Shown here piece after piece: positions 1 to 64,000 of a DNA stretch of 64,000 bases. This stretch comes from Marivibrio halodurans (GTDB taxonomy: Bacteria; Pseudomonadota; Alphaproteobacteria; UBA8366; Aestuariispiraceae): positions 62,001 through 126,000 of the forward strand of contig NZ_JAGMWN010000003.1 in assembly GCF_017963645.1 (NCBI RefSeq), written 5' to 3'. The notes under the pieces were generated by a model that worked only from the letters and a program-made list of their open reading frames with translations, was not told where the DNA came from and made no database searches. Made by a program: the position numbers and the translations under genes. Within the stretch, counting starts at the first letter, position 1; each line of letters opens with the position of its first letter.

Positions 1-9
1 CCGGTTTGA

Positions 10-426
10 TCACTGTTGCCCGTCATCATGCTCCTCATCGGAATGACCGATGCCGGAAGGTCGGTCCGTCCGGCTCACGGTCTCGATCGTCTCGAACAAT
101 GCGTTCGGCTTGAACGGCTTTCTGATCGTCGCGTCGGCGCCGAGAACCGGGGCATGGTTCAAGAAGTGGGCCAATTCACCCTGGGCACCGGACATCATGA
201 TGAACCACATGCCCAGCCGTTTGCGACGAACCGTGCGCAGGAGCTCGAATCCTTCCGCCCCCGGCATCAGAAGATCGCACAGAATAAGGTCCGCGGGCCA
301 CACCTCCAGAACATCCAACGCCTCGAGCCCGTCCGCCACGCATCGCACCTCGTGGCCGGCCTCGCTCAACAGGGCGTCGAGCGCATCGCGCAACATCGCA
401 TCATCATCGACCACGCAGATCAACAC
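10..426 (-). CDS. Single-domain response regulator (receiver only)
   Basis: A 138-residue CheY-like receiver with no output domain. The acidic pocket is D7-D9, the predicted phospho-acceptor is D51 in the sequence LILCDLLMP, S79 takes the Ser/Thr switch position and K103 sits in the RKPF motif. The usual aromatic switch residue three positions before the lysine is Thr100. A hydrophilic acidic tail follows the fold. Such proteins relay phosphate or act by protein-protein contact. No histidine kinase is next to it, so its partner is unknown. The stop codon lies 10 bases from the window edge, so the gene is complete. Confidence 0.9.
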   Translation of the reverse strand: MLICVVDDDAMLRDALDALLSEAGHEVRCVADGLEALDVLEVWPADLILCDLLMPGAEGFELLRTVRRKRLGMWFIMMSGAQGELAHFLNHAPVLGADATIRKPFKPNALFETIETVSRTDRPSGIGHSDEEHDDGQQ

Positions 427-613
427 GCGAAAGCGCTCCCCCTCAAGGTCGGACCGTCCGCCAAGTCGAGGGAGTTTAGCCGTTCCAGACGGCAGAACCT
501 AGGATTCTTACGTAGAACCGAAAGTACCGTGACGACCGCCTGGACGGCGCCAAGACGGGGTCTGGATGGAACCATGCCGTGCAGGCCGGCGTGAGGGTGG
601 ACGCGCGCTCGGT

Positions 614-1411
614 TCAGCCCATGATCTCGAAGCTGCCGGAGGCGTCCTTCTGGAAATTGGAAATGGTCTCCGTCATGGACTCCGACTCCGGTGCCCGGAT
701 ATCGCCGATACGCTCGCAGCTATAGCCGTCGCGCGTGATGTCCCGGACGACCACGATCACCGTGCGCCGCCCACCGCTATCAGCGTTGCGCGGAATGAAC
801 CGGCGCACATAAATATCGCGCGAAAGCGGATACCCCTCTTCCTCGATCTTGCGGAGATAGGGCACGATCTGCGGGTCTGGACCGATCCCGCTTCCGGCGG
901 TCCGGTCCGATTCAGCCCCACCCGTTTCGGCGCCGTCCGGTTCGGCTTGATCCACCTCGATATCAGCCGTTTCCTCCACGTCCCCATGCCAACCCGAGAT
1001 GCAGTAGTCGAGCGCGTAGAACCGTCGTTGGCCAAGCCGCAATGTATCGCCCCGGGGTATCTCGTACCCTTCCTCCGATTCGATCAGGTGCAGGATGACG
1101 AAGCGCGCGGGAACCGACGGCTGTATATCGTAATAGAGCCATCCCGAACCGCCGAACATGCCCGGCGCATCGATCGACACTTCCCCATCCAACTCATATT
1201 CATAGGAGATATTGATCCGCTCCGAATCGGGAAAAATGATCTGCAGCGCATTTTGGCGGTCATAGGTGTTTCCGGCGACCATCGGCGCTTGGCGGACCAT
1301 GAGTTCCGGATTGAAATAGGGATCATGCTCAAGCCCGGAACATCCGGCGAGCGTCGCGAGCGCCAGGGCGGAAAGTACAGCGCGCCCGGCCCGCGCGGCG
1401 GCGTTCGGCAT
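614..1411 (-). CDS. Predicted lipoprotein of unknown function
   Basis: A 265-residue protein starting MPNAAARAGR, with a hydrophobic stretch and lipobox LAGC ending at Cys24, so it should be lipidated and exported. The open frame continues 34 codons further upstream, but only this Met places the lipobox correctly. After residue 25 there is a beta-rich region, then an acidic, Gly/Ser/Asp/Glu-rich linker at about residues 145-175, then a second basic/hydrophobic segment. I recognise no enzyme motif. It is divergent from the O-methyltransferase gene. Possible envelope protein; function unassigned. Confidence 0.7.
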   Translation of the reverse strand: MPNAAARAGRAVLSALALATLAGCSGLEHDPYFNPELMVRQAPMVAGNTYDRQNALQIIFPDSERINISYEYELDGEVSIDAPGMFGGSGWLYYDIQPSVPARFVILHLIESEEGYEIPRGDTLRLGQRRFYALDYCISGWHGDVEETADIEVDQAEPDGAETGGAESDRTAGSGIGPDPQIVPYLRKIEEEGYPLSRDIYVRRFIPRNADSGGRRTVIVVVRDITRDGYSCERIGDIRAPESESMTETISNFQKDASGSFEIMG

Positions 1412-1728
1412 GCACCCTGCCCCGCCCTTCGCCCCGCGCTCTGTCCCGCCCTCTGCACGGAGCCTCCGCCCCTGCCGTCCGGACATGACGCCATCCGTTC
1501 CATGTTGACCCATCGTGCGGTCCCTCGGTTCCTAGATACTTCGACACCAAGCTTGGTATAGCTACCATATATGCCAAATTCGCGCCACTCTCACGCAAGA
1601 AATTGACACCATGATCGGTGGCTTGCCTATCCCGCCGGGCCGCGCGAGGCTGCCCGCGCGGTCGCCCGCGCGGTCGGAAGCCGTCATCACCGACCGTCGA
1701 TTATGTCGATTCAGGAGATTCCCCCCTC
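1412..1728. other. Divergent intergenic region
   Basis: No gene is seen in this gap between the lipoprotein and the O-methyltransferase. It contains a perfect 12-base palindrome, ACCAAGCTTGGT, at 1546-1557, followed by AT-richer sequence near 1557-1610 that could hold promoters for either gene. An AGGAG ribosome-binding site lies at about 1713-1717 in front of the methyltransferase ATG at 1729. Confidence 0.4.
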
Positions 1729-2391
1729 ATGACCAAAAGTTCGCTCGGCCTCGACCCGGCCCTTCAGTCCTATCTTCTGTCCGTCAGCTTGCGGGAGAGC
1801 GACATCCAACGCCGCCTGCGCGAGGAGACGGCCGAGTTGCCCTTGCGCATGATGCAGATCGCGCCGGAACAGGGCCAATTCATGGCCCTTATGGTGGAAT
1901 TGACCGGCGCGCGCCGGGCGATCGAGATCGGAACCTTCACCGGCTACAGCGCCCTGACCACCGCGATGGCCCTACCGGCGGACGGGCGTCTCATCGCCTG
2001 CGACGTCAGCGAGGAATGGACCGCGATCGGCCGCCGTTACTGGGAGGAAGCCGGCGTCGCCGACAAGATCGACCTTCGTATCGCACCCGCGATGGAGAGC
2101 TTGAGCGCGCTGCTGGAAGCGGGGGAGCAGGACAGCTTCGATATCGCCTTCATCGATGCCGACAAGACGAATTATCAGGCCTACTACGATGCCTGCCTGG
2201 AACTGATGCGCCCCGGCGGGCTTATTATGATCGACAATGTCCTCTGGGACGGCGCCGTCGCCTATCCCGAGAAGAAGGATAAGGATACCGAGGCGATCCG
2301 CGCCCTCAACGCGCGCCTCAAGGAGGATGAGCGGGTCTCCCTTTCCATGGTGCCGATCGCCGACGGGCTGACGCTCTGCCGCAAGCGGTAA
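1729..2391 (+). CDS. Class I SAM-dependent O-methyltransferase (caffeoyl-CoA/catechol type)
   Basis: A 220-residue enzyme of the caffeoyl-CoA O-methyltransferase family (methyltransf_3). SAM-binding motif I is IEIGTFTGYS (about residues 65-74). The metal-binding and catalytic signature FIDADKTNY lies at 141-149, with D143 and K146, and D169-N170 form the second metal site. It should transfer methyl from SAM to a hydroxyl of a small catechol-like substrate; the substrate cannot be read from sequence. The ATG at 1729 is chosen over the upstream open frame because AGGAG precedes it by about a dozen bases and family members begin here. Confidence 0.9.
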   Translation: MTKSSLGLDPALQSYLLSVSLRESDIQRRLREETAELPLRMMQIAPEQGQFMALMVELTGARRAIEIGTFTGYSALTTAMALPADGRLIACDVSEEWTAIGRRYWEEAGVADKIDLRIAPAMESLSALLEAGEQDSFDIAFIDADKTNYQAYYDACLELMRPGGLIMIDNVLWDGAVAYPEKKDKDTEAIRALNARLKEDERVSLSMVPIADGLTLCRKR

Positions 2392-2573
2392 AGAGCGTCG
2401 GCAGGCAACGGGCGGCGGGCGGCGCTCAGGATGCACCGTCCGTCGCACCGATTAACCCACCATCCAACGCATTCTCTTCGCGCCGCCCCGAGCGCGGATC
2501 GTGCAGGGACTTGCAATATCCTGCCGGCACCCGAAGTAATTATTTCGTTTGCCAAACCATTTCGGGGGTTTCA

Positions 2574-3152
2574 ATGAGACTCTTCCACGCGATACCCGCC
2601 CTGTTCCTTCTCGCCGCGTGCGCGGCGCCGCACAATGTTCCCGCCAACAGGCTCGCCACGGCGAACCCGCCTCCCGCGCCCGTCGCGCAGGAGGACAAGG
2701 ATTGGGGGATCAACGCTCCGGACGGCTATATGTCCGAGAGCTATCACCACCCGACGCCGATGACGGTGCCCGGCGCGACGACCCTTCTGACGTCCGAATT
2801 ACTGCTGCGCGTTCAGCAACCGACGCCGCCGGTCCTGGTCGACGTGCTGGGCGGCGATCCGCATCCGACCATCCCGGGCGCCGCCTGGGTCAAAGGCGGC
2901 GGACTTTCCGGCGACATATTCACGCCGGAGCGCGAGGAGCGCTTCGCCGATACCTTGGAAACCCTGACGGGCGGCCAGATGGATCGGTATCTCGTATTCT
3001 TCTGCCAGGATTCGAGTTGCTGGCTTTCCTGGAACGCCGCGCGGCGCGCGGTCGTCCTGGGCTATACCAATGTCTATTGGTATCGCGGCGGCGTGACGGC
3101 ATGGCGCGCGGCCAACCTGCCGACGGTAACCGCCGCCCGCTATCAGTGGTAA
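2574..3152 (+). CDS. Rhodanese-like lipoprotein with a CX4CW motif
   Basis: A 192-residue exported protein: signal peptide with lipobox LAAC at Cys16, a Pro/Ala-rich spacer, then a rhodanese-like domain from about residue 65. The segment FFCQDSSCWLSWNAARR (142-158) and the downstream GYTNVYWYRGG closely resemble the family annotated as PQQ-dependent catabolism-associated CXXCW-motif protein. Here two cysteines (C144, C149) are separated by four residues before Trp150, one more than I expect for that family. It may handle redox or sulfur chemistry in the periplasm. No PQQ dehydrogenase is adjacent. Confidence 0.75.
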   Translation: MRLFHAIPALFLLAACAAPHNVPANRLATANPPPAPVAQEDKDWGINAPDGYMSESYHHPTPMTVPGATTLLTSELLLRVQQPTPPVLVDVLGGDPHPTIPGAAWVKGGGLSGDIFTPEREERFADTLETLTGGQMDRYLVFFCQDSSCWLSWNAARRAVVLGYTNVYWYRGGVTAWRAANLPTVTAARYQW

Positions 3153-3211
3153 TCAATGTAGGGTGATCGAAGGGGCGGGATCCGACGGGATATCCCGCCC
3201 CTTTTCCCCTT

Positions 3212-3350
3212 ATACCAAATCTTGCTGATCACGCCCCATGCGGATCGCGTTCGGCTTTGGTCGGGTGGGAAGGGTGGCGCGGGCGATGCGCTCCTGGCCG
3301 AGAACCCGGGAGGGACGTCCCCATGGGTCGTGATCAACAAGATTCGGTAT
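3212..3350. repeat. Palindromic repeat element, family A copy 1
   Basis: A 139-base element between two convergent genes. Left arm 3212-3240 and right arm 3322-3350 are inverted repeats of 29 bases with three mismatches; the outer tip reads ATACCAAATCTTG. The inner right part carries GCGCTCCTGGCC, the reverse complement of GGCCAGGAGCGC. The same body and arms recur at 49548-49720. The right tip is the first base of the TTA (TAA) stop codon of the GNAT gene. It could be a small non-autonomous mobile repeat that also works as a bidirectional terminator. Confidence 0.85.
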
Positions 3351-3853
3351 TACCCGTCCAAGTCGATGACCATGCGGAAATTGGTCAGCGCTATTCCATG
3401 GCGCACCGGCCGTTGCTCACGCAGCACATGCCAGCCCCGCTTCTCGAAGAAACGCCGTGCCAAATGACTGGCATCCGTCGTCAGGCGGCGGAGCCCCGAC
3501 GTTCGCGCAACGCTCAAAACCGCATTATAGAGTGCATCCGACACGCCGGTCCCGAACCGATCCGGCCGGACATAAGCAAGGTCGATATGCCCCGCGTCGG
3601 TCAGGCTCATGAAACCGAGCGGATCGCCCTCCCCATCCTCTTCATCGTCCGAGGCCGCCAACTCGACCGCGATCAGCGTGGTCATGCTGCCCAGGCGCGC
3701 CGCCCATTCCGCCGTCTCCGGCGGAGCCGGCGCCCAGGCGGCGAGCTGTTCCTCGGAATAGGCCCCGACGGCGCCCTCGCGGATGCTGGCATGGAAGAGA
3801 CGCGCGGTCGCCGCCGCGTCGTCGTCCGGACGGAAACGGCGGATATGCAGCAT
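3350..3853 (-). CDS. GNAT family N-acetyltransferase
   Basis: A 167-residue GNAT protein starting MLHIRRFRPDDD, which matches the usual first beta strand of this fold. The acetyl-CoA loop is VRPDRFGTGVSDALY, a degenerate form of the Q/RxxGxG/A signature, and the C-terminal FFEKRGW segment is typical. An acidic insert (ASDDEEDGEGD) interrupts beta strands 3-4. The longer open frame would add 39 Arg/Gly-rich residues unlikely to be translated. It acetylates an unknown amine substrate. Its TAA stop codon abuts the palindromic element at 3212-3350. Confidence 0.85.
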   Translation of the reverse strand: MLHIRRFRPDDDAAATARLFHASIREGAVGAYSEEQLAAWAPAPPETAEWAARLGSMTTLIAVELAASDDEEDGEGDPLGFMSLTDAGHIDLAYVRPDRFGTGVSDALYNAVLSVARTSGLRRLTTDASHLARRFFEKRGWHVLREQRPVRHGIALTNFRMVIDLDG

Positions 3854-3870
3854 GACCCGTCGCGCGGCCC

Positions 3871-4893
3871 CTATGGCCGCCCCTCCCCGATACGTCCTTC
3901 CTCGACGCCGTGACAGGCGACGGCACGGCCCCGCCCGAGGTCGAGGCGTTCCGGCGCCTCCCCCACGCATCGGGTACCGTCATTGTGCGTGCAGCGGGGG
4001 TGGAAGTGACAGCCGCTCGGCCTGTCGATCGGATCGGGTATCTCCCCCACCACCGTCTCCGCCGTGCGACCGAAGGCATCCAGCCGGGGCGCCGCGTCCA
4101 GCAACATGCGCGTATAGGGATGGCGTGGCGCGTCGAACAACGCCGCGCGCGGCGCCGTTTCCACCAGACGGCCGAGATAGAGGACGCCGATGTGATCCGC
4201 CATATAGCGCACGACGGACAGATCGTGGCTGATCATCAGATAGGTGAGCCCCAGATCGCGTTGCAGATCGCGCATCAGGTTGAGCACCTGGCTCTGTACC
4301 GAGACGTCGAGGGCGCTCGTCGGCTCGTCGCAGACGATGAATTCCGGCTTGGAGGCGAGCGCCCGGGCGATGCAGATGCGCTGGCGCTGCCCGCCGGAGA
4401 ATTCATGCGGATATTTTATGCCATCGAGGGCGGAGAGACCGACCTGCTCCAGCAACTCGCCGACGCGGCGCTTGATCGCGCGGGCGTCCGCCTCCAAGCC
4501 GAAGGCCCTAACCGGCTCGGCGATGATGTCGCCGACGCGCCAACGCGGGTTGAGGCTGGCATAGGGGTCCTGGAAGATCATCTGAATGCGCCGGCGCAGG
4601 GCCGTTTGCCCGGCCAGATCGCCCTGCGCGAAGAGGTCGACACCATCCACCGTGACCGTCCCCGAACTCGGCCGCAGCAGACCGACGATCATCTTGGCGA
4701 TGGTCGATTTGCCCGATCCGGATTCCCCGACCAGGGCGAAGGTCTCGCCACGCGGGATATCGAAGGTCACGTTCTCGGCCGCCGTCAGGAAGACCTTCTC
4801 CTCCCGTTCGATCATCCGGTTCAGCCACGGCTTGGAGACATCGAAGACCCGGCCGAGGCCGCGCGTGCTGACGAAGGGTCCGGGATCGCTCAT
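3871..4893 (-). CDS. Oligopeptide/dipeptide ABC transporter ATP-binding protein (DppF/OppF type)
   Basis: A 340-residue ATPase with Walker A GESGSGKST at residues 56-64, ABC signature FSGGQRQR, Walker B IVCDEPTSALD and the C-terminal oligopeptide-transporter extension containing HPYTRMLL and the FHPRCTH cysteine segment. It powers the peptide-type importer encoded upstream. The ATG overlaps the TGA of the preceding ATPase gene (ATGA), showing translational coupling; the open frame continues far upstream but only as a shadow of that gene. Last gene of the five-gene operon. Confidence 0.95.
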   Translation of the reverse strand: MSDPGPFVSTRGLGRVFDVSKPWLNRMIEREEKVFLTAAENVTFDIPRGETFALVGESGSGKSTIAKMIVGLLRPSSGTVTVDGVDLFAQGDLAGQTALRRRIQMIFQDPYASLNPRWRVGDIIAEPVRAFGLEADARAIKRRVGELLEQVGLSALDGIKYPHEFSGGQRQRICIARALASKPEFIVCDEPTSALDVSVQSQVLNLMRDLQRDLGLTYLMISHDLSVVRYMADHIGVLYLGRLVETAPRAALFDAPRHPYTRMLLDAAPRLDAFGRTAETVVGEIPDPIDRPSGCHFHPRCTHNDGTRCVGEAPERLDLGRGRAVACHGVEEGRIGEGRP

Positions 4894-5906
4894 GTCGCCG
4901 TCCCCTCCGCTTCGCCTGCCCCCGAAAGCGCGGGGTCCTCCGGGTCGTAGAGCCAACAGGCGACGGCCCCCGCCGCCGTCGGGATCGGGTCCGGCCGCTC
5001 CCGGTCGCAGCGCGCGAACGCCTTGGGACAACGCGGATGAAAGGCGCAGCCGCTGGGGATCGCGCGCAGCCCCGGCATGGAACCGGGAATCTGATGCAGC
5101 CGCCCCCCCGCGCCCAGCGTCGAGGGCGTGGAGCGCATCAGGCCGACCGTATAGGGATGCTTCGGACGGGTCAGGACATCCGGCGTCGGCCCGATCTCCG
5201 CCAGACGGCCCGCATACATCACCGCAACGCGGTCCGTCGCCTCCGCGATCACGCCCATATCGTGGGTGATCAGCATGACGGCGGCGCCGCGCTCCCGGCA
5301 CAGCCGCTTGAGCAGCGCGATGATCTGCGCCTGGACGGAGACGTCGAGCGCCGTCGTCGGCTCGTCCGCGATGACGAGATCCGGCTCCGCGGCGAGCGCC
5401 AGGGCGATCACCACCCGCTGACGCATGCCGCCGGAGAACTCATGCGGATAGCTGTCGATGCGCCGGGCGGCGGCGGGAATGCCGACCTCGTCCAGCGCGG
5501 CGATCGCCCGGCGGCGCGCCTCCGCCTCCCCCACCGGAAGGTGGGTCCGGATGGTCTCGACGATCTGGTCGCCGATCCGCAGCAGGGGGTTGAGGCTGGT
5601 CAGCGGGTCCTGGAAAACCATGCCGATGCGGCGTCCCCGGATGCGCCGCATCGCTTCCTCGGAGAGACGATGGATCGGCTCCCCATCCAGCAGCACCGCG
5701 CCCGAGGCGATCCGCCCCGGCCGGTCGATCAACCCGACGACGGCGCTTCCCATCATCGACTTGCCGGCGCCGGATTCCCCGACGACGCCCAGAATCTCGC
5801 CCCGCGCGATGTCGAAGCCGACACCGTCCACCGGGCGCAGCACGCCGCGACGGGTCGTGAACTCCACCACCAGATCGCGGATCGACAAGAGCGGTCGGTC
5901 GATCAT
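4890..5906 (-). CDS. Oligopeptide/dipeptide ABC transporter ATP-binding protein (DppD/OppD type)
   Basis: A 338-residue ATPase: Walker [10 protein letters not shown] at 43-51, signature FSGGMRQR, Walker [12 protein letters not shown], and the peptide-importer C-terminal domain with HPYTVGLM and FHPRCPK. It pairs with the DppF-type ATPase just downstream, overlapping it by four bases, to form the heterodimeric motor. The start at 5906 ([13 protein letters not shown]) is chosen because the domain begins there and the previous gene ends at 5924. Confidence 0.95.
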
Positions 5907-5923
5907 GGCGCGTCCCTCCCGCG

Positions 5924-6919
5924 CTAGCGCAGTTTCGGATTGAGGACGTCGCGCAGCCAATCGCCCAGCAGATTGACCGACAGCGCGAGCACGAGAAGCG
6001 TCAGCGACGGAAACAGGATGATCCACCATTCACCGGAGAAGAGGAAATCCTGCCCGACCCGGATCAACGTGCCGAGCGATGGCGTGGTCGGCGGCGCGCC
6101 GACGCCGAGGAAGCTCAAGGTCGCCTCCGCGATGATGGCGAGCGCGAGGCCGATCGTCCCGATCACCAGCACCGGCCCCATCACGTTCGGCAGGACGTGC
6201 CGCACCATGATCGGGATGCGCCCCAGGCCGATCAGGCGCGCGGCCTGGACATATTCCTTCTCCCGCTCGACCAGGGTGGCGCCGCGCACGGTGCGCGCGA
6301 ACTGCACCCATTCGGACAGGCCGATCGACAGGATCAGGATATAGAGCGCCGCGTCATTGCGCATCTCGACCGGCACGAGACCGCGCGCGATGCCGAAAAT
6401 CAACATCGCGATCAGGATGGAGGGAAAGGTGAGCTGGATATCCGCGATCCGCATGATGAGGGTATCGATCCACCCGCCGAAATAGCCCGACACGAGGCCG
6501 AGCGTCACCCCCAGCACCCCCGCGAACAGCACCGAGACGACGCCGACGAAGAGCGAGATGCGCAGGCCGTAGAGAATGGCGGAGAAGATATCGCGCCCCT
6601 GATCGTCGGTGCCGAGCAGATAGAAACTGCCGGTGAACTGATTGGCGCTGAAGGGCGGGGTGAAGCCGTCCATCAGGTTCAGTTGCGCCGGATCGTGCGG
6701 GTTCTGCGGCGCGATCAGCGGCCCTAACAAGGCGCCCAGGACCAACAGCATGACGAGGGAGAAGGCAACGATCGTCACCGGCGAGCGCTTGAAGGAGAAA
6801 TAGACGTCCGAGTCCAGGAAGCGGACCGCCTTGTCCTTCAGCCAATTGGGCTCCGCCACCAGCGCCTCCGCGCCGGTCGCGTCGCCGTTCCGCGTTCGGG
6901 TGCCGTCGTGATCCGTCAT
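5924..6919 (-). CDS. Oligopeptide/dipeptide ABC transporter permease (DppC/OppC type)
   Basis: A 331-residue inner-membrane permease. An N-terminal cytoplasmic extension of about 45 residues precedes the first membrane span, followed by five more, the GTDDQGRDIFSAILYG segment typical of DppC proteins and the EAA coupling loop around EYVQAARLIGLG. It forms the heterodimeric channel with the permease encoded just upstream. ATG at 6919 was chosen over a start 11 codons earlier that would overlap the upstream gene. Confidence 0.95.
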   Translation of the reverse strand: MTDHDGTRTRNGDATGAEALVAEPNWLKDKAVRFLDSDVYFSFKRSPVTIVAFSLVMLLVLGALLGPLIAPQNPHDPAQLNLMDGFTPPFSANQFTGSFYLLGTDDQGRDIFSAILYGLRISLFVGVVSVLFAGVLGVTLGLVSGYFGGWIDTLIMRIADIQLTFPSILIAMLIFGIARGLVPVEMRNDAALYILILSIGLSEWVQFARTVRGATLVEREKEYVQAARLIGLGRIPIMVRHVLPNVMGPVLVIGTIGLALAIIAEATLSFLGVGAPPTTPSLGTLIRVGQDFLFSGEWWIILFPSLTLLVLALSVNLLGDWLRDVLNPKLR

Positions 6920-6929
6920 GGCGTCTCCC

Positions 6930-7916
6930 TCAAGCCCCCTTGCCCGGCGCATCGAACCGCAGCCGCGGGTCGATCGCGAAATAGAGCAGATCGACGATCA
7001 GATTGATGGTGACGAAAACCGTGCCGACCAGCAGCAGATAGGCCGCCATCACCGGGATATCGACGAAGAAGATGGCGTTCACGAAAAGCAGCCCCACCCC
7101 CGGCCACTGGAACACCGTCTCCGTGATGATCGCGAAGGCGATGATGGAGCCGAGTTGCAGCCCCGTCACCGTGATGACCGGGACCAGCGTGTTCTTGAGC
7201 GCGTGCCCGAAATAGATCGCCTGGCGCCGCAAGCCCCGCGCGCGGGCGAAGCGGATATAGTCGGTGCGCAGCACCTCCAGCATCTCCGAGCGCACGAGGC
7301 GCATGATCAGCGTCATCTGATAGAGGCCGAGCGTGATACCCGGCAGGATCAACGACTTCAGCCCCGAGGCGGTCAGCAGGACACTGTCCCAATTCTCCGT
7401 GATCGCCACCGTGTCGCCCCGCCCGAAGGAAGGAAGCCAGCCGAGTTCCACCGCGAAGATCCAGATCAACAGGATGCCGATCAGGAAGGTCGGCAACGAA
7501 ACCCCGACCAGGGAGACGGACATGACGATATTGGCGAGCACGCCGTCGCGCCTGATGCCCGTATAGACGCCGAACAGCACCCCGAAGACCAGCGCGAACA
7601 ACGCGGAAACCATGGCGAGTTCAAGGGTTGCCGGCAGGCGTTCCGCGATCAGTTCGGAGACCGGCCGGCCGAGCCGGTAGGAAATCCCGAACTCCCCCTG
7701 CAAGGCATTGCCGACGAAGCGGACATATTGCACCGGGATCGGATCATCGAGGCCGAGGCGCTCGATCAACGCTTCGCGGTCCGCCTGGGTCGCCTCCTGG
7801 CCGAGCAGATTCTCGACCGGGTCCCCCATGAAGCGGAAAATGCAGAAGGCGACGAGCCCCACCGTGAACAACACGGCGACCGCCTGTCCGACACGTCTGA
7901 TGATGAAAGCCAGCAT
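6930..7916 (-). CDS. Oligopeptide/dipeptide ABC transporter permease (DppB/OppB type)
   Basis: A 328-residue permease starting MLAFIIRRVGQAVAVLF, the classic DppB N-terminal helix. It has six predicted membrane spans, the GEFGISYRLGRPV segment after span 1 and the EAA loop DYIRFARARGLRR. An in-frame GTG at 7925 is possible, but AGGGA sits at a better distance from the ATG at 7916. It is separated from the binding-protein gene by a strong hairpin, which probably lowers permease expression relative to the binding protein. Confidence 0.95.
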   Translation of the reverse strand: MLAFIIRRVGQAVAVLFTVGLVAFCIFRFMGDPVENLLGQEATQADREALIERLGLDDPIPVQYVRFVGNALQGEFGISYRLGRPVSELIAERLPATLELAMVSALFALVFGVLFGVYTGIRRDGVLANIVMSVSLVGVSLPTFLIGILLIWIFAVELGWLPSFGRGDTVAITENWDSVLLTASGLKSLILPGITLGLYQMTLIMRLVRSEMLEVLRTDYIRFARARGLRRQAIYFGHALKNTLVPVITVTGLQLGSIIAFAIITETVFQWPGVGLLFVNAIFFVDIPVMAAYLLLVGTVFVTINLIVDLLYFAIDPRLRFDAPGKGA

Positions 7917-8006
7917 CGCGGGCACGGTCCCTATGGTCCAAGGCCGATCGCGTCAACCATTGCCCCCTGGGGAAGGCGCGACGCGATAGGGCTTGGACGG
8001 GGAACG

Positions 8007-8047
8007 GGGCCGCCCCGGCGCGCATGATACGCGCGCCGGGGCGGCCC
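8007..8047 (-). promoter_or_regulatory. Perfect 17-bp intercistronic hairpin
   Basis: Bases 8007-8023 and 8031-8047 are exact inverted repeats of 17 bases, all G/C, with the 7-base loop ATGATAC. The structure lies between the substrate-binding-protein gene and the first permease gene in the direction of transcription. There is no T-run after it, so a partial terminator or mRNA-stabilising stem is more likely than a full stop. Such stems are common after binding-protein genes that must be expressed in excess. Confidence 0.8.
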
Positions 8048-8062
8048 GGGTTCACCGGACCG

Positions 8063-9658
8063 TCAGTTGAAGGTCATGTACTTGAAGTGCGGCTGATCCT
8101 CGGGCTGCACGTCGAAGGCGACATTATCCTTCATGCCCCAGTTCAGCACCTGATGGTGGATCGGCAGATAGATGCGATCCTCCTGCAACTGCGCCCAGAT
8201 CTCGGCGATCGTGGCATCGCGCGCCGCAAGATCGGTCTGGGACGCGAGCGAGACGATCTTCTCGTCCAGCTCCGGATTGGAATAGCGCGTGCCGTTCCAG
8301 CTCCCCAACTCGTCGGTCTTGGTGTGGACCAGGAAGTTGAAGATGTACTCGCTATCGAAGGTCGGCACGCCCCAGCCCAGCATGTAGAAATCCGTCTCCC
8401 ACTTGCTGATCAGCGGGAAATGCTGCGCCTTCGGCTTGGCGTCGAGGGCGACGTCGATGCCGATCTGACCCAGCATGCCGACGGCGGCCTGACAGATCGC
8501 CTCGTCGTTGATGTAGCGATCGTTCGGGCAGTTCAGCGTGACCGAGAAGCCGTCGCCATAGCCGGCCTCCGCCATCAGGGCCTTGGCCTGCTCCACATCG
8601 TGCGCGGGGTATTCGTCGAGTTCCTCGGTCCAGCCGTTGACGAACGGGGGCATGATGACGCCGGCGGGGATCGACTGCTCGCGCATCACGACCTGACGGA
8701 TGGCCTCGCGATTGATCGCCATGTTCATGGCACGGCGCACGCGCACGTCGGCGAAGGGATTCGCGCCCTCGACATTGTCGCTCGTCAGATCGTCGCCGCC
8801 GACATTGAGGCCGAAGAAGATCGTGCGGTTCTGCGGGGCGGTGACGACCTTGAGGCCATCCTGCTCGCCGACGCGGCCCAGATCCTGGACCGGCACGTCC
8901 TGGATGAAGTCCACCTCGCCCGACAGCAACGCCGCGACGCGGGTCGCCGCCGACTGGATCGGGGTATAGACGATCTCCGTGACCTCCAGCGGGAAGCTAT
9001 CCTTGCCCCAATAATCCGGGTTCGCCTTGAGGACGGTTCGCTCGTCCGGCGTGCGGCTTTCCAGCATGTAGGCGCCGGTGCCGTTGGCGTTCCGCACGGC
9101 ATAGTTCTCGCCGCCGGCGGCGAAGTCCTGCGGATCGGCCGCGTCGTTCTCCGTCGTCCAGCCTTCATCCATGATGAAGAGGTTGGTCAGGTTGTTCGGC
9201 AGCAGCGGGTTCGGCCCGTCGGTCACGAAATCGACCGTCAGATCGTCGACCTTCCTCACCTCGGCGATCGAGTTGAGAAGCTCCTTCATGCCCGAGGTCG
9301 GCTTCATCGCCCGTTCGATCGAGAAGACGACGTCATCGGCCGTGAAGGTCTCGCCACCGTGGAACGTCACCCCCTCGCGCAGCGTGAAGCGCCAGACCGA
9401 GGGGTCATCGGTCGGCGCCCATTCCGTCGCCAGCGCCGGAACGACCTTGCCCTCCATGTCGCGATGAAGCAGCGGCTCGTAAATCTGATGAGAGAGGGTG
9501 TGCGTCGGCCCCTCGTTCTGCGCGTGCGGATCGAGCGTCAGCGAATCGCCCGCGCGCGCCCAGCGCAGCGTCTCCGCCTCGGCCGTGCCCGGCCCCGTCA
9601 GGCCCCAGGACGAGACCGCGACGCCGGCCGCGAGGGCCAGTGCCATAGACTTCTTCAT
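8063..9658 (-). CDS. Peptide-type ABC transporter substrate-binding protein
   Basis: A 531-residue periplasmic binding protein of the extracellular solute-binding family 5 (DppA/OppA). Signal peptide of about 28 residues (MKKSMALALAAGVAVSSWG...), then ETLRWARAGDSLTLDPH and the family segment VWRFTLREGVTFHGGETFTADDV. First gene of the minus-strand importer operon; AAAGGGGAT ribosome-binding site precedes the ATG. The ligand may be a dipeptide, oligopeptide or another amphipathic solute; sequence alone does not decide. Confidence 0.95.
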   Translation of the reverse strand: MKKSMALALAAGVAVSSWGLTGPGTAEAETLRWARAGDSLTLDPHAQNEGPTHTLSHQIYEPLLHRDMEGKVVPALATEWAPTDDPSVWRFTLREGVTFHGGETFTADDVVFSIERAMKPTSGMKELLNSIAEVRKVDDLTVDFVTDGPNPLLPNNLTNLFIMDEGWTTENDAADPQDFAAGGENYAVRNANGTGAYMLESRTPDERTVLKANPDYWGKDSFPLEVTEIVYTPIQSAATRVAALLSGEVDFIQDVPVQDLGRVGEQDGLKVVTAPQNRTIFFGLNVGGDDLTSDNVEGANPFADVRVRRAMNMAINREAIRQVVMREQSIPAGVIMPPFVNGWTEELDEYPAHDVEQAKALMAEAGYGDGFSVTLNCPNDRYINDEAICQAAVGMLGQIGIDVALDAKPKAQHFPLISKWETDFYMLGWGVPTFDSEYIFNFLVHTKTDELGSWNGTRYSNPELDEKIVSLASQTDLAARDATIAEIWAQLQEDRIYLPIHHQVLNWGMKDNVAFDVQPEDQPHFKYMTFN

Positions 9659-9895
9659 GATATCCCCTTTCCCTGTTTCGTCAGAGGGTTATTGTAACCT
9701 CTTCAACATCCCTACCAACCCCGCGGCCATTTAGCGGGGTGGCGCCCATCCGGATCTCATTGCCCTGGACCGGAAACTGGGCATCGGTTGGCCCCATTAA
9801 AACGAAAAGGAGGCCGGTTCGTCACTCACTTTCGCGCGAGACGGATGGGGAAAGTACCGATAGGGCGTAGGGGAAAGGAGAGAATGGCGGGAAAA

Positions 9896-9973
9896 TGGGG
9901 TGGCTGATCGGGTTCGAACCGACGACCTCCTGGACCACAACCAGGCGCTCTAACCAACTGAGCTACAGCCACC
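9896..9973 (-). tRNA. tRNA-His (anticodon GTG)
   Basis: The minus strand reads as a complete cloverleaf: acceptor GTGGCTG pairing with CAGCCAC, D-arm AGCTCAGTTGGTTAGAGC, anticodon arm CCTGGTTGTGGTCCAGG with GTG anticodon, T-arm with GGTTCGAACCC, and an encoded CCA end. A genomically encoded extra 5' G (position -1) faces the C73 discriminator, the identity element for histidyl-tRNA synthetase. Confidence 0.97.
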
Positions 9974-10143
9974 ACGATGAAGGCGCCGCCCCTGACCGGG
10001 CCGGGCGGGAGCGCTTCTACGCCGTTCGTTTGCGAGCGTCAAGCATCGCTCGTTCACGCGCCCCTCACAGCGGACACGCTCTTGCCGAATCCCGCGCGAG
10101 CGCCTAACCAAACGGGAATAAATCCGAGGATCGGGAGGCCGAG

Positions 10144-11331
10144 ATGCTGAAAACCGCCGCGAACCTGCAGAACCTGGGCACGGAAACCGCCTTCGACGTG
10201 CTGGCCCGCGCCGCGCGGTTGGATCAAGCCCGGCGCGCCAAGGGCGAGGCGCCGGTGATCAATCTGGGCATCGGCCAGCCGGATTTCCCGACGCCGGCGC
10301 ATATCGTGGAGACGGCGGTGAAGGCGCTACGCGACGGCCATCACGGCTATACCCCGGCGCAAGGCATCCCGGCGCTGCGCGAGGCGGTGGCCGCCGACCT
10401 GAATGCCCGCCATTCGGTCGAGGTCGACCCGGAGCGCGTCGTCGTCGTGCCCGGCGGCAAGCCCACCATGTTCTTCGCGATCCTGATGTTCGGCGAGCCG
10501 GGGGCGGAGATCATCTATCCCGATCCGGGCTTCCCGATCTATCGATCCGCCATCGAATATTCCGGCGCGAAGGCCGTGCCCCTGCCGCTGCTGGAGGAGA
10601 ACGCCTTCGCCTTCCGCGCCGATGACGTGATCGCCCGGATGACGGAGCGCACGCGACTCGTCATCGTCAATTCCCCGGCCAACCCGACCGGCGGCGTCAC
10701 CCCGGCCGAGGAGATGGACAAGCTCGCCGCCGCGCTGGCGGAGCGCCCGGACGTCGCCATCCTGTCCGACGAGATCTATTCGACCATGCTCTATGACGGG
10801 CGGGAACACCGCTCGATCCTGAGCTATCCCGCATTGAAGGATCAGGCGATCATGCTCGACGGCTGGTCGAAACGCTATGCCATGACGGGATGGCGCCTCG
10901 GCTATGCCGTCTGGCCGGAGGCATTGGTCGAAAGCGTCGTGCGGCTGTGCGTCAATGATCATTCCTGCGTCAACGCGCCGACCCAGTTCGCCGGGATCGC
11001 CGCGCTGGAGGGACCACAGGACGCGGTGCAGGAGATGCTGACCGCCTTCGACGCACGCCGCCGCGTGATCCTGGAGCGCCTCAACGCCCTGCCCGGTTTC
11101 CGATGCGTGGAGCCCGGCGGCGCCTTCTATGCCTTCCCCAATATCGAGGGCACGGGCCTGACCGCCAAGCAGGCCCAGGATCGCCTGCTGGAGGAGGCCG
11201 GCGTCGCCGCCATCGCGGGGCCGAGCTTCGGCGTTCATGCGGAGGGCTATCTGCGCTTCTCCTACGCCAATTCGACCGAGAATATCGAGGAGGCGATGAC
11301 GCGCATCGGCGCGCTGCTGGAAACCCTCTGA
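10144..11331 (+). CDS. Pyridoxal-phosphate aminotransferase, class I/II
   Basis: A 395-residue aspartate-aminotransferase-fold enzyme. Visible motifs: INLGIGQPDFPTP near the N-terminus, NSPANPTGGV with the PLP-contacting Asn, ILSDEIYS, and the Schiff-base lysine in DGWSKRYAMTGWRLGY, with the substrate-binding Arg near the C-terminus (LRFSYA). GGGAGG precedes the ATG. The substrate is not assigned; relatives include aspartate, aromatic and methionine-type transaminases. It stands alone between tRNA-His and the convergent AmmeMemoRadiSam B-A gene. Confidence 0.93.
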   Translation: MLKTAANLQNLGTETAFDVLARAARLDQARRAKGEAPVINLGIGQPDFPTPAHIVETAVKALRDGHHGYTPAQGIPALREAVAADLNARHSVEVDPERVVVVPGGKPTMFFAILMFGEPGAEIIYPDPGFPIYRSAIEYSGAKAVPLPLLEENAFAFRADDVIARMTERTRLVIVNSPANPTGGVTPAEEMDKLAAALAERPDVAILSDEIYSTMLYDGREHRSILSYPALKDQAIMLDGWSKRYAMTGWRLGYAVWPEALVESVVRLCVNDHSCVNAPTQFAGIAALEGPQDAVQEMLTAFDARRRVILERLNALPGFRCVEPGGAFYAFPNIEGTGLTAKQAQDRLLEEAGVAAIAGPSFGVHAEGYLRFSYANSTENIEEAMTRIGALLETL

Positions 11332-11365
11332 CACACGCCCCGAATAGCCACCGGCGGGGTCCGGG

Positions 11366-12820
11366 TCAGGAGGCGCCGCCCTCCGGCGCCGCCCGCCGCG
11401 CAATCTTCGTCACGGAATAGCGCCACGCCTTCATCGTCGGTGACCAGTGGTCGGGGGCGAGGCCCGCCTTGCGCTTCAACTGGGCGAGGAATTGGGCGGG
11501 CTCCGGGATCTGCTCCCACACCTGCGGCAGGAAGGTCGCGCGGCGCCTGCCGTCCTGGATGATGAGGCCGTCCCGTCCGGGCCTCAGGGCCGCGATCAGG
11601 TCGGCCTCCTTCTCCAGTCCCGTAATCTCCGCCGCCGGGGAAAGCAGCGAGATCGAGCAGGAGAGCGCCCCCCGCTCCGCCTTCGTGACCGGCGGGAAGC
11701 GCGGGTCCTTGAAGGCGGCGGCGTGGGCGTTCTTGACCAGATCCTCGATCAACGGCCGGTGCGCCTCCAGGCTGCCGATGCAACCGCGCAACCGCCCCCC
11801 TTTCTCGACCGTCACGAAGGTCGCGCCGGGCGCGCGCAGTTCGGGCGCGAAACTCGCCACATCGACCGCCGGCGCCTTGCCGGTTTCCAGCGTCCGGTCG
11901 ATCACCGCATCGACGATGTTCAAAAGCCGAACGCCTTGCGTGCGGCCGATCTCCGCCATCGTCTTCGTTTCCGTGGGCGTGGCCGCGCCGTCGCTCAGGG
12001 CCCAGGCGCCATAGCCGACCACCCTGTCCTTCGGCCCCTTGGTATCGCCGGAGGAGCAGAGCCCCACCCGCTCGATCCCCATGCCCCGGCGGCGCGCGAG
12101 GTCGAGCAACCCGGAAACCGGCACCCGGCCGCACGCCTGCTCCCGCCCGATCGATCGCCAGTCCAGCGCCTCGATCGCGGCGGCGGTCCGGCCGTCGAGG
12201 TCCCGCGCGGTTTCATAGTCCAGATAGTGGCTGAGGTCGCTGGAGATCACGATCCGCGTCTCCGGTCCGCCCCACAGGGCCTCCAGCACCGCCGCCACCG
12301 CCGCAGCATCGGCACGGCCGACCGCGAAGGGGGCAAGCGTGAAGCCCTTCGGCAACAGCCGTTGCAGGAAGGGAAGATGGACTTCCAGGCTGTGCTCCTG
12401 GGCATGGGCCGGATCGGAGACGGTGACCTGCGGCAATGCAGCCACCGCGTCCAACTGCGCCCTGGCCAACGGCACGGGGCCGAGCGGCGTCTCCCAGGCC
12501 CGCGCCGAACTGGTGGCCAGCCCTTCGACCGACACCCGGTGACAGGGGCCGAGCAGGACGATCCGCTCGATCTCCCCCGCCGCCGGCTGAAGACGCTTAT
12601 AAGCCGCCGCCGCCAGCGCGCCGGAATAGACATAGCCCGCATGCGGCGCGATGATCGCCTTCGGCGCGGGGCCGGTAGGCGCCGGGGCCTCCGCCAGCAT
12701 CCGGTCCAGCATCGCGGCCAGCGCCGTCGGCTCCTTCGGATAGAACATCCCGGCGACGGCGGCCGGACGGATCGACGGCGCGTCGGGGTTTTCCGAGTCC
12801 GGGGCGCGGAGCTGGGTCAT
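11366..12820 (-). CDS. Fused AmmeMemoRadiSam system protein B and A
   Basis: A 484-residue fusion. Residues about 15-275 are a MEMO1-like domain with APHAGYVYSG (H60), LLGPCH (H94), EHSLEVHLPFL, SSDLSHY and GLCSSGDTKG (C255), so the His/His/Cys site is intact. Residues about 295-475 are an AMMECR1-like domain with the hallmark LRGCIGSL and AAFKDPRFPPV. The family usually has these as separate proteins encoded near a radical SAM enzyme; that partner is divergent, 114 bases away. Start at 12820 is the first Met before the MEMO domain. Biochemical role of the system is not established to my knowledge. Confidence 0.92.
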   Translation of the reverse strand: MTQLRAPDSENPDAPSIRPAAVAGMFYPKEPTALAAMLDRMLAEAPAPTGPAPKAIIAPHAGYVYSGALAAAAYKRLQPAAGEIERIVLLGPCHRVSVEGLATSSARAWETPLGPVPLARAQLDAVAALPQVTVSDPAHAQEHSLEVHLPFLQRLLPKGFTLAPFAVGRADAAAVAAVLEALWGGPETRIVISSDLSHYLDYETARDLDGRTAAAIEALDWRSIGREQACGRVPVSGLLDLARRRGMGIERVGLCSSGDTKGPKDRVVGYGAWALSDGAATPTETKTMAEIGRTQGVRLLNIVDAVIDRTLETGKAPAVDVASFAPELRAPGATFVTVEKGGRLRGCIGSLEAHRPLIEDLVKNAHAAAFKDPRFPPVTKAERGALSCSISLLSPAAEITGLEKEADLIAALRPGRDGLIIQDGRRRATFLPQVWEQIPEPAQFLAQLKRKAGLAPDHWSPTMKAWRYSVTKIARRAAPEGGAS

Positions 12821-12934
12821 CGCGGGCCTCCTCCTGTCAGCGGGCCTCTTTCCATGATATCGTATGAAGCGTCCCGAATGCGAGGGGCCTCCATTAAGAG
12901 CGGCCCCGCACGCGAGCGACCGGCGAGGCAGGCG

Positions 12935-14092
12935 ATGTCCGATCAAGCGGTCATTCTACCCGACGAGGCGATAGAGGGCGTTCCGGCGCGCCACTGGCAG
13001 TGGCTGGCGGACGGGCGCATTCAATGCGACGTCTGCCCGCGCGAATGCAAACTGAAGGAAGGCCAACGGGGTCTGTGCTTCGTCCGGGCGCGGACTGGCG
13101 ACCGCCTTGTTCTAACAACTTACGGAAGGTCTTCCGGATACTGCATTGACCCTATTGAGAAAAAGCCTCTCAATCATTTCCTTCCCGGCACCCCGGTTTT
13201 GAGCTTCGGGACGGCGGGCTGCAATCTCACCTGCAAGTTCTGTCAGAATTGGGACATCTCCAAGAGCCGGAAGATGGACAGACTGATGGACCAGGCCCCG
13301 CCGGAAGCGATCGCGGAGGCCGCGCGGCGAACCGGCTGCCGATCCGTCGCCTATACCTACAACGATCCGGTGATCTTCCTGGAATATGCGACGGATGTCG
13401 CGGCGGCCTGCCGCGCGCGGGGAATCAAGAACGTCGCGGTCAGCGCCGGTTACGTGAAGGAGGCCGCGCGGGAGGATTTCTTCGGCGCCATGGACGCGGC
13501 CAATATCGACCTCAAGGGCTTCACGGAGGATTTCTATCGCAAGCTCTGCACCGGGCAGCTCGGCAATGTGCTGGAAACCGTAGACTGGCTCGTCAACGAA
13601 ACCGATGTGTGGGTCGAACTGACGACGCTGCTGATCCCGGGCGAGAACGATTCCGAAGCCGAATTGGAGGCGCTGTGCCAATGGGTGATGGAGCGCCTCG
13701 GCCCCGACGTACCGATTCACTTCACCGCCTTCCACCCGGATTACCGCATGCGGGACAAGGAGCGCACGCCGGCCGAAACCCTGTTCCGCGCCCACCGCAT
13801 CGCCCGGAGCGCGGGCATTCACCATGCCTATACCGGCAACATCCATCACGAGCCGACGGCGACCACCTATTGCCCCTGCTGCGAGGCGCCGGTGATCGGG
13901 CGCGACTGGCACCAACTGACCCGGTGGGCCATCGGTCAGGGCGGCCATTGCACCAATTGCGGCACCGCGATCGCCGGCCATTTCGAAGCCCGGCCCGGCA
14001 CATGGGGGCGCAAGCGCAAGCCGATCCGCCTCGGCGATTTCGCGCTTGTCCCGGACGCGCGCCCGCGGCGGCCGTCCCAGCCCTCCCGCTAG
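12935..14092 (+). CDS. amrS: AmmeMemoRadiSam system radical SAM enzyme
   Basis: A 385-residue PflA-like radical SAM protein. The [4Fe-4S] motif is CNLTCKFC (C96, C100, C103). An N-terminal cysteine cluster CDVCPREC (C31, C34, C38) plus C48, and a C-terminal zinc-ribbon-like pair (YCPCC and HCTNC) are characteristic of this family. The open frame extends about 500 codons upstream, but that part is antisense to the fused B-A gene; ATG at 12935 matches the family N-terminus. It forms a divergent pair with the B-A fusion, giving a complete three-component system in two genes. Confidence 0.93.
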   Translation: MSDQAVILPDEAIEGVPARHWQWLADGRIQCDVCPRECKLKEGQRGLCFVRARTGDRLVLTTYGRSSGYCIDPIEKKPLNHFLPGTPVLSFGTAGCNLTCKFCQNWDISKSRKMDRLMDQAPPEAIAEAARRTGCRSVAYTYNDPVIFLEYATDVAAACRARGIKNVAVSAGYVKEAAREDFFGAMDAANIDLKGFTEDFYRKLCTGQLGNVLETVDWLVNETDVWVELTTLLIPGENDSEAELEALCQWVMERLGPDVPIHFTAFHPDYRMRDKERTPAETLFRAHRIARSAGIHHAYTGNIHHEPTATTYCPCCEAPVIGRDWHQLTRWAIGQGGHCTNCGTAIAGHFEARPGTWGRKRKPIRLGDFALVPDARPRRPSQPSR

Positions 14093-14111
14093 GCGGCCTC
14101 GCCCGCGACGC

Positions 14112-14435
14112 CTATTCCCGGGCGCTGGGCGGCGGATCGATCGCCTCCGGGCCGATCAGCGTCCAGGTTTGAAGCTCCCGCCCCTTGGTCCAGGGATCGA
14201 CGGTCCCCCGAAAATCGGCGAAATAGCCGGTCGCGCGATGCGCCTCGACCGCCTTTTCGTCGGTATAGACCTCATAGAGATGGAAGCGTGTCTCGTCCTC
14301 CGGATCGGTGGCCACGTCGAAACGCAGGCACCCCGGCTCGTTCGCCAGCGATTGGGCCGCCTGCCCCAAGACGGCGGCGCGGAAGGCCTCCACCCGGGAC
14401 GATTCCACGGTGAAGACGACGGACAAGACGATCAT
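14112..14435 (-). CDS. Antibiotic biosynthesis monooxygenase (ABM) domain protein
   Basis: A 107-residue ferredoxin-like alpha-beta barrel protein of the ABM/YgiN/LsrG type. MIVLSVVFTVESSRVEAF gives the first strand and helix, followed by EPGCLRFDVATD and FHLYEVYTDEKAVEAHRAT, the usual conserved stretch with the His. Members are cofactor-free oxygenases or isomerases acting on quinones or signal molecules; the substrate here is unknown. Convergent with the radical SAM gene. Confidence 0.88.
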   Translation of the reverse strand: MIVLSVVFTVESSRVEAFRAAVLGQAAQSLANEPGCLRFDVATDPEDETRFHLYEVYTDEKAVEAHRATGYFADFRGTVDPWTKGRELQTWTLIGPEAIDPPPSARE

Positions 14436-14542
14436 GAACGGGCTCCCTCATTTTCCGGTTGGCGCGCGTGGCTGGTCGGATCGCGAGTCTATCAGTCTTC
14501 ATCCTGGAATCGAGGGCCGCTTGCCCCGATACTGACCCCGCC

Positions 14543-15325
14543 ATGTCGACCGATTTCACCCATGCCCTGGTTCGCACCCCGCCCGCACGCGTCGCGGACG
14601 GCTTACGCGCCGTCGATCACGGCGCGCCGGACCCGGCCGCCCTGATGGCGGAGCACGCGGCCTATGTCGCGGCCCTGCGCCGGGCCGGCCTCGATGTCGA
14701 GATCCTGCCGCCGCTCGACGACCTGCCCGACAGTCTCTTCCTGGAGGACCCGGCGCTGGTGTTCGAGACGGGCGCCATCCTGCTGCGCCCCGGCGCGCCC
14801 AGCCGCTTCGCGGAGGCGGAGGCGCTGGCCCCGGTGCTGGAAAACCGGTTCGCGCCGACGACCCGCCTGCCCGGCCCCGGCCATGTGGACGGCGGCGATG
14901 TACTGCGGCTCGGCGATCGCGTCATGATCGGCCTGTCGGACAGGACCGACCGGGCGGGCGCGGAGGCGCTGGTCGCCGCGCTCGACCGCCTGGGCCTCGT
15001 AGGCGAGATCGTGCGCACGCCGGAGGATGTGCTGCATTTCAAGTCGGACTGCGCGCCGTTGGGCCCGGAGCGGGTGTTGAGCACGGCGCGCCTGGCCGCC
15101 TCCGGCGTTTTCCGGGGCCTCGATGTCCTGACAGTGCCGGAGGGGGAGGAGCCGGCGGCGAACGCGCTTCGCCTCAACGGGACGATCCTGGTGGCCGAGG
15201 GCTTTCCGCGCACGGCCGATCTATTGGCCGGCACCGGCTGCGCGGTCGAGATACTGGCGGTGGCGGAAATGGCGAAGCTGGATGCCGGTCTTTCCTGCCT
15301 GTCGCTGCGCTGGCGGAATAGTTGA
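14543..15325 (+). CDS. Dimethylarginine dimethylaminohydrolase family protein
   Basis: A 260-residue guanidino-group-modifying enzyme. Catalytic His114 is in LPGPGHVDGGDVL, the acidic residues in FLEDPALV (E68/D69), and the nucleophile is Cys252 in LDAGLSCLSLRW. Such enzymes hydrolyse N-omega-methylated arginines to citrulline plus methylamines. The ATG at 14543 begins MSTDFTHALVRTPP, the family N-terminus. No other methylarginine or citrulline genes are adjacent. Arginine deiminase-type activity on related substrates is an alternative. Confidence 0.9.
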   Translation: MSTDFTHALVRTPPARVADGLRAVDHGAPDPAALMAEHAAYVAALRRAGLDVEILPPLDDLPDSLFLEDPALVFETGAILLRPGAPSRFAEAEALAPVLENRFAPTTRLPGPGHVDGGDVLRLGDRVMIGLSDRTDRAGAEALVAALDRLGLVGEIVRTPEDVLHFKSDCAPLGPERVLSTARLAASGVFRGLDVLTVPEGEEPAANALRLNGTILVAEGFPRTADLLAGTGCAVEILAVAEMAKLDAGLSCLSLRWRNS

Positions 15326-15363
15326 ACGGCGCCCGTTCTTTCAGCCCCTCCGGCCCTCCTCTC

Positions 15364-16098
15364 TCAGAACAACGACATCTGCCCGCGCGTATCGGTTGGC
15401 GGCGCGCGGTCTAGCTCGATCGGCTCCAGAAGGCCGGCATCGTCGTTACGCACGTCGTTGAGCCCGCGGTCGACGGGGAAGAACTCCAGCATCCGGCCGC
15501 CCGCATAGGGGGTCAGCAATGCCTCCGCCTCCCCCTGCCCGCCGCCGAGCCAGGTGTCGAACGCCGCCGGGTCCAGGATCACCGGCATGCGGTGATGCAG
15601 TTCCGCGATCGCGGGCGCCGCATCGGTTGTGACGATGGCGCAGGTCTCCAACTCGCTGCCGTCGGCGCCCTGCCACCGCTCCCACAGGCCGGCGAAGGCG
15701 AAGGGACCACCGTCGGCGAAACGGATTCGGAAAGGCTGCTTGCCGCCCTTCATCGTCTTCCATTCATAGAACCCATCGGCGGGGAGAAGACAGCGCCGGC
15801 GCTGGAACGCCTTCTTGAAGGCGGGCTTCTCGCGCACGGTCTCGGCGCGGGCATTGATCATCTTGGACGCGATGCTCGTATCCTTTGCCCAACCCGGCAC
15901 CAATCCCCAGCGCTGGATCGCCGCGCGCGGCCCGCCCTCATAGGCATCCTGGTCGCGCAGCCCGTCGCCACGCAGAACCGCCAGCACCGCCTGCGCCGGC
16001 GCGATATTATAGCGTGGCGGCAGATTCGGCAGTTCCTTGAACCCGAACAACTCGCGCAAGCCGTCGACCGGCGTTTTCAGGGAATAGCGTCCGCACAT
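15364..16098 (-). CDS. yedK: SOS response-associated peptidase family protein (YedK/HMCES)
   Basis: A 244-residue SRAP-domain protein starting MCGRYSL; Cys2 becomes the N-terminal nucleophile after Met removal. Asn31 in PPRYNIAPAQ, Glu in INARAETVREKPAFK and His in ELHHRMPVIL complete the active site. The family forms thiazolidine crosslinks with abasic sites in single-stranded DNA to protect them. It lies head-to-tail with a CDP-alcohol phosphatidyltransferase gene 6 bases upstream, so the two are probably co-transcribed although functionally unrelated. Confidence 0.94.
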   Translation of the reverse strand: MCGRYSLKTPVDGLRELFGFKELPNLPPRYNIAPAQAVLAVLRGDGLRDQDAYEGGPRAAIQRWGLVPGWAKDTSIASKMINARAETVREKPAFKKAFQRRRCLLPADGFYEWKTMKGGKQPFRIRFADGGPFAFAGLWERWQGADGSELETCAIVTTDAAPAIAELHHRMPVILDPAAFDTWLGGGQGEAEALLTPYAGGRMLEFFPVDRGLNDVRNDDAGLLEPIELDRAPPTDTRGQMSLF

Positions 16099-16104
16099 CG
16101 TCCT

Positions 16105-16779
16105 TCATCCATCCCGTCTTCCCGGGCCGCCGGCCCCGCTGCCCCCGCCCCTGGCGTCGCCCCCATCATCCGGATCGCGAAAATGCCGCCGGGCCATCGC
16201 CACCCGACCCACGACCGTCGCGGCGCACAATAGCGCGTAGCCATAGGCGATCCAGGGAAAATACCGGGGCATAAGGCAGGCCGCCAGGAAGACGAGGATC
16301 GTCTCCGTCCCCTCCGCCAAGCCGCCCAGGTAATAGAAGCTCTTGCGCCCCCGCGCGCGCGTGGAAAGTCCCCGCTTCGCCGCGATCGTCGCGAAGGCGA
16401 GGAAAGCCGAGGCCGTGCCCATGAAGGCGAGGAGCAGCACGGCCGCCGGCAACGCGTTGCGCGCCGGGTCGGCCAGCGCGAAGCCGACCGGCACGGCCGC
16501 GTAGAAGACGAAATCGGAGACGATGTCGAGATAGCCGCCGAAATCCGTCAGCCGCGTGTGCCGCGCGACCGCCCCATCCAGCCCGTCGGCCAGACGGTTC
16601 AGGAGAATCAGGACGAGCGCGATGGCGAATTCGCCCGCGCCCAAGGCCCAGACGGCACCCGCGCCCGGAACCAGACCGGCGAGCGTCACCCAGTCCGCGG
16701 AAACCCCGAGACGCGCCAGGATCGCCCCGGCCCGGTCGAGCGGGGGATCGATCAGCCTGCGCGCCGCGCTGTCCAACAT
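16105..16779 (-). CDS. CDP-alcohol phosphatidyltransferase family protein
   Basis: A 224-residue membrane enzyme with about six hydrophobic segments. The CDP-alcohol transferase signature runs from D65: DGLDGAVAR, then G81, D85 and D89, binding the metal and CDP headgroup. It should transfer a phosphatidyl group from CDP-diacylglycerol to an alcohol such as glycerol phosphate, serine or inositol; the alcohol cannot be assigned. The last residues before the stop are Gly/Arg-rich. Confidence 0.88.
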   Translation of the reverse strand: MLDSAARRLIDPPLDRAGAILARLGVSADWVTLAGLVPGAGAVWALGAGEFAIALVLILLNRLADGLDGAVARHTRLTDFGGYLDIVSDFVFYAAVPVGFALADPARNALPAAVLLLAFMGTASAFLAFATIAAKRGLSTRARGRKSFYYLGGLAEGTETILVFLAACLMPRYFPWIAYGYALLCAATVVGRVAMARRHFRDPDDGGDARGGGSGAGGPGRRDG

Positions 16780-16917
16780 CGGTCCTGTTGACCCTCCGTA
16801 TGGGAGCCGTTACCCGCCACTCTGCCCTGGCCGGGGCCGCCGCGCATCCATGATCCCACGCCCGACGCGTCCGATTGTGGCGAAACCGGGACATCTTCCT
16901 TTGACGGGGAAAGGGCT

Positions 16918-16963
16918 TCGCTATATCTTGGTGCTCGCTGACCCGGTGACACGATATATGGTG
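16918..16963 (+). promoter_or_regulatory. Two NrdR boxes upstream of nrdAB
   Basis: Two imperfect palindromes resembling the NrdR operator (consensus about ACACWATATCTWGTGT) lie at 16918-16933 (TCGCTATATCTTGGTG) and 16948-16963 (GACACGATATATGGTG). The matching GGTGC ends are exactly 30 bases apart, about three helical turns, the spacing expected for cooperative NrdR binding. NrdR represses ribonucleotide reductase genes when nucleotides are plentiful. Confidence 0.8.
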
Positions 16964-17088
16964 CTCATATGGTGTTAATCCACAGTCACCGGGGCGATAG
17001 CGACCTGTGGAAGTCGGGGACAAATTTCTCGCGCGACCGGCATGTCCCGAGTTGGGAGGCCGTCGACGGTGGGGCCGCGAGGAACCCC

Positions 17089-17097
17089 TGTGGATAA
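17089..17097 (-). promoter_or_regulatory. DnaA box in the nrd leader
   Basis: TGTGGATAA on the plus strand is the exact complement of the DnaA consensus TTATCCACA. A second near-match, TAATCCACA (one mismatch), lies at 16976-16984, just after the NrdR boxes. DnaA sites are known to regulate nrdAB in other bacteria. The rest of the 16780-17129 gap holds no gene that I can see. Confidence 0.6.
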
Positions 17098-17129
17098 GTG
17101 CCGAATAGTCGGCGAACAAGTGAACGAGC

Positions 17130-19205
17130 ATGACGGGCCGCTTCAAGATATTGGGGCATGGCCCGTCCGATGGTCCGAACTGGGGAAAGACAGCGATGCC
17201 TGATGGGTCCTACAAGGCGAGCGACGAAACCCGCGCCAACGCGAAACGCGACGTGGACGAGGCGCTCCTGCGTCTGCGCGCGCGGGTTGCGACGGAAGGC
17301 GGTGTTCTCGATCTGGAGGGCGACCTCGATATCGAGGCGCGCGACCATAAACAGAACGACCGCGGTATCAGCGTCGTGGTCGACCGGGAGCGCGACGGGA
17401 ACCTGACCCCCTTCGGCCTCGCCACGGTCGAGGACCGCTATCTCCTCCCAGAAGAGGAGCCCCAGGACATGTTCGCGCGCGTCGCGATGCATTTCGCCGA
17501 CGACAGCGCCCATGCCCAGCGGCTCTACGACTATATCTCCAAGCTCTGGTTCATGCCCGCGACGCCGGTGCTGTCCAATGGCGGGGCGAAGCGCGGCCTG
17601 CCGATCAGTTGCTTCCTGAACGAGGCCAATGACAGCCTGGAGGGCATCGTCGGCCTGTGGAACGAGAATGTCTGGCTCGCCGCGCGCGGCGGCGGCATCG
17701 GCAGCTATTGGGGCAATCTGCGCTCGATCGGCGAGACGGTCGGGCAGAACGGCAAGACCTCCGGCGTCGTTCCCTTCATCCGGGTGATGGATTCGCTGAC
17801 GCTGGCGATCAGCCAGGGGTCGCTGCGCCGGGGCTCGGCCGCCGTCTATCTGCCGATCTGGCACCCGGAGATCGAGGAGTTCCTGGAAATCCGCCGTCCG
17901 ACCGGCGGCGATCCGAACCGCAAGGCCCTCAACCTCCATCACGGCGTGCTGCTGACCGACGATTTCATGCGCGCGGTCGAGGAAGATCTGGAGTGGAAGC
18001 TGCAAAGCCCGAAGGACCGCAGCACCATCCGCAAGGTGCGCGCGCGCGATCTGTGGATCCGCATCCTGACCGCGCGGATCGAGACGGGCGAGCCCTATGT
18101 CATCTATATCGACCATGTGAACAACGCCCGGCCGGAGCATCAGAAGCTCGCGGGACTGGAGGTGAAGACCTCCAATCTCTGCTCCGAGATCACGCTGCCG
18201 ACCGGCGAGGATATCTGGGGCATGCAGCGCACGGCGGTATGCTGTCTTTCCTCCCTCAATCTGGAGAAATATCTGGAATGGGAGGGCGATGAGCGCTTCA
18301 TCGAGGATGTGATGCGCTTCCTCGACAACGTGCTCCAGGATTTCATCGACAACGCGCCCGATGATTTCGTGCGCGCCAAGTATTCGGCGATGCGGGAACG
18401 CTCGGTCGGGCTCGGCGTCATGGGCTTCCACAGCTTCCTGCAAAGCCAGATGATCCCCTGGGAAGGGGTGATGGCGAAGGTCTGGAACAACCGGATGTTC
18501 CGCCATGTTCGGGCCAAGGCGGACGCGGCCTCCGTGGCGTTGGCGCGCGAGCGCGGGGCCTGCCCCGACGCGGCCGAATTCGGGATCGAGGAACGCTTCT
18601 CCAACAAGATGGCGATCGCGCCGACGGCCTCGATCTCGATCATCTGCGGCGGCGCCAGCCCGGGGATCGAGCCGATCGCGGCCAACAGCTTCACGCACAA
18701 GACGCTGTCCGGCAGCTTCTCGGTACGCAACAAGCATCTGAAGGCGCTGCTGGCGGAGAAGGGCAAGGACGACGACGACACCTGGTCCTCGATCTCGATC
18801 AACGAGGGGTCGGTCCAGCATCTCGACTTCCTCACCGACGAGGAGAAGGACGTCTTCAAGACCGCCTTCGAGATCGACCAGCGCTGGTTGATCGAGCATG
18901 CGGCCGACCGCGCGCCGCATATCTGCCAGGCGCAGTCGCTGAACGTCTTCCTGCCGGCCGACGTGCATAAGCGGGAGCTGCACCAACTCCACTTCCAGGC
19001 CTGGAAGAAGGGGATCAAGAGCCTCTATTACTGCCGCTCCAAGTCGATCCAGCGGGCGGAGGCCGACGCCTCCATCCTGAAGCCGCGCTCCGACACGTCG
19101 GCCGGTCAGATGGGGGGCTCCGTTGCCGTGCCCATGATGGGCCGGGTCGGCGGCGGCAAGCCGCAGGACCCGCCGGATTACGAGGAATGCCTGAGCTGTC
19201 AGTAA
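17130..19205 (+). CDS. nrdA: Ribonucleoside-diphosphate reductase, alpha (large) subunit
   Basis: A 691-residue catalytic subunit reducing ribonucleotides to deoxyribonucleotides. Active-site cysteines appear in LPISCFLNEANDS (C161), in NLCSEITLP with the Cys-x-Glu motif, and in AVCCLSSLNL; the C-terminal CLSC pair (687, 690) accepts electrons from thioredoxin or glutaredoxin. There is no recognisable N-terminal ATP-cone, so the overall-activity allosteric site seems missing. An internal ATG at 17196 (MPDGSYK), preceded by GGGGAAAGA, is an equally plausible start. Operon with nrdB; controlled by the NrdR boxes upstream. Confidence 0.93.
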   Translation: MTGRFKILGHGPSDGPNWGKTAMPDGSYKASDETRANAKRDVDEALLRLRARVATEGGVLDLEGDLDIEARDHKQNDRGISVVVDRERDGNLTPFGLATVEDRYLLPEEEPQDMFARVAMHFADDSAHAQRLYDYISKLWFMPATPVLSNGGAKRGLPISCFLNEANDSLEGIVGLWNENVWLAARGGGIGSYWGNLRSIGETVGQNGKTSGVVPFIRVMDSLTLAISQGSLRRGSAAVYLPIWHPEIEEFLEIRRPTGGDPNRKALNLHHGVLLTDDFMRAVEEDLEWKLQSPKDRSTIRKVRARDLWIRILTARIETGEPYVIYIDHVNNARPEHQKLAGLEVKTSNLCSEITLPTGEDIWGMQRTAVCCLSSLNLEKYLEWEGDERFIEDVMRFLDNVLQDFIDNAPDDFVRAKYSAMRERSVGLGVMGFHSFLQSQMIPWEGVMAKVWNNRMFRHVRAKADAASVALARERGACPDAAEFGIEERFSNKMAIAPTASISIICGGASPGIEPIAANSFTHKTLSGSFSVRNKHLKALLAEKGKDDDDTWSSISINEGSVQHLDFLTDEEKDVFKTAFEIDQRWLIEHAADRAPHICQAQSLNVFLPADVHKRELHQLHFQAWKKGIKSLYYCRSKSIQRAEADASILKPRSDTSAGQMGGSVAVPMMGRVGGGKPQDPPDYEECLSCQ

Positions 19206-19266
19206 CCCCCGACAGCCGCGCGGCGCCACGAGACGCAACACGGGAAAACCAGGATACCGGAACGAT

Positions 19267-20226
19267 ATGAGCCTCCTCGACGCCAGCCCCGTCTACAAGC
19301 CGTTCAGCTATCCCTGGGCCTATGATGCGTGGCTGACCCAGCAGCGTATCCATTGGCTGCCGGAGGAAGTGCCGCTGGCCGACGACGTGAAGGACTGGCA
19401 CCGCAACCTGACGGAGGGGGAGCGGAATCTCCTCACCCAGATTTTCCGTTTCTTCACTCAGGCGGATGTCGAGGTGAACAACTGCTACATGAAGCGTTAC
19501 GCGCAGGTGTTCCAGCCGACCGAGGTGCAGATGATGCTGGCCGCCTTCTCCAACATGGAGACGGTGCATATCGCGGCCTACAGCCACCTGCTGGACACGA
19601 TCGGCATGCCTGAGGTCGAGTACCAGGCCTTCCTCAAATACAAGGAGATGAAGGACAAGTACGACTACATGCAGGGCTGGGGCATGGAGACCAAGCCGGA
19701 TATCGCCAAGACGCTGGCGGTCTTCGGCGCCTTCACCGAGGGGCTGCAGCTCTTCGCCAGCTTCGCCATGCTGATGAACTTCCCACGCAACAACAAGATG
19801 AAGGGGATGGGTCAGATCGTCAGTTGGTCGGTGCGCGACGAGTCGCTGCACACCACCTCGATCATCCGCCTGTTCAAGAGCTTCGTGGCGGAGAACCCGG
19901 AAGTCTGGACCGAGGATTTCCAGACGGAACTGCAGGACGCCTGCGCCACCATCGTCACCCATGAGGACGCCTTCATCGACCTCGCCTTCGAGCATGGTGA
20001 CGTGCAGGGGCTCTCGGCCTCGGAGGTGAAGCAGTATATCCGCTATATCGCCGACCGGCGGCTCGGCCAACTCGGCCTCGACCCGCTCTACGGCGTGGAG
20101 AAGAACCCGCTGCGCTGGATGGACGAGATCCTGAACGGCGTGGAGCACGCCAATTTCTTCGAGAACCGGGCGACCGAATATTCCAAGGCCTCCACCCAGG
20201 GCACCTGGGAGGATGCGTTCGCGTAA
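19267..20226 (+). CDS. nrdB: Ribonucleoside-diphosphate reductase, beta (small) subunit
   Basis: A 319-residue ferritin-like radical subunit. Metal ligands appear in FTQADVEVNN, METVHIAAYSH, FTEGLQLF and RDESLHTTS, and the Tyr of HIAAYSH aligns with the radical tyrosine of class Ia enzymes, so an Fe-O-Fe tyrosyl radical (or Mn variant) is expected. It assembles with NrdA encoded 61 bases upstream. Followed by a strong intrinsic terminator. Confidence 0.94.
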   Translation: MSLLDASPVYKPFSYPWAYDAWLTQQRIHWLPEEVPLADDVKDWHRNLTEGERNLLTQIFRFFTQADVEVNNCYMKRYAQVFQPTEVQMMLAAFSNMETVHIAAYSHLLDTIGMPEVEYQAFLKYKEMKDKYDYMQGWGMETKPDIAKTLAVFGAFTEGLQLFASFAMLMNFPRNNKMKGMGQIVSWSVRDESLHTTSIIRLFKSFVAENPEVWTEDFQTELQDACATIVTHEDAFIDLAFEHGDVQGLSASEVKQYIRYIADRRLGQLGLDPLYGVEKNPLRWMDEILNGVEHANFFENRATEYSKASTQGTWEDAFA

Positions 20227-20305
20227 CAGGCGCGCCGATCGCTATCGGGTCGATAGGACCGGCGCGTACAGGACCCCTGGCGCTCCCTGTCGACCCTGTG
20301 CCCCT

Positions 20306-20339
20306 CCCCCGCCGACCGCCGGTCGGCGGGGGTTTTGTT
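20306..20339 (+). terminator. Rho-independent terminator after nrdB
   Basis: A perfect 12-bp stem (CCCCCGCCGACC at 20306-20317 with GGTCGGCGGGGG at 20321-20332), a 3-base loop and the tail TTTTGTT. It is oriented to stop nrdAB transcription before the convergent aminotransferase gene. Confidence 0.9.
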
Positions 20340-20374
20340 CATGCCCCCTCCCGGCACGCGCGCCGCGCCTTTCC

Positions 20375-20412
20375 AAAAGAAAAACCCCGCGCGCCCGAGG
20401 GGCGGCGGGGTT
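20375..20412 (-). terminator. Rho-independent terminator of the omega-aminotransferase gene
   Basis: On the minus strand an AACCCCGC/GCGGGGTT stem (20405-20412 with 20383-20390) is followed by TTTCTTTT. It lies just beyond the stop codon of the aminotransferase gene and faces the nrdB terminator. Confidence 0.8.
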
Positions 20413-20451
20413 CTCCCGTAACAGCTTATCCGACAATCGCCGGAACGCGGA

Positions 20452-21744
20452 TCAGTTCTCCGTCAGGCACTTGCGGATGACGGCGACCAAATCGTCGATC
20501 TGCGCCTCCTCGACGACCAACGGCGGGGCGACGATGCCGGCATTGCCGGTGAACTTCACATGCAGGCCGTTCTTGAAGAAGATCTTCTGCATGGCATTGC
20601 CGTCGCCCTTGATGTCGAAAGCCGACATCAGGCCGTAACCCCGAATATCGGTGATGGCGTCGATATCCTTCAGCCCCATCATCTTCTCCTCGAAATAGGG
20701 CGCCAGTTTCGCCGCCCGATCGAAGAGTCCCTCGCGCTCATAGATATCCATGGTCGCGATGCCGGCCGCGCAGGCCGCCGGATGGCCGGAATAGGTATAG
20801 CCGTGGAAGAACTCGATCGCGTCCTCCGGCGCGGCCTCGGTGATCGTCTCGTAAAGGCTGTCCTTGACCGCGACGGCGCCCATCGGCTGCGCGCCGTTGG
20901 TGATCGCCTTGGCCATGGTCATGATGTCCGGCGTCACGCCGAAGGCCTGAGCCGCGAAGGGCTTGCCGAGGCGACCGAAACCGGTGATCACCTCATCGAA
21001 GACAAGCAGGATGCCGTTGGCGTCGCAAATCTCGCGCAGCCGCTCCAGATAGCCCTTGGGCGGGACGAGGCAGCCGGTCGAGCCCGCGATCGGCTCGACG
21101 AAGCAGGCCGCGATGGTGGTACCGCCATAGGTGTCGACGGCGCGCTGCAGATCCTCCGCCAGATCGGCGCCATGCTCGCCCTGGCCCCACTGATAGCGAT
21201 TCGCGTCCAGCCAGGTGTGGCGCATATGCACGACATTCGGCAGGACGGCCTGGAAGGTTTCCCGATTCTTCACCATGCCGGCGAGCGAGACGCCCCCCAT
21301 GTTGACACCGTGATAGGCGCGCTCCCGGCTGACGAAACGCAGGCGCTGGCCGTCGCCCCGGGCGCGGTGATAGGCCATCGCCATCTTCAATGCCGTGTCG
21401 ATCGATTCCGAACCGGAGTTGGTGAAGAAGACGTGGTTGATCTCGTCCGGCGTCAGACGCGTCACCTTCTGGGCCAGTTCGAAGCTCCAGGGATGGCCCA
21501 TCTGGAAGGAGGGGGAATAGTCGCATTCATGCAACTGCTGGCTCACCGCCTCGGCGATCTCCTTGCGGCCATGACCGCAGGCGACATTGAAGAGCGAGGA
21601 GGAGCCGTCGATCAGCCGGCCGCCTTCGTGATTCCAGAGATAGACGCCCTCCGACTTCACGACCAGACGGGGACTTGCCTTGAAATCCCGGTTGGCGGTG
21701 AAGGGCATCCATAGATTCTCAAGCGAATTCGCCTCGTATTTCAT
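20452..21744 (-). CDS. Class III (omega) aminotransferase, probably polyamine or beta-alanine type
   Basis: A 430-residue fold-type I PLP enzyme. The family features are GSSSLFNVACGHG, FTNSGSESIDTALK, the PLP-ring aspartate D250 in LVFDEVITGFGRLG, and the Schiff-base Lys279 in MAKAITNGAQP. It resembles beta-alanine:pyruvate and putrescine/cadaverine:pyruvate aminotransferases. The context supports amine catabolism: a MocR regulator is divergent from it and a spermidine/putrescine importer follows. Confidence 0.92.
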   Translation of the reverse strand: MKYEANSLENLWMPFTANRDFKASPRLVVKSEGVYLWNHEGGRLIDGSSSLFNVACGHGRKEIAEAVSQQLHECDYSPSFQMGHPWSFELAQKVTRLTPDEINHVFFTNSGSESIDTALKMAMAYHRARGDGQRLRFVSRERAYHGVNMGGVSLAGMVKNRETFQAVLPNVVHMRHTWLDANRYQWGQGEHGADLAEDLQRAVDTYGGTTIAACFVEPIAGSTGCLVPPKGYLERLREICDANGILLVFDEVITGFGRLGKPFAAQAFGVTPDIMTMAKAITNGAQPMGAVAVKDSLYETITEAAPEDAIEFFHGYTYSGHPAACAAGIATMDIYEREGLFDRAAKLAPYFEEKMMGLKDIDAITDIRGYGLMSAFDIKGDGNAMQKIFFKNGLHVKFTGNAGIVAPPLVVEEAQIDDLVAVIRKCLTEN

Positions 21745-21844
21745 CGGCTTACCCTACTATCCTCGTTCCTCGTGACGGGCCCTGACGCGCGACCCGCCGC
21801 CGTCCGCCCTTGTCACCGATCCATCCCTACCGTAGCGTCGAGAT

Positions 21845-21863
21845 TGGCCCAACACTAGGGCCA
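21845..21863. promoter_or_regulatory. Inverted repeat between aminotransferase and MocR genes
   Basis: TGGCCC and GGGCCA are separated by 7 bases in the divergent promoter gap. A nearby CCAATA at about 21883 partly mirrors ATTGG at 21843. It is a candidate operator for the adjacent MocR regulator, proposed only from position and symmetry. Confidence 0.35.
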
Positions 21864-21936
21864 GACGATCCATGTCGATCAGTCCAATAACAGGCCCCCG
21901 GAAGGTGGGGCGCGGTACGGGAGTTTCATAACGTCC

Positions 21937-23427
21937 ATGCGAGACGCACTGTTCCATATAAGGCCGGATTCTCCGCTGAGCATTCAAGCCCAGATCCGGG
22001 AATTGATTGTTGATGCCGTCCTGTCCGGCCAGTTGCCGCCGGGCGATCCGCTCCCCAGTTGCCGGGCGATGGCGAAACGTCTGCGCGTCTCGCGCAATAC
22101 GGTCGTCTATGCCTATCAACGGCTCGTCGACGACGGCTTCCTGGTGGCGCGGGAGCGCAGCGGCTTCTACGTCGCCGACGACGTGATGCAGGGCCGCGTG
22201 CAGCCCCCCGCGCGCGAGACGCCGATCAGCGAGATTCCCGCCGGCGATGCGCCGGATATGGAGCGGCGTTTCCGCATTCGCCCCTCGCGCCAACAGAATA
22301 TCCGCAAGCCCAAGGATTGGCGCAGCCTGCCCTACCCCTTCATTTACGGGCAGACGGACACCACGCTGTTCCCGCTCGCCGAATGGCGCGATTGCAGCCG
22401 CCAGGTGCTCGGCCGCCGGATGTTCGACGAGGTCACCCACGATATGCTGGGCGAGGACGACCCGGTCCTGGTCGAGCAGATCCGCACCCATCTCCTGCCC
22501 CGGCGCGGGGTCACGGCCAGCGCGGGTGAGATTCTCATCACGCTGGGCGCGCAGAACGCACTCTATCTGCTGGCCAGCCTCTTCCTGCAACCCAGCGACA
22601 CGGTCGTGATGGCCGACCCCGGCTATCCCGATTTCCGCAATCTGGCGCAGCTTCGCACCAACCGTTTGCGCACGCTGGCCGTCGACGCGGGCGGTCTGCC
22701 GGTCGACGGGCGGCTGGACGGGGCGGATTATATCTTCGTCACCCCCAGCCATCATTTTCCGACGACCGTCACCATGCCGCTGGCGCGGCGGCAGGCGCTG
22801 CTGGATTACGCGACCGAGCATGACTGCATCCTGATCGAGGATGATTACGAGCCGGAAGCGAACTATGTCGCGGAACCGACACCGGCCCTGAAATCGATGG
22901 ATCGAGACGGGCGCGTGATCTATGTCGGCAGCCTCTCGAAGACGCTCTTTCCGGGCCTTCGGCTCGGCTATCTGGTGGCGAGCCGCCCGGTGGTGGACGA
23001 GTTGCGCGCGCTGCGCCGCCTGATGCTGCGCCATCCGCCGACGGAGGTGCAGCGGATCGCCGGCCTTTTCATCGCGCAAGGCCATCACGACACCTATGTG
23101 AAGCGGCTGGGCAAGACCTATAAGCGCCGCTGGCGGCTGATGAGCGAGGCGCTGGACCGTCACCTGCCCGGCACGTCGCAGGCGCCCGGTTTCGGCGGCA
23201 CGAGCTTCTGGGTCGAGGGACCGGCGGAACTCGACGCCGACGCGCTCGCCGAACGGGCGTTGCACGAGGGGCTGGTACTGGAGCCCGGCAGCGTGAATTT
23301 CGCCGGCGATCGGCCACCGCGCAATTTCTTCCGCCTGGGCTTTTCCTCCATCGCGGACGAGAAGATCGAGCCGGGGATCGCCAAGCTCGCCGCCCTCATC
23401 GGGGAACAGCGCCGGCCGCCACGTTGA
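21937..23427 (+). CDS. MocR/PdxR-type transcriptional regulator (GntR HTH plus aminotransferase domain)
   Basis: A 496-residue regulator. Residues about 12-80 are a GntR winged helix (LPSCRAMAKRLRVSRNTVVYAYQRLVDDGF), then a linker to about 135, then an aminotransferase fold with EDDYEPE (D303) and the PLP-binding Lys335 in SLSKTLFPGLRLGY, so effector binding as a PLP aldimine is likely. It is divergent from the omega-aminotransferase, the most likely target, and may also sense products of polyamine breakdown. Confidence 0.93.
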   Translation: MRDALFHIRPDSPLSIQAQIRELIVDAVLSGQLPPGDPLPSCRAMAKRLRVSRNTVVYAYQRLVDDGFLVARERSGFYVADDVMQGRVQPPARETPISEIPAGDAPDMERRFRIRPSRQQNIRKPKDWRSLPYPFIYGQTDTTLFPLAEWRDCSRQVLGRRMFDEVTHDMLGEDDPVLVEQIRTHLLPRRGVTASAGEILITLGAQNALYLLASLFLQPSDTVVMADPGYPDFRNLAQLRTNRLRTLAVDAGGLPVDGRLDGADYIFVTPSHHFPTTVTMPLARRQALLDYATEHDCILIEDDYEPEANYVAEPTPALKSMDRDGRVIYVGSLSKTLFPGLRLGYLVASRPVVDELRALRRLMLRHPPTEVQRIAGLFIAQGHHDTYVKRLGKTYKRRWRLMSEALDRHLPGTSQAPGFGGTSFWVEGPAELDADALAERALHEGLVLEPGSVNFAGDRPPRNFFRLGFSSIADEKIEPGIAKLAALIGEQRRPPR

Positions 23428-23466
23428 AACCCGCCGCCCGTTAATTAAGCGGTCGAATAAGAAGGA

Positions 23467-23494
23467 AGCCCGGCGCGGTTCCCCGCACCGGGCT
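23467..23494. terminator. Hairpin between MocR gene and polyamine-binding gene
   Basis: AGCCCGG-CGCGG and CCGC-A-CCGGGCT form a stem of about 11 pairs with one bulge around the loop TTCC. It lies between convergent genes. The T-tail is weak in either direction, so it may be a symmetric or Rho-assisted stop. Confidence 0.55.
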
Positions 23495-23523
23495 CCAAAT
23501 CGCTTCCCCCCGGGGGCGGCGAC

Positions 23524-24558
23524 TTACTTCGTCAGTTCCGTCCAGATCGCGGTCCGCAGCTTCTGGACCTCCGGCGGGCATTCCTTGGTGAAGACACCGG
23601 CGTCCGCGAATTCCTCCGGCACGACGATCTCCGGCGCGGTCTTCATTTCCTCCGGCATGAACTCCTCCGAGCCCTTGATACCGTTGGCGTAGCGCGCGAA
23701 CTCCGAGATCAGGGCCGCGTTCTCCGGCGCCATGATGAAGTTCTGGAAGAGCTTCGCGTTCTCCACGTTCTGCGCATCGGCGAGGACGGCCACGTTATCC
23801 ATCCAGATCGGATAGCCGGTCGCCGGATAGCCATAGACGACGTTCGGATTCTCCAGGCGGGCACGGAAGGTGGAGCCGTTCCAGTTGACGCTCGCCATCA
23901 GGTCGCCCTTGGCCAGTTTCTCGGTGGTGCCGTAGTCCATGGCGATCCACTTCGGCTTGGCGGCCATCAGCAGGTCGCGCACTTCCTTCAGCACATCCAT
24001 GTCGGCGGTGCATTGTTCGTCACCGACATAGAGCTCGGCGATGGTCATGACGTCGTTCATCTCCGGCACGACATTGACCTTGCCTTCCAGCTCCGCCGGC
24101 GGCTTCAGGAAGATCTCCGCCGTGTTCGGATCGCCGGAATAGGCGGTCGTGTTGACGGCGACGCCGGTCGTGCCCCATTGCCACGGAACGGTATAGTGCC
24201 GGCCCGGGTCGAACTCGACATCGACCCAGCGCTCCTCCATGTGCTTGAAATTCTCCATCTGGTCCGGGCGCGTCTCCATCAGCAGGCCGTCCTTGACATA
24301 GACCTGGATGTAGCTCGCCGACGGCACCACGATGTCGAAACCATGACCGCCCGCCTTGATCTTGGTGAGCGCGGTGGTGTTGCTGTCATAATCGGTCAGC
24401 GTGACCTCGACGTCGTATTCCTTCTCGAATTTCTCGATCAGGTCGGGGTTCGTGTAATTGCCCCAGTTGAAGATATTCAGCGTACCCTCGGCCAGTGCCT
24501 GGCCGCTGGTGGCGAGCAGAGCCGCCGTGGCGACGGCGCCGATCAACTTGGCTTTCAT
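23524..24558 (-). CDS. Spermidine/putrescine ABC transporter substrate-binding protein
   Basis: A 344-residue PotD/PotF-type periplasmic protein with a signal peptide of about 23 residues ending at ALAEG. The mature start [25 protein letters not shown] is the family signature containing the polyamine-binding Trp and Tyr. Final gene of the potABC operon on the minus strand, with GGGAGAG as ribosome-binding site and an 87-base gap after potC. Ligand could be putrescine or spermidine. Confidence 0.94.
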
Positions 24559-24645
24559 CGGTACTCTCCCTGTTTTGGTGTTGGCCCTATTCCGTGCACT
24601 CGATAATGGGTCGACCCTGCCCGCGCGATCCCCGTTCAGTATCGC

Positions 24646-25491
24646 TCACTCCTTCTTGCGGGTCAGGAAAAAGATGGCGGTGAGCAGCACCACCGTGATC
24701 GCCAGCAACGCGGTCGAAATCGCGTTGATTTCCGGCGTGATGGCCCGGCGAAGCTGGCCCAGCATATAGGTGGGCAGCGTGTCCTGCCCGGCCGCCTTCA
24801 CCAATTCGGTGATGACCACGTCGTCGAGCGAGATGACGAAGGCCAGCATCGCGCCGGCCACGATGCCGGGCGCCATCAACGGCAGGGTGATACGGCGGAA
24901 GGCCTGAAACGGCGTGGCATAGAGATCGGCGGCGGCCGCCTCCAGCGTCTTATCCATCCCTTCCAGCCGCGCGCGGATCGGCAGATAGGCGAAGGGGATG
25001 CAGAAAGCCGTGTGCGCCGCGATCAGATAGGCCAGTCCGGTATAGCCCGTCGCCACCTTGATCATGGCGAAAAAGACGAGCAGCGCGACGCCGGTCACGA
25101 TCTCCGGAACCATCAGGGGCTGGTTGATGATGACATAGATGAAGGTCTGGCCCTTGAACGCCTCCGTCCGGGTGGTGCCGAGCGCGGCCAGCGTCGCCAG
25201 CGTCGTCGCGATCGCGGAGGCGAAGCAGGCAACCACGAGCGAGCGGATGGTGACGTCCTTCACCAATTCGTTCCCCCAGGCGCTTTCATACCAGCGCCAG
25301 GAGAAGCCCTGCCAAACCGCGATGCTCTCGCCCGCGTTGAAGCTATAGAAGACCATGGGGAAAAGCGGCGCGTAGAGCGCGATGAAGCACAGCGCGGCCA
25401 TGATCGTGAAGCCCGGCATCGTCTGAACGGAGAACCGCTTCGCCCGCCGTTCCCCGGCCCCGCCGACGCCCGTCGAAAGCGGATCAGCCAT
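24646..25491 (-). CDS. potC: Spermidine/putrescine ABC transporter permease (PotC type)
   Basis: A 281-residue membrane protein with six predicted spans and the EAA loop LEAAAADLYATPFQAFRRI. It has FVISLDDVVITEL, typical of PotC/PotI permeases. The ATG at 25491 overlaps the end of potB by eight bases; the longer open frame would run deeper into potB. With PotB it forms the channel driven by PotA. Confidence 0.94.
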   Translation of the reverse strand: MADPLSTGVGGAGERRAKRFSVQTMPGFTIMAALCFIALYAPLFPMVFYSFNAGESIAVWQGFSWRWYESAWGNELVKDVTIRSLVVACFASAIATTLATLAALGTTRTEAFKGQTFIYVIINQPLMVPEIVTGVALLVFFAMIKVATGYTGLAYLIAAHTAFCIPFAYLPIRARLEGMDKTLEAAAADLYATPFQAFRRITLPLMAPGIVAGAMLAFVISLDDVVITELVKAAGQDTLPTYMLGQLRRAITPEINAISTALLAITVVLLTAIFFLTRKKE

Positions 25492-26428
25492 GACCGGCCC
25501 CTCCCTTCCCGACATTGCGCACATAGACGATCAGCGCCGCCATGACGACGAACAGCAAGGTAATGGAGAGCGCGGCGCCAAGCGGCCAGTTCCGGCCCGC
25601 GCCGAACTGCAACTCGATGAAGTTACCCATCATCATGTTGCGCCCGCCGCCCAAGAGGCGCGGCGTCACATAGGCGCCGAGCGAGGGGATGAAGACCAGG
25701 ATCGAGCCCGCGATGACTCCCGGCTTCACCAGCGGGAAAATCACCTTGCGCAGAACCTGGAAGCGCGTGGCGTAAAGGTCGTATCCGGCCTCGACCAGCT
25801 TGAAATCGAGACGCTCCATCGAGGCGTAGAGCGGCAGCACCATCAGCGGCAAATAGACATAGGCCATGCCGACCAGCGTCGCACCGTCCGTGAAGAGCAT
25901 CTGGATCGGTTGATCGATCAGGCCGAACTTCAACAGCACGGAATTGATCAGCCCCTCGTTCCGGATCAACTCCATGATCGCGAACGTGCGGATCAACAGA
26001 TTGGTCCAGAAGGGAATGGTCACCAGGAAAAGCCAGAGCGGGCGCTGATCACGCGGCCGCGTCGCGATGAAATAGGCGGTCGGGAAGCCGAGCACGAGGG
26101 TCGAGAGCGTCGTCAACATCGACAGGCTGAGCGACCGCCAGAAGATGGTCAGATGGGCGTCCGCGAGGCTTACCGTCTGATCGAAGATATCGCGGCTGAA
26201 AAGAACCTGGAACCAAGCCTCCGTCGAGAAATCCCAGATCACGCCGACGTAATCGCCCGGCGTCAGGAAGCTGTACACCGCCATGATGAGGAGCGGCCCG
26301 CTCGCCGCGAAGGCGAGCCAGACCAGCGCCGGGGCCGAGAGCAGCCAATTGACGCGGACCCGCCGGCGCGCGGCCTCCGCCTCGGCCCTGCCCCCCGCGT
26401 CTTGCCGGATATCGTCCGTCCCCGTCAT
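25484..26428 (-). CDS. potB: Spermidine/putrescine ABC transporter permease (PotB type)
   Basis: A 314-residue permease. A charged N-terminal segment of about 25 residues precedes the first span LLSAPALVWLAFAASGPL, and the EAA loop reads LVEAGYDLYATRFQVLRKV. The PotB-type segment IPSLGAYVTPRLLGGGRN is present. It lies 12 bases after potA and overlaps potC, giving a tight operon. Confidence 0.94.
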   Translation of the reverse strand: MTGTDDIRQDAGGRAEAEAARRRVRVNWLLSAPALVWLAFAASGPLLIMAVYSFLTPGDYVGVIWDFSTEAWFQVLFSRDIFDQTVSLADAHLTIFWRSLSLSMLTTLSTLVLGFPTAYFIATRPRDQRPLWLFLVTIPFWTNLLIRTFAIMELIRNEGLINSVLLKFGLIDQPIQMLFTDGATLVGMAYVYLPLMVLPLYASMERLDFKLVEAGYDLYATRFQVLRKVIFPLVKPGVIAGSILVFIPSLGAYVTPRLLGGGRNMMMGNFIELQFGAGRNWPLGAALSITLLFVVMAALIVYVRNVGKGGAGHG

Positions 26429-26440
26429 CGGATTCGGCCC

Positions 26441-27547
26441 TCAGTCCTTCAGCACCTGGACGGCGCGGGTCGGGATCGCGACCCGAACGGCACTGCCCTG
26501 CTCCGGCGCGCGCTCGCCGCGATCGTCGTTCTGGATGCGGGCGATGAAGCGCTCCCCGGAAGACAGGGTCATATGATAGTGCGTGTCCGTCCCGAAATAG
26601 ACGACCGTCTCCACCCGGCCTTCCAGTACCGTCTCGCGCGCGCCCGGCTCGCCGTCGAGGAAGCGCGCCTGTTCCGGCCGGACGACGACGGTGACGGCCC
26701 CGCTCTCCGCCATGCCGTCTGGCAGTTCGGCTTCCGTTTCCATGCCGGCATCGAGGGCGAGGCGCGCGCGTCCCCCCGATACATCCTTGATGACAGCGCG
26801 CAGGAAGTTCGAATCGCCGATGAAATCGGCCACGAACCGCTCCGCCGGGCGATCGTAGATGTCGCGGGGACTGCCGACCTGAAGGATATTGCCGTCGCGC
26901 ATCACCGCGACGCGGTCCGACATGGTCAACGCCTCTTCCTGATCGTGGGTGACAAAGATGAAAGTGATGCCGGTTTCATTCTGCAGACGCTTCAGTTCGA
27001 GCTGCATTTCCTTGCGCAGCTTGAAGTCGAGCGCCGACAGCGGCTCGTCGAGCAGCAGCACCTCCGGATGCGGGGCGAGCGCGCGGGCGAGCGCCACGCG
27101 CTGCTGCTGGCCGCCGGAAATCTGGCTGGTGCGGCGCTTCTTAAGCGCCTCCATCCGCACCAGCTTCAGCATGCGGTCGACAGTGTCCTCCACCTCGTCC
27201 TTCGGCTTACCCAGCATCTCCAGCCCGAAGCCGATGTTCTGGCCGACCGTCAGATGGGGAAAGAGCGCATAGCTCTGGAACACCGTGTTAACCGGCCGCC
27301 GGTTCGGCGGCAGGCCCGCGATGTCCTTGCCGTTGAGGAAAATCTGGCCGCGCGTCGGATGTTCGAACCCGGCGAGCAGGCGCAGCAGCGTGGTCTTGCC
27401 GCAGCCCGAGGGTCCGAGCAGCGTGAAGAATTCGTTCTGGCGAATGGAGACGGAAACGTCGTCCAAGGCGCGAACCTCCTGATCTCCGCTACCGAAGATC
27501 TTGGAGACCCCCACCACATCCACCGCGTTGTCCGCGGAGTCCGTCAT
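26441..27547 (-). CDS. potA: Spermidine/putrescine ABC transporter ATP-binding protein
   Basis: A 368-residue ATPase: Walker [10 protein letters not shown] at residues 45-53, signature ISGGQQQR, Walker [12 protein letters not shown], then the TOBE regulatory domain after about residue 240. First gene of the potABC-binding protein operon. ATG at 27547 is chosen over 15 extra Arg/Gly-rich codons. Confidence 0.95.
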
Positions 27548-27673
27548 CGGATCAGCCCGTGCTCCCCCTGTCGATCGCCGGCGCCTCCCCATGCGGCCGG
27601 CCGTCTCCCAAGGTCACCGTCCCCTATCGCTGGGAAAATTGTCGTTTCGGCGACCCGAGCATTAGGGCCGATT

Positions 27674-27683
27674 TGTGATCACA
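27674..27683. promoter_or_regulatory. Palindrome TGTGATCACA upstream of potA
   Basis: A perfect 10-base palindrome in AT-rich sequence between the ackA stop codon and the potA start, about 130 bases before potA. GntR-superfamily regulators often bind such TGTGAxxACA-like half sites, but no regulator is assigned. Chance occurrence cannot be excluded. Confidence 0.3.
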
Positions 27684-27685
27684 TT

Positions 27686-28921
27686 TCAACTTTTTTCCAG
27701 AGCACCCTCCCGCAGCACCGTCCGGCAAGCCTCCGCGATCACCCATTGCTCATCCGTCGGCACGCGGTAAGCCGCCGGTCCGCCGCCGTCCCGGGTAATG
27801 CAGGGGCCGTGGCCCGCGTTCGCCGCAGGGTCCAGACGGAAACCCATCCAAGCAAGGCGTTCCAGCGCTTCCGCCCGAAGACCGACCGCGTTCTCGCCCA
27901 CCCCCCCGGTGAAGACCAGCGCGTCGATTCCATCAAGCGCCGCGGCGGCCGAGGCGATCTCCTGCACCAGACGATCCAGATAGAGGTCGAGAGCCACGCG
28001 CGCGCCCGCCGTACCGCTTTCCATCAGGGATTTCATATCCGCGCTCTCGTCCGATACGCCGAGAAGCCCGCATTCGTCATAGAGAAGCCGTTCCAGGCGC
28101 GCCGCGTCCAGCCCTTCCTCCCGCATCAGGTGAAGCAGCGCGCCGGGATCGAGGCGCCCCGGCCGCGTCGCCATCATCAACCCGTCGAGCGGCGAGAACC
28201 CCATCGTCGTATAGACCCCGCGTCCCGCCCGTACCCCGGCGAGGCTGGCTCCCGCGCCGAGATGGGCGACGACCAGCCGCTCCGGCAGGCCGGTTCCCGT
28301 CATTCGTTCGAACCGGTCCACGATCGATTGATAGCTCAGCCCATGGAAGCCATAGCGCCGCAGCCCCGCCCGGTGGAAGCGATCCGGCACCGGCAGGCGG
28401 GTCCGCACCTCCGGCATGGCCGCGTGGAAGGCCGTATCGAAGCAACCGACCTGCGGCAATTCCGGCGCGAGGGTCGCCATCGCCTCGATGCCGGCGATAT
28501 TGTGCGGTTGATGGCGCGGGGCGAGCGGGATGAAGGCGCGCAACCGCTCCAGCAACGCATCGTTCACGCGTTCCGGCGCGGCGAAGACGCCGCCGCCATG
28601 GACGATCCGGTGACCGGCGGCGGAAATCCCGGGTAGACGGCCCGCGTCCTGACCGGACAGCCAGCCGATGACCCGCGCCAGCGCCTCGCGATGACCGGCG
28701 GGGCCCAGCACCTCATCGACCTTGGCCGCGCCGTCGCCAAGCCGGGCGGCAAAGTGGGCGTCCCCGCCGGTGAGGCCGGCAACCTGCCCCTCGGCGGCGA
28801 CCGACAGGTCGCTCGCGCGATAAAGCGCGAATTTGATCGAGCTAGATCCGGCATTGAGGACGAGCACCCCCTCCCCGGCCGTCACGCTTGCCCCCTTGCC
28901 GACCGGTCCATCATCGCTCAC
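27686..28921 (-). CDS. ackA: Acetate kinase
   Basis: A 411-residue acetokinase-family enzyme interconverting acetate plus ATP and acetyl phosphate plus ADP. NAGSSSIKFAL at residues 23-33 is the first family signature and GHRIVHGGG the second; RRYGFHGLSYQ and FTGGVGENA contribute to the active site. The phosphotransacetylase gene is not beside it. Acetyl phosphate could come from Pta elsewhere or from phosphoketolase. It precedes potA on the same strand but with a regulatory-looking gap. Confidence 0.94.
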   Translation of the reverse strand: MSDDGPVGKGASVTAGEGVLVLNAGSSSIKFALYRASDLSVAAEGQVAGLTGGDAHFAARLGDGAAKVDEVLGPAGHREALARVIGWLSGQDAGRLPGISAAGHRIVHGGGVFAAPERVNDALLERLRAFIPLAPRHQPHNIAGIEAMATLAPELPQVGCFDTAFHAAMPEVRTRLPVPDRFHRAGLRRYGFHGLSYQSIVDRFERMTGTGLPERLVVAHLGAGASLAGVRAGRGVYTTMGFSPLDGLMMATRPGRLDPGALLHLMREEGLDAARLERLLYDECGLLGVSDESADMKSLMESGTAGARVALDLYLDRLVQEIASAAAALDGIDALVFTGGVGENAVGLRAEALERLAWMGFRLDPAANAGHGPCITRDGGGPAAYRVPTDEQWVIAEACRTVLREGALEKS

Positions 28922-29067
28922 ATCGTCCCCCTTGCTATCGTCTCTACGCCGCCATGGACGGTGACTTTATCCGGGGGCCAGGCCGCCGCGTAGGGCCAGC
29001 GGCCCGCTTCGATAGGCGGCAGGGACCCGGCGCCCGGGAAACAAGAAAGGGCAAACGAGCGACGCCT

Positions 29068-29469
29068 TCAGTCCTGGAAATCGAACGGCACGTCATCCTT
29101 GATGAAGGGAAGGAGCGCGCGGATGCTGAGCAGGCCGCGCAGCCGCTCCCCATCCACCACCGGCAAATGACGGATCTTGTGGCGGGCCATCATCTTGGCC
29201 GCGTCGCCGACGCTTCGCCCGGAATGGATCGTGATCGGCGCGTGCAGGATGACGTCCTCGATCCGCTGGTGCGAGTAGTCGACGCCGTGCCGCGCGATAC
29301 CGCGCACGATGTCGCGCTCCGTCATCACGGCGGTCAGCTTCCCCTCCCCAGCGAGGATGAGGATCGAGCCGACACCATGCTTATCCATCAGCATCGCCGC
29401 CTCGATCACCTTCTTGTGGGACGAAAGCGAAACCGGCGTCAGAAGATCGATATCGGCGATCCGGGTCAT
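29068..29469 (-). CDS. CBS-domain protein
   Basis: A 133-residue protein made of two CBS motifs: LLTPVSLSSHKKVIEAAMLM...GVGSILIL and DVILHAPITIHSGRSVGDAAKMM...HLPVVDGERLRGLLS. Paired CBS motifs bind adenine nucleotides. The upstream open frame uses a TTG at 29481; the ATG at 29469 has GGAT in front and is preferred. It begins 15 bases after the HD-GYP gene ends and is probably co-transcribed with it, which suggests nucleotide-linked signalling. Confidence 0.85.
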   Translation of the reverse strand: MTRIADIDLLTPVSLSSHKKVIEAAMLMDKHGVGSILILAGEGKLTAVMTERDIVRGIARHGVDYSHQRIEDVILHAPITIHSGRSVGDAAKMMARHKIRHLPVVDGERLRGLLSIRALLPFIKDDVPFDFQD

Positions 29470-29484
29470 CCACACATCCAATCG

Positions 29485-30120
29485 CTAGGACGGAAGCAGG
29501 GCCGGCGTCTCCAGATTGTTTTTGAACGCCTCGAAATAGCCCGGGTGAAAGAGTGCCGCGTTCTCCTCCATGATGGCAACGGCTTGCTCGCGGCTCATCC
29601 CCCGTCGATAGGGTCGATCGGCGCGGATGGCGTCGTAGACATCGCAGATATGCGTGATGTGAACGGAGGTTGGAATCTCCTCTCCGGCCAGCCCGAGAGG
29701 ATAGCCGGAGCCGTCGTAATTCTCATGATGCAGCTCGATCATCGCCTCCGCCATGATCCGCAGCGCCGGAGAGAGGTGCCGGATGCACCGGAAGCCGAAG
29801 CTCGGATGCTGCTCGATCACCGCGCGCTCGTCCTTTGTCAGGGTGTCCGGCTTGTTCAGGATGTGCATCGGCACCTTCAGCTTGCCGATATCATGCAGGC
29901 AGGCGCACAACCCATAGGTCGCCGCCTCGCGGGCGGCGATACCGATGACCCCCGCGAGCGCCCGAACATGGACGCCGACCCGAACGCCGTGCTCGGCGCT
30001 CCACAATGAATGCAGGCGAAGCGCGTCATGCAGGGTCGCGACCACCGCGAGATCCTGTTTCGAAACCCCCGCGCGCCGCGCCAGGGTTCCAATGATCGAG
30101 TGACACAGTTCCTCCCCCAT
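29485..30120 (-). CDS. HD-GYP domain phosphodiesterase, copy 2
   Basis: A protein of about 211 residues that is essentially one HD-GYP domain without receiver or membrane part. The metal-binding HD is in CLHDIGKL (H76/D77), an upstream His is at AEHGVRVGVH, and the GYP loop is HHENYDGSGYPLGL, followed by RADRPYRRGMS. These residues predict cyclic-di-GMP hydrolysis. TTG and GTG starts further upstream are possible; ATG at 30120 aligns with the neighbouring paralogue. A CBS gene follows directly. Confidence 0.88.
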   Translation of the reverse strand: MGEELCHSIIGTLARRAGVSKQDLAVVATLHDALRLHSLWSAEHGVRVGVHVRALAGVIGIAAREAATYGLCACLHDIGKLKVPMHILNKPDTLTKDERAVIEQHPSFGFRCIRHLSPALRIMAEAMIELHHENYDGSGYPLGLAGEEIPTSVHITHICDVYDAIRADRPYRRGMSREQAVAIMEENAALFHPGYFEAFKNNLETPALLPS

Positions 30121-30465
30121 CGAGGCAATAGCGATGCCCACGCGCGGCGACGATGGCCGGGCGGCCGGGCGGGCGGCCAAGCGGTCGGCTGGGCAGTCGG
30201 TTGGGCAGTCGGCTGGGCGGCCGTCCGGTCGGTCGGGTTTCGGAGCGATGAACGTCTCGATCGCGGTGGCACTCCCATTTGCGCGCGAGGAAATCGATGG
30301 CCGCCACGATTAGACCCCGCGCCGCCCGGAGCAAGCACGCATTCGCCCGTGCTATTCCGTAGGGACATACCCGCATAGGAGGCGACGCTTCCAGGACGGT
30401 CGAACTATGTCGCGGGAAAACGGCAACACGGTCAGGCCCAGCCCCCCCAATCACGCATAGCCCGA
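30121..30465. other. Gap between the two HD-GYP genes
   Basis: No convincing gene in this 345-base gap. It includes a short 12-base tandem repeat at 30184-30219 and G/C-rich low-complexity sequence. An antisense-like open frame crosses it but encodes only Arg/Pro/Thr repeats and lacks a start signal. It may contain the promoter of the downstream HD-GYP-CBS pair. Confidence 0.4.
30184..30219. repeat. 12-base tandem repeat, three units
   Basis: Three units of GTCGGYTGGGCA-type sequence (30184-30195, 30196-30207, 30208-30219) with one change in the second and one in the third. They lie 64 bases before the downstream HD-GYP start and are flanked by related GGGCGG repeats. Confidence 0.75.
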
Positions 30466-31167
30466 TCACGCGTAAACAGCGTTCGACGGCGCGACGTCCG
30501 CTTCGAAGGTACGTAGCACATCGGTCCTGAAGAAGGATTTGCGCTGTTTCAGAACCTCCATCGCGGCCCAGGCCGACATCCCCCTTCGATAGGGTCTATC
30601 GGCCCGTAACGCGTCGAAGAAGTCGCAGACACGCACAAACTGCGCAGAGTCCGGAAGCGCATCGCCCGACAGCCCATAAGGATAGCCGGACCCGTCATAA
30701 TTCTCGTGATGCAGCGCGGTCACCGATTGCGCGATATGACGAATGCCGTGGCTCAACTCGTCGAGGCAGGAGAGCCCGTCGAGCGGGTGCTGCTCGACGA
30801 TCGCCCGTTCATCCGCGCTCAAGCGACCCGGCTTATCCAGGATCGACCGCGATATATGGAGTTTTCCGATGTCGTGGAGACAAGCGCAGAGCCCGACCGC
30901 CCCCGCGTCGCGCCGCCCATGCCCCATCGATTCGGCAAGCACGCGGGCATGATGCCCGACGCGCACCGAATGTTCCGCGTTCCATTCGGAATAGAGCCGG
31001 AAAAGATTGTGGAGCGCCGATATCAGCGCGATATCCGAATGATGGGCGCCCGCCTGTTCGGCGAGGCCCGCGATGATCAGGTGACAGCGTTCCGGTCCAA
31101 GGATGCAGGCGCTACCTGTACCGCCTGTCCTTTCCGGGTCGGGATCGGATAATGTCGCCCCCACCAT
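30466..31167 (-). CDS. HD-GYP domain phosphodiesterase, copy 1
   Basis: A 233-residue protein, paralogous to the gene downstream. It has AEHSVRVGHHARVL, the HD motif in CLHDIGKLHI, EQHPLDG and the GYP loop HHENYDGSGYPYGL followed by ALRADRPYRRGMS. The first 25 or so residues are unlike the paralogue. No receiver, PAS or membrane segment, so it is a minimal soluble cyclic-di-GMP phosphodiesterase candidate. Confidence 0.88.
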   Translation of the reverse strand: MVGATLSDPDPERTGGTGSACILGPERCHLIIAGLAEQAGAHHSDIALISALHNLFRLYSEWNAEHSVRVGHHARVLAESMGHGRRDAGAVGLCACLHDIGKLHISRSILDKPGRLSADERAIVEQHPLDGLSCLDELSHGIRHIAQSVTALHHENYDGSGYPYGLSGDALPDSAQFVRVCDFFDALRADRPYRRGMSAWAAMEVLKQRKSFFRTDVLRTFEADVAPSNAVYA

Positions 31168-31315
31168 GGCAAAAACTCCAACGCAGCGCGTCCGCCCCTC
31201 TATCCTCTCGATAGTTAAGCATCACCGCCACGCAGGTCAATCGTGGTAGTTGTACTCCCCTCTCCCCACCCTTAATTCATCCCGGCTTTTCCGACCCCGG
31301 CCCGGGATATGGACA

Positions 31316-31348
31316 CGAAAAAGGGGTTGGGCACGGGCCCAACCCCTT
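31316..31348 (-). terminator. Rho-independent terminator of rplM-rpsI
   Basis: AAGGGGTTGGGC and GCCCAACCCCTT form a 12-bp stem with a 4-base loop. On the minus strand it is followed by TTTTTCGTG. It lies 24 bases after the rpsI stop codon. Confidence 0.92.
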
Positions 31349-31371
31349 CCCCGAACCGATTGGCCCAGGCC

Positions 31372-31872
31372 TTAGCGCTTCGAGAACTGGAAGCTGCGGC
31401 GGGCCTTGGCGCGGCCGTACTTCTTACGCTCGACCTTACGGTCGTCGCGGGTCAGGAAGCCGGCCGGCTTCAGGCTGGCGCGCAACGCCGGCTCGTAAGC
31501 GACGAGGGCGCGGCTGATCCCGTGACGCACGGCACCCGCCTGGCCCGAGAGACCGCCACCGGAGACGGTGCACAGCACGTCGAACTGGTCCGCGCGCGAG
31601 GCCGTCTCGAAGGGCTGACGCACGATCATCTGCAGGGTCGGCCGGGCGAAATACTGGCCGAGTTCCTTGCCGTTGACCGTCATCTTGCCGGAGCCCGGCT
31701 TGATCCAGACACGGGCGATCGCGTTCTTGCGCCGGCCGGTGCCGTAGGAGCGGCCATGCTCGTCGATCTTGGGCTCGTAAGTGGGCGCGGCCTCGGCCCC
31801 GGCGGCCGGCGTGCCGCTCACGGCATCGCCCAGCTGCGACAGATCATTCAGGGTCTGCTGTTCGTCCGCCAT
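31372..31872 (-). CDS. rpsI: 30S ribosomal protein S9
   Basis: A 166-residue S9. The conserved core begins [20 protein letters not shown] and ends with the basic tail [17 protein letters not shown], which reaches the ribosomal P site. About 35 residues of acidic, Ala/Gln-rich sequence precede the core, an extension seen in alphaproteobacterial S9. The gene starts one base after the rplM stop codon. Confidence 0.97.
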
Positions 31873-31873
31873 C

Positions 31874-32338
31874 TCAGAAGCTCCGCTTGTTCTTGGCGTT
31901 GCGCGCGCCGATGTCGAGCTTTTCGGGCTGCTGCGCTTCATGCGGATGCTCCGCGCCGGCGTAGATCCGCAGGTTCTTCATCTGCTGGCGCCCGAGCGGC
32001 CCGCGGGAAATCATCCGTTCCACCGCCTTCTCGATCACCCGCTCCGGGAACTGGCCGTCGAGGACTTGCTCGGCGGTGCGGCTCTTGATGCCGCCCGGAT
32101 AACCGGTGTGCCAGTAGTAGGTCTTGTCCGTGCGCTTACGGCCCGTCAGGCGCACCTTCTCCGCATTGACCACGACGACATTGTCGCCGCAATCGATATG
32201 CGGGGTGAAGCCGGCCTTGTGCTTGCCGCGCAGGATCTTGGCGATCTCGGCGGCCATGCGGCCGAGCACCAGATCTTCGGCGTCGACGAGGTACCATTTC
32301 TTATCGACCTCGGACGCCTTCATGGAATAGGTCTTCAT
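31874..32338 (-). CDS. rplM: 50S ribosomal protein L13
   Basis: A 154-residue L13 starting [20 protein letters not shown], with [15 protein letters not shown], the HTGYPGG motif and the MLPRGPLGR-like MISRGPLGR segment. First gene of the rplM-rpsI operon. The 34 extra codons of the open frame are not part of the family. Confidence 0.97.
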
Positions 32339-32439
32339 CGCCCGTTCCCGTGTCCCATTGTTTGACTGCAAAGGACGGCACGCCAAGGGCCATGCCGTCC
32401 GACCGGGGCGGGTTATACGGACGGGCGCGCAGCCGGTCA

Positions 32440-32599
32440 ATTCATTTCTTCGACCGAAATTCGATAATTTCTTATTAATTTCAATGTTTTATGTTTGCGG
32501 TATTATTTTACCGCGATAATAACCTTCTGAAACACGGCAAAAAAATGCGCCTCGCCGAAAGAACACCATAGCCACTTGATATGGCTAGAAAATTCCGAC
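32440..32599 (-). promoter_or_regulatory. AT-rich promoter region of rplM-rpsI
   Basis: This stretch is markedly AT-rich against its surroundings, with several T-runs and TTATTAAT-like sequence, as expected for a strong ribosomal-protein promoter on the minus strand. It includes the inverted repeat GCGGTA / TACCGC at about 32498-32516. I cannot fix the -35 and -10 elements. Confidence 0.45.
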
Positions 32600-33037
32600 T
32601 TACCGGGACGGATCGGGCGGTATGGAATAGGTCCCGGTGACATGCGCGACCGGTGTTTCGGCGGGATCGGAGGCCCCGAAAATCGTGACTTCCCCGACAC
32701 ATAGCCGCCGTCCGTTCTTCAGCAGGCGCGCCTGGCCGATCAGGTCGTCCCCCTTCCCCGGCTTGGTCAGGAAATGGATCGTCATGTCGGTCGTGACCGC
32801 CAGCGGGACGGGCCCGATCCGTGCCATCACCGCGATCCACAGCGTGAAATCGGCGAGCGCGAACATCGCCGGCCCGCTGATCGTCCCGCCGGGCCGGATG
32901 GAGACATCGGAATAGGGCAAGCGGCAACGGGCGGTCGCTTCCCCGATTTCCTCCACCACGAAACCATGCATGTCGGCGAAGGGCGCCTCCTCGGCCAGGA
33001 TGCGGTCCAGGGCGGCACGGGTCAGTTTGGCGGGCAT
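32600..33037 (-). CDS. PaaI-family hotdog thioesterase
   Basis: A 145-residue hotdog-fold protein. The conserved RPGGTISGPAMFALADFTLWIAV segment is split here as GGTISGPAMFALAD with the catalytic Asp in LADF, followed by TDMTIHFLTKP. It should hydrolyse acyl-CoA thioesters, and it is divergent from an enoyl-CoA hydratase, suggesting acyl-CoA metabolism. A strong GGAGGA ribosome-binding site fixes the start at 33037. Confidence 0.88.
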   Translation of the reverse strand: MPAKLTRAALDRILAEEAPFADMHGFVVEEIGEATARCRLPYSDVSIRPGGTISGPAMFALADFTLWIAVMARIGPVPLAVTTDMTIHFLTKPGKGDDLIGQARLLKNGRRLCVGEVTIFGASDPAETPVAHVTGTYSIPPDPSR

Positions 33038-33224
33038 TGGGGGTCCTCCGATACGGGAAAGCCGCGCCGGACGCGGGCGGCCGGATTTTGGCGCCCCCGG
33101 GGAATGGGTGCAAATCATTCACGAACGCGACCGTGGTGAGTGTCTCCTTACTCCCCCGTCTCGACGTGGGAGATAGCGAACACTAGAGTGAGCGGCAGTC
33201 CCGTAATCCGAAGGAAGCCCCTCC

Positions 33225-34046
33225 ATGAGCGCGACCGCCGACACCTCCACCCCCCCGGACACCGCCGAGCCCCTGCTGCTGCGCCGGGACGGCGCCGGCG
33301 TGGCGCGCCTGACCCTCAACCGGCCGAAGGCGTATAACGCCCTCTCGGTCGCGCTGATGGAGGCCGTGCTGGCCGAGTTGCAGGCGATCGACCGTGACCC
33401 CGCCATCAAGGTTCTGGTGATCGAGGGGGCGGGCAAGGGATTCTGCGCCGGCCACGACCTGCGGGAATTGAAGGACGACCCCTCGACCACCTTCCGGGAG
33501 CGAACGTTCGATCTCTGCTCGCGCATGATGCAGGCCGTCGTCGGCCTGCGCCAGCCAACGATCGCGAAGGTGCATGGGATCGCGACGGCGGCCGGTTGCC
33601 AGTTGGTCGCCAGTTGCGATTTGGCCGTGGCGGCGGCCGATGCGCGGTTCGGCACGCCGGGGGTCAATATCGGCCTGTTCTGCTCGACGCCGATGGTGGC
33701 GCTCAGCCGCGCGGTGCCGCGCAAGCAGGCGATGGAGATGCTTTTGACCGGCGACATGATTCCCGCCGACCGGGCGCTGGCTCACGGCCTCGTCAATCGC
33801 GTGGTGCCGGGCGACGCGGCGGCGCTTGAGGAGGAAACCGCGACGCTCGCCGCCAAGGTGGCGGACAAATCCTCCAAGGTCCTCAAGACCGGCAAGGAAG
33901 CTTTCTATCGTCAGATCGAGATGCCGCTGGCCGAGGCCTATGACTACACCGCCGGCGTGATGGTGGAGAATATGGGCTATCGCGACGCGGATGAGGGGAT
34001 CGGCGCCTTCCTTGAGAAACGCAAACCCGTCTGGACGGGGGAATGA
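33225..34046 (+). CDS. Enoyl-CoA hydratase/isomerase family protein
   Basis: A 273-residue crotonase-fold enzyme. The oxyanion-hole segments are GKGFCAGHDLREL and AAGCQLVASCDLAVA, and a C-terminal GKEAFYRQIEMPLAEAY follows. The classical second glutamate of hydratases is not obvious (FGTPGVNIGLFCSTPM), so isomerase or other crotonase chemistry is possible. AAGGAAG precedes the start. Its stop codon overlaps the start of the CoA-binding protein gene. Confidence 0.92.
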   Translation: MSATADTSTPPDTAEPLLLRRDGAGVARLTLNRPKAYNALSVALMEAVLAELQAIDRDPAIKVLVIEGAGKGFCAGHDLRELKDDPSTTFRERTFDLCSRMMQAVVGLRQPTIAKVHGIATAAGCQLVASCDLAVAAADARFGTPGVNIGLFCSTPMVALSRAVPRKQAMEMLLTGDMIPADRALAHGLVNRVVPGDAAALEEETATLAAKVADKSSKVLKTGKEAFYRQIEMPLAEAYDYTAGVMVENMGYRDADEGIGAFLEKRKPVWTGE

Positions 34047-34594
34047 CCGGGATGGCCGATACGCTCGCCTCCGCTTCCGGTCCCGCCATTACCTCCGATG
34101 ATGTCGATCACGCCGCCGACCGCTATGCCGACGCCTATATCCGCGACATCCTGCGCGATACGCGGGTGATCGCCATGGTCGGTGCCAGCACCAATTGGAA
34201 CCGGCCCAGCTATTTCGCGATGAAATATCTGCAGCAGAAGGGCTATCGCGTGATCCCGGTCAATCCGAGGGCCGCCGGGGAAACCCTTCTGGGGGAGACG
34301 GTCGTCGGCGACCTCGCCGGCCTGGAAGATCCGGTGGACATGGTCGATATCTTCCGCAATTCCGAGGCCGCCGGCGGGATCGTGGATCAGGCGCTCGCCC
34401 TCGATCCGCGGCCGAAGGTGATCTGGATGCAGCTCGGCGTCGTCAATCACGAGGCGGCGGCGCGGGCGGAGGCCGCCGGCGTGCGCGTGGTGATGAATCG
34501 CTGTCCGAAGATCGAATATGCCCGCCTGTCGGGCGAGCTTGGCTGGAATGGCATCAACAGCCGGGTGATCACCGCGAAGAAACGCGCGATCTGA
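34043..34594 (+). CDS. CoA-binding domain protein (YccU type)
   Basis: A 183-residue Rossmann-like protein with VIAMVGASTNWNRPSYFAMKYLQQKGY and VIPVNP, the succinyl-CoA-synthetase-alpha-like CoA-binding fold, and VIWMQLGVVNHEAAARAEAAG. Translationally coupled to the enoyl-CoA hydratase by ATGA. ATG at 34052 is an alternative start. A role in acyl-CoA handling is suggested only by context. Confidence 0.9.
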   Translation: MTGMADTLASASGPAITSDDVDHAADRYADAYIRDILRDTRVIAMVGASTNWNRPSYFAMKYLQQKGYRVIPVNPRAAGETLLGETVVGDLAGLEDPVDMVDIFRNSEAAGGIVDQALALDPRPKVIWMQLGVVNHEAAARAEAAGVRVVMNRCPKIEYARLSGELGWNGINSRVITAKKRAI

Positions 34595-34606
34595 CATCGT
34601 CTCCGT

Positions 34607-34870
34607 CTAGATCAGGCACAGAATGCCGTAGCAGCGGGCGAACCCGAAATGGAACACGGCCCACAGCAGGATATCCAACAACAGACACCCGCCCAGGAAC
34701 CAGGCGATCGTGCGCTTGGTCAGGCGCGGGGCGCGGCGTTTTGCGCGCGCCCGTCCGCCGTCCTGCCGGTTGCCGTCCTGCCGGTTGCCTTCTTGCCGGT
34801 CGCCCCCTTGCCGGTCGCCCCCTTGCCGGTCGCTCGGATCGGCCGCGGCTCGGCGCTTGCTCTCTCCCAT
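34607..34870 (-). CDS. Small membrane protein with DRQGG-type pentapeptide repeats
   Basis: An 87-residue predicted protein. After a basic N-terminus come five copies of a (D/N)RQ(G/E/D)G pentapeptide, a basic patch (RARAKRRAPRLTKR) and one membrane span WFLGGCLLLDILLWAVFHFG, ending in CYGILCLI with two cysteines. The repeats arise from a 15-base DNA tandem repeat. The topology (basic cytoplasmic part, C-terminal anchor) suggests translation, but the family is unknown to me. ATG at 34870 preferred over GTG at 34882. Confidence 0.6.
   Translation of the reverse strand: MGESKRRAAADPSDRQGGDRQGGDRQEGNRQDGNRQDGGRARAKRRAPRLTKRTIAWFLGGCLLLDILLWAVFHFGFARCYGILCLI
34757..34831. repeat. 15-base tandem repeat, five units
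   Basis: Five 15-base units of the type GCCNNCYTGCCGGTY run from 34757 to 34831; units 1 and 2 are identical, as are units 4 and 5. They encode the pentapeptide repeats of the minus-strand small membrane protein and keep its frame. Confidence 0.9.
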
Positions 34871-34932
34871 GCCGGCAGTCACCCCCTTCGCCCGCGCACC
34901 CCTCGCCGCCCATGCGGGGACGGCGCCCCCCG

Positions 34933-35874
34933 ATGACCGAGATCAGCCTCGATTGGGACCGGCCAACCGCCATGGGTCAAGAGGGTTGGCAGGCACTGCT
35001 CGCCCACTGCCCCCGCGCCAACGCCTTCCAGAGCTGGAGTTGGGGAGCCGCCACCGCCGTCACCCACGGGCACAGGAACCGCCGGGCCGTGATCCTGGCG
35101 GACGGGCGGCCGATCGGCCTCTTGCAGTTGAGCGAGCGGCGTTGGCTCGGCGCCCTCACCTTCGCGCAATTGATCCGGGGGCCGCTCTTCATCAGCGGCG
35201 CGGCGACGGCGATCGCCACCCCCTTCGTGCTGCGCGCGTTGCGGCGGATGTATAGACCCAGCCGGGGACGGGTCCTTGCGCTGACGCCGGAATTGGATGA
35301 CGGGCCGCTTGCCGATCGCTATCTGCGCGAGGCGGGCTTCATCCATGTGAAGACGGGATACAGCTCCGCCTGGCTCGACATCGCGCCCAACGCGCGGTTG
35401 CTGCGCCGGGGACTACGCGGCAATTTTCGAAACCAGCTCAGCCGGGCGGAGGAAGCCCCCCTCACCATCGAGGAAGGCGACGACGCGGTCCGCGATTGGC
35501 TGATCGCCCGCCATGCCGAGCACCGCCATGGCGGCCGTTATGGCGGACCGGCGCCGGCGCTGCTGCGCGCCGTGCCGCTGGAGGAAATGCGCGTCCTGAT
35601 CGCCCGGGCGGAGGGGATGGACACGCCGGTCGCCGGCACCCTGTTCCTGCGCCACGGGGCGAGCGCGACCTACGAGGTCGGCTGGACATCGGAGGCCGGG
35701 CGCGCGCATCACGCCCATAACCTGCTGCTCTGGCGCGGCATTCTCATGCTCAAGCGGGACGGAATTCGGCGCCTCGACCTCGGCGGGCTGGACGAGGTCG
35801 AGGCCGGCGGCGCCGCGCATTTCAAGCACGGTCTGGGGGGCGAGCCTTTCACCCTCGCCGGCACCTACGTATAA
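34933..35874 (+). CDS. FemAB/GNAT-like acetyltransferase superfamily protein
   Basis: A 313-residue protein of the FemAB-related GNAT superfamily (lipid II:glycine transferase-like or BioF2-like). The N-terminal part has [18 protein letters not shown] and the C-terminal half carries [43 protein letters not shown] and the terminal FKHGLGGE motif, all typical of the group. It may add an amino acid or acyl group to peptidoglycan precursors or another envelope molecule; substrate unknown. The open frame extends upstream but the domain starts here. Confidence 0.82.
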
Positions 35875-35917
35875 ACGGGACTTCGACAGGTTTCGCTTCT
35901 TCGAAAGGCCCGACCCG

Positions 35918-36334
35918 ATGACCCGCCCCTTCACCGATCCCGATACCCTCGACCGCGCGACGCTGGAAACGGGAGACCGTTTCGCGCCACGGTTCGATAC
36001 GGAAGGGTTGATCCCGGCGATCGCCCAGGACGCGGAGAGCGGAGAGGTGTTGATGCTGGCCTATATGAACGCGGCCGCGCTCGCCGCGACGCTGCGCACG
36101 GGCGAGGCGCATTACTGGTCCCGTTCGCGCGGGGAACTCTGGCACAAGGGCGCGACCAGCGGTCAGACCCAGAGCGTGGTCGAACTGCGCACCGACTGCG
36201 ACCAGGACACGATCCTGATGAAGGTCCACGCCAACGGCGATGGCGGGTGCTGTCATGTCGGCTATCGCAATTGCTTCTATCGGCGGGCGGAGGATGAAAC
36301 GCGTCTCGCCGCCCCCGATGTCCCGAAGCCGTGA
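35918..36334 (+). CDS. hisI: Phosphoribosyl-AMP cyclohydrolase
   Basis: A 138-residue HisI enzyme opening the adenine ring of phosphoribosyl-AMP in histidine synthesis. Motifs are [29 protein letters not shown], the metal-binding [11 protein letters not shown] and the zinc cysteines in [14 protein letters not shown]. It is a separate gene, not fused with HisE, and no other histidine gene is beside it. Confidence 0.96.
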
Positions 36335-36490
36335 TCATGCACCGGCATCAATGGGATGGACCTTTCGGCCCAATTCCGTCCGACCGTTAACCCTTTTTGA
36401 GTAAGTTCATGACACTCTGACGCGATCAAGGCGCGTATGGTGCGGGAAAAACACGCGTCGACGGCCGGTCGAACAAATCGGGGAATGGTC

Positions 36491-38185
36491 ATGAACGGGC
36501 TTTTCGGCGGCACTAAGCGTGACAATCAGGATGAGCATGTCGCCGAGTTGGAGGCCCGGCTTACCGCGATTGGACGATCGCAGGCGATTATCGAATTCGA
36601 ACCCGACGGCACGATCCTCGATGCCAACCCGTCCTTCCTGGAGCTGATGGGCTACCGTCTGGAGGAAATCCAAGGTCGACACCATCGCATGTTCGTCGAT
36701 CCCGAGGAGCAGGAGAGCGCGGACTACGCCGATTTCTGGTCCCGGCTGGCGCGCGGCGAAACGCAGGCACGCATCTTCAAGCGTCTCGCGAAATCCGGCG
36801 CGGAGGTATGGATCCAGGCTTCCTATAACCCCGTTCTCGACGCCGACGGACACACGGTTCGGGTCATGAAGCTCGCCACCGACATCACCGAGCAGACACG
36901 CCGCGAGGCCGACCGCGCCGGCCAGATCGCAGCGATTTCCCGCAGTCAGGCCGTCATCGAGTTCGAGCCGAACGGCACGATCATCACGGCCAACGAAAAT
37001 TTCCTCAAGACGATGGGCTATGACCTGGGGGAAATTCGCGGCAAGCATCACAGCCTGTTCGTCGACGAGGCGACCCGCCGATCGAACGATTACAAGGCCT
37101 TTTGGGCGGCGCTCTCTCGGGGGGACTATCACGCGGGGGAATTCCGGCGGGTCGGCAAGGGCGGCCGGGAAATCTGGATTCAGGCGTCCTATAATCCGAT
37201 CTTCGATGCGGCCGGCCGCCTCTACAAGGTCGTCAAATATGCGAGCGACGTGACCGAACGGAAACGGCGCGACGCCGATTTCGCCGGCCAGATCGACGCC
37301 ATCAGCAAATCCCAAGCCGTCATTCAATTCGAACTGGACGGCACGATCATCGACGCGAACGAGAATTTCCTCGCCGCCACGGGCTATCGGCTGGACGAGG
37401 TGAAAGGCCAGCACCACCGCATATTCATGGAACCGGCCCAGGCCGGCACCGCCGACTACCGCGCGTTCTGGGAGAGCCTGGGGCGCGGCGAATTCCACTC
37501 CGGCGAGTTCAAGCGCATCGGCAAGGACGGAAACCCCATTTGGATCGTCGCGACCTACAATCCGATCCGCGACATGAGCGGAAACCCCGTCAAGGTCGTG
37601 AAATACGCGACCGACGTGACGGATCAGGTGCGCGCGCGCCGACGCATTTCCGAGCTTCTGGATTCCATGGCCGCAGGATCGGACGAATTGAGCCAGTCCG
37701 TCCTGGAAATCACGCAGAGCATGTCGCAATCCAAGCAAACCACCAGCAAGGCCTTCACGCTGGTCGTCGACGCCGATAAGTCCGCCCACACCTTGGCGGA
37801 AGCGGCGGAGGCCATGACCTCAGTGGTCGATATGATCGACAGGATCACCTATCAGATCAACCTTCTGGCGCTGAACGCGACGATCGAATCAGCACGTGCC
37901 GGGGCGGCCGGAAAGGGCTTCACCGTCGTCGCGACGGAGGTAAAGAACCTTGCCTCCCAGGCGAAGGAAGCGACGGAGAAGATCATGGCGCATGTCGGCG
38001 GCATGCGGTCGGCCTCCGACAATGTCGTGAGCAGTCTCGCGGATATCCGGCGCGCGATGGATGCGGTTCACGACTATGTCAATTCCACCACGCATGCGGT
38101 CGAGGAGCAGAGCACGGTCTGCAACGACATGGCCAGGAACATGCAAAGCGTGGCCTACGAGGCATCGAACCTCAGCGCGCATTGA
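36491..38185 (+). CDS. Soluble methyl-accepting chemotaxis protein with three PAS domains
   Basis: A 564-residue chemoreceptor without membrane segments. Three similar PAS-PAC units of about 122 residues begin at RSQAIIEFEPDG, RSQAVIEFEPNG and KSQAVIQFELDG, each ending with a D(I/V)T PAC motif. The signalling hairpin contains the tip INLLALNATIESARAGAAGKGFTVVA split around EVKNLASQAKEAT. No C-terminal CheR-binding pentapeptide. It probably senses an internal redox or energy cue (heme or FAD not provable). GGGGAA sits six bases before the ATG at 36491; starts at 36437 or 36485 are less likely. Confidence 0.92.
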   Translation: MNGLFGGTKRDNQDEHVAELEARLTAIGRSQAIIEFEPDGTILDANPSFLELMGYRLEEIQGRHHRMFVDPEEQESADYADFWSRLARGETQARIFKRLAKSGAEVWIQASYNPVLDADGHTVRVMKLATDITEQTRREADRAGQIAAISRSQAVIEFEPNGTIITANENFLKTMGYDLGEIRGKHHSLFVDEATRRSNDYKAFWAALSRGDYHAGEFRRVGKGGREIWIQASYNPIFDAAGRLYKVVKYASDVTERKRRDADFAGQIDAISKSQAVIQFELDGTIIDANENFLAATGYRLDEVKGQHHRIFMEPAQAGTADYRAFWESLGRGEFHSGEFKRIGKDGNPIWIVATYNPIRDMSGNPVKVVKYATDVTDQVRARRRISELLDSMAAGSDELSQSVLEITQSMSQSKQTTSKAFTLVVDADKSAHTLAEAAEAMTSVVDMIDRITYQINLLALNATIESARAGAAGKGFTVVATEVKNLASQAKEATEKIMAHVGGMRSASDNVVSSLADIRRAMDAVHDYVNSTTHAVEEQSTVCNDMARNMQSVAYEASNLSAH

Positions 38186-38199
38186 CCCAAAGGCGCGTT

Positions 38200-38342
38200 A
38201 GAGCCTGATGATATGATATGGCCCCATCCGAGACGCCGCTTTCGGTTTTCCGGCTAGGAGCGCCGCGCGCGCCCTCTCCCCATGGGGCCGTGGGCCGGAA
38301 ACCCGGAAAACGATCTCGGACGGGTCCATATCATCATGCTCT
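38200..38342. repeat. Palindromic repeat element, family B
   Basis: A 143-base imperfect palindrome between convergent genes. Left arm begins AGAGCCTGATGATATG at 38200; the right arm, read backwards from 38342, begins AGAGCATGATGATATG. The left arm has an extra ATATG. The arms continue with GCCCCATCCGAGA versus ACCCGTCCGAGA and further CGGTTTTCCGG-like pairing. The inner box GGCTAGGAGCGC at 38252-38263 matches the box in the elements at 3212 and 49548. Its right tip overlaps the TAG stop codon of the LysE gene. Confidence 0.85.
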
Positions 38343-38967
38343 AGTGCAGCCGCGTCGTCAGGATCTTGAGGCCGGCCGCGGCGAAGGCGAGCGCGAATAC
38401 CGCCTCGAACCACCGGCGCAGGCGCAGATAAAGCCCCGCGACGCGGGCGCTGGAGAACAGCAGCGCGTAGCCGTGGAAGATCACGCAACTCTGCAACCCC
38501 ACCGCCAGGATGACGGTCACGAGGGTCGCGGGTGACGCCCCGGCGGGCACACCGACGGCGTAGAGCGCCCCGAAGAAAAGGATCGCCTTCGGGTTGGTGA
38601 GGTGCAGCAACACCCCCCGGCCATAGAGCGCGGGACGCGACGGCGCCCGGATCGCGCGGGTGGCGAGCGCGCCGTCCCCCAGCGCCGCGCGCGCCGACTT
38701 CACCGCCAGGAACAACAGATAGAGCGCCCCGGCATAGCGCAGGATCTCCAACATCCAGGCATTGGCGAGCATGACCGCCCCGAAGCCGAGCGCCGCGACG
38801 CAGGACCAGATCAGCGATCCCGTCATGATCCCGGCCGCGAGGGCCAATCCGGCGGCCCGTCCAGCGGCCATCGACGTCCCCGCGAGGGCGAGGGTCGCGG
38901 GGCCCGGGCTCGCCGACGCGATAAGAGCCGCCCCCAGGATCAACGAAAGATCGACGCCCTCCACCAT
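38341..38967 (-). CDS. LysE-family amino-acid exporter
   Basis: A 208-residue membrane protein with about six hydrophobic segments. The N-terminal ASASPGPATLALAGTSMAAGRAAG is the LysE/RhtB signature and NPKAILFFGALYAV the second conserved motif. It should export amino acids or related small molecules; substrate unknown. Its stop codon lies inside the tip of the palindromic element. Confidence 0.9.
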   Translation of the reverse strand: MVEGVDLSLILGAALIASASPGPATLALAGTSMAAGRAAGLALAAGIMTGSLIWSCVAALGFGAVMLANAWMLEILRYAGALYLLFLAVKSARAALGDGALATRAIRAPSRPALYGRGVLLHLTNPKAILFFGALYAVGVPAGASPATLVTVILAVGLQSCVIFHGYALLFSSARVAGLYLRLRRWFEAVFALAFAAAGLKILTTRLH

Positions 38968-38974
38968 GTCCCTC

Positions 38975-39010
38975 GTCTATTCCGCCGTCTATTCCGCCGT
39001 CTATTCCGCC
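38975..39010. repeat. 12-base tandem repeat at the MFS stop codon
   Basis: Three exact copies of GTCTATTCCGCC. On the minus strand each copy reads GGCGGAATAGAC, which repeats the last two codons (Ala-Glu) and the TAG stop of the MFS gene. The copies lie between the end of the MFS gene and the LysE start. Confidence 0.85.
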
Positions 39011-40272
39011 GGCGCGCCGGCGGCGGCCGCGTCGCGTGCCCGCGCGTCGCGCGGCAACAGCAGCACGACCAGCACGGCGACGGCGGCCAATCCCGCGAGG
39101 CCGGTCAACAGGGCCGAGAAATCGCCGGTCATCTCGCGCCCGTACTTGATCAGCAACACACCGATCGGCCCCGCCCCGAAGGCGAGCACGAACTTGATCC
39201 CGAAGGCCAGCCCCTGATGCTTCGCCGGGGCGAAGCGGGCGAGCATCATGTTCTCCGCCGGAAGGGCGGAGGTGTTGACCACCACGAGTCCGATCGCCGC
39301 CAGGAACAGCGCGCCCTCCCCGAAAAGGGCCATGGCCAGCAACAGCGGCGCCATAAGCAGCCAGCCGAGGAAGTAGACGAGCTTCAGGGAATAGCGATCG
39401 GCGAGCCGCCCGCCGACGAGTTGCATCAGCGCGCCGGCCGTATAGACCGCGCCGACGGCGAAGCCGATGCGCGAGATATCGCCGCCGAGCCAGCCCAGCA
39501 TGTTCTCCTCGAACAGCTTCGGCATGGCGGTCTGGGTGGTATTGTAGATCAGCCCGATCGCGAACATCGGAAACAGCAATGCCAGGAAGGCGGCGAGCCG
39601 CCCGCGCCCGTCGCGCCCGCCGACGGCCTCCCCCGCCGCGGCCGTGCCGTCCACGACCCGGCCGCGCATGATGCACCAGACAAGCGCGATGCCGACCACG
39701 ACGCACAGCGTCCCCGGCACCATGAAGGCCATGCGCCAGCCGACGAGGTCGATCAGCACGCCCGTCAAGGCACCGGCCGCCGCCGCACCGAGGCCGCCGA
39801 AGATGCCGTTCACGGCCAGTTTCTGCCCCGTCGCGCCGGCCGAGGTCTTGATCAGCCAAGGAATGCCAACCGGGTGATATATCGCGCCGAACAGCCCGAT
39901 CGCCGCCAGCATCACGCCCAGCATCACCGTATCCGGCGCGAAACCGGCGGCCGCCGTCGCGACCCCCATGCCGAGGAACATTATGGCCAGCATGCCGGGC
40001 GCGCTCCACATATCCGCGAGGCGGCCGGCCGGCAGCGCCGCCAGGCCGATCAGCGCGGAGGCCGGCGTCCACAGGGCGATCAGCGTCTCGTAGTCGCTCG
40101 CCGTCCAGTCCTTCGCGATCGCCAGAACGATGGTGAAGTACATCGCCGCGAAATAATGGAAGAGGAAATGGCCGACGGCGCTGAAGCCGAGCGCGAGGCG
40201 CCCGGAGCCGCGCGCTTCCGACGCGGGCCCGGTCATCGAAGAGGATCGTTCCGAAGGGGGTATATGGCTCAT
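39001..40272 (-). CDS. Major facilitator superfamily transporter
   Basis: A 423-residue protein with about 12 predicted membrane spans. The motif GLAALPAGRLADMWSAPG between spans 2 and 3 and GGRLADRYSLKLVY in the second half are the MFS motif A copies. A long central loop (about residues 195-215) separates the halves. Substrate unassigned. ATG at 40272 is chosen; a start at 40236 would also keep all spans. Followed by LysE, possibly co-transcribed. Confidence 0.9.
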   Translation of the reverse strand: MSHIPPSERSSSMTGPASEARGSGRLALGFSAVGHFLFHYFAAMYFTIVLAIAKDWTASDYETLIALWTPASALIGLAALPAGRLADMWSAPGMLAIMFLGMGVATAAAGFAPDTVMLGVMLAAIGLFGAIYHPVGIPWLIKTSAGATGQKLAVNGIFGGLGAAAAGALTGVLIDLVGWRMAFMVPGTLCVVVGIALVWCIMRGRVVDGTAAAGEAVGGRDGRGRLAAFLALLFPMFAIGLIYNTTQTAMPKLFEENMLGWLGGDISRIGFAVGAVYTAGALMQLVGGRLADRYSLKLVYFLGWLLMAPLLLAMALFGEGALFLAAIGLVVVNTSALPAENMMLARFAPAKHQGLAFGIKFVLAFGAGPIGVLLIKYGREMTGDFSALLTGLAGLAAVAVLVVLLLPRDARARDAAAAGAPAE

Positions 40273-40428
40273 GACGATGGCTAGAGTGCGCCCGCCGACC
40301 CAGCTTGGCAATCGCCACTATCGCGCACGCAGTGGGGCCATAGGGCGTCATCGGGGCTGGCCGTTCCGAAGGCGGGCGGGTTAGACTTGCACCGTATCAA
40401 CAAGGTTTTGCGGGAGAGCAACCGACCC

Positions 40429-41301
40429 ATGACGACATTCCCCCTCGTCTCCCCCGATTGGCTTAAATCCGCGCTCGACGATCCGTCGGTCGTGATTCTC
40501 GATGCGACCTATCATCTGCCGACGATGGGCCGCGATGCGCGAAGCGAGTTCGAGGCGGAGCGGATTCCGGGTGCGCGTTTCTTCGACATCGACGAGATCA
40601 AGGATTCGAACGATCCCCTGCCTCACATGATCCCGGACGCGGAAACCTTCCGCCGCGCGGCCGAGGCCCTCGGCGTCACCGACGATAGTACCGTCGTCTG
40701 CTATGACAGCTACGGTCTATTGTCCGCCGCGCGGGCTTGGTGGATGTTCCGGCTGTTCGGCTTCGACCGGGTTTCGGTACTGGACGGCGGTCTGAAACAT
40801 TGGAAGGCCTGCGGCTATCCGACCGAAAGCGGCCCGGCGCCGGACGCTCCGACGGGTGCGCTTTCCGTGCACTTCCGCCCGGAACTGGTCCGCCGGGTGG
40901 ACGATATGCTGGACAATCTGAAGGAGGGGCCGGGGTCCGCCTTCACCGTCCTCGACGCACGCTCGGCCGGGCGTTTCGCCGGCACGGAGCCGGAGCCACG
41001 GGCCGAGTTGCGCGCCGGCCACATCCCGAACTCGCTCAGCCTGCCCTCCGCCCAATTGACCGACCCGGAGACGGGGCGGGTCAAGACGGTCCAGCAACTC
41101 CAGACCCTCTACGAGGCGGCGGGCATCGAACTCGGCCGCGACCGGGTGGTGACCAGTTGCGGGTCGGGGGTTACCGCCTGCGCGCTGGCATTCGGACTGT
41201 TCCTGCTGGGCGACACGAACGTGGCCGTCTATGACGGCAGTTGGTCCGAATGGGGCGCGCGCGACGACACCCCGGTCGAAACAGGCGTGCCCGGCGGCTA
41301 A
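40429..41301 (+). CDS. Sulfurtransferase (3-mercaptopyruvate type)
   Basis: A 290-residue two-domain rhodanese. The N-terminal domain has VILDATYHLPTMGRDAR and the family FFDIDEIKDSNDPLPHMIP; the C-terminal domain carries the active-site loop CGSGVTACALAF with the catalytic Cys. The CGSGVTA form fits SseA-like 3-mercaptopyruvate sulfurtransferases more than thiosulfate enzymes. It transfers sulfane sulfur to thiol acceptors. Confidence 0.92.
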   Translation: MTTFPLVSPDWLKSALDDPSVVILDATYHLPTMGRDARSEFEAERIPGARFFDIDEIKDSNDPLPHMIPDAETFRRAAEALGVTDDSTVVCYDSYGLLSAARAWWMFRLFGFDRVSVLDGGLKHWKACGYPTESGPAPDAPTGALSVHFRPELVRRVDDMLDNLKEGPGSAFTVLDARSAGRFAGTEPEPRAELRAGHIPNSLSLPSAQLTDPETGRVKTVQQLQTLYEAAGIELGRDRVVTSCGSGVTACALAFGLFLLGDTNVAVYDGSWSEWGARDDTPVETGVPGG

Positions 41302-41368
41302 CGCCGCGCCTTCCTTCCCCTTTCCGGCAGTTTCGAACGACCGGCAGTTCCGAACGAAAGGTCCGTCC

Positions 41369-42412
41369 ATGCGTATCCGCCCCTTCGAGCCCGCGGACAA
41401 GGAGCCGGTGATCGCCCTTTGGCACGCCTGCGGGCTGACGCGCCCCTGGAACGACCCGGCAGCGGATATCGACCTGGCGCGCGCGACCGCCGGAACCGCC
41501 CTGCTGGTCGCGCTGGACGAGGAAAGTGGCGCCGTGATCGGCAGCGCCATGACGGGCTTCGACGGCCATCGCGGCTGGCTCTACTACCTAGCCGCCGACC
41601 CGGCCCGGCGCGGCGAAGGGGTCGGCCGCGCCCTGACGGAGGCCTGCGAGGCGCATCTGCTCGATCTCGGCTGCCCGAAGGTCGAATTGATCGTCCGGCT
41701 GGAGAATACGGCCGTGCAGAGCTTCTACGAGGCGATCGGCTATCGCGAGGAGCGGCGGCGCCTCTACAGTAAATGGCTGATCGACCCGCCGAGCGTCCAG
41801 GACGAGCCGTCGGCGCGCGCGCTTCCGACGATCGACGTCACCATCACATGGCTGGAGATGCTGGAACCGCCGAGGCGTCCGGCGCGCCCCGTGCCGATGG
41901 CGGACAAGCCGGTCAACGTCATTCGGCTGATCGATCCGCCCGTGGATTACTATCGCTTCATCCACCATACGGTGGGCGATCCCTGGCTCTGGTGGACGCG
42001 CCGTGCCATGAGCAACGAGGAATTGGCCGACATCATCAAGGACGAAGCGGTGGAGATTTATCTGCTGCAACTCGGCGGCGCGCCGGCGGGCTTCATCGAA
42101 CTCGACTTCCGCCGAACCCCCGATGTCGCGAACATCAATTTCTTCGGCCTCATGCCGTGGTGCATCGGGCGGGGCTTTGGCCCCTATCTGCTCGACTGGG
42201 GCATACGCTGCGCGTGGGAACGCGACCCGGCGCCGCGCCGCCTGACCCTCGACACCTGCACGCACGACCACCCCAAGGCGCTGGCCGGTTATCAAAAGGC
42301 GGGATTCCAGGTCTATGACCGCACGTCGGAGACGATCCCCGACCCCCGCGCGCGCGGCTTCATTCCGCCGGAAACGGAGGTAATGTCGAACGTTCCCCCC
42401 TATCCGGCCTGA
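41369..42412 (+). CDS. Double GNAT-domain acetyltransferase
   Basis: A 347-residue fusion of two GNAT domains. The first (about 1-145) resembles YpeA, with MRIRPFEPADKEPVIALWHACGL, the CoA loop PARRGEGVGRALTEAC and NTAVQSFYEAIGYRE. The second (about 175-345) has FIELDFRRTPDVANINFFGLMP, the weaker loop WCIGRGFGPYLLDWGI and KALAGYQKAGFQVYDR. They usually occur as separate genes. The open frame is uninterrupted through the linker PSVQDEPSARALPTIDVTI. Substrates unknown. Confidence 0.88.
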   Translation: MRIRPFEPADKEPVIALWHACGLTRPWNDPAADIDLARATAGTALLVALDEESGAVIGSAMTGFDGHRGWLYYLAADPARRGEGVGRALTEACEAHLLDLGCPKVELIVRLENTAVQSFYEAIGYREERRRLYSKWLIDPPSVQDEPSARALPTIDVTITWLEMLEPPRRPARPVPMADKPVNVIRLIDPPVDYYRFIHHTVGDPWLWWTRRAMSNEELADIIKDEAVEIYLLQLGGAPAGFIELDFRRTPDVANINFFGLMPWCIGRGFGPYLLDWGIRCAWERDPAPRRLTLDTCTHDHPKALAGYQKAGFQVYDRTSETIPDPRARGFIPPETEVMSNVPPYPA

Positions 42413-42443
42413 TACGTCGCATCGCCGGGCGCGGGCGCGCTAT

Positions 42444-42968
42444 TCATGCGCCGTCGGCGAAACGTCCATAGGCCCCGCGGAAATATGTGAGCGGCCGCCC
42501 ATCCGCGCGGCCGAGATCGATGCGCGCGACCCGACCGACCAGGATGACATGGTCGCCGCCGTCATAACGATGCTCGATCTCGCAGACGATACGTGCCAGA
42601 ACATCGTCCAACAGCGGCAGACCATCCGGATCGACCCGGTGGCGCACGCCCGCGAACTTGTCCGGCACCCCCGCCATGGCGAAATGCGTGGAGAGTTCGG
42701 CCTGATCTTCCCCCAACACATTGACGGCGAAGCGGCCGGCTTCGGTGAAGCCATGGAAACTGCCGGCCTTGCGATCGAGACAGAAGAGCACGAGCGGCGG
42801 GTCGAGCGAGACCGACGTGAAGCTGTTGACCGTCAGCCCCTCCTTATGGCCGTCGGCGCCAAGCGTCGTCACCACGGCGACACCGGTGGCATATCGCCCG
42901 CAGGCGGCCTTGAATGCCGCCTCGGTGATGCCCTCGTCGGTCAGGCTGTCGGTCATACCCTCCGCCAT
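42444..42968 (-). CDS. Flavin reductase family protein (HpaC type)
   Basis: A 174-residue FMN-binding split-barrel protein. GRYATGVAVVTT and GLTVNSFTSVSLDPPLVLFCLDR are the conserved flavin-binding motifs, followed by FAVNVLGEDQ. Such proteins reduce flavin with NAD(P)H for partner monooxygenases, but none is encoded next to it. ATG at 42968 has GGAAAGG in front. Convergent with the double-GNAT gene. Confidence 0.9.
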   Translation of the reverse strand: MAEGMTDSLTDEGITEAAFKAACGRYATGVAVVTTLGADGHKEGLTVNSFTSVSLDPPLVLFCLDRKAGSFHGFTEAGRFAVNVLGEDQAELSTHFAMAGVPDKFAGVRHRVDPDGLPLLDDVLARIVCEIEHRYDGGDHVILVGRVARIDLGRADGRPLTYFRGAYGRFADGA

Positions 42969-43105
42969 ATCGGCCTTTCCAGACTATCTCGTTTATACTC
43001 CCGGACCCCGACGGTGCCGGACGCCCTGACGCTACCCCGGCCCGTTCGAGGGGCTATCTAGCGCATGTGACCCCAACTGGCGAGAGCGAAGGATATTTTC
43101 CACCC

Positions 43106-43945
43106 ATGGTCCGCGCCCCATCCCCACCCGGCCCGATCGTGCGCGTCGCGCGCGCGCCGATATCGCGCGCGGTGCTTGCCTTCCTGCTGTCGGGCGCGCT
43201 GACGGCGGCCGCGATCCAGGCCCTATGGCAGGGGTTGGGAATCGATCCCCCGCTCTGGTCGAAAATCGTGGGCGCGGGCATGGGGGCCGCCGGGTTCGGA
43301 GCGCTCTTCCGCTTGCCGCGCTGGTGGTGGGGTGTACTGGCGCTGGCACCGGCGGCCTTCGTCGGCGCACGAACGCTGGCGCTGCCGGGTTGGAGCTACG
43401 CGCTGCTCGCGGTCGCCGCGCTGCTTACCCTCCACAACAGCGCGGGTGAACGGGTCCCCCTCTATCTAACGGGCCGGGCGAGCCGGACGGCGCTCGGCGG
43501 CTTGGTCGACGCGGCCCGTCCGATCCAGGCGATCGATCTGGGGTGCGGGCTGGGCGGTCCGCTGTTGGCGATGGCCACGGCCAACCGCGATCCCGCCAGC
43601 CGCTTCCTGGGCGTGGAGACGGCACCGTTTCCCTTCGCGATCGCCTGGACGCGGGCGCGTCTCGCCGGGGATCGGCGGGTGACGGTCGCCTGCCGCTCCA
43701 TCTGGTCGGTCGACCTGTCCGCGTTCGATCTCGTCTACGCCTTCCTGAGCCCGGCCCCCATGCCGCGTCTCATGGCCAAGGCCCGGCGGGAGTTACGGGA
43801 GGGCGCGCTCCTCGTTAGCAATGAATTTACCGACCCGGCCTATCCTCCCGACCGTCGGATCATACCGGAGGGCACCGGTGGCCGGCCGCTCAATCTCTGG
43901 TACGCACCGATTCGCGTCCATTCCTCCGGCGGGCAAAGGCCCTAG
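43106..43945 (+). CDS. Membrane-tethered class I SAM methyltransferase-like protein
   Basis: A 279-residue protein with two to three hydrophobic segments in the first 105 residues (AVLAFLLSGALTAAAIQAL, WWWGVLALAPAAFVGA, YALLAVAALLTL) and then a Rossmann methyltransferase domain with motif I AIDLGCGLGGPLLAMA and VETAPFPFAIAW. The catalytic part would face the cytoplasm. Substrate unknown. It lies 80 bases before motA on the same strand; shared transcription is possible but not shown. Confidence 0.8.
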   Translation: MVRAPSPPGPIVRVARAPISRAVLAFLLSGALTAAAIQALWQGLGIDPPLWSKIVGAGMGAAGFGALFRLPRWWWGVLALAPAAFVGARTLALPGWSYALLAVAALLTLHNSAGERVPLYLTGRASRTALGGLVDAARPIQAIDLGCGLGGPLLAMATANRDPASRFLGVETAPFPFAIAWTRARLAGDRRVTVACRSIWSVDLSAFDLVYAFLSPAPMPRLMAKARRELREGALLVSNEFTDPAYPPDRRIIPEGTGGRPLNLWYAPIRVHSSGGQRP

Positions 43946-44025
43946 CCGGATTGGCATGGACTTAAGGCAACGGATAAGAATATCCTGGCACCGTCGAAGG
44001 TCCCGGGGAGAGCAGTTAAAAATCC

Positions 44026-44886
44026 ATGTTCGTCATTATCGGTATCATCAGTGTAATCGTCTGTGTGCTCGGCTCCTATGTCGCGATGGGCGGCAAGCTC
44101 GCCGTGCTGAATCAGCCGTTCGAAGTGACGATCATTTTCGGTGCCGGTATCTCGGCTTTCGTCGTCGGCAATCCGATGCGCGTGGTCAAGGGCGGTTTCG
44201 GGCGCATCGCCGGCATCTTCAAGGGACCGAAATACAAGAAATCCGATTATCTGGAACTGCTGACCATGCAGTATCAGGTTTTCAAGCTCATGAAGCAGAA
44301 GGGCGCCCTGGCGATCGAGCAACATGTGGAGAACCCGCATGACAGCACGCTTTTCCAGGAATTCCCTCGCTTTCACCACGATCACCACGCGCTGGATTTC
44401 TTCTGCGACTATCTGCGCCTGCTGACCATGGGCACGGACAACCCGCACGAGATCGAAGCGCTGATCGATTCCGATCTGGAAGCGATGCACATGCAGGACC
44501 ATCAGGTCAGTCATGCGCTGACCGGCATGGCGGAAAGCTTCCCCGCGCTCGGCATCGTCGCGGCCGTGCTTGGCGTCATCAAGACCATGGGGTCGATCAA
44601 CGAACCGCCGGAGGTTCTTGGCAAGTTGATTGGCGGCGCGCTGGTCGGCACCTTCCTCGGCATCCTGCTGTGTTACGGCTTCTTCGCGCCCTTCGCGAAT
44701 CACGTGAAGACCCTGATCGAGGAGGAGGCCACCTATTTCAACAGCATGAAGGCAGGCCTGATCGCCCACATGCAAGGCTATGCTCCCGCGATCTCGGTCG
44801 AATTCGCGCGCAAGGTATTGGCCGACCACAACCGCCCGACCTTCACCGAGGTCGAGGACGCGGTCTCGAATCTACCCCCGATCTAA
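44026..44886 (+). CDS. motA: Flagellar motor stator protein MotA
   Basis: A 286-residue proton-channel subunit with four spans. Conserved prolines lie in SFPALGIVAAVLGVIKTM, the last span is ALVGTFLGILLCYGFFAPF, and the long cytoplasmic loop carries charged residues that contact FliG. The VVGNPMRVVKGG and KYKKSDYLELLTMQY stretches fit the LafT/alphaproteobacterial MotA type. Followed by two motB genes. Confidence 0.94.
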   Translation: MFVIIGIISVIVCVLGSYVAMGGKLAVLNQPFEVTIIFGAGISAFVVGNPMRVVKGGFGRIAGIFKGPKYKKSDYLELLTMQYQVFKLMKQKGALAIEQHVENPHDSTLFQEFPRFHHDHHALDFFCDYLRLLTMGTDNPHEIEALIDSDLEAMHMQDHQVSHALTGMAESFPALGIVAAVLGVIKTMGSINEPPEVLGKLIGGALVGTFLGILLCYGFFAPFANHVKTLIEEEATYFNSMKAGLIAHMQGYAPAISVEFARKVLADHNRPTFTEVEDAVSNLPPI

Positions 44887-44975
44887 GGGCATCCCCGCCG
44901 GTCTGGCCATGCGGTAGAATCACGGCGCGGGGAACGCGGACGGCGCGGCCGACGGAACGACGTTAAGGGACAAGG

Positions 44976-46016
44976 ATGTCGGACGCTTTCGGACAGGAAG
45001 AACAGGCGCCGCTGATCCTGGTCAAGAAGATCAAGATCGAGGGCGGCGGCCATGGCGGCGCCTGGAAGGTCGCCTATGCCGACTTCGTCACCGCGATGAT
45101 GGCCTTCTTCCTGCTGCTCTGGTTGCTCAACGCGACGACCGAGGAGCAGATGAACGGTATTTCCCAATATTTCGCGCCGAGTAGCGTGGCGCAGAGCGAC
45201 CAGGGTCTGGGACAGGCGATGGCCGGCCTTCAGGTGGCGGCCGAGGGCGCGATGCGTTCCGATTCCGCGCGCCCCTCGATCTCCGTCGCGATTCCATCCT
45301 TCGGCGAGGAGGAGGCGGGCGAGAACGACGGCGAGACCCGCGACAGCATCGACGAGGAGAACGTCAACAGCGGCCAGGCGAGCGCCGACTTCGAGGAACA
45401 GCAGATGCTCGACGAGGCGATGGCGCGCATCAAGCAATCGGTGCTGGACTCGCCGGAAATGGCGGATCTTCAACAGAATCTGATGCTGGAGAATACGGCC
45501 GAGGGGCTGCGTATCCAGATCCTCGATCAACAGGACAAGCCGATGTTCGAGGAGGGGACCGACCAATTGACCCGCCGGGCTGTTCGGTTGCTGGCGCTGA
45601 TCGGCAGTATCGTGGCGACGCTGCCCAACGACATCACCATCACCGGGCACACGGATGCAACCCCACCACCCGGCGGCGACCCGAACTATACGAACTGGGA
45701 GCTTTCCGCCGACCGCGCCGCCTCCTCGCGGCAGTGGCTGGTGGATGCGGGGTTGGCGGACCGGCAGGTGGCCATCGTCGCCGGCAAGGGGGACAGCGAA
45801 CCGATCCTGCGCGAGGACCCGAACGATCCCACCAATCGACGCATAAGCATCCTGATCGTACGCGAGAGCCAACCCGTCTCCACCGCCATCGGTCCCGCCC
45901 CGGACGCCGAGCCCGGCGGGCCACGGTCCACCCGGCCCGACGGAACCGGCGGCGCCCAGGAATCGGCGCCCGCGCGCGCGCCGGACGGGGCGGCTCCGCC
46001 GCCGCTGCCCGAATAA
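44976..46016 (+). CDS. motB: Flagellar motor protein MotB, copy 1 (OmpA-like domain)
   Basis: A 346-residue stator subunit. The single N-terminal span KVAYADFVTAMMAFFLLLW contains the proton-carrying Asp36. An acidic, Gln/Glu-rich region of about 150 residues follows, then a peptidoglycan-binding OmpA-like domain with ITGHTDATPPPGG, WELSADRAASSRQWL and NRRISILIV. A Pro/Gly/Ala-rich tail of about 45 residues ends the protein. AAGGGACAAGG lies directly before the ATG. Confidence 0.93.
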   Translation: MSDAFGQEEQAPLILVKKIKIEGGGHGGAWKVAYADFVTAMMAFFLLLWLLNATTEEQMNGISQYFAPSSVAQSDQGLGQAMAGLQVAAEGAMRSDSARPSISVAIPSFGEEEAGENDGETRDSIDEENVNSGQASADFEEQQMLDEAMARIKQSVLDSPEMADLQQNLMLENTAEGLRIQILDQQDKPMFEEGTDQLTRRAVRLLALIGSIVATLPNDITITGHTDATPPPGGDPNYTNWELSADRAASSRQWLVDAGLADRQVAIVAGKGDSEPILREDPNDPTNRRISILIVRESQPVSTAIGPAPDAEPGGPRSTRPDGTGGAQESAPARAPDGAAPPPLPE

Positions 46017-46040
46017 GGTCCGAGGACGAGGGAACCGATC

Positions 46041-46967
46041 ATGGCGGCCAAGCAGGAAGTCATCGTCAAGAAGAAGAAGGTGGTGATCGAGGGACACCAT
46101 GGCGGTGCCTGGAAAGTCGCCTACGCCGACTTCGTCACCGCGATGATGGCTTTCTTCCTGCTGCTCTGGCTGCTCAACGCGACCGAGCAGGAAGTACTCG
46201 ACGGCATATCCAATTACTTCACCCCGACCGTCCTGACGCAATCCGGCAGTTCGGGCGCGGGTGGGTTGTTCGGGGGCGCATCGGCCACCAATCCGGGGCC
46301 GGTGGAGCAGGACCAGGAAACGTCGATCCTGACCGAGGATTCAACCGCCACCGGACAGTTGAACGCTAACGATCCCGGCGAGGGCGCCAATGACGAGACC
46401 AGTACCGGCAGCGAGGGCGAGGTCGATTTCGAGGCGGAGGAGAAGACCTTCAACACGACCAAGAATCTGATCGAGAAGTCGCTCGACGAGATGCCGCCCG
46501 AGCTTCAGGACCTGAAGGAAAGCATCAAGGTCGATATCACCGAGGACGGCCTGCGCATTCAGGTCCTGGACAACCGGCGCCGGTCCGGTTTCGTGCGCGG
46601 TACATCGGAATTGACGGAGAATGCGCGCCAAGCCCTGCGTTTCGTCTCGCAATATATCGAGCGTCTGCCGAATCGCATCTCCATCACCGGCTATACCGAT
46701 GCGGAGGAGGCCCCGCGCGAGGCTTGGCAGCTTTCCGCCGCGCGGGCGAACAGCGCGCGCCGCATCCTGCGGGAAACCGGCCTGCCGCCCCAGAAGTTCG
46801 AGACCGTGCAGGGCAAGGCGGCCACCGAATTACTGGTTCCCGAGGAGCCGACATCCGCCCTCAACCGCCGAATCTCGATCGTGATGCTGCGCCGCGCGGA
46901 ATATCCGGACGGCGTGGCCCGCCCGCCCTCCATCCTCGATACCGGCGACGGCCAAACGGCGGAATAG
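46041..46967 (+). CDS. Flagellar motor protein MotB, copy 2
   Basis: A 308-residue MotB paralogue 24 bases after copy 1. The membrane segment and its flanks (GGAWKVAYADFVTAMMAFF, Asp30) are identical to copy 1 for about 28 residues, while the rest is diverged. The OmpA-like domain reads ITGYTDAEEAP, QLSAARANSARRIL and NRRISIVMLR, with GYTD in place of GHTD. It may form a mixed MotB1-MotB2 dimer with MotA or a stator for a different condition. Confidence 0.9.
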   Translation: MAAKQEVIVKKKKVVIEGHHGGAWKVAYADFVTAMMAFFLLLWLLNATEQEVLDGISNYFTPTVLTQSGSSGAGGLFGGASATNPGPVEQDQETSILTEDSTATGQLNANDPGEGANDETSTGSEGEVDFEAEEKTFNTTKNLIEKSLDEMPPELQDLKESIKVDITEDGLRIQVLDNRRRSGFVRGTSELTENARQALRFVSQYIERLPNRISITGYTDAEEAPREAWQLSAARANSARRILRETGLPPQKFETVQGKAATELLVPEEPTSALNRRISIVMLRRAEYPDGVARPPSILDTGDGQTAE

Positions 46968-47016
46968 CGGTTATGGGCGGCAGGTGGCGGGCGGCACCCG
47001 TGGGCGGCGGTTTCCC

Positions 47017-47796
47017 TCAGCCCTCGTCCGGCTCGTAGATCTTGGTCTTCGCGCCCTTGGCGAGGTAGGTTCCCGCCTCCTCGCCCAGGCAGATGCGACG
47101 CATCACGCCCGGCGCATCGAAATCGAAGACATGGATAGGCTTGCTGTGGTCCCGGGCCATCACCAGGGCCGGCAGATCCATGAAGGCGAGTTGCTGGCGG
47201 ATCGCGTCGCCGAGACCGATCGAGCGATAGAGTTTCGCATCCGGGTCCTGTTTTGGGTCGGCGTTGAAGACGCCGCTGACGCCGTTCTTGGCCGCCAGCA
47301 CCGCATCGCACCGCAATTCGATCGCGCGCTGGACGCTGGCGTAATCCGTCGTCAGATAGGGCTGGCCGATGCCGGCGGTGAGGACAACAATCGATCCCTT
47401 GGTCAGATGCCGGTCGGCACGCAGGCGAATGAAGGGCTCCGCCACTTCCGGCGTATGCAGGGCGGACATGACCCGGACCTCATGATCGGAGGAGCCGGTC
47501 AGCGCCGCGCGCAGCATGATGCCGTTGATGACGGTCGCCAACATGCCCATGTTGTCGGCTTCCGCGCGCTCGATATGCCATTCCTTGGACACATTCCCCC
47601 GGAAGATATTGCCGCCGCCGACCACGATCGCGATTTCGATCCCCAGATCGCGAACCGACAGGATCTCGCGTACGATATGCCCGATCGCATCCGGGTTCAG
47701 CGCATTCTGGGTGGCGCCGGCCAGCGCCTGTCCGCTCAGCTTGAGCAGCACGCGCTTATAGATGGGCCTTTCGGGGGAAGCGGTTTTTGTCGGCAT
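47017..47796 (-). CDS. UMP kinase (PyrH) paralogue, amino-acid-kinase family
   Basis: A 259-residue amino-acid-kinase fold protein with clear PyrH features: YKRVLLKLSGQAL, IAIVVGGGNIFRG, NMGMLATVINGI, VVLTAGIGQPYLTTDYASVQRAIEL and ALVMARDHSKPIHVFDF. The segment ADAVLAAKNGVSGVF-like CDAVLAAKNGVSGVF differs from the usual KATKVDGVF form. It is not in the rpsB-tsf-pyrH-frr order expected of the housekeeping gene, so it may be a second, divergent enzyme. GGAGGT eight bases upstream fixes the start. Confidence 0.85.
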   Translation of the reverse strand: MPTKTASPERPIYKRVLLKLSGQALAGATQNALNPDAIGHIVREILSVRDLGIEIAIVVGGGNIFRGNVSKEWHIERAEADNMGMLATVINGIMLRAALTGSSDHEVRVMSALHTPEVAEPFIRLRADRHLTKGSIVVLTAGIGQPYLTTDYASVQRAIELRCDAVLAAKNGVSGVFNADPKQDPDAKLYRSIGLGDAIRQQLAFMDLPALVMARDHSKPIHVFDFDAPGVMRRICLGEEAGTYLAKGAKTKIYEPDEG

Positions 47797-47902
47797 GGGC
47801 GGCGACCTCCGGCTTTTCGTCGGGGCGGTTATGTGCATGAGTCCGCCCACGAATCAACCTCGGGGCCGATTCCGCCCCGGGACCTGCAGGAGTCTATGAT
47901 CG

Positions 47903-49498
47903 ATGATCCATACCCGCCGGGGTCTGAACGGCCTTGTCACCGCACCGCACCACATGGCCGCCGAGGCCGGCGCCGACATCCTGCGCCGGGGCGGCAACGC
48001 GGTAGAGGCGATGGTGGCGGCCGCCGCGGCGATCGCCGTCGTCTATCCGCATATGAACTCGATCGGTGGCGATGGATTCTGGATCATCGCGGAACCCGGC
48101 AAGGACCCCGTCGGCATTGACGCTTCCGGCCCGGCGGCCGTGCTGGCCAATCGCGACTTCTACGCCGATCAGGGATATGAGGACAGGATTCCCCCGCGCG
48201 GGCCGCTGGCCGCGTTGACCGTGCCGGGCACCGTCGACGGTTGGCGTCTGGCGCTTCGGCGCGCCGCCGGCTGGGGCCGCGCGCTTCCGCTGTCGGAGTT
48301 GCTGGCTCCGGCGATCGACCATGCCATTCGCGGCGTCCCCGTCACGGCGGGCCAGGAAAACCTGACCCGGGAGAAGCTGGACGAACTGCGCGATGTACCC
48401 GGATTCGCGGAGATATTTTTGACGCGCGAGGGTGGCGTTCCGGCGGAAGCGAGTCTGCTGCAACAACACTATCTGGCATCCAGCCTGGAGCATTTGGCGA
48501 AAGCGGGACTGCGCGATTTCTACGAAGGCGACCTCGGCGCCCTTCTGACGAGCGGCGCCGAGGCAGCCGGCAGCCCACTGCGCCGCGCCGACCTGGAGGG
48601 CTTCCAGGCGATCGAGACAACGCCGCTCCGCGTAGCGCTCGACGTCGGCACGGCCTATAACATGCCGCCGCCGACCCAGGGGGTTTCCGCCCTGATGATC
48701 CTGGCCCTGTTCCAACGGCTGAACGTCGCGGAGGCGGAGAGTTTCGCGCACATCCACGGTCTCGTGGAAGCGACGAAGCAGGCCTTCCTTCTGCGTGACG
48801 CCCATGTCACCGACCCGTTCCACATGGATCGCGACGCGGCCGGCTGGCTCGCGCCCGACTTCCTGGACGAACGGGCCGCCGCGATCGATCCGGCCAGGGC
48901 CCTGCCCTGGCCCCGGCCCGCCCTGCCCGGCGACACGATCTGGATGGGCGCCGCCGATGGCGAGGGACGGGTCGTCAGCTTCATCCAGAGCACGTTTTGG
49001 GAGTTCGGCTCCGGCACCGTGCCGGCCGGTACCGGCATCGCATTACAAAACCGGGGGGCGAGCTTCAGCCTCGACCCAGGCCATGCCAACCGGTTGAAGC
49101 CGGGCAAGCGCCCCTTCCATACGCTGATCCCGGCGCTGGCCCGGCTCAAGGACGGGCGCACCCTCGCCTATGGCAATATGGGCGGGGAGGGCCAGCCGCA
49201 GAGCCAGGCAGCCATCTTCACCCGGCACGTGATGTTCGGTCAGCCGATGCAGGAAGCGATCACGGCGCCGCGTTGGCTCCTGGGCCGCACCTGGGGGGCG
49301 GAGACGACGACGCTGAAGCTGGAGGATCGCTTCGACGGGGCCCTCCTGGCGGCATTGGAGGCGGCCGGGCACGATATCGAACTGATGCCCCCCTTCACCA
49401 GTACCATGGGCCATGCCGGCGCGGTTGCGACCCGCCCCGACGGCGTGATCGAGGGCGCCAACGACCCGCGGAGCGACGGGGCGGCGGTCGCGCTTTAG
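47903..49498 (+). CDS. Gamma-glutamyltransferase-family Ntn hydrolase (oxamate amidohydrolase-like)
   Basis: A 531-residue protein with the GGT proenzyme fold: APHHMAAEAGADILRRGGNAVEA, HMNSIGGDGFW and PPPTQGVSALMIL. At the autoprocessing site the usual TTH motif reads GDTIWMGAADGEG, so the nucleophile Thr is kept but the next residues are Ile-Trp; WEFGSGTVP and LQNRGASFSLDPGH follow. This pattern resembles HpxW-type oxamate amidohydrolases more than glutathione hydrolases. No signal peptide is obvious, which also fits a cytoplasmic relative. Confidence 0.85.
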   Translation: MIHTRRGLNGLVTAPHHMAAEAGADILRRGGNAVEAMVAAAAAIAVVYPHMNSIGGDGFWIIAEPGKDPVGIDASGPAAVLANRDFYADQGYEDRIPPRGPLAALTVPGTVDGWRLALRRAAGWGRALPLSELLAPAIDHAIRGVPVTAGQENLTREKLDELRDVPGFAEIFLTREGGVPAEASLLQQHYLASSLEHLAKAGLRDFYEGDLGALLTSGAEAAGSPLRRADLEGFQAIETTPLRVALDVGTAYNMPPPTQGVSALMILALFQRLNVAEAESFAHIHGLVEATKQAFLLRDAHVTDPFHMDRDAAGWLAPDFLDERAAAIDPARALPWPRPALPGDTIWMGAADGEGRVVSFIQSTFWEFGSGTVPAGTGIALQNRGASFSLDPGHANRLKPGKRPFHTLIPALARLKDGRTLAYGNMGGEGQPQSQAAIFTRHVMFGQPMQEAITAPRWLLGRTWGAETTTLKLEDRFDGALLAALEAAGHDIELMPPFTSTMGHAGAVATRPDGVIEGANDPRSDGAAVAL

Positions 49499-49547
49499 GG
49501 GCGGGTCACGTATCCCCTCCCCGTCTCACGGAGGGGAACGTGCCCTT

Positions 49548-49720
49548 ATACCAAATCTTGTTGATCACGCCCCATGAGGATCGCGTTCGGCTTTCCCCTG
49601 AACGGACGGAGGCGGGCAGGAAGAGACGCGCGGGCGATGCGGGGCATCGTCCAAGCCGCGCTCCTAGCCGAGAACCCGGAAGGGACGTCCCCATGGGGCA
49701 TGATCAACAAGATTTGGTAT
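49548..49720. repeat. Palindromic repeat element, family A copy 2
   Basis: A 173-base element between convergent genes. Left arm 49548-49576 and right arm 49692-49720 are 29-base inverted repeats with a single mismatch. It shares arms and body segments (GGATCGCGTTCGGCTT; GCGCTCCTAGCCGAGAACCC; AGGGACGTCCCCATG) with 3212-3350 but has about 34 more bases in the centre. The right tip is the first base of the TAA stop codon of the AI-2E-type permease gene, as in copy 1. Confidence 0.88.
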
Positions 49721-50844
49721 TACCGTCCGGATGGAGTGATCTTGCCTTCCGCGGATAACAGGATCGCGACCGCGCGGGTCGGCCGGAACTGGGCGCAGAT
49801 CAGCATGGCGATCACGACGAAGGGGATGGAGAGCACCATGCCGACGATCCCCCAAATCGAGCCGAAGACCGCGAGCGCCAGCAGAATGACCAGCGGGCTC
49901 AGATTGAGCGAACGCCCCATCAACTTCGGCTCCACCACATTGCCGACGGTAACCTGAACCGTCGCCAGAACGCCGAGCGTCACCACGAAATAGATCGGGT
50001 TCGAGAACTGGATCAACGCCAGCACCGAGGGGAAGGCGACCCCCACCAGCGAGCCGATATAGGGGATGTAGTTGAGCACGAAGATCAACACCGCCCAAAA
50101 CCCGGCGAAATCAACCCCGACGGCCGCCATCACGGCATAGCTGACCAGACCGGTGATCGCGCTGACCAGCGTCTTGAGGCCGATATAGCGTTGGATGTCG
50201 CTGGCGATGCGGCGAACCGTATCATGTACCGTGTCGGCATGATGGCCATCGCGAAACAGAGCGTTGATCTTGGACCGGAAGGTCGCCTGTTCCAACAGGA
50301 TGAAAACGACATAGAACAGAATCGTGAAGATGTTGCCGGCCACCGCCGTGATCTGGGACGCGGCCGTGCGCAGAACGCTCGCGACATCCACCTCCTGCGC
50401 CAGCGACCGGACACTCGGCAACGCGTCGATGCCGAGCCGGACGGTCGCCTTTTGCAGCAATGCCTGAACGTTCTCCTGATATTTCGGGGCACGCTCGGTC
50501 ACATCGGCGATATTGCTCGCCACGATATCGCCAAGCAGCACCACGCCGCCGACCACGATCAGGATGGCGAGCCCCATGCCCGCCCAGAAGGGCATGCGCG
50601 GGGCACCCGGCCAGGGCTGGCAGAAGCGTGCCGCCATGCTGTCCAAAAGGATGACGATGAAGACGGCGATCACGAAGGGCAACAGGATCGACTGGCCGAC
50701 CACCATGCCCACGATGGCGAGCGCCGCCAGCCCGCAAGAGGCGAAAACCGCCAGCACCCCGGAATGGCGCCGGGCGCGCTTCGCTTCGTCATCCTCGCCG
50801 GGGACCAGCGGCGGGGAAGCCGGAAACTGGCCATCATCGCTCAT
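49720..50844 (-). CDS. AI-2E family transporter (PerM type)
   Basis: A 374-residue membrane protein with seven or eight predicted spans. LPFVIAVFIVILLDSMA near the N-terminus and the C-terminal FVLNYIPYIGSLVGVAFP plus VEPKLMGRSLNLSPLVILLAL are the family signatures. Members include AI-2 exporters and Na+/H+ antiporters; function here is open. ATG at 50844 follows AAGGGGGCAGGG. The C-terminal stop codon abuts the palindromic element. Confidence 0.9.
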   Translation of the reverse strand: MSDDGQFPASPPLVPGEDDEAKRARRHSGVLAVFASCGLAALAIVGMVVGQSILLPFVIAVFIVILLDSMAARFCQPWPGAPRMPFWAGMGLAILIVVGGVVLLGDIVASNIADVTERAPKYQENVQALLQKATVRLGIDALPSVRSLAQEVDVASVLRTAASQITAVAGNIFTILFYVVFILLEQATFRSKINALFRDGHHADTVHDTVRRIASDIQRYIGLKTLVSAITGLVSYAVMAAVGVDFAGFWAVLIFVLNYIPYIGSLVGVAFPSVLALIQFSNPIYFVVTLGVLATVQVTVGNVVEPKLMGRSLNLSPLVILLALAVFGSIWGIVGMVLSIPFVVIAMLICAQFRPTRAVAILLSAEGKITPSGR

Positions 50845-51048
50845 GCGACCCTGCCCCCTTGCGCGTCTAGGATGCGCGTCTCGGATGCGCATCTCGGGGC
50901 GCGCACCGATCGGCTACGGCTTCAATTCGACGCCACCCTCTGGTCGACGTCCCCCTCTGGCGGCCGGTGCCGGGTATCACCGATTGTCGGCGCGGTCCGC
51001 CGTCGGTCTTCCCGAAAACCGGCCCTCACCCCCCGACGGCGATGACGA

Positions 51049-51384
51049 TCAAGAACCGCTGTCCTGGCTGCTCCGCCGATAGGCGACGCCGCAGTGCTTA
51101 TCGCAATAGGGTTTGCCGGAGACCGCTTCCTCGCCACAAAAGTGAAACTCGGGGCTGCCCGGGTGGCCGATCGGCCATTGGCAGGTTCGCTCCACCACGC
51201 GCGGCATGGAGACCGGCTCATGCCGGCGGATCGGCGACGGCCGGGTCGACAGGCCAAGGCGATGCGCCTTCCCGATCACCGCGTTGCGCGTGACGCCGCC
51301 GAGACGTTCCGCGATCTGCCGGGCGGTATAACCGCTCAGCCACATGCCCTTCAGCGTCGCAACGCGTTCGTCCGTCCATTCCAT
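51049..51384 (-). CDS. gcrA: GcrA family cell-cycle regulator
   Basis: A 111-residue GcrA protein. The N-terminal DNA-binding part is WTDERVATLKGMWLSGYTARQIAERLGG with VTRNAVIGKAHRLGLS, and the C-terminal sigma-factor-binding part has RTCQWPIGHPGSPEFHFCGEEAV and KPYCDKHCGVAYRR. It is shorter in the linker than the Caulobacter protein. GcrA activates sigma70 promoters, many with CcrM-methylated GANTC sites; seven such sites lie upstream of this gene. A clear alphaproteobacterial marker. Confidence 0.95.
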   Translation of the reverse strand: MEWTDERVATLKGMWLSGYTARQIAERLGGVTRNAVIGKAHRLGLSTRPSPIRRHEPVSMPRVVERTCQWPIGHPGSPEFHFCGEEAVSGKPYCDKHCGVAYRRSSQDSGS

Positions 51385-51823
51385 CGTTCGACCACCTCGC
51401 CGTCCATTGACGCCTCCGGGCGCGTGGCTTGGCGCCTCGCAGGCAGATATCCATGGGACCCGACGGATCCCGCCGGTCGATCATCCCGAAGCGCCCCGTC
51501 AACGAGCCGCCTTTCGGCCCGCACCCCCACGATCAGGCACAGATCGCCTGTTCGCGGAGTCCTCCCGCGCTCCAACATCTAGTAGGGCTTGATCTGGTGG
51601 ACACAATATACGGCGGTTTTTCGAGTCTCAAGCGCTTTTCTGCGGAGTCGCGCCGGATCGCCTGATTTCCCCAGCTTACAGCCGCGATTCCGCCGATAGG
51701 GTCAAGCCGGGCCACGGCCGCGCCTTGCGCGGATTCCGGCCCGGCACATAGGGATTTCAGGATGGGAAAGGCGGGAAACCCCGGAATTCCGCGCCGAATC
51801 ATGTCGAATCGGGTGCGCGACGG
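51385..51823. promoter_or_regulatory. gcrA upstream region with a GANTC cluster
   Basis: No gene is evident in these 439 bases. GANTC, the CcrM methylation site, occurs seven times between 51557 and 51810 (51557, 51623, 51645, 51686, 51732, 51796, 51806). About one would be expected by chance in that length. The remaining sequence shows an AT-rich patch near 51600-51650 but no recognisable RNA gene. Confidence 0.6.
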
Positions 51824-52126
51824 TTACTCCATCACCTCGACATCCGCGGTCGGATGATATCCGGTCGCATCGAAGCATGGCCAATCGGGCCGCGTCGCCA
51901 CGTCCTTCGACCCGCATCCCCGGCACCGCAGGAAGAGGCCCAGCCCCGGCACATCCTGTTGCGGCCCGAATCGGGCCAGCAACATGTCGAGGCCGAGCAC
52001 CGCGCTATGGCCACAGCGATTGCACCGGCAGAAGATGTCGGCGCCATGGGCTGTCAGATCGCCAAGCCGCGTGCGCCGCCGCTTCGCCTCCTCCGCCTCG
52101 AACGCCCGATGTTTAAGCCGTCCCAT
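51824..52126 (-). CDS. Small zinc-ribbon protein of unknown function
   Basis: A 100-residue protein starting MGRLKHRAFEAEEAKRRR. Two cysteine pairs, CRCNRCG and CRGCG, are separated by about 28 residues and should bind one zinc. The N-terminus is basic and helical; the C-terminus is acidic. It might bind nucleic acid or a protein partner. No family function known to me. ATG at 52126 preferred to the longer frame. Confidence 0.7.
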   Translation of the reverse strand: MGRLKHRAFEAEEAKRRRTRLGDLTAHGADIFCRCNRCGHSAVLGLDMLLARFGPQQDVPGLGLFLRCRGCGSKDVATRPDWPCFDATGYHPTADVEVME

Positions 52127-52220
52127 GCCGGCACCATACAAGACGGCGCCAAAAGAGAACAAGAAGCGAACATTCCTAGCCTAGGACCTGATCTGACGGT
52201 CTAGGAAAGCGATCCGGCCC

Positions 52221-52562
52221 CTACCCCTCGACCACGCGCAGGGGCTTGTCGAGCACGCTCAACACATCGTCGAGGGCACGGGCACGTTTCAGGGTACGGC
52301 GGCCGCTGCGCAGGATGAACTCATCCTGCTTGCCGTTACGGCGCTTGGCGATCGCGAAGGCGGGGGCTTCCAGGCTGTGGCGGAAAATCGAAAAGACGGC
52401 GATCGATCCGTAGATATCGAGGGCATAATCCTTCCACTCCCCCGTCATCACGCGCCGGGAATAGCATTCCATCAGGCGCCGGAACTCATCACGCTCGAAC
52501 CGAACCCGGGACTTGCCGCTTCCGCGACGACGGTAATCGGCGAAATCCACCAGTTCCGACAT
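52221..52562 (-). CDS. DUF2794 domain protein
   Basis: A 113-residue protein resembling DUF2794, a small family largely confined to alphaproteobacteria. RFERDEFRRLMECYSRRVMTGEWKDYALDIYGS (split) and AVFSIFRHSLEAPAFAIAKR match the conserved core, and RTLKRARALDDVLSVL ends it. No catalytic residues are evident. The 29 residues before the chosen ATG at 52562 are not conserved in type. Confidence 0.8.
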   Translation of the reverse strand: MSELVDFADYRRRGSGKSRVRFERDEFRRLMECYSRRVMTGEWKDYALDIYGSIAVFSIFRHSLEAPAFAIAKRRNGKQDEFILRSGRRTLKRARALDDVLSVLDKPLRVVEG

Positions 52563-52682
52563 GCGCGCCCAAGTCCTTTCGCCAGAGATTCCCTCCGTTT
52601 CACGAAAGCGTAACGCAATGTGGAAAGCGATGCCAGGACGGTTCGCCACGCGCGCCGGCGGCGTTGGTTCTCCACGCGCCGG

Positions 52683-53066
52683 TCAGTTCACCGTGCGCTG
52701 GCCGATGCCATAGGGGTCGCGTTCCTCGAAACATTCGATATCGGCCAATGTGCGATAGCAATAAAGGGGGCGCTCCACCACCTCGCGGCGCGGCGGCCGG
52801 CAGAGTGGTCCCTTATCCTCGACATGGCGGATATAGCTGCAATCCTGCCCCGTCACGGCCTCCGCCAGATAGTCGGTCGGCAGCTTGTCCTCCAACACGA
52901 TCGTCGCGGTCGCGCCCACCGCCGCCACCGCCGGAGCGGAGACACCGCCGATGCATCCGCTCAATCCCGTCGCCAACGCGCACAGGACGGCCACCACCGC
53001 AAGTCGGGCAGATGGCCGGGCGCCGCCGGCCTCGTCTTTTCCGCATCCGTCATGCATGGCCATCAT
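52683..53066 (-). CDS. Small predicted lipoprotein
   Basis: A 127-residue exported protein: charged N-terminus, hydrophobic LAVVAVLCALATGL and lipobox LSGC. The mature part contains several cysteines (GQDCSYIRH, GPLCRPP, LYCYRTLADIECFEE) which may form disulfides. Similar short Cys-containing lipoproteins of unknown role occur in this class. Starts at 53066, 53063 or 53057 are equally possible. Confidence 0.7.
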   Translation of the reverse strand: MMAMHDGCGKDEAGGARPSARLAVVAVLCALATGLSGCIGGVSAPAVAAVGATATIVLEDKLPTDYLAEAVTGQDCSYIRHVEDKGPLCRPPRREVVERPLYCYRTLADIECFEERDPYGIGQRTVN

Positions 53067-53350
53067 CCTTGCCCCTCTTCGCCCCTCTTCGCCGACGACA
53101 TTCCCTCGGGAGGGCCAACGGCCGGCCCTATCCCCCTTTCGTTAGCCAAGCAAGAAGCGGGCCACCACCCCCTCTCGTGCCCTCTCTCCCGCCACGGCCG
53201 CCGCACCTGTCGGAAATGCGTGCGATCGGAAGGCGCACCCGGTTGCCCCGCCGGTCGCGAGCCCGTAAATACGGGGCTTGCGTCCACTTCGGATGCATGA
53301 CTAGGACCACCGGCGGGAAACGCGACGCGCGCGAAGGGGCTAATCAAACC

Positions 53351-54001
53351 GTGTCTGACATCTTCACCGAAGTCGACGAGGACCTGAGACGGGAACGGGC
53401 GAAGGCGTTGTGGAAACGCTATGGCCGCTATGTCGTCGCGGTCGCCGTGATCGCGATCCTGGCGGTCGGCGCCCATACTTGGTGGCGTTCCTATGAGCAG
53501 TCCCAGCAACTCGAAATGGCCGACCGGTATACCGCCGCGCTCGCCGGCGGGGGCGAAAGCGCCCCGGCCGAGACCGCAGCCCGGCTGGAGGAATTCGCCG
53601 GCACGGCGGGCGAGGGCTATCGCCTGATCGCGCTCCTGCGCGCCGCCGGTTTCTACGGCGAGGCGGGCGAGCACCGGGCGGCGGCCGATATCTATGGCGC
53701 GATCGCCGCCGACCAGTCGGTCGAAACGCTTTACCGCGACCTCGCCACCATCCTCGGCGCCGGGCAGGCCGCCCAGACGGAGGGCGCGGATGCCGCCGCC
53801 CTCCTGGAGGAGGTCGCCCCGCATACGGTGGAGGGCACACCGTGGCGTTTCATCGCGCTGGAGGTCGCCGCCGGCCTCGCGCTTCAGGCGGGCAAGCCGG
53901 ATCGCGCGCGGGAATTCCTCGGCACCATCGCCGACAACCAGGAAGCCTCGCAACAGAGCCGTTCCCGCGCCGGCGAAATTCTGCGTGCGGTGGGCGAATG
54001 A
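53351..54001 (+). CDS. TPR-like inner-membrane protein (YfgM type)
   Basis: A 216-residue protein: cytoplasmic N-terminus SDIFTEVDEDLRRERAKALWKRYGRY, one membrane span VVAVAVIAILAVGAHTWW, and a periplasmic helical repeat region. The GTG start at 53351 fits the family N-terminus; ATG at 53297 is an alternative. It heads the operon with bamB and der, as yfgM does in enterobacteria, where YfgM works with the SecYEG/PpiD periplasmic chaperone site. Confidence 0.85.
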   Translation: MSDIFTEVDEDLRRERAKALWKRYGRYVVAVAVIAILAVGAHTWWRSYEQSQQLEMADRYTAALAGGGESAPAETAARLEEFAGTAGEGYRLIALLRAAGFYGEAGEHRAAADIYGAIAADQSVETLYRDLATILGAGQAAQTEGADAAALLEEVAPHTVEGTPWRFIALEVAAGLALQAGKPDRAREFLGTIADNQEASQQSRSRAGEILRAVGE

Positions 54002-55368
54002 CCATCGGCCCGATCATGATCATGACGACCGCCATCCGGCATGCCCCTGCGCGTGGGTCCTTGCGCGCCGCCGCTGCGCTGGCGGCCCTGCTCGCGCTCG
54101 GCGCCTGCAGCTGGTTCGGTGACGAGGAAGCGCCGCCGCTTCCCGGCGATCGCATCTCCGTGATGCTGTCGGAAAGCGACGTGGAGCCCGATCCGCGCCT
54201 TTCCGACCTGGCGGTGAAGCTGCCGCCGCCCTATCTGAATGAAAGCTGGCCGCAGGCGGGTGGATTCGCCGACCACGCGATGCACCATCTGATGGCGAGT
54301 GACGATCTCGCCGAGGCGTGGGACGTCAGCATCGGCTCCGGCTCCGCCGGCGATCAGCGCGTGCTCTCCAGCCCGGTCGCGGCCAACGGTCGCCTCTTCA
54401 CCATGGATCGGGATTTCGAGATCCGTGCCTTCGACGCCGAGAGCGGTCAGCGTCTGTGGACCTTCGACGCGGAAGTTCCGGACGAGGATGACGAGGCCTT
54501 CGGCGGTGGGCTGGCCTATGCCGACGGCATCCTGGTCGCGACCACCGGCTATGCGGAGGTGATCGCCCTCAACGCCGAAACCGGCCAGGAGATCTGGCGC
54601 GAGCAGATGAGTGGCCCCATCCGCGCCGCCGCCACCATCGCCGAGGGCCGGGTCGTCGCCATCAGCATCGACAACCAGTCCGCCGCCCTCGACCTTGAGA
54701 CGGGCGCGACGATCTGGCGTCATGCCGGATTCGCCGAGGTCGCGGGCCTGCTGGGCGCGGCAAGTCCGGCGATCTCCGAGTCCTCCGTGATCGTCCCTTA
54801 TTCTTCCGGCGAATTGTTCGCGCTTCGCCTCGGCAACGGCCAGGTAAGCTGGCAGGAGAACCTGACCTCCACCCGGCGGGTGGACGCGCTCTCGAGTCTC
54901 GCCGACATCCGGGGGCGCCCGGTAATCGATCGCGGGCTCGTCTACGCGGTCAGCCATGCCGGCCGGATGATCGCGATCGATATGCGCACCGGCTCGCGCG
55001 CCTGGGACCGGCGTATCGGGGGCACGGAGACACCTTGGATCGCGGGTGAATACGTCTATCAACTCACCAATGACCAGGTACTGCTCTGCCTTACCCGCCG
55101 CGGCGGGCGGGTGCGTTGGGCAACGCCCATGCCACGCTTCGAGGACCAGGAGGACCACGAAGGCCCGATAAGCTGGGTCGGCCCCGTACTGGTCAAGGAC
55201 CGCCTGCTGGTCGGCAATAATCTGGGGGAACTCATGGCCGTGTCGCCCTATACCGGCGAGCCGCTCGGCCAGATCGATGTCGGCGACGGCATCCGGATCG
55301 CCCCGATCGTCGCCAATGGCACGGTTTATCTACAGACGGAGGATGGGCGACTCTTCGCCTATCGCTGA
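53998..55368 (+). CDS. bamB: Outer-membrane assembly lipoprotein BamB (PQQ-like beta-propeller)
   Basis: A 456-residue lipoprotein with lipobox LGAC and an eight-bladed PQQ-like propeller; repeating blade motifs include FDAESGQRLWTFD, LNAETGQEIWREQ, LDLETGATIWRH and IDMRTGSRAWDRR. It assists BamA in outer-membrane protein insertion. Its ATG overlaps the TGA of the TPR gene. It is followed immediately by der, the order known from many proteobacteria. Confidence 0.92.
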   Translation: MTIGPIMIMTTAIRHAPARGSLRAAAALAALLALGACSWFGDEEAPPLPGDRISVMLSESDVEPDPRLSDLAVKLPPPYLNESWPQAGGFADHAMHHLMASDDLAEAWDVSIGSGSAGDQRVLSSPVAANGRLFTMDRDFEIRAFDAESGQRLWTFDAEVPDEDDEAFGGGLAYADGILVATTGYAEVIALNAETGQEIWREQMSGPIRAAATIAEGRVVAISIDNQSAALDLETGATIWRHAGFAEVAGLLGAASPAISESSVIVPYSSGELFALRLGNGQVSWQENLTSTRRVDALSSLADIRGRPVIDRGLVYAVSHAGRMIAIDMRTGSRAWDRRIGGTETPWIAGEYVYQLTNDQVLLCLTRRGGRVRWATPMPRFEDQEDHEGPISWVGPVLVKDRLLVGNNLGELMAVSPYTGEPLGQIDVGDGIRIAPIVANGTVYLQTEDGRLFAYR

Positions 55369-55371
55369 GTG

Positions 55372-56991
55372 ATGGCGCGCGCGGGCAACAGATCGGGCCG
55401 CCGGGGAAGCCGGGCACTCGACAAGGCCGGGCTGGAGAGCGCGCCGGCCGGTTCCTTCACGCTCGCCATCGTGGGGCGGCCGAATGTCGGCAAGTCCACG
55501 CTCTTCAACCGTCTGGTCGGCAAACGCCTCGCGATCGTCGACGACACGCCTGGCGTCACCCGCGACCGGCGCGAGGGCGAGGGGCAACTCGGCGATCTGA
55601 TCTTCCGGGTGATCGACACCGCCGGCTATGAGGACGCGCACGACCAAAGCCTGGAAGCGCGCATGCGCGAGCAGACGGAGCGCGCGATCCGCGAGGCCGA
55701 TCTTTGCCTGATGATGATCGACGCACGCGCGGGCGTCGTTCCCCTGGACGAGCGGTTCGCGGAGGTGCTGCGCCGCGCCGGCGGCCCCGTCGCGCTCGCC
55801 GCCAACAAATGCGAGGGAACGGCCGCCGAAGCCGGCCTGATGGAGGCCTATTCGCTCGGCTTGGGCGATCCCCTGCCCCTCTCCGCGGAGCACGGCGAGG
55901 GGATATCGGACCTCTATGATCTGATCGCCGAGGGCATCGCGGCCAAGCGAAGCGCGGACGCGGCGGCGCGGAGCGGCGGCGTGCGCGAGGGGACGCTGGA
56001 AGCGGTCGAGCCCGGCAGCGCCCCGACCGCCATCCTGCCCGAAGGGGCCGCGATCGAGGAAGAGGGGGAGCAGGTCGGCGACGACACGGACGAGGTCTTC
56101 GCCGTGCCGGAAGAGGCCGACCGCCTCGCGGAGGAGGTCGCGGCGGCAGAGGACGCGTTGCGCGCCAAGCCGATGCAGCTCGCCATCGTCGGGCGGCCGA
56201 ATGTCGGGAAATCGACCCTGGTCAACAAGCTGATCGGCGAGGATCGGCTGCTGACCGGCCCGGAGGCCGGGATAACCCGGGATTCCATCGCCCTGGACTG
56301 GGCCTGGCGCGAGGCGGATGGCGACCGGCCGTTGAAGCTGATCGACACCGCCGGCCTGCGTAAGAAAGCGCGCGTCACGGACAAGGTGGAGAAGCTATCC
56401 GCCCTCGACACGCGGCGGTCGATCGATTTCGCCCATGTCGTCGTTCTCTTGCTCGATGCCAACGACATGTTGGAGAAGCAGGATCTGACCATCGCCCGGC
56501 AGGTTCTGGAGGAAGGCCGCGCGCTGGTCATCGCCGCCAACAAATGGGACACGATCGCCGACAAGAAGGCGGCGATGCAGAAGCTGCGCGACCGGTTCGA
56601 GATTTCCCTGCCGCAGGCGCGCGGCGCGCGCATCGTCACGATATCGGCCAAGACCGGGCGCAATCTGGATCAATTGATCCAGGCGGCTTTCGATGTCTAC
56701 GACACTTGGAACCGGCGGATACCGACCTCGGCGTTGAACCGATGGCTCGCCGACCGGACGGCGACACACCCGCCACCGCTGGCGAAGGGGCGGCGGATCA
56801 AGCTGCGCTACATGACGCAGGCACGCATCCGCCCGCCGACCTTCGCGCTCTTCGCCAGTCAGGCGGCCGAACTGCCCGATAGCTATCAGCGCTATCTGGT
56901 GAATGGCCTGCGCGAGGATTTCGGCCTGAACGGCGTGCCGTTGCGACTCGGCGTCCGCCAGGGTAAGAACCCCTTTGCGCCCAAACGCTGA
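55372..56991 (+). CDS. der: Ribosome biogenesis GTPase Der (EngA)
   Basis: A 539-residue double GTPase. First domain: GRPNVGKS at about 35-42, [15 protein letters not shown] and NKCE. A long acidic linker separates the second domain: [21 protein letters not shown] and NKWD. A KH-like C-terminal domain ends with [15 protein letters not shown]. It assembles the 50S subunit. The start is next to the bamB stop; GTG at 55369 or ATG at 55372. The about 28-residue basic N-terminal extension is unusual. Confidence 0.94.
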
Positions 56992-57017
56992 CCGCCGCCG
57001 TCACGGGAGGTACGACC

Positions 57018-57434
57018 ATGGCCCGGATCAGGCCTCTTCTCGCCGCCGCCTCGCTGTCGCTTGCGGCCTGCGCCGCCCTTACGGGCTGCACGGGCGCGCT
57101 CAAGTCGTTCGGCAGCACCTCCGAGGCTTTTGACGGCGCCTGGGTCGGCCAGATGAACGTGGTCAGCCGGACGCGCACCTGCATCATGACGCGCGGCGGT
57201 ATCCGCCTGACGATCGACGGCGGCTATATGCAGGGCAATGTCCGGCAATCCGGCGGCAATCGACGCATCGAGGGCTTGGTGCAGGAGGACGGGACCCTCT
57301 CCTCCACCACGATCGACGCGGAATTCGACAAGGACACCGCCTCGCTGACCGGACGGTTCGAGGAGATGGAGGCCGAGGGTCACTGGACTTCCGAGGAATG
57401 CGACGGCACCTGGAGCTTGCGCAAGATCCGGTGA
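57018..57434 (+). CDS. Predicted lipoprotein, possible OBP/lipid-binding beta protein
   Basis: A 138-residue secreted protein with lipobox LTGC after a short signal. The rest is beta-rich: FDGAWVGQMNVVSRTRTC, GIRLTIDGGYMQGNVRQ, LTGRFEEMEAEGHW and CDGTWSLRK. Two cysteines (RTRTC, EECDG) could pair. It looks like a small beta-barrel, but I do not recognise the family. GGGAGGT precedes the ATG. Confidence 0.75.
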   Translation: MARIRPLLAAASLSLAACAALTGCTGALKSFGSTSEAFDGAWVGQMNVVSRTRTCIMTRGGIRLTIDGGYMQGNVRQSGGNRRIEGLVQEDGTLSSTTIDAEFDKDTASLTGRFEEMEAEGHWTSEECDGTWSLRKIR

Positions 57435-57454
57435 GTGACGAAGGCCGAGGCTCT

Positions 57455-57475
57455 GGCGGCCACAGGCAGGCCGCC
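57455..57475. terminator. Inverted repeat between convergent genes
   Basis: GGCGGCC and GGCCGCC form a perfect 7-bp stem with the loop ACAGGCA just after the lipoprotein stop and before the CbpA stop on the other strand. There is no clear T-run, so termination is only suggested. Confidence 0.4.
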
Positions 57476-57480
57476 GCCAC

Positions 57481-58416
57481 CTACAGCTTATCCAGGCCCG
57501 CGCGGTTGCGGACGTCATAGTCGAAATCCTTCGACCACTCCTTCACGAAATCGATCAATTCCTTGTCCGGCTTTTCCGGCAGCATGACCTTGAGCCGCAC
57601 GAACTGATCGCCTGCCGTGCCGCCGCGCGGCGCGATGCCCTTGCCGCGAAGACGCAGCGTGGTGCCGGTATTGGCGCCCGTGGGCACCGTGACCGCCACC
57701 TGGCCGTGGATCGTCGGCACCGTGATCTTGGCGCCCAGGACCGCTTCCGACAGGGTGACCGGCACATCGACGAAGATGTCGTTGCCGTCGCGCTCCAGGA
57801 AGCGGTGGGAATCGACCTGAACCTCGATGAAGGCGTCGCCATGCTCGCCCCCACCCATGCCGGGCATGCCCTGCCCCTTCAGGCGCAGGGTTTGCCCGTC
57901 CTCCGTCCCCGGGGGGACGGTGATATCGATCGTCTTCCCGTCATAGAGGGTGACACGCCGTTTCGCGCCCTTGGCGGCGTCGAGGAAGGAAACGCGAACG
58001 GAATAGTTCACGTCCTTGCCCTTCATGCGCACCGTGCGCGTGCGCGCCCGACGCTGCGCGCCGCCGAACAGGTCGGCGAAGATATCTTCCGCCGCCCCGC
58101 CGTCGCCGAAGCCGCCGAACCCTCCATCACCGAAGCCGCCACGGAATCCACCCCCGCCACCGGCGAAGCCGCGCTGGCTGCCGTCGGCGTTGATCTCGCC
58201 CCGATCGAAGGCGGCCCGCTTCTCCGGATCGGAGAGCAGCCCATAGGCCTGCCCGATCTCCTTGAAGCGCTGCTCCACGATCGGGTCGTTGGGGTTGAGG
58301 TCCGGGTGGAATTCCTTCGCCAGCTTGCGATAGGCGGATTTGATGTCCTGGGCGCTCGCGTTCTTCTTCACGCCCAGGACTTCATAGGGATCCTTCATCG
58401 TTGTTCCGGTCGCCAT
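57481..58416 (-). CDS. DnaJ-type co-chaperone, CbpA-like
   Basis: A 311-residue J-domain protein. The J domain (about 8-75) has the HPD motif at H37-P38-D39; a Gly/Phe-rich linker with repeated FGG segments follows, and then the two C-terminal beta-barrel substrate domains. The zinc-finger domain of DnaJ is absent, so this is the CbpA/type II form. It stimulates DnaK ATPase. Confidence 0.92.
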   Translation of the reverse strand: MATGTTMKDPYEVLGVKKNASAQDIKSAYRKLAKEFHPDLNPNDPIVEQRFKEIGQAYGLLSDPEKRAAFDRGEINADGSQRGFAGGGGGFRGGFGDGGFGGFGDGGAAEDIFADLFGGAQRRARTRTVRMKGKDVNYSVRVSFLDAAKGAKRRVTLYDGKTIDITVPPGTEDGQTLRLKGQGMPGMGGGEHGDAFIEVQVDSHRFLERDGNDIFVDVPVTLSEAVLGAKITVPTIHGQVAVTVPTGANTGTTLRLRGKGIAPRGGTAGDQFVRLKVMLPEKPDKELIDFVKEWSKDFDYDVRNRAGLDKL

Positions 58417-58446
58417 TTTCTTCTCGTGATTGCCCCTCGGGCCGGG

Positions 58447-58950
58447 TCAGGACTGGATTTCCCAGCTTCCGTCCGGCTGGCGGCAAGCCGTGCCGTAGGC
58501 TTCCTCGGTCTCGCCGCCGATCGTGACCGTCTGCTGGAACTCCCGGCAATAACGGCCATCATTCTGTTGATAGGTTTCCACCGGCGTGACCGTCCCGCGT
58601 GTCTGGTTATTCGGATTCTGCCAGCTGGAGGTATTGTTGTCGGCGACATGTTCAAGCGTCGCCTGGGTGGTGCGGTTCATCTTCTGCTTCGAAACCTCGT
58701 CCATCGTGCGCCCGATCGAGGAGCCCGCGATCGCACCCAGCATGACGCCCGCGCCCGTCGCGATCAACCGGCCGGAGCCGCTGCCGAACTGGGAGCCCAG
58801 CAAACCACCCAGAACCGCGCCGCCAAGCCCGCCGATGGTCTCGTTCGTGCCGGTATTCTGCGAGCAGCCGGCGAGGCCCAGCCCCGCCGCCACCACAAGA
58901 ACCGCAGCCTTGCCGAAAATGCCCGTGGTCTTTCCCGTGGTCGTCGTCAT
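58447..58950 (-). CDS. Glycine-zipper 17-kDa surface-antigen-like lipoprotein
   Basis: A 167-residue lipoprotein with lipobox LAGC, a glycine-zipper helix pair GGLGGAVLGGLLGSQFGSG and GAGVMLGAIAGSSIGR, and a C-terminal domain with YCREFQQTVTIGGETEEAYGTACRQPDGSW, written here in two halves: YCREFQQTVTIGG and TEEAYGTACRQPDGSW. This matches the rickettsial 17-kDa antigen/RT0821 type. Outer-membrane location is likely. Confidence 0.85.
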   Translation of the reverse strand: MTTTTGKTTGIFGKAAVLVVAAGLGLAGCSQNTGTNETIGGLGGAVLGGLLGSQFGSGSGRLIATGAGVMLGAIAGSSIGRTMDEVSKQKMNRTTQATLEHVADNNTSSWQNPNNQTRGTVTPVETYQQNDGRYCREFQQTVTIGGETEEAYGTACRQPDGSWEIQS

Positions 58951-59253
58951 GATGTCATCCCGTCCTTCGTTTCGCGGATCGACGCGTTACCGCGCCCTCG
59001 ACCCCATTCGATTCGGATATCACCCTCCGGATCGTCCCATCCGCGCCAGCCACAGGCCAGCAATCCTCGTGCCAGCGGCAAGAGCCGCCGAACCGCCCCT
59101 TTCGCAACCCGACGAGAGTCGTATATCTAGCTCTGGCTGGTGAATATGGCGATTGAATGGCCCCGGCGGAAGGGTTTTCCCACGGCTTTCCGGGGATATT
59201 CCCAACCGAACCGGCCGGCCGCCGCCCATGACTTCAGAAACGGACCCGATATC
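58951..59253. other. Divergent intergenic region
   Basis: No gene is apparent. An open frame into pdxH begins at 59140 but its first 38 codons do not resemble the family. TATATCTAGC near 59120 could be part of a pdxH promoter. Two isolated GANTC sites are present. Confidence 0.35.
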
Positions 59254-59853
59254 ATGACCGACCCGAGCGCACGCGCCCCCTTCGATCTGTTCCAGGAATG
59301 GCTAAGCGAGGCCGAGGCAAGCGAACCCAACGATCCCAATGCCATGGCGCTCGCGACGGCGGACGCGGCGGGACGGCCGTCGCTGCGCATGGTGCTGTTG
59401 AAGGGGTTCGATCCGGGCGGCTTCGTCTTCTACACCAACCTGGAAAGCCGCAAGGGCGTGCAATTGGCGGAAAACCCGGCCGCCGCCCTGCTGTTCCATT
59501 GGAAGAGCCTGCGCCGGCAGGTGCGCGTGGAAGGCCCGGTCGAGCCCGTAGCGGCGGAGGAAGCGGACGCCTATTTCGCGACCCGCGCGCGCGGCAGCCA
59601 GATCGGCGCCTGGGCGAGCGATCAGTCGCGCCCCCTCGAATCCCGGTTCGCGCTGGAGAAAAAGGTGGCACGGATCGGCGCCAAACATGCCGTCGGCGCG
59701 GTGCCGCGGCCGCCACACTGGTCCGGCTTCCGCGTGCGGCCACTGCGTATCGAGTTCTGGAAGGACGGCGCCTTCCGCCTGCACGACCGTTTCCTGTTCA
59801 GCCGGCCCGATCCCGACCAGCCCGATTGGACGGTGGAGCGGCTCTATCCGTGA
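59254..59853 (+). CDS. pdxH: Pyridoxamine 5'-phosphate oxidase
   Basis: A 199-residue FMN enzyme making pyridoxal phosphate. [54 protein letters not shown] and [11 protein letters not shown] are the FMN- and substrate-binding motifs, and the C-terminal [10 protein letters not shown] plus WTVERLYP end is typical. It starts at [10 protein letters not shown] with ATG 59254. Confidence 0.95.
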
Positions 59854-59922
59854 CGGCGTCGGCACCGATCACGCCCGGCGCGCCCCTTCCCTTCCGTGCC
59901 GCGCGGCCCCACACTCGACATC

Positions 59923-60927
59923 ATGGTTGATCCGATAAAGCGCCTGCGTGGATTACGCGGCCGGCGGGACAGGTTGATGCGATGGGCGACCTATGCCTCG
60001 ACCGGCACCGCGCTGACGCTCGCCCTGATCAAGACCGGCGCCTGGTTCCAGACCGGCTCCGTCGCGATGCTGGCAAGCCTTATCGATTCCCTGCTCGACA
60101 GCTTCGCCTCGCTGATCACGCTGATCGCGGTACGCCATGCCCAGGAACCGGCGGACGAGGAGCACCGCTTCGGCCATGGCAAGGCGGAACCGCTGGCCGC
60201 GATGGCGCAATCGGGCTTCATCGCGGGCTCCGCCGTGCTGCTTTTCATCGAGGCGGTCGATCGTCTGATCACCCCGCAAGCGGTGAGCCAGACGACGCTC
60301 GGAATCGGCGTGATGGGGTTGTCCATCGGGGCGACGATCGGCCTCGTCGCGTTCCAGACCTATGTGTTGCGGCGGTCGGACTCGGTCGCGGTCAAGGCGG
60401 ACAGCATCCATTACAAGGCGGATCTCCTCGCCAATCTGGGGGTCATCGCGGCCCTGATCCTCAGCGGCTATCTGGATATCGGACTGGTCGACCCGCTGTT
60501 CGGCATGGCGATCGCCGGCTATATCGCGAAGAGCGCGTGGGACATCGGCGCCGACGCCTTCCAAATGCTGATGGATCATGAACTGCCCGAGGAAGACCGG
60601 GAGCGGATCAAGCGGATCGCGCTCGGCTATTCCGGGGTGCTGGGGGTGCACGACCTGCGGACCCGCCGCTCCGGCCCCGATATCTTCATCCAGATGCACC
60701 TCGATCTGAACGGCGCGCTCAGCCTGAACCGCGCGCATGCCATCGCCGACGCGGTGGAAAAGGGCGTGATGGAACATTTCCCGGGCGCCGAGGTGCTGGT
60801 CCACGAGGACCCGGTGACACCGAAGGTCGTCCCGGATTCCTCCGAGGCATCGCAGCGGGACAGGGCCGGCCTTCGCGCCGGTCCCCCCACCCCAGCCGGA
60901 AAGACTCCACAAAGCGAGGACGAATGA
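59923..60927 (+). CDS. Cation diffusion facilitator (FieF/ZitB type)
   Basis: A 334-residue divalent metal efflux protein with six predicted spans. The metal site pairs DSLLDSFASL in span 2 with HYKADLLAN in span 5 (one Asp replaced from the common HxxxD pair is not seen), and the cytosolic domain has VHDLRTRRSGPDIFIQMHLDL. ATG at 59923 is preferred over GTG at 59896. A charged, Pro-rich tail of about 35 residues follows. Coupled to the SDR gene by overlap. Confidence 0.9.
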   Translation: MVDPIKRLRGLRGRRDRLMRWATYASTGTALTLALIKTGAWFQTGSVAMLASLIDSLLDSFASLITLIAVRHAQEPADEEHRFGHGKAEPLAAMAQSGFIAGSAVLLFIEAVDRLITPQAVSQTTLGIGVMGLSIGATIGLVAFQTYVLRRSDSVAVKADSIHYKADLLANLGVIAALILSGYLDIGLVDPLFGMAIAGYIAKSAWDIGADAFQMLMDHELPEEDRERIKRIALGYSGVLGVHDLRTRRSGPDIFIQMHLDLNGALSLNRAHAIADAVEKGVMEHFPGAEVLVHEDPVTPKVVPDSSEASQRDRAGLRAGPPTPAGKTPQSEDE

Positions 60928-61700
60928 CCGACGAGACGGCCAAGACCTTGATCCTGACCGGCGCCAGCCGGGGCATCGGGCATGCTACCGTGCAGCGCTT
61001 CAGCGCGGAGAATTGGCGCATCATCACCTGTTCGCGCGACGATATCCCCGCCCATTGCAAGGCCGACCCGAACTGGACGCATCACATCCCGACGGATCTG
61101 TTCGATCCCGCCTCCGTCGCCGCCTTCATCGAGCAGGCGAACGAAATCATCGGAAGCGCCCCCGTCCATGCCTTGGTCAACAACGCCGCCGTTTCGCCGA
61201 AGAGCGGCTCGCGTGAGCGCCTCGGCTGCCTCAATGGCGATATCGATCAATGGCGGCGGGTCTATGAGTTGAACCTGTTCACACCGTTGGCGCTCTGCCG
61301 GGGCTTCGCCGCCGCGCTCGGCCGCGCCGGCAAGGTGGAGGATACGGCGGGAAAACGCCCGGGTGCGGCGATCGTCAACATCACCTCCATCGCGGGCCAT
61401 GCGATCCACCCCTTCGCGGGATCGGCCTATTCGACCTCCAAGGCCGCGCTCTCGGCGCTTACCCGTGAATTGTCGGTCGAATTCGCGCAACTCGGCGTGC
61501 GCGTCAACGCCGTCGCACCGGGAGAGATCGAGACCGGCATGATCGGCCCGGAATACGAACCCCTCATCCCCCGGATCCCGATGCTGCGCATGGGCACGCC
61601 GGAAGAGGTCGCGGGCGCCGTCTACCAACTCTGCAACAGCGATTTCGGCTATGTCACCGGCACGGAAATCTTCGTGACGGGGGGACAGCATCTATATTGA
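60924..61700 (+). CDS. Short-chain dehydrogenase/reductase
   Basis: A 258-residue SDR. The NAD(P) motif is TGASRGIG, with NNAAV, active-site Ser in ITSIAG and the YSTSK catalytic pair, followed by VNAVAPGEIET and the C-terminal GYVTGTEIFVTGGQH. Overlaps the end of the CDF gene by ATGA. Substrate unknown. Confidence 0.93.
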   Translation: MTDETAKTLILTGASRGIGHATVQRFSAENWRIITCSRDDIPAHCKADPNWTHHIPTDLFDPASVAAFIEQANEIIGSAPVHALVNNAAVSPKSGSRERLGCLNGDIDQWRRVYELNLFTPLALCRGFAAALGRAGKVEDTAGKRPGAAIVNITSIAGHAIHPFAGSAYSTSKAALSALTRELSVEFAQLGVRVNAVAPGEIETGMIGPEYEPLIPRIPMLRMGTPEEVAGAVYQLCNSDFGYVTGTEIFVTGGQHLY

Positions 61701-61908
61701 TTGATCCTGGGCAGCCGAAAGTATGCCTCGATATCGAGAGGCACGGTTCAAACGACTCGCTCTCATACAACCAACAAAATTTATTTTTCTATATATTCAC
61801 CGTCAATAGGCAGAAAATCGGCCCGTGACCGAGAGAAAACTGAGTATTATCATCCAGATTCCCTAAAACGAATTGCGACAGGAAATAATTACTGCTAGTG
61901 CCTTTCCA
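61701..61908. other. AT-rich gap with a small inverted repeat
   Basis: Much richer in A and T than its flanks, including AAAATTTATTTTTCTATATATTC near 61784-61800. TGCCTCGATATCGAGAGGCA at about 61724-61743 forms a near-perfect hairpin just after the SDR stop and may end that transcript. The remainder may be the promoter of the next gene. Confidence 0.5.
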
Positions 61909-62676
61909 ATGCGGCCGGCGGTATTCATCCATATCTTTAAGGGCGGTGGCACGAGTGCCTCCGATTGGCTCCTTGAGCATTATCCGGAGTCGTCCGCGCC
62001 TCCGGATTCGACGACATTCGCGCTGGCTCCCGATGACTATCTCGATACGCCCTTGCTGCGCGGCCATATACGCTTTCAAGACGTCATGCATCTGGACAGG
62101 ACGATGCTGACCATCATCCGAGAGCCCTCGGCGCAGACCATGAGCGTGCTCTGGCACATCGCATCCCAGGCTAAGGAAGATAGGGAACATCGTTTACTGG
62201 TCGATGAAATATCTCCGGAGTCCGAAAGAGGCTTGGTCACCGTCGCGCGTGAGTTGATCGAGACCCGGGGCGGCATGCAGGCGCAATACATCTCCCCGGA
62301 TTCCAACGAGCCGGAAAGAGCGCCCGAAGCCATTCCGAAGTTCCACGCCGTCGGCCTCACGGAACGCCTTCATGACTCATTGCGGCTCTTTGCCTGGAAC
62401 CTCGGACTGCCGGCACCGAGCGTCATACCGCATGCGCGCAATAGTGGCGCTGGCGATATCGAAATGCCATCCAAAATCCGGGAAATCCTGGATGAACACA
62501 TCCGATATGATAATCGGATGTACGATGCAGCACGCGAAAGATTCGACTCCGATTTCTCGGAACTTTGCAAGGCTGCGGGGAGCGAGCGTCAGATAGACGC
62601 CTATCTCAACTACCGTGCCGCCCCCAAGTTTTCCAAGCAGGCCCTCCGCCAACTCATCGCCAGGAAGTTCACCTGA
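61909..62676 (+). CDS. Sulfotransferase-like protein
   Basis: A 255-residue protein resembling family 2 sulfotransferases. FIHIFKGGGTSASDWL (residues 6-21) corresponds to the HIPKTGGTS 5'-phosphosulfate-binding loop, and LTIIREPSAQTMSVLWH (67-83) to the 3'-phosphate-binding strand-helix (R71). The Pro-Lys-Thr of the usual loop is Phe-Lys-Gly here, so activity is uncertain. Base composition is visibly AT-richer than the neighbours. Start codon ATG 61909 lacks a clear ribosome-binding site; TTG at 61873 is an alternative. Confidence 0.65.
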   Translation: MRPAVFIHIFKGGGTSASDWLLEHYPESSAPPDSTTFALAPDDYLDTPLLRGHIRFQDVMHLDRTMLTIIREPSAQTMSVLWHIASQAKEDREHRLLVDEISPESERGLVTVARELIETRGGMQAQYISPDSNEPERAPEAIPKFHAVGLTERLHDSLRLFAWNLGLPAPSVIPHARNSGAGDIEMPSKIREILDEHIRYDNRMYDAARERFDSDFSELCKAAGSERQIDAYLNYRAAPKFSKQALRQLIARKFT

Positions 62677-62718
62677 TCCGGTGGCGGGAACTTCCGCCCC
62701 TCGCTTCCGAAAGAATCC

Positions 62719-63264
62719 TCACCCCAACGCCAGCGCGTCCATTCGCGCTTCCAGCCAAGCGAGGCGGCGGTCGGCCTGCTCTATGTCGAAGGCCAGCCAT
62801 TCGGCCATGGGACGGGTCTCGTATTCCGTCGCGAGCTCGGCGATGCGCGCGCGTTCGGTACGCACGAGATCGGCGATCATATCGAGTTGTTCCTCCTGCG
62901 TCTCCGCATCCTGGAGCGGCAGGAAACGAAGCTTCAGCAGCAGGACGAGCCGGCTGATATCGTTGAGCGGCGCGCGAACGGCCGCCGCCATCAACTGGTG
63001 GAAAGTGCGGCATCCGGCATCGGTGATCGCGATTTCCCGGCTGGGGGAACCGCTGCCGGCCCCACCCGTTTCCTCCGCCAGCCCCTCGATCAACAGAAGT
63101 TCCAGGGAAGACCCGAGAAGATCGAGCGACGGCCCGACGACCCGCGCGGTAAAGAAGCGGATTTCGTCGGCCAGCGCATCGTAATGGCGCCCCCCTTCCA
63201 TCAGCCCGCCGAGGGCGGCCAGTCGGACGGCTTCGGTCGGCACCAACGAACGATCGCGATACAT
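62719..63264 (-). CDS. PadR-like transcriptional regulator
   Basis: A 181-residue protein with an N-terminal winged-helix region (TEAVRLAALGGLMEGGRHYDALADEI and a wing-like GSPSREIAITDAG) and a long C-terminal helical part with EEQLDMIADLVRTERARIAEL and WLAFDIEQADRRLAWLEARM, the arrangement of PadR family regulators. AGGGAG lies nine bases before the ATG. It could control the neighbouring sulfotransferase-like or transporter gene; not proven. Confidence 0.75.
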   Translation of the reverse strand: MYRDRSLVPTEAVRLAALGGLMEGGRHYDALADEIRFFTARVVGPSLDLLGSSLELLLIEGLAEETGGAGSGSPSREIAITDAGCRTFHQLMAAAVRAPLNDISRLVLLLKLRFLPLQDAETQEEQLDMIADLVRTERARIAELATEYETRPMAEWLAFDIEQADRRLAWLEARMDALALG

Positions 63265-63379
63265 CGGGGACGGCTCCCTGCTACTTGATCCTGCCTCGTG
63301 CCGGCCACTCTATGCGGGCACGCCCGCCCTGACCAGAGGCACAACCGCGCGCATCCCGCGCCCCTGTCTCATATAGAGA

Positions 63380-63411
63380 AACGGCGCGCGAAGTTCCCTC
63401 CGCGCGCCGTT
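63380..63411 (-). terminator. Terminator of the polyamine-type ABC permease gene
   Basis: AACGGCGCGCG and CGCGCGCCGTT form a perfect 11-bp stem with a 10-base loop. On the minus strand it is followed by TTTCTCTAT. It lies 25 bases beyond the permease stop codon. Confidence 0.85.
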
Positions 63412-63436
63412 CGAGGATATTCCTCCACCGCGAAAA

Positions 63437-64000
63437 TCAACCGGGCGAGAGCCCGCGCAGCCTCTCGTTGCGCCGACGCAGCAACTCCAACGTGGTCAAC
63501 AGCACGATCGACAGACAGACCAGGAGTGTCGCCACGGCAAGGATCGTCGGACTGATCTGCTCACGGATACCCGACCACATCTGGATCGGCGCCGTGCGCT
63601 GCTCCGGCCCGGAGATGAAGAGCACGACCACGATCTCGTCGAAGGAAGTGATGAAGGCGAAGAGCGCGCCCGAGATCACCCCCGGCGTCACCAGCGGCAG
63701 GATCACCTTGAAGAAGGTCCGGATCGGCGGCGCGCCCAGATTGGCCGCGGCCCGCGTCAAGGAATGGTCGAACCCCATGAGGGTCGAGGTCACCGTGATC
63801 ACGACGAAGGGCGTGCCCAGGGCCGCATGGGCCAGGATCACACCGATATAGGTCTGCACCAGATTGATCTTCGAGTAGAAGAAAAACATAGCCGCCGCCG
63901 AGATGATGAGCGGCACGATCATCGGCGAGATCAACAAGCCCATCACCACGCTGCGATAGGGCATGTAGCGGCTGGAGAGCCCCAGAGCCGCAACCGTTCC
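63437..64000 (-). CDS. ABC transporter permease, PotC/polyamine type (partial)
   Basis: The reading frame continues off the right edge of the window, so only the last about 188 residues are seen. Visible are spans LLISPMIVPLIISAAAMFFF and LAHAALGTPFVVITVTSTL, the EAA loop LTRAAANLGAPPIRTFFKVILP and FITSFDEIVVVLFISG, typical of PotC/PotI-like permeases. The end of an operon whose other genes lie outside. It is distinct from the potC gene at 24.6 kb. Confidence 0.9.
   Translation of the reverse strand, partial: GTVAALGLSSRYMPYRSVVMGLLISPMIVPLIISAAAMFFFYSKINLVQTYIGVILAHAALGTPFVVITVTSTLMGFDHSLTRAAANLGAPPIRTFFKVILPLVTPGVISGALFAFITSFDEIVVVLFISGPEQRTAPIQMWSGIREQISPTILAVATLLVCLSIVLLTTLELLRRRNERLRGLSPG

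Follow-up and report, generated by a model that had tools for sequence, protein, structure and literature searches.

Internally deleted copies of a probably IS630-mobilised transposon with a class-wide double-hairpin core in Marivibrio halodurans

Among the repeats described for bacterial genomes, the IS630-family MITEs are one of the groups closest to the elements of the present study. RUP of Streptococcus pneumoniae, as portrayed in the relevant sections of PMC2229807, is likewise small, gene-free and intergenic and has IS630-like terminal inverted repeats; unlike RUP in that account, the present element is flanked by 3-bp TNA triplets (not TA) and has an inner double hairpin that is conserved across the class and arms that differ between lineages. 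The REP/REPIN/BIME sequences of the GTAG super-family, in the parts of PMC3733652 and PMC2817692 drawn on here, share with it a TAGGAG foot, a hairpin with CGA opposite, head-to-head dimers, G-T pairs in the stem and an intergenic location. In contrast to these, the present hairpins are about 100 nt long, have two stems and lie inside transposon arms with target repeats, and the genome contains no RAYT. CIR elements of Caulobacter and other alphaproteobacteria are about 110 bp long with GANTC at a loop and two unpaired ends, according to a passage of PMC2229807, and are similar, by description only, in being alphaproteobacterial and intergenic and in having two long inverted repeats with a linker; the core consensus, on inspection, shows no GANTC. 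RIME of Rhizobium, a mosaic intergenic element of alphaproteobacteria according to a title cited in PMC2873474, is alike by name alone.

The window, by which we mean the whole stretch of 64,000 nucleotides of the M. halodurans genome that was analysed, contains two related palindromic sequences that occupy, with their flanking triplets, positions 3210-3352 (copy 1) and 49546-49722 (copy 2). An earlier note on this stretch had placed both copies correctly, and its description of terminal inverted repeats, of a length difference of about 34 bases (exactly 34) and of the absence of a transposase from both copies holds. The 29-nt arms of copy 1 (3212-3240 and 3322-3350) are unequal at three positions and those of copy 2 (49548-49576 and 49692-49720), as had been stated, at one only. 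With up to 2 mismatches allowed, the window contains four occurrences of the tip ATACCAAATCTTG, a number reached in none of 100 shuffles (mean 0.29). Folding of both strands, which the note had proposed, gave structures far better than those of shuffled sequences, with z-scores per strand of -4.6 and -7.5 for copy 1 and of -8.7 and -7.8 for copy 2. Just upstream of copy 1, at 3170-3203, lies a perfect 12-nt inverted repeat (AAGGGGCGGGAT / ATCCCGCCCCTT) that is possibly the terminator of the preceding gene.

What the note had missed is the longer double-hairpin parent element, the core of which is conserved class-wide. The full element measures about 265 bp and consists of terminal arms of about 30 nt around two hairpins that are inverted, head-to-head. 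The full-length copies reveal this layout and show the window copies to be internal-deletion derivatives, fused between the two inverted hairpins of the longer element. In copy 1, aligned with the full-length copies L014, L015 and L020, the left target triplet TTA (3210-3212, a direct TNA repeat with 3350-3352) is followed by the left arm (TACCAAATCTTGCTGATCACGCCCCATG; 3213-3240, plus strand) and by the 5' half of hairpin 1 (3241-3289, plus strand), which comprises stem P1, the TGGGAAGG loop and the start of the apex and is broken off at GGGCGATGC. Through the internal deletion it is joined to a remnant of hairpin 2, the TAGGAG side in the alignment (3290-3321, minus strand), and the right arm (3322-3349, minus strand) and the right TTA triplet (3350-3352) follow. 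Copy 2 begins with TTA at 49546-49548 and continues with the left arm (49549-49576, plus strand), the 5' part and apex of hairpin 1 (GCGATGCGGGGCATCG; 49577-49658, plus strand), which meets hairpin 2 at GCCGCGCTCC, a remnant of hairpin 2 (49659-49691, minus strand), the right arm (49692-49719, minus strand) and TTA at 49720-49722. This remnant includes the CTAG that serves as the nesting site of another element in two copies discussed below, and a weak match to our covariance model R1 covers 49614-49664 (21.7 bits, E 0.015). A third element of the window, at 38199-38343, had been overlooked; it has other ends, of CTAG type (TAGAGCCTGATGATATG ... CATATCATCATGCTCTA), and a related, shortened core with an R1 match at 38231-38317 (23.8 bits).

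The designation as a two-copy element is right within the window; genome-wide there are about 23 A-type elements. The note would have taken a lack of further copies in the genome and its relatives as evidence against a mobile element, and such copies were found on searching both. In the 4.18 Mb genome (22 contigs), the window copies gave 111 BLAST matches, the tips matched at 51 places at up to 3 mismatches (reversed control: none) and R1 matched at 41 places at E <= 0.01. The A-type elements into which the matches group are 98-340 bp long and gene-free. Contig starts truncate two of them, and pairwise identity among three full-length copies is 95.5-96.6%. A genome of the same genus (G001) contains related elements with an altered tip. 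The more distant genomes G022 and G032 have only the inner block in common at the sensitivity of that search, in which 4 of 59 genomes matched, and the elements of G022 carry TACCA arms of their own. No A-type element was found in plasmids. At the one locus where an empty site was sought by comparison, the flanking genes are not adjacent in relatives and gene order is not kept.

Target duplications and a transposase with matching ends, both of which the note had suggested looking for, are present. Identical TNA triplets (TTA, TAA, TCA or TGA) flank 12 of the 15 own copies in which TNA can be read at both ends, against a permutation mean of 4.6 (p 5e-5), and the triplets of the other three are unequal; L005, L007, L018, L021, L023, L026, L029 and L061, with one end missing or degenerate, are omitted from this count. 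The tips of these MITEs (TACCAA...TGATCA..GACCCATG) match those of an IS630-family insertion sequence, the right ends of which, read inward as TACCAA......TTGATCA..ACCCATG, resemble the MITE arms. This IS with TACCA tips is intact in outline in G001 (L123) and is also found on plasmids of Sphingobium and others, and its transposase is recognised by DDE_3 (PF13358, 4.1e-28) and by the NCBIfam IS630 model NF033545 (9.9e-45). Nine of the ten IS copies with both ends read are flanked by identical TAA or TTA triplets (p 0.02) and one by unequal triplets; L315 and L323 lacked a readable left end. The canonical target duplication of IS630 elements is TA, whereas MITE and IS alike show 3-bp TNA here. 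Four of the IS copies (L318, L320, L321 and L322) are palindromic outside the triplets too (e.g. C-TTA...TTA-G and TG-TAA...TAA-CA), a hint that palindromic targets are preferred.

We assume that the arms of about 30 nt are recognised in trans by a DDE transposase of the IS630 family, which would insert the element at TNA and duplicate these three bases. No intact cognate transposase was found in the own genome (contigs C12-C14 read N), only the decayed IS copies L121 and L122 and the cut ends L073 and L074. The latter two, at the ends of contigs C7 and C18, both stop about 75 bases inside one IS630-type end (TACCAACTCTCGCTGATT...). With two contigs breaking off in the same IS630-type end, the assembly may lack an intact IS. 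Remnants of IS5-type transposases were set aside as partners, the TACCA end pattern being found in neither L086 nor L087, and a core within an IS was sought in 18 loci that contain IS630 or IS5-type elements, with no R1 match.

With genes called heuristically, the neighbouring genes are convergent for 17 of 32 own copies, tandem for 12 and divergent for 2, and one copy is unassigned. The convergent share would suit a transcription terminator or a stabiliser of mRNA 3' ends domesticated by the host. We regard such a role as quite improbable, as any insertion that avoids promoters would give the same gene context, many copies are decayed and the window copies have no T run after their arms. The insertion site is often a stop codon (TNA being TAA, TGA or their complements). 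Targeting of stop codons was rejected, as this applies to 6 of 13 reconstructed empty sites when 5.3 are expected from TNA availability; three of 16 sites, inside a called gene, had been dropped.

Each hairpin of the core features a long, fully paired outer stem P1, an internal loop formed by TAGGAG and CGACGC, a stem P2 and a GATGCGGGGCATC-type apex. Of 41 modules listed, 34 from four genomes were aligned and seven that are partly deleted or fold badly were omitted. The stems of the 34 are variable, with two-sided changes in 26 of 34 pairs, and the loops TAGGAG / CGACGC are conserved; the conservation of loop and apex arises partly from the selection of rows, CGACGC being part of no selection pattern. 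The rows of this alignment (A1) were selected by the apex pattern CGATG.{5}CATCG, and the constancy of helix 3 is for this reason given by construction; the pattern for the scan of named records used AGGAG and GCGATG. The covariation score amounts to 0.589 compared to 0.197 after shuffling and was reached in 0 of 500 shuffles, and 92.5% of the pairing cells are filled by pairs; shuffling lowers this to 69.9% and sliding to 42.3% or less. L145, an element with unrelated arms, has the same folding plan (z = -21). In L102 of G032, both sense hairpins are on one strand (1378-1476 and 1481-1579) and not inverted.

Covariation of this strength would also be expected of a non-mobile sequence, either a conserved RNA gene or a segment of some gene, the very case that the earlier note had named as speaking against its own reading. 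We consider this highly improbable, since it is contradicted by the dispersed copies, the TNA repeats and the terminal arms; in addition, Rfam gave nothing above threshold in the window copies or in eight loci, only two sub-threshold matches to mir-2005. The sole Rfam match across the window is a tRNA gene at 9899-9972 on the minus strand. In the literature searched for GATGCGGGGCATC and three variants, these strings appear in one unrelated paper.

At E <= 0.001, R1 has matches in 37 of the 385 class genomes searched, which by count of the table represent 24 families. A search across the phylum at E <= 1e-5 gave 6 of 398 genomes, every one from this class, in a set whose share of genomes from other classes the listing does not give. 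Most of the matches listed in a scan of named records by pattern belong to alphaproteobacteria (Rhodospirillales, Kiloniellaceae and others), including Afifella pfennigii, Tistlia consotensis and Labrenzia sp. The pattern, though not the model, was also matched by two 'Stahlbacteria' contigs, which were discarded, and viral contigs contained no exact match to the pattern. Among the best 150 rows of a search in 91 chosen loci, at least one of which is present twice, there are at least 59 inverted double-hairpin elements. Within these rows, 57 of the 59 have arms of about 30 nt as measured by script, with spacers of mostly 3 or 5; by our own count, 35 have TACCA tips and 24 other tips, the latter of at least a dozen kinds by eye, most of them starting with CTAG or TAG. 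The arms are thus wholly different between lineages in these elements, while the design of the core stays constant.

How ends could be swapped is suggested by two A-type elements, L003 (C11:731200-731539) and L023 (C16:341146-341467), each of which contains half a CTAG-type element joined at a CTAG within the A core. Apparently, a CTAG-type element was nested at this CTAG, followed by recombination in the shared core. Plasmid searches with three CTAG-type arms revealed no cognate IS, and no transposase was present in two stretches of the own genome that harbour solo CTAG-type ends and whose ORFs were listed.

Asymmetric pairing within the stems points to one strand being read. In 58 clusters (<80% identity), the inner 18 pairs comprise 88 G-U and 7 A-C pairs, a share reached in 0 of 1000 shuffles, whereas the 11 pairs of the outer stem in the same clusters comprise 14 G-U and 9 A-C pairs. 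Per genome (n = 53), G-U exceeds A-C in the inner stems of 40, with 12 ties and one reverse case; for the outer stem the corresponding numbers are 11, 32 and 10. Note that each hairpin was oriented by its loops and not by G-U pairs; a given hairpin obtains a much higher score in sense than in antisense. Partners on the plus strand prefer their own sense by 108 to 9 and those on the minus strand theirs by 105 to 7, related sequences in these counts being not fully independent. This suggests that reading of the inner stems is single-stranded and always in one sense, as RNA or as ssDNA; tolerance of G-U could fit both equally, and the strand-sense test does not separate them.

The outer stem, almost perfectly paired and free of a G-U excess (14 vs 9), is what one would expect of a DNA palindrome that is corrected as such. 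On this basis the family could be an ordinary MITE in which the arms alone matter and the inner palindromy is maintained, functionless, by template switching between the arms in replication; the persistence of both window copies with most of the core deleted is in agreement with this. We hold it to be unlikely, because it leaves unexplained both the conserved unpaired loops across unrelated arms and the ratio of 88 to 7 in one sense in the inner stems.

The tag at the foot of the hairpin is GTAG-like (consensus GGnUAGGAG, of which AGGAG was in the scan pattern), with a literal GTAG in hairpin 1 of some copies and a literal CTAG in hairpin 2 of several. The sense motif TAGGAG-CG...CG-CGAC is close to the REPs GTAGGAGCGCACCtGGGCGCGAC of Xanthomonas and TGTAGGAGCGGCCTTGcGTCGCGAA of P. 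putida W619 shown in an excerpt of PMC2817692, and head-to-head dimers, G-T stem pairs and REP dimers inside long palindromes are all described in the sections of PMC3733652 used here. The core could then be a REP/REPIN-like ssDNA target, that is, head-to-head REPs of the GTAG type that were once moved by a RAYT (HUH/Y1) and later trapped in IS630-type MITEs, and the strand sense would suit ssDNA as well as RNA. We find this rather doubtful, as there is no Y1_Tnp match in the own genome despite 41 module matches, and no module near 10 loci that carry Y1_Tnp; on the same two grounds a REP transposase was rejected as the mover. Y1_Tnp is present in 16 of 40 core-positive and in 8 of 40 comparison genomes, a weak difference with a comparison set that is not fully screened and includes at least one core-bearing genome (G011). 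Of the earlier description as MITE-like or REP-like, the first part stands by the copies, the terminal inverted repeats, the TNA duplication and the IS630 partner; the second applies to shape and motif and does not extend to a REP transposase.

We favour, as the probable explanation, that the palindromes of the window derive by internal deletion from a non-autonomous transposon of about 265 bp, the arms of which would be recognised by an IS630-type transposase and the class-wide double-hairpin core of which is probably read as RNA. The core would be an old module of the class that travels on several IS630-type ends, flanked by TNA or CTAG, with arms that change by recombination within the shared core. 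As the hairpins point in opposite directions, the element offers one of them in sense in either orientation, and we infer that the role of the inner hairpin is most likely exerted as RNA in transcripts running through the element. It is conceivable, although we would not bet on it, that the family is a structured selfish lineage of the whole class, with an inherited core and exchangeable ends: a REPIN-like RNA or ssDNA module without a REP transposase of its own that acquires the ends of whichever IS630-type transposase is present.

The elements are a real MITE family, and what is new is the covarying, class-wide double-hairpin core on different IS630-type ends. A usual MITE has conserved ends and a disposable inside; in the present family this is reversed. 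With 26 covarying pairs, no Rfam entry and matches in 37 of the 385 class genomes, the core suggests an unrecognised structured RNA or ssDNA motif. The finding bears on a question left open in the part of PMC3733652 that deals with it, namely how REP-type repeats spread without a linked, dedicated transposase. For annotation, many of the palindromes between genes in alphaproteobacteria, and many breaks between contigs of their assemblies, may be due to such elements.

Follow-up and report, generated by a model that had tools for sequence, protein, structure and literature searches.

The 143 bp palindromic element at positions 38200-38342 of the window, that is, the whole stretch of 64,000 nucleotides from Marivibrio halodurans that was analysed (C16:62001-126000), is probably a shortened member of a family of non-autonomous, MITE-like mobile elements of the Alphaproteobacteria, about 263 bp long. 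The family is MITE-like in its main defining features, a known parent excepted. It is short, non-coding and dispersed (about 23 and 18 loci of two types in the 4.18 Mb genome searched), and its terminal inverted repeats are matching ends of about 33 bp. Target duplication and empty sites are also seen, exactly for the AGTG-ended relatives and by flank statistics for the ATACC-ended ones; for the AGAGC ends, to which the element at 38200-38342 belongs, the flanks display a TA framing that may be a duplication or an extended palindrome.

The element lies on the plus strand and was delimited by its sequence, a genome search and alignment. It is an imperfect palindrome, starting with AGAGCCTGATGATATG and ending with CATATCATCATGCTCT, and its fold stands at z = -6.4 against shuffles; the coordinates at which an earlier note had placed a palindrome are correct. 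Aligned to a full-length copy of the AGAGC-ended type (type B), it covers positions 1-73 and 221-275, the middle being deleted. The outer arms, which form the type B terminal inverted repeat, occupy 38200..38234 (plus strand) and 38309..38342 (minus strand), and the core box GGCTAGGAGCGC, which contains CTAG, is found at 38252..38263 (plus strand). A TA is present at either border (38199..38200 and 38342..38343), a putative 2-bp duplication of the target according to the TA rule derived from the relatives. The left TA reads TAG with the next base, and on the right, a LysE-family gene of the minus strand ends with its TAG stop at CTA (38341-38343).

Two relatives are present in the window, both of them internally deleted copies of the ATACC-ended type (type A): one of 139 bp at 3212..3350 and another of 173 bp at 49548..49720. 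The former is flanked by TTA at 3210-3212 and 3350-3352, and the latter at 49546-49548 and 49720-49722. The right TTA provides the TAA stop of a minus-strand gene, for a GNAT protein in the first case and for an AI-2E-type transporter in the second. All three window copies (139, 143 and 173 bp) have lost internal parts of the elements of about 263 bp that are found at other loci of the genome. Convergent genes surround each of the three, and the right end gives the minus-strand gene its stop codon. The window also holds other repeats. The stretches 45050-45136 and 46097-46183, 1047 bp apart, are 94% identical, and their translation is presumably akin to the N-terminus of MotB; at 34757-34831, there are four to five tandem copies of a GCCGTCCTGCCGGTT-like unit of 15 bases.

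As judged from the alignments, the core shared by the type A and type B repeats is a case of real homology. It had been claimed that the element at 38200-38342 has its inner part, and not its outer 20 or so bases, in common with the reverse complement of 49548-49720. Indeed, GCCCCAT (38221-38227) is followed by GGCTAGGAGCGC in both, after 24 bases in the former and 23 in the latter, while the outer bases are unlike each other. The local alignment of the two scores 25, whereas 1000 shuffled sequences scored 9.7 on average and 17 at most; a chance match of the box is ruled out, as none of the shuffles reaches this score. Full-length type A and type B copies align with 71% identity across 181 nt (E 2.7e-15). 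With a type B query, copies with ATACC ends were retrieved from a different family of the order (E 6e-18), and all the end types align nearly without gaps. The outer ends themselves are hardly alignable, since 3 to 98 of 500 shuffles score as well when the ATACC ends are compared with other end types. This would suit the proposal that palindromes of separate origin, the ATACC and the AGAGC repeats, share the box by chance or convergence. However, the homology of the bodies, the reach of the type B query and the near-ungapped alignment across types speak against it, and it is regarded as extremely improbable; the outcome that the earlier note had itself envisaged, a box matched by chance or elements of unrelated families, is contradicted by the shuffles and the body homology.

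When the genome was searched, as had been suggested, about 18 AGAGC loci and, with the 49548-49720 element as the type A query, about 23 ATACC loci were obtained, these counts being search matches from which diverged copies may be missing. Full-length copies of both types measure about 263 bp, and their bodies are homologous. The counts are probably too low because draft assemblies break inside these repeats. Contigs often end within them, as at C16:1-77 and C11:1-77 of the same genome and at the loci L151, L161, L165 and others. The loci L109 and L111 have one flank in common and differ in the other.

Beyond this genome, 13 of 39 genomes of the order match. The exact core pattern of arm 1 was found in 73 stretches, nearly all of them titled Kiloniellaceae, Rhodospirillaceae, Rhodospirillales, Alphaproteobacteria or Proteobacteria; the two odd labels, Mesoflavibacter and Bacteroidetes, look like those of misnamed MAGs. 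The repeat is carried (L157, L203, L214, L219) by CP051228, a complete chromosome named ‘Mesoflavibacter sp.’, hence Bacteroidota by name. It is apparently identical with G011, a genome in the family of the window organism, so that the label looks wrong. A covariance model of arm 1 matched 30 of 385 sampled Alphaproteobacteria genomes at E <= 1e-5, many of them in several copies, and the second arm often appeared as the adjacent match on the other strand. Across the class, the related elements are usually 258-268 bp long. The outer ends read from the covariance-model loci and the loci of the order are of at least ten kinds, among them ATACC, AGAGC, AGTGTGG, CTAGGAGCCTGTC, CTAGTGTGGTGGAAC, TAGCACCCAC, TAGTGCCC, AGTACTC, AGCCCGC and GGTGCCAAGG. 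The family with a conserved body and differing ends, which the earlier note had thought unusual, is therefore borne out and spans many families of the Alphaproteobacteria. No exact match to the core pattern was found in IMG/VR, and no plasmid relative in PLSDB by blastn. A viral origin was considered and rejected, the sole IMG/VR match to the ATACC end being a chance match of a 20-mer.

The relation between bodies and ends was followed on a tree of 80 copies built from the bodies only, with the outer ends excluded. It shows about 5 changes of end type, where the least possible number is 2 and the shuffled mean is 32. Because the changes are so few, the end types are mainly old, inherited traits of subfamilies. 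Several of them can coexist in one genome. Arm swapping, which had been offered as a cause of the differing ends, is not borne out as the main one, given this clustering; it holds for two composites, and one outlier on the tree combines ATACC ends with a type B-like body. In the composites (C11:731202-731537 and C16:341148-341465), sequence comparison places an AGAGC end joined to an ATACC copy at the CTAG within its core box GGCTAGGAGCGC. They would have arisen by insertion of a type B element into a type A element at the TA of this CTAG and subsequent recombination between the homologous bodies.

That these elements move is seen in the AGTG-ended relatives, which have a TA at both borders. 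Five of their insertions (six comparisons) could be set against an uninterrupted orthologous site with a single TA in related genomes. Of 53 ATACC copies, 36 have the same TNA left and right, against 31% between different copies. At the 47 ATACC sites framed by T and A, the two sides agree in the middle base in 36 cases and have complementary bases in 7; because agreement prevails, the TNA is a target duplication and not an extension of the palindrome. For one ATACC copy, the corresponding sites in two relatives are empty and nearly clean, 1-2 bases off. Insertion thus duplicates TA in the case of the AGTG ends, as the empty sites show, and TNA in the case of the ATACC ends, as the flank statistics show. 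The AGAGC ends are framed by TA, often within CTAG, and by the flanks alone, duplication and palindrome extension look alike here. This type gave a single empty-site comparison, diverged at the junction, and a clean empty site was not obtained; in a genome of the same genus, the gene order around the 38200-38342 site differs. Since the AGAGC subtype is related to the AGTG-ended clade in the tree of bodies, we infer that it, the copy at 38200-38342 included, is likewise mobile.

The ATACC-ended copies are preferentially sited in stop codons, which are rebuilt by the duplicated TNA. Of the 35 copies with long flanks, 21 have a junction codon that terminates an open frame of 100 codons or more; for the copies of M. 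halodurans itself, the figure is 11 of 13. The baseline is 11% of the TNA sites, both in the window and outside genes, and is approximate for other genomes. All the TNA triplets are stops (TAA, TGA) or reverse complements of stops (TTA, TCA), and so the insertion leaves the gene complete. Such siting is compatible both with a preference of the transposase and with the loss of harmful insertions. For the TA-type ends, this test is uninformative because the element always makes TAG, with a baseline of 56%.

The elements are multi-copy and encode no transposase themselves. Duplications of TA and TNA are characteristic of DDE transposases, and it is these duplication lengths that suggest the action of such enzymes on the elements in trans. 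Among the matches to PF01609 (DDE_Tnp_1), PF13358 (DDE_3) and PF13340 (DUF4096), there was no transposase with matching ends. In one relative, all 36 matches to the end pattern were short elements or unpaired ends, with no long element bearing the same ends. IS5-type (DUF4096) and IS630-type (DDE_3) transposase genes do occur in some of these genomes, but their recognisable ends differ. DUF4096-type (IS5-like) transposases are present in M. halodurans, at least one of them at a CTAG. An IS5-type insertion sequence with the ends CTAGGCGGCGTCTGCATTTAG lies in a CTAG site on contig C22 (L081, 1146-1994), and the contig breaks at its right end. A fragment of a DDE_3 (IS630-type) transposase (C11:276607-276741) was seen some 100 bp away from an ATACC element of full length (C11:276846-277107). 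A possible mover is the IS427 group of the IS5 family, for most of whose members in Paracoccus 2-bp duplications are listed (PMC3281130). It resembles the present case in this duplication and in the DUF4096-type transposases of M. halodurans, but its terminal repeats match none of the end types examined.

The body of the full-length copies can fold, by prediction, into a three-way junction, modelled on an alignment of 42 copies and 281 columns. It comprises an outer stem of about 33 bp and two arms of about 95 nt, with 100 pairs in all. This junction is a conserved alternative only, as a single long hairpin is the predicted fold of at least one ATACC copy. In the model, 92.5% of the cells pair, compared with 70% after shuffling and 35-42% with the partner slid. 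Two-sided changes occur in 76 of the 100 pairs and total 878, against 276 when shuffled; thus the covariation that the earlier note had proposed to look for is present. Constancy is greatest at the arm tips, in sequences such as CGATGCGGGGCATCG, and in the box that surrounds TAGGAGCG. The stems are therefore maintained by compensating changes, and the arm tips are constant in sequence, a pattern that fits the suggested selection on the inner box. In a palindrome, compensating changes can also stem from one arm templating the repair of the other.

Such structure raises the question of whether the repeats are primarily structured RNAs, for example 3' UTR stabilisers or terminators, which were spread by chance duplication and whose mobility is incidental. 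The strong covariation, the very stable folds (z -11 to -16 in full-length copies) and the location at gene ends, between convergent genes for each of the three window copies, would all agree with this. In arm 1, moreover, G-T pairs exceed A-C pairs by 156 to 23, and with this leaning an RNA role is conceivable. However, counted by distinct columns, the arm 1 stem is even (17 to 15), and the outer stem favours neither strand (G-T 27, A-C 25), as would suit a feature at the DNA level. The strand bias was dropped as a proof of RNA function, the signal being mixed. No curated Rfam family matches the elements, and the empty sites and target duplications show transposition. The RNA reading is considered unlikely.

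It has also to be asked whether the folded single strand is itself the substrate of transposition, the recombinase reading the three-way junction, as in REP or attC-type systems, and not the double-stranded terminal repeats. The junction, loops and stem pairing are indeed conserved more widely than the terminal sequences. Furthermore, the left and right outer arms of the same copy match better than those of different copies in four groups (the AGAGC copies of M. halodurans, the ATACC copies of G022, other ATACC copies and the AGAGC copies of G011). This likeness could come from subfamily ancestry as well as from arm-to-arm repair, and it was absent in the remaining groups tested. The TA and TNA duplications point to DDE enzymes instead, and deleted copies devoid of the junction occur as dispersed insertions, though deletion after insertion is possible. 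A single-stranded substrate is, on this evidence, quite improbable, and the MITE-like reading is preferred.

The comparison with known systems supports a MITE-like nature with peculiarities. MITEs such as RUP, Correia/NEMIS, ERIC and QMITE are also short, non-coding and dispersed, and have terminal inverted repeats, a short target duplication and a stable fold (PMC2229807, PMC10969869). Unlike them, the present family keeps one body across a bacterial class while its terminal repeats and duplication length vary by subfamily; it has a three-way junction in place of the single long hairpin, and no parental insertion sequence was recognised. The CIR repeats of Caulobacter and Brucella are likewise alphaproteobacterial and intergenic, with two long hairpin arms, a linker and TA termini, but they are described as about 110 bp long, without terminal inverted repeats and with a conserved GANTC site (PMC2229807). 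Here, GANTC is not conserved, being absent from 53 of 83 copies (mean 0.43 per copy against 0.86 in shuffles); with these counts, the length of about 263 bp and the outer stem of about 33 bp, membership in CIR is ruled out. The RIME intergenic mosaic elements of rhizobia, as far as they are described where cited in PMC2245857, are also alphaproteobacterial intergenic palindromes of mosaic build. RIME1 and RIME2 were compared through this description, and the covariance model had no match in 50 kb of S. meliloti pSymB. REP/BIME palindromes, which go with a REP-associated tyrosine transposase, measure 20-40 bp, a size that the full-length copies, at mostly 258-268 bp, do not fit. Word and sequence-string searches of the literature, in which subscription papers are incompletely covered, found no published description of the family. 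As far as this literature goes, the combination of a conserved folded body, several types of terminal repeat and two duplication lengths is undescribed.

In the proposed mechanism, different DDE-type transposases of resident insertion sequences would act in trans on the different end types. The folded body would be retained for a function of its own, perhaps in aiding transposition or in rendering an insertion downstream of a gene harmless. The ends would shift slowly through divergence and would change occasionally when one element enters the core-box CTAG of another and the homologous bodies recombine. A wider proposal, which is possible but tentative, sees here a class-wide ‘chassis’ element. 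One folded body would persist because its terminal repeats change, in part by self-nesting at its own core-box CTAG, and with them the transposase and the duplication (TA or TNA). The ATACC versions would land in stop codons, to be repaired by the duplication.

Bacterial MITEs are usually viewed as remnants of insertion sequences, with their identity residing in the ends. In the present family, unlike this usual view, it is the interior that is old and conserved, and the ends vary. This suggests that the body does something that is selected. The family would also offer a natural test of the switching of ends between transposases and of the targeting of stop codons.
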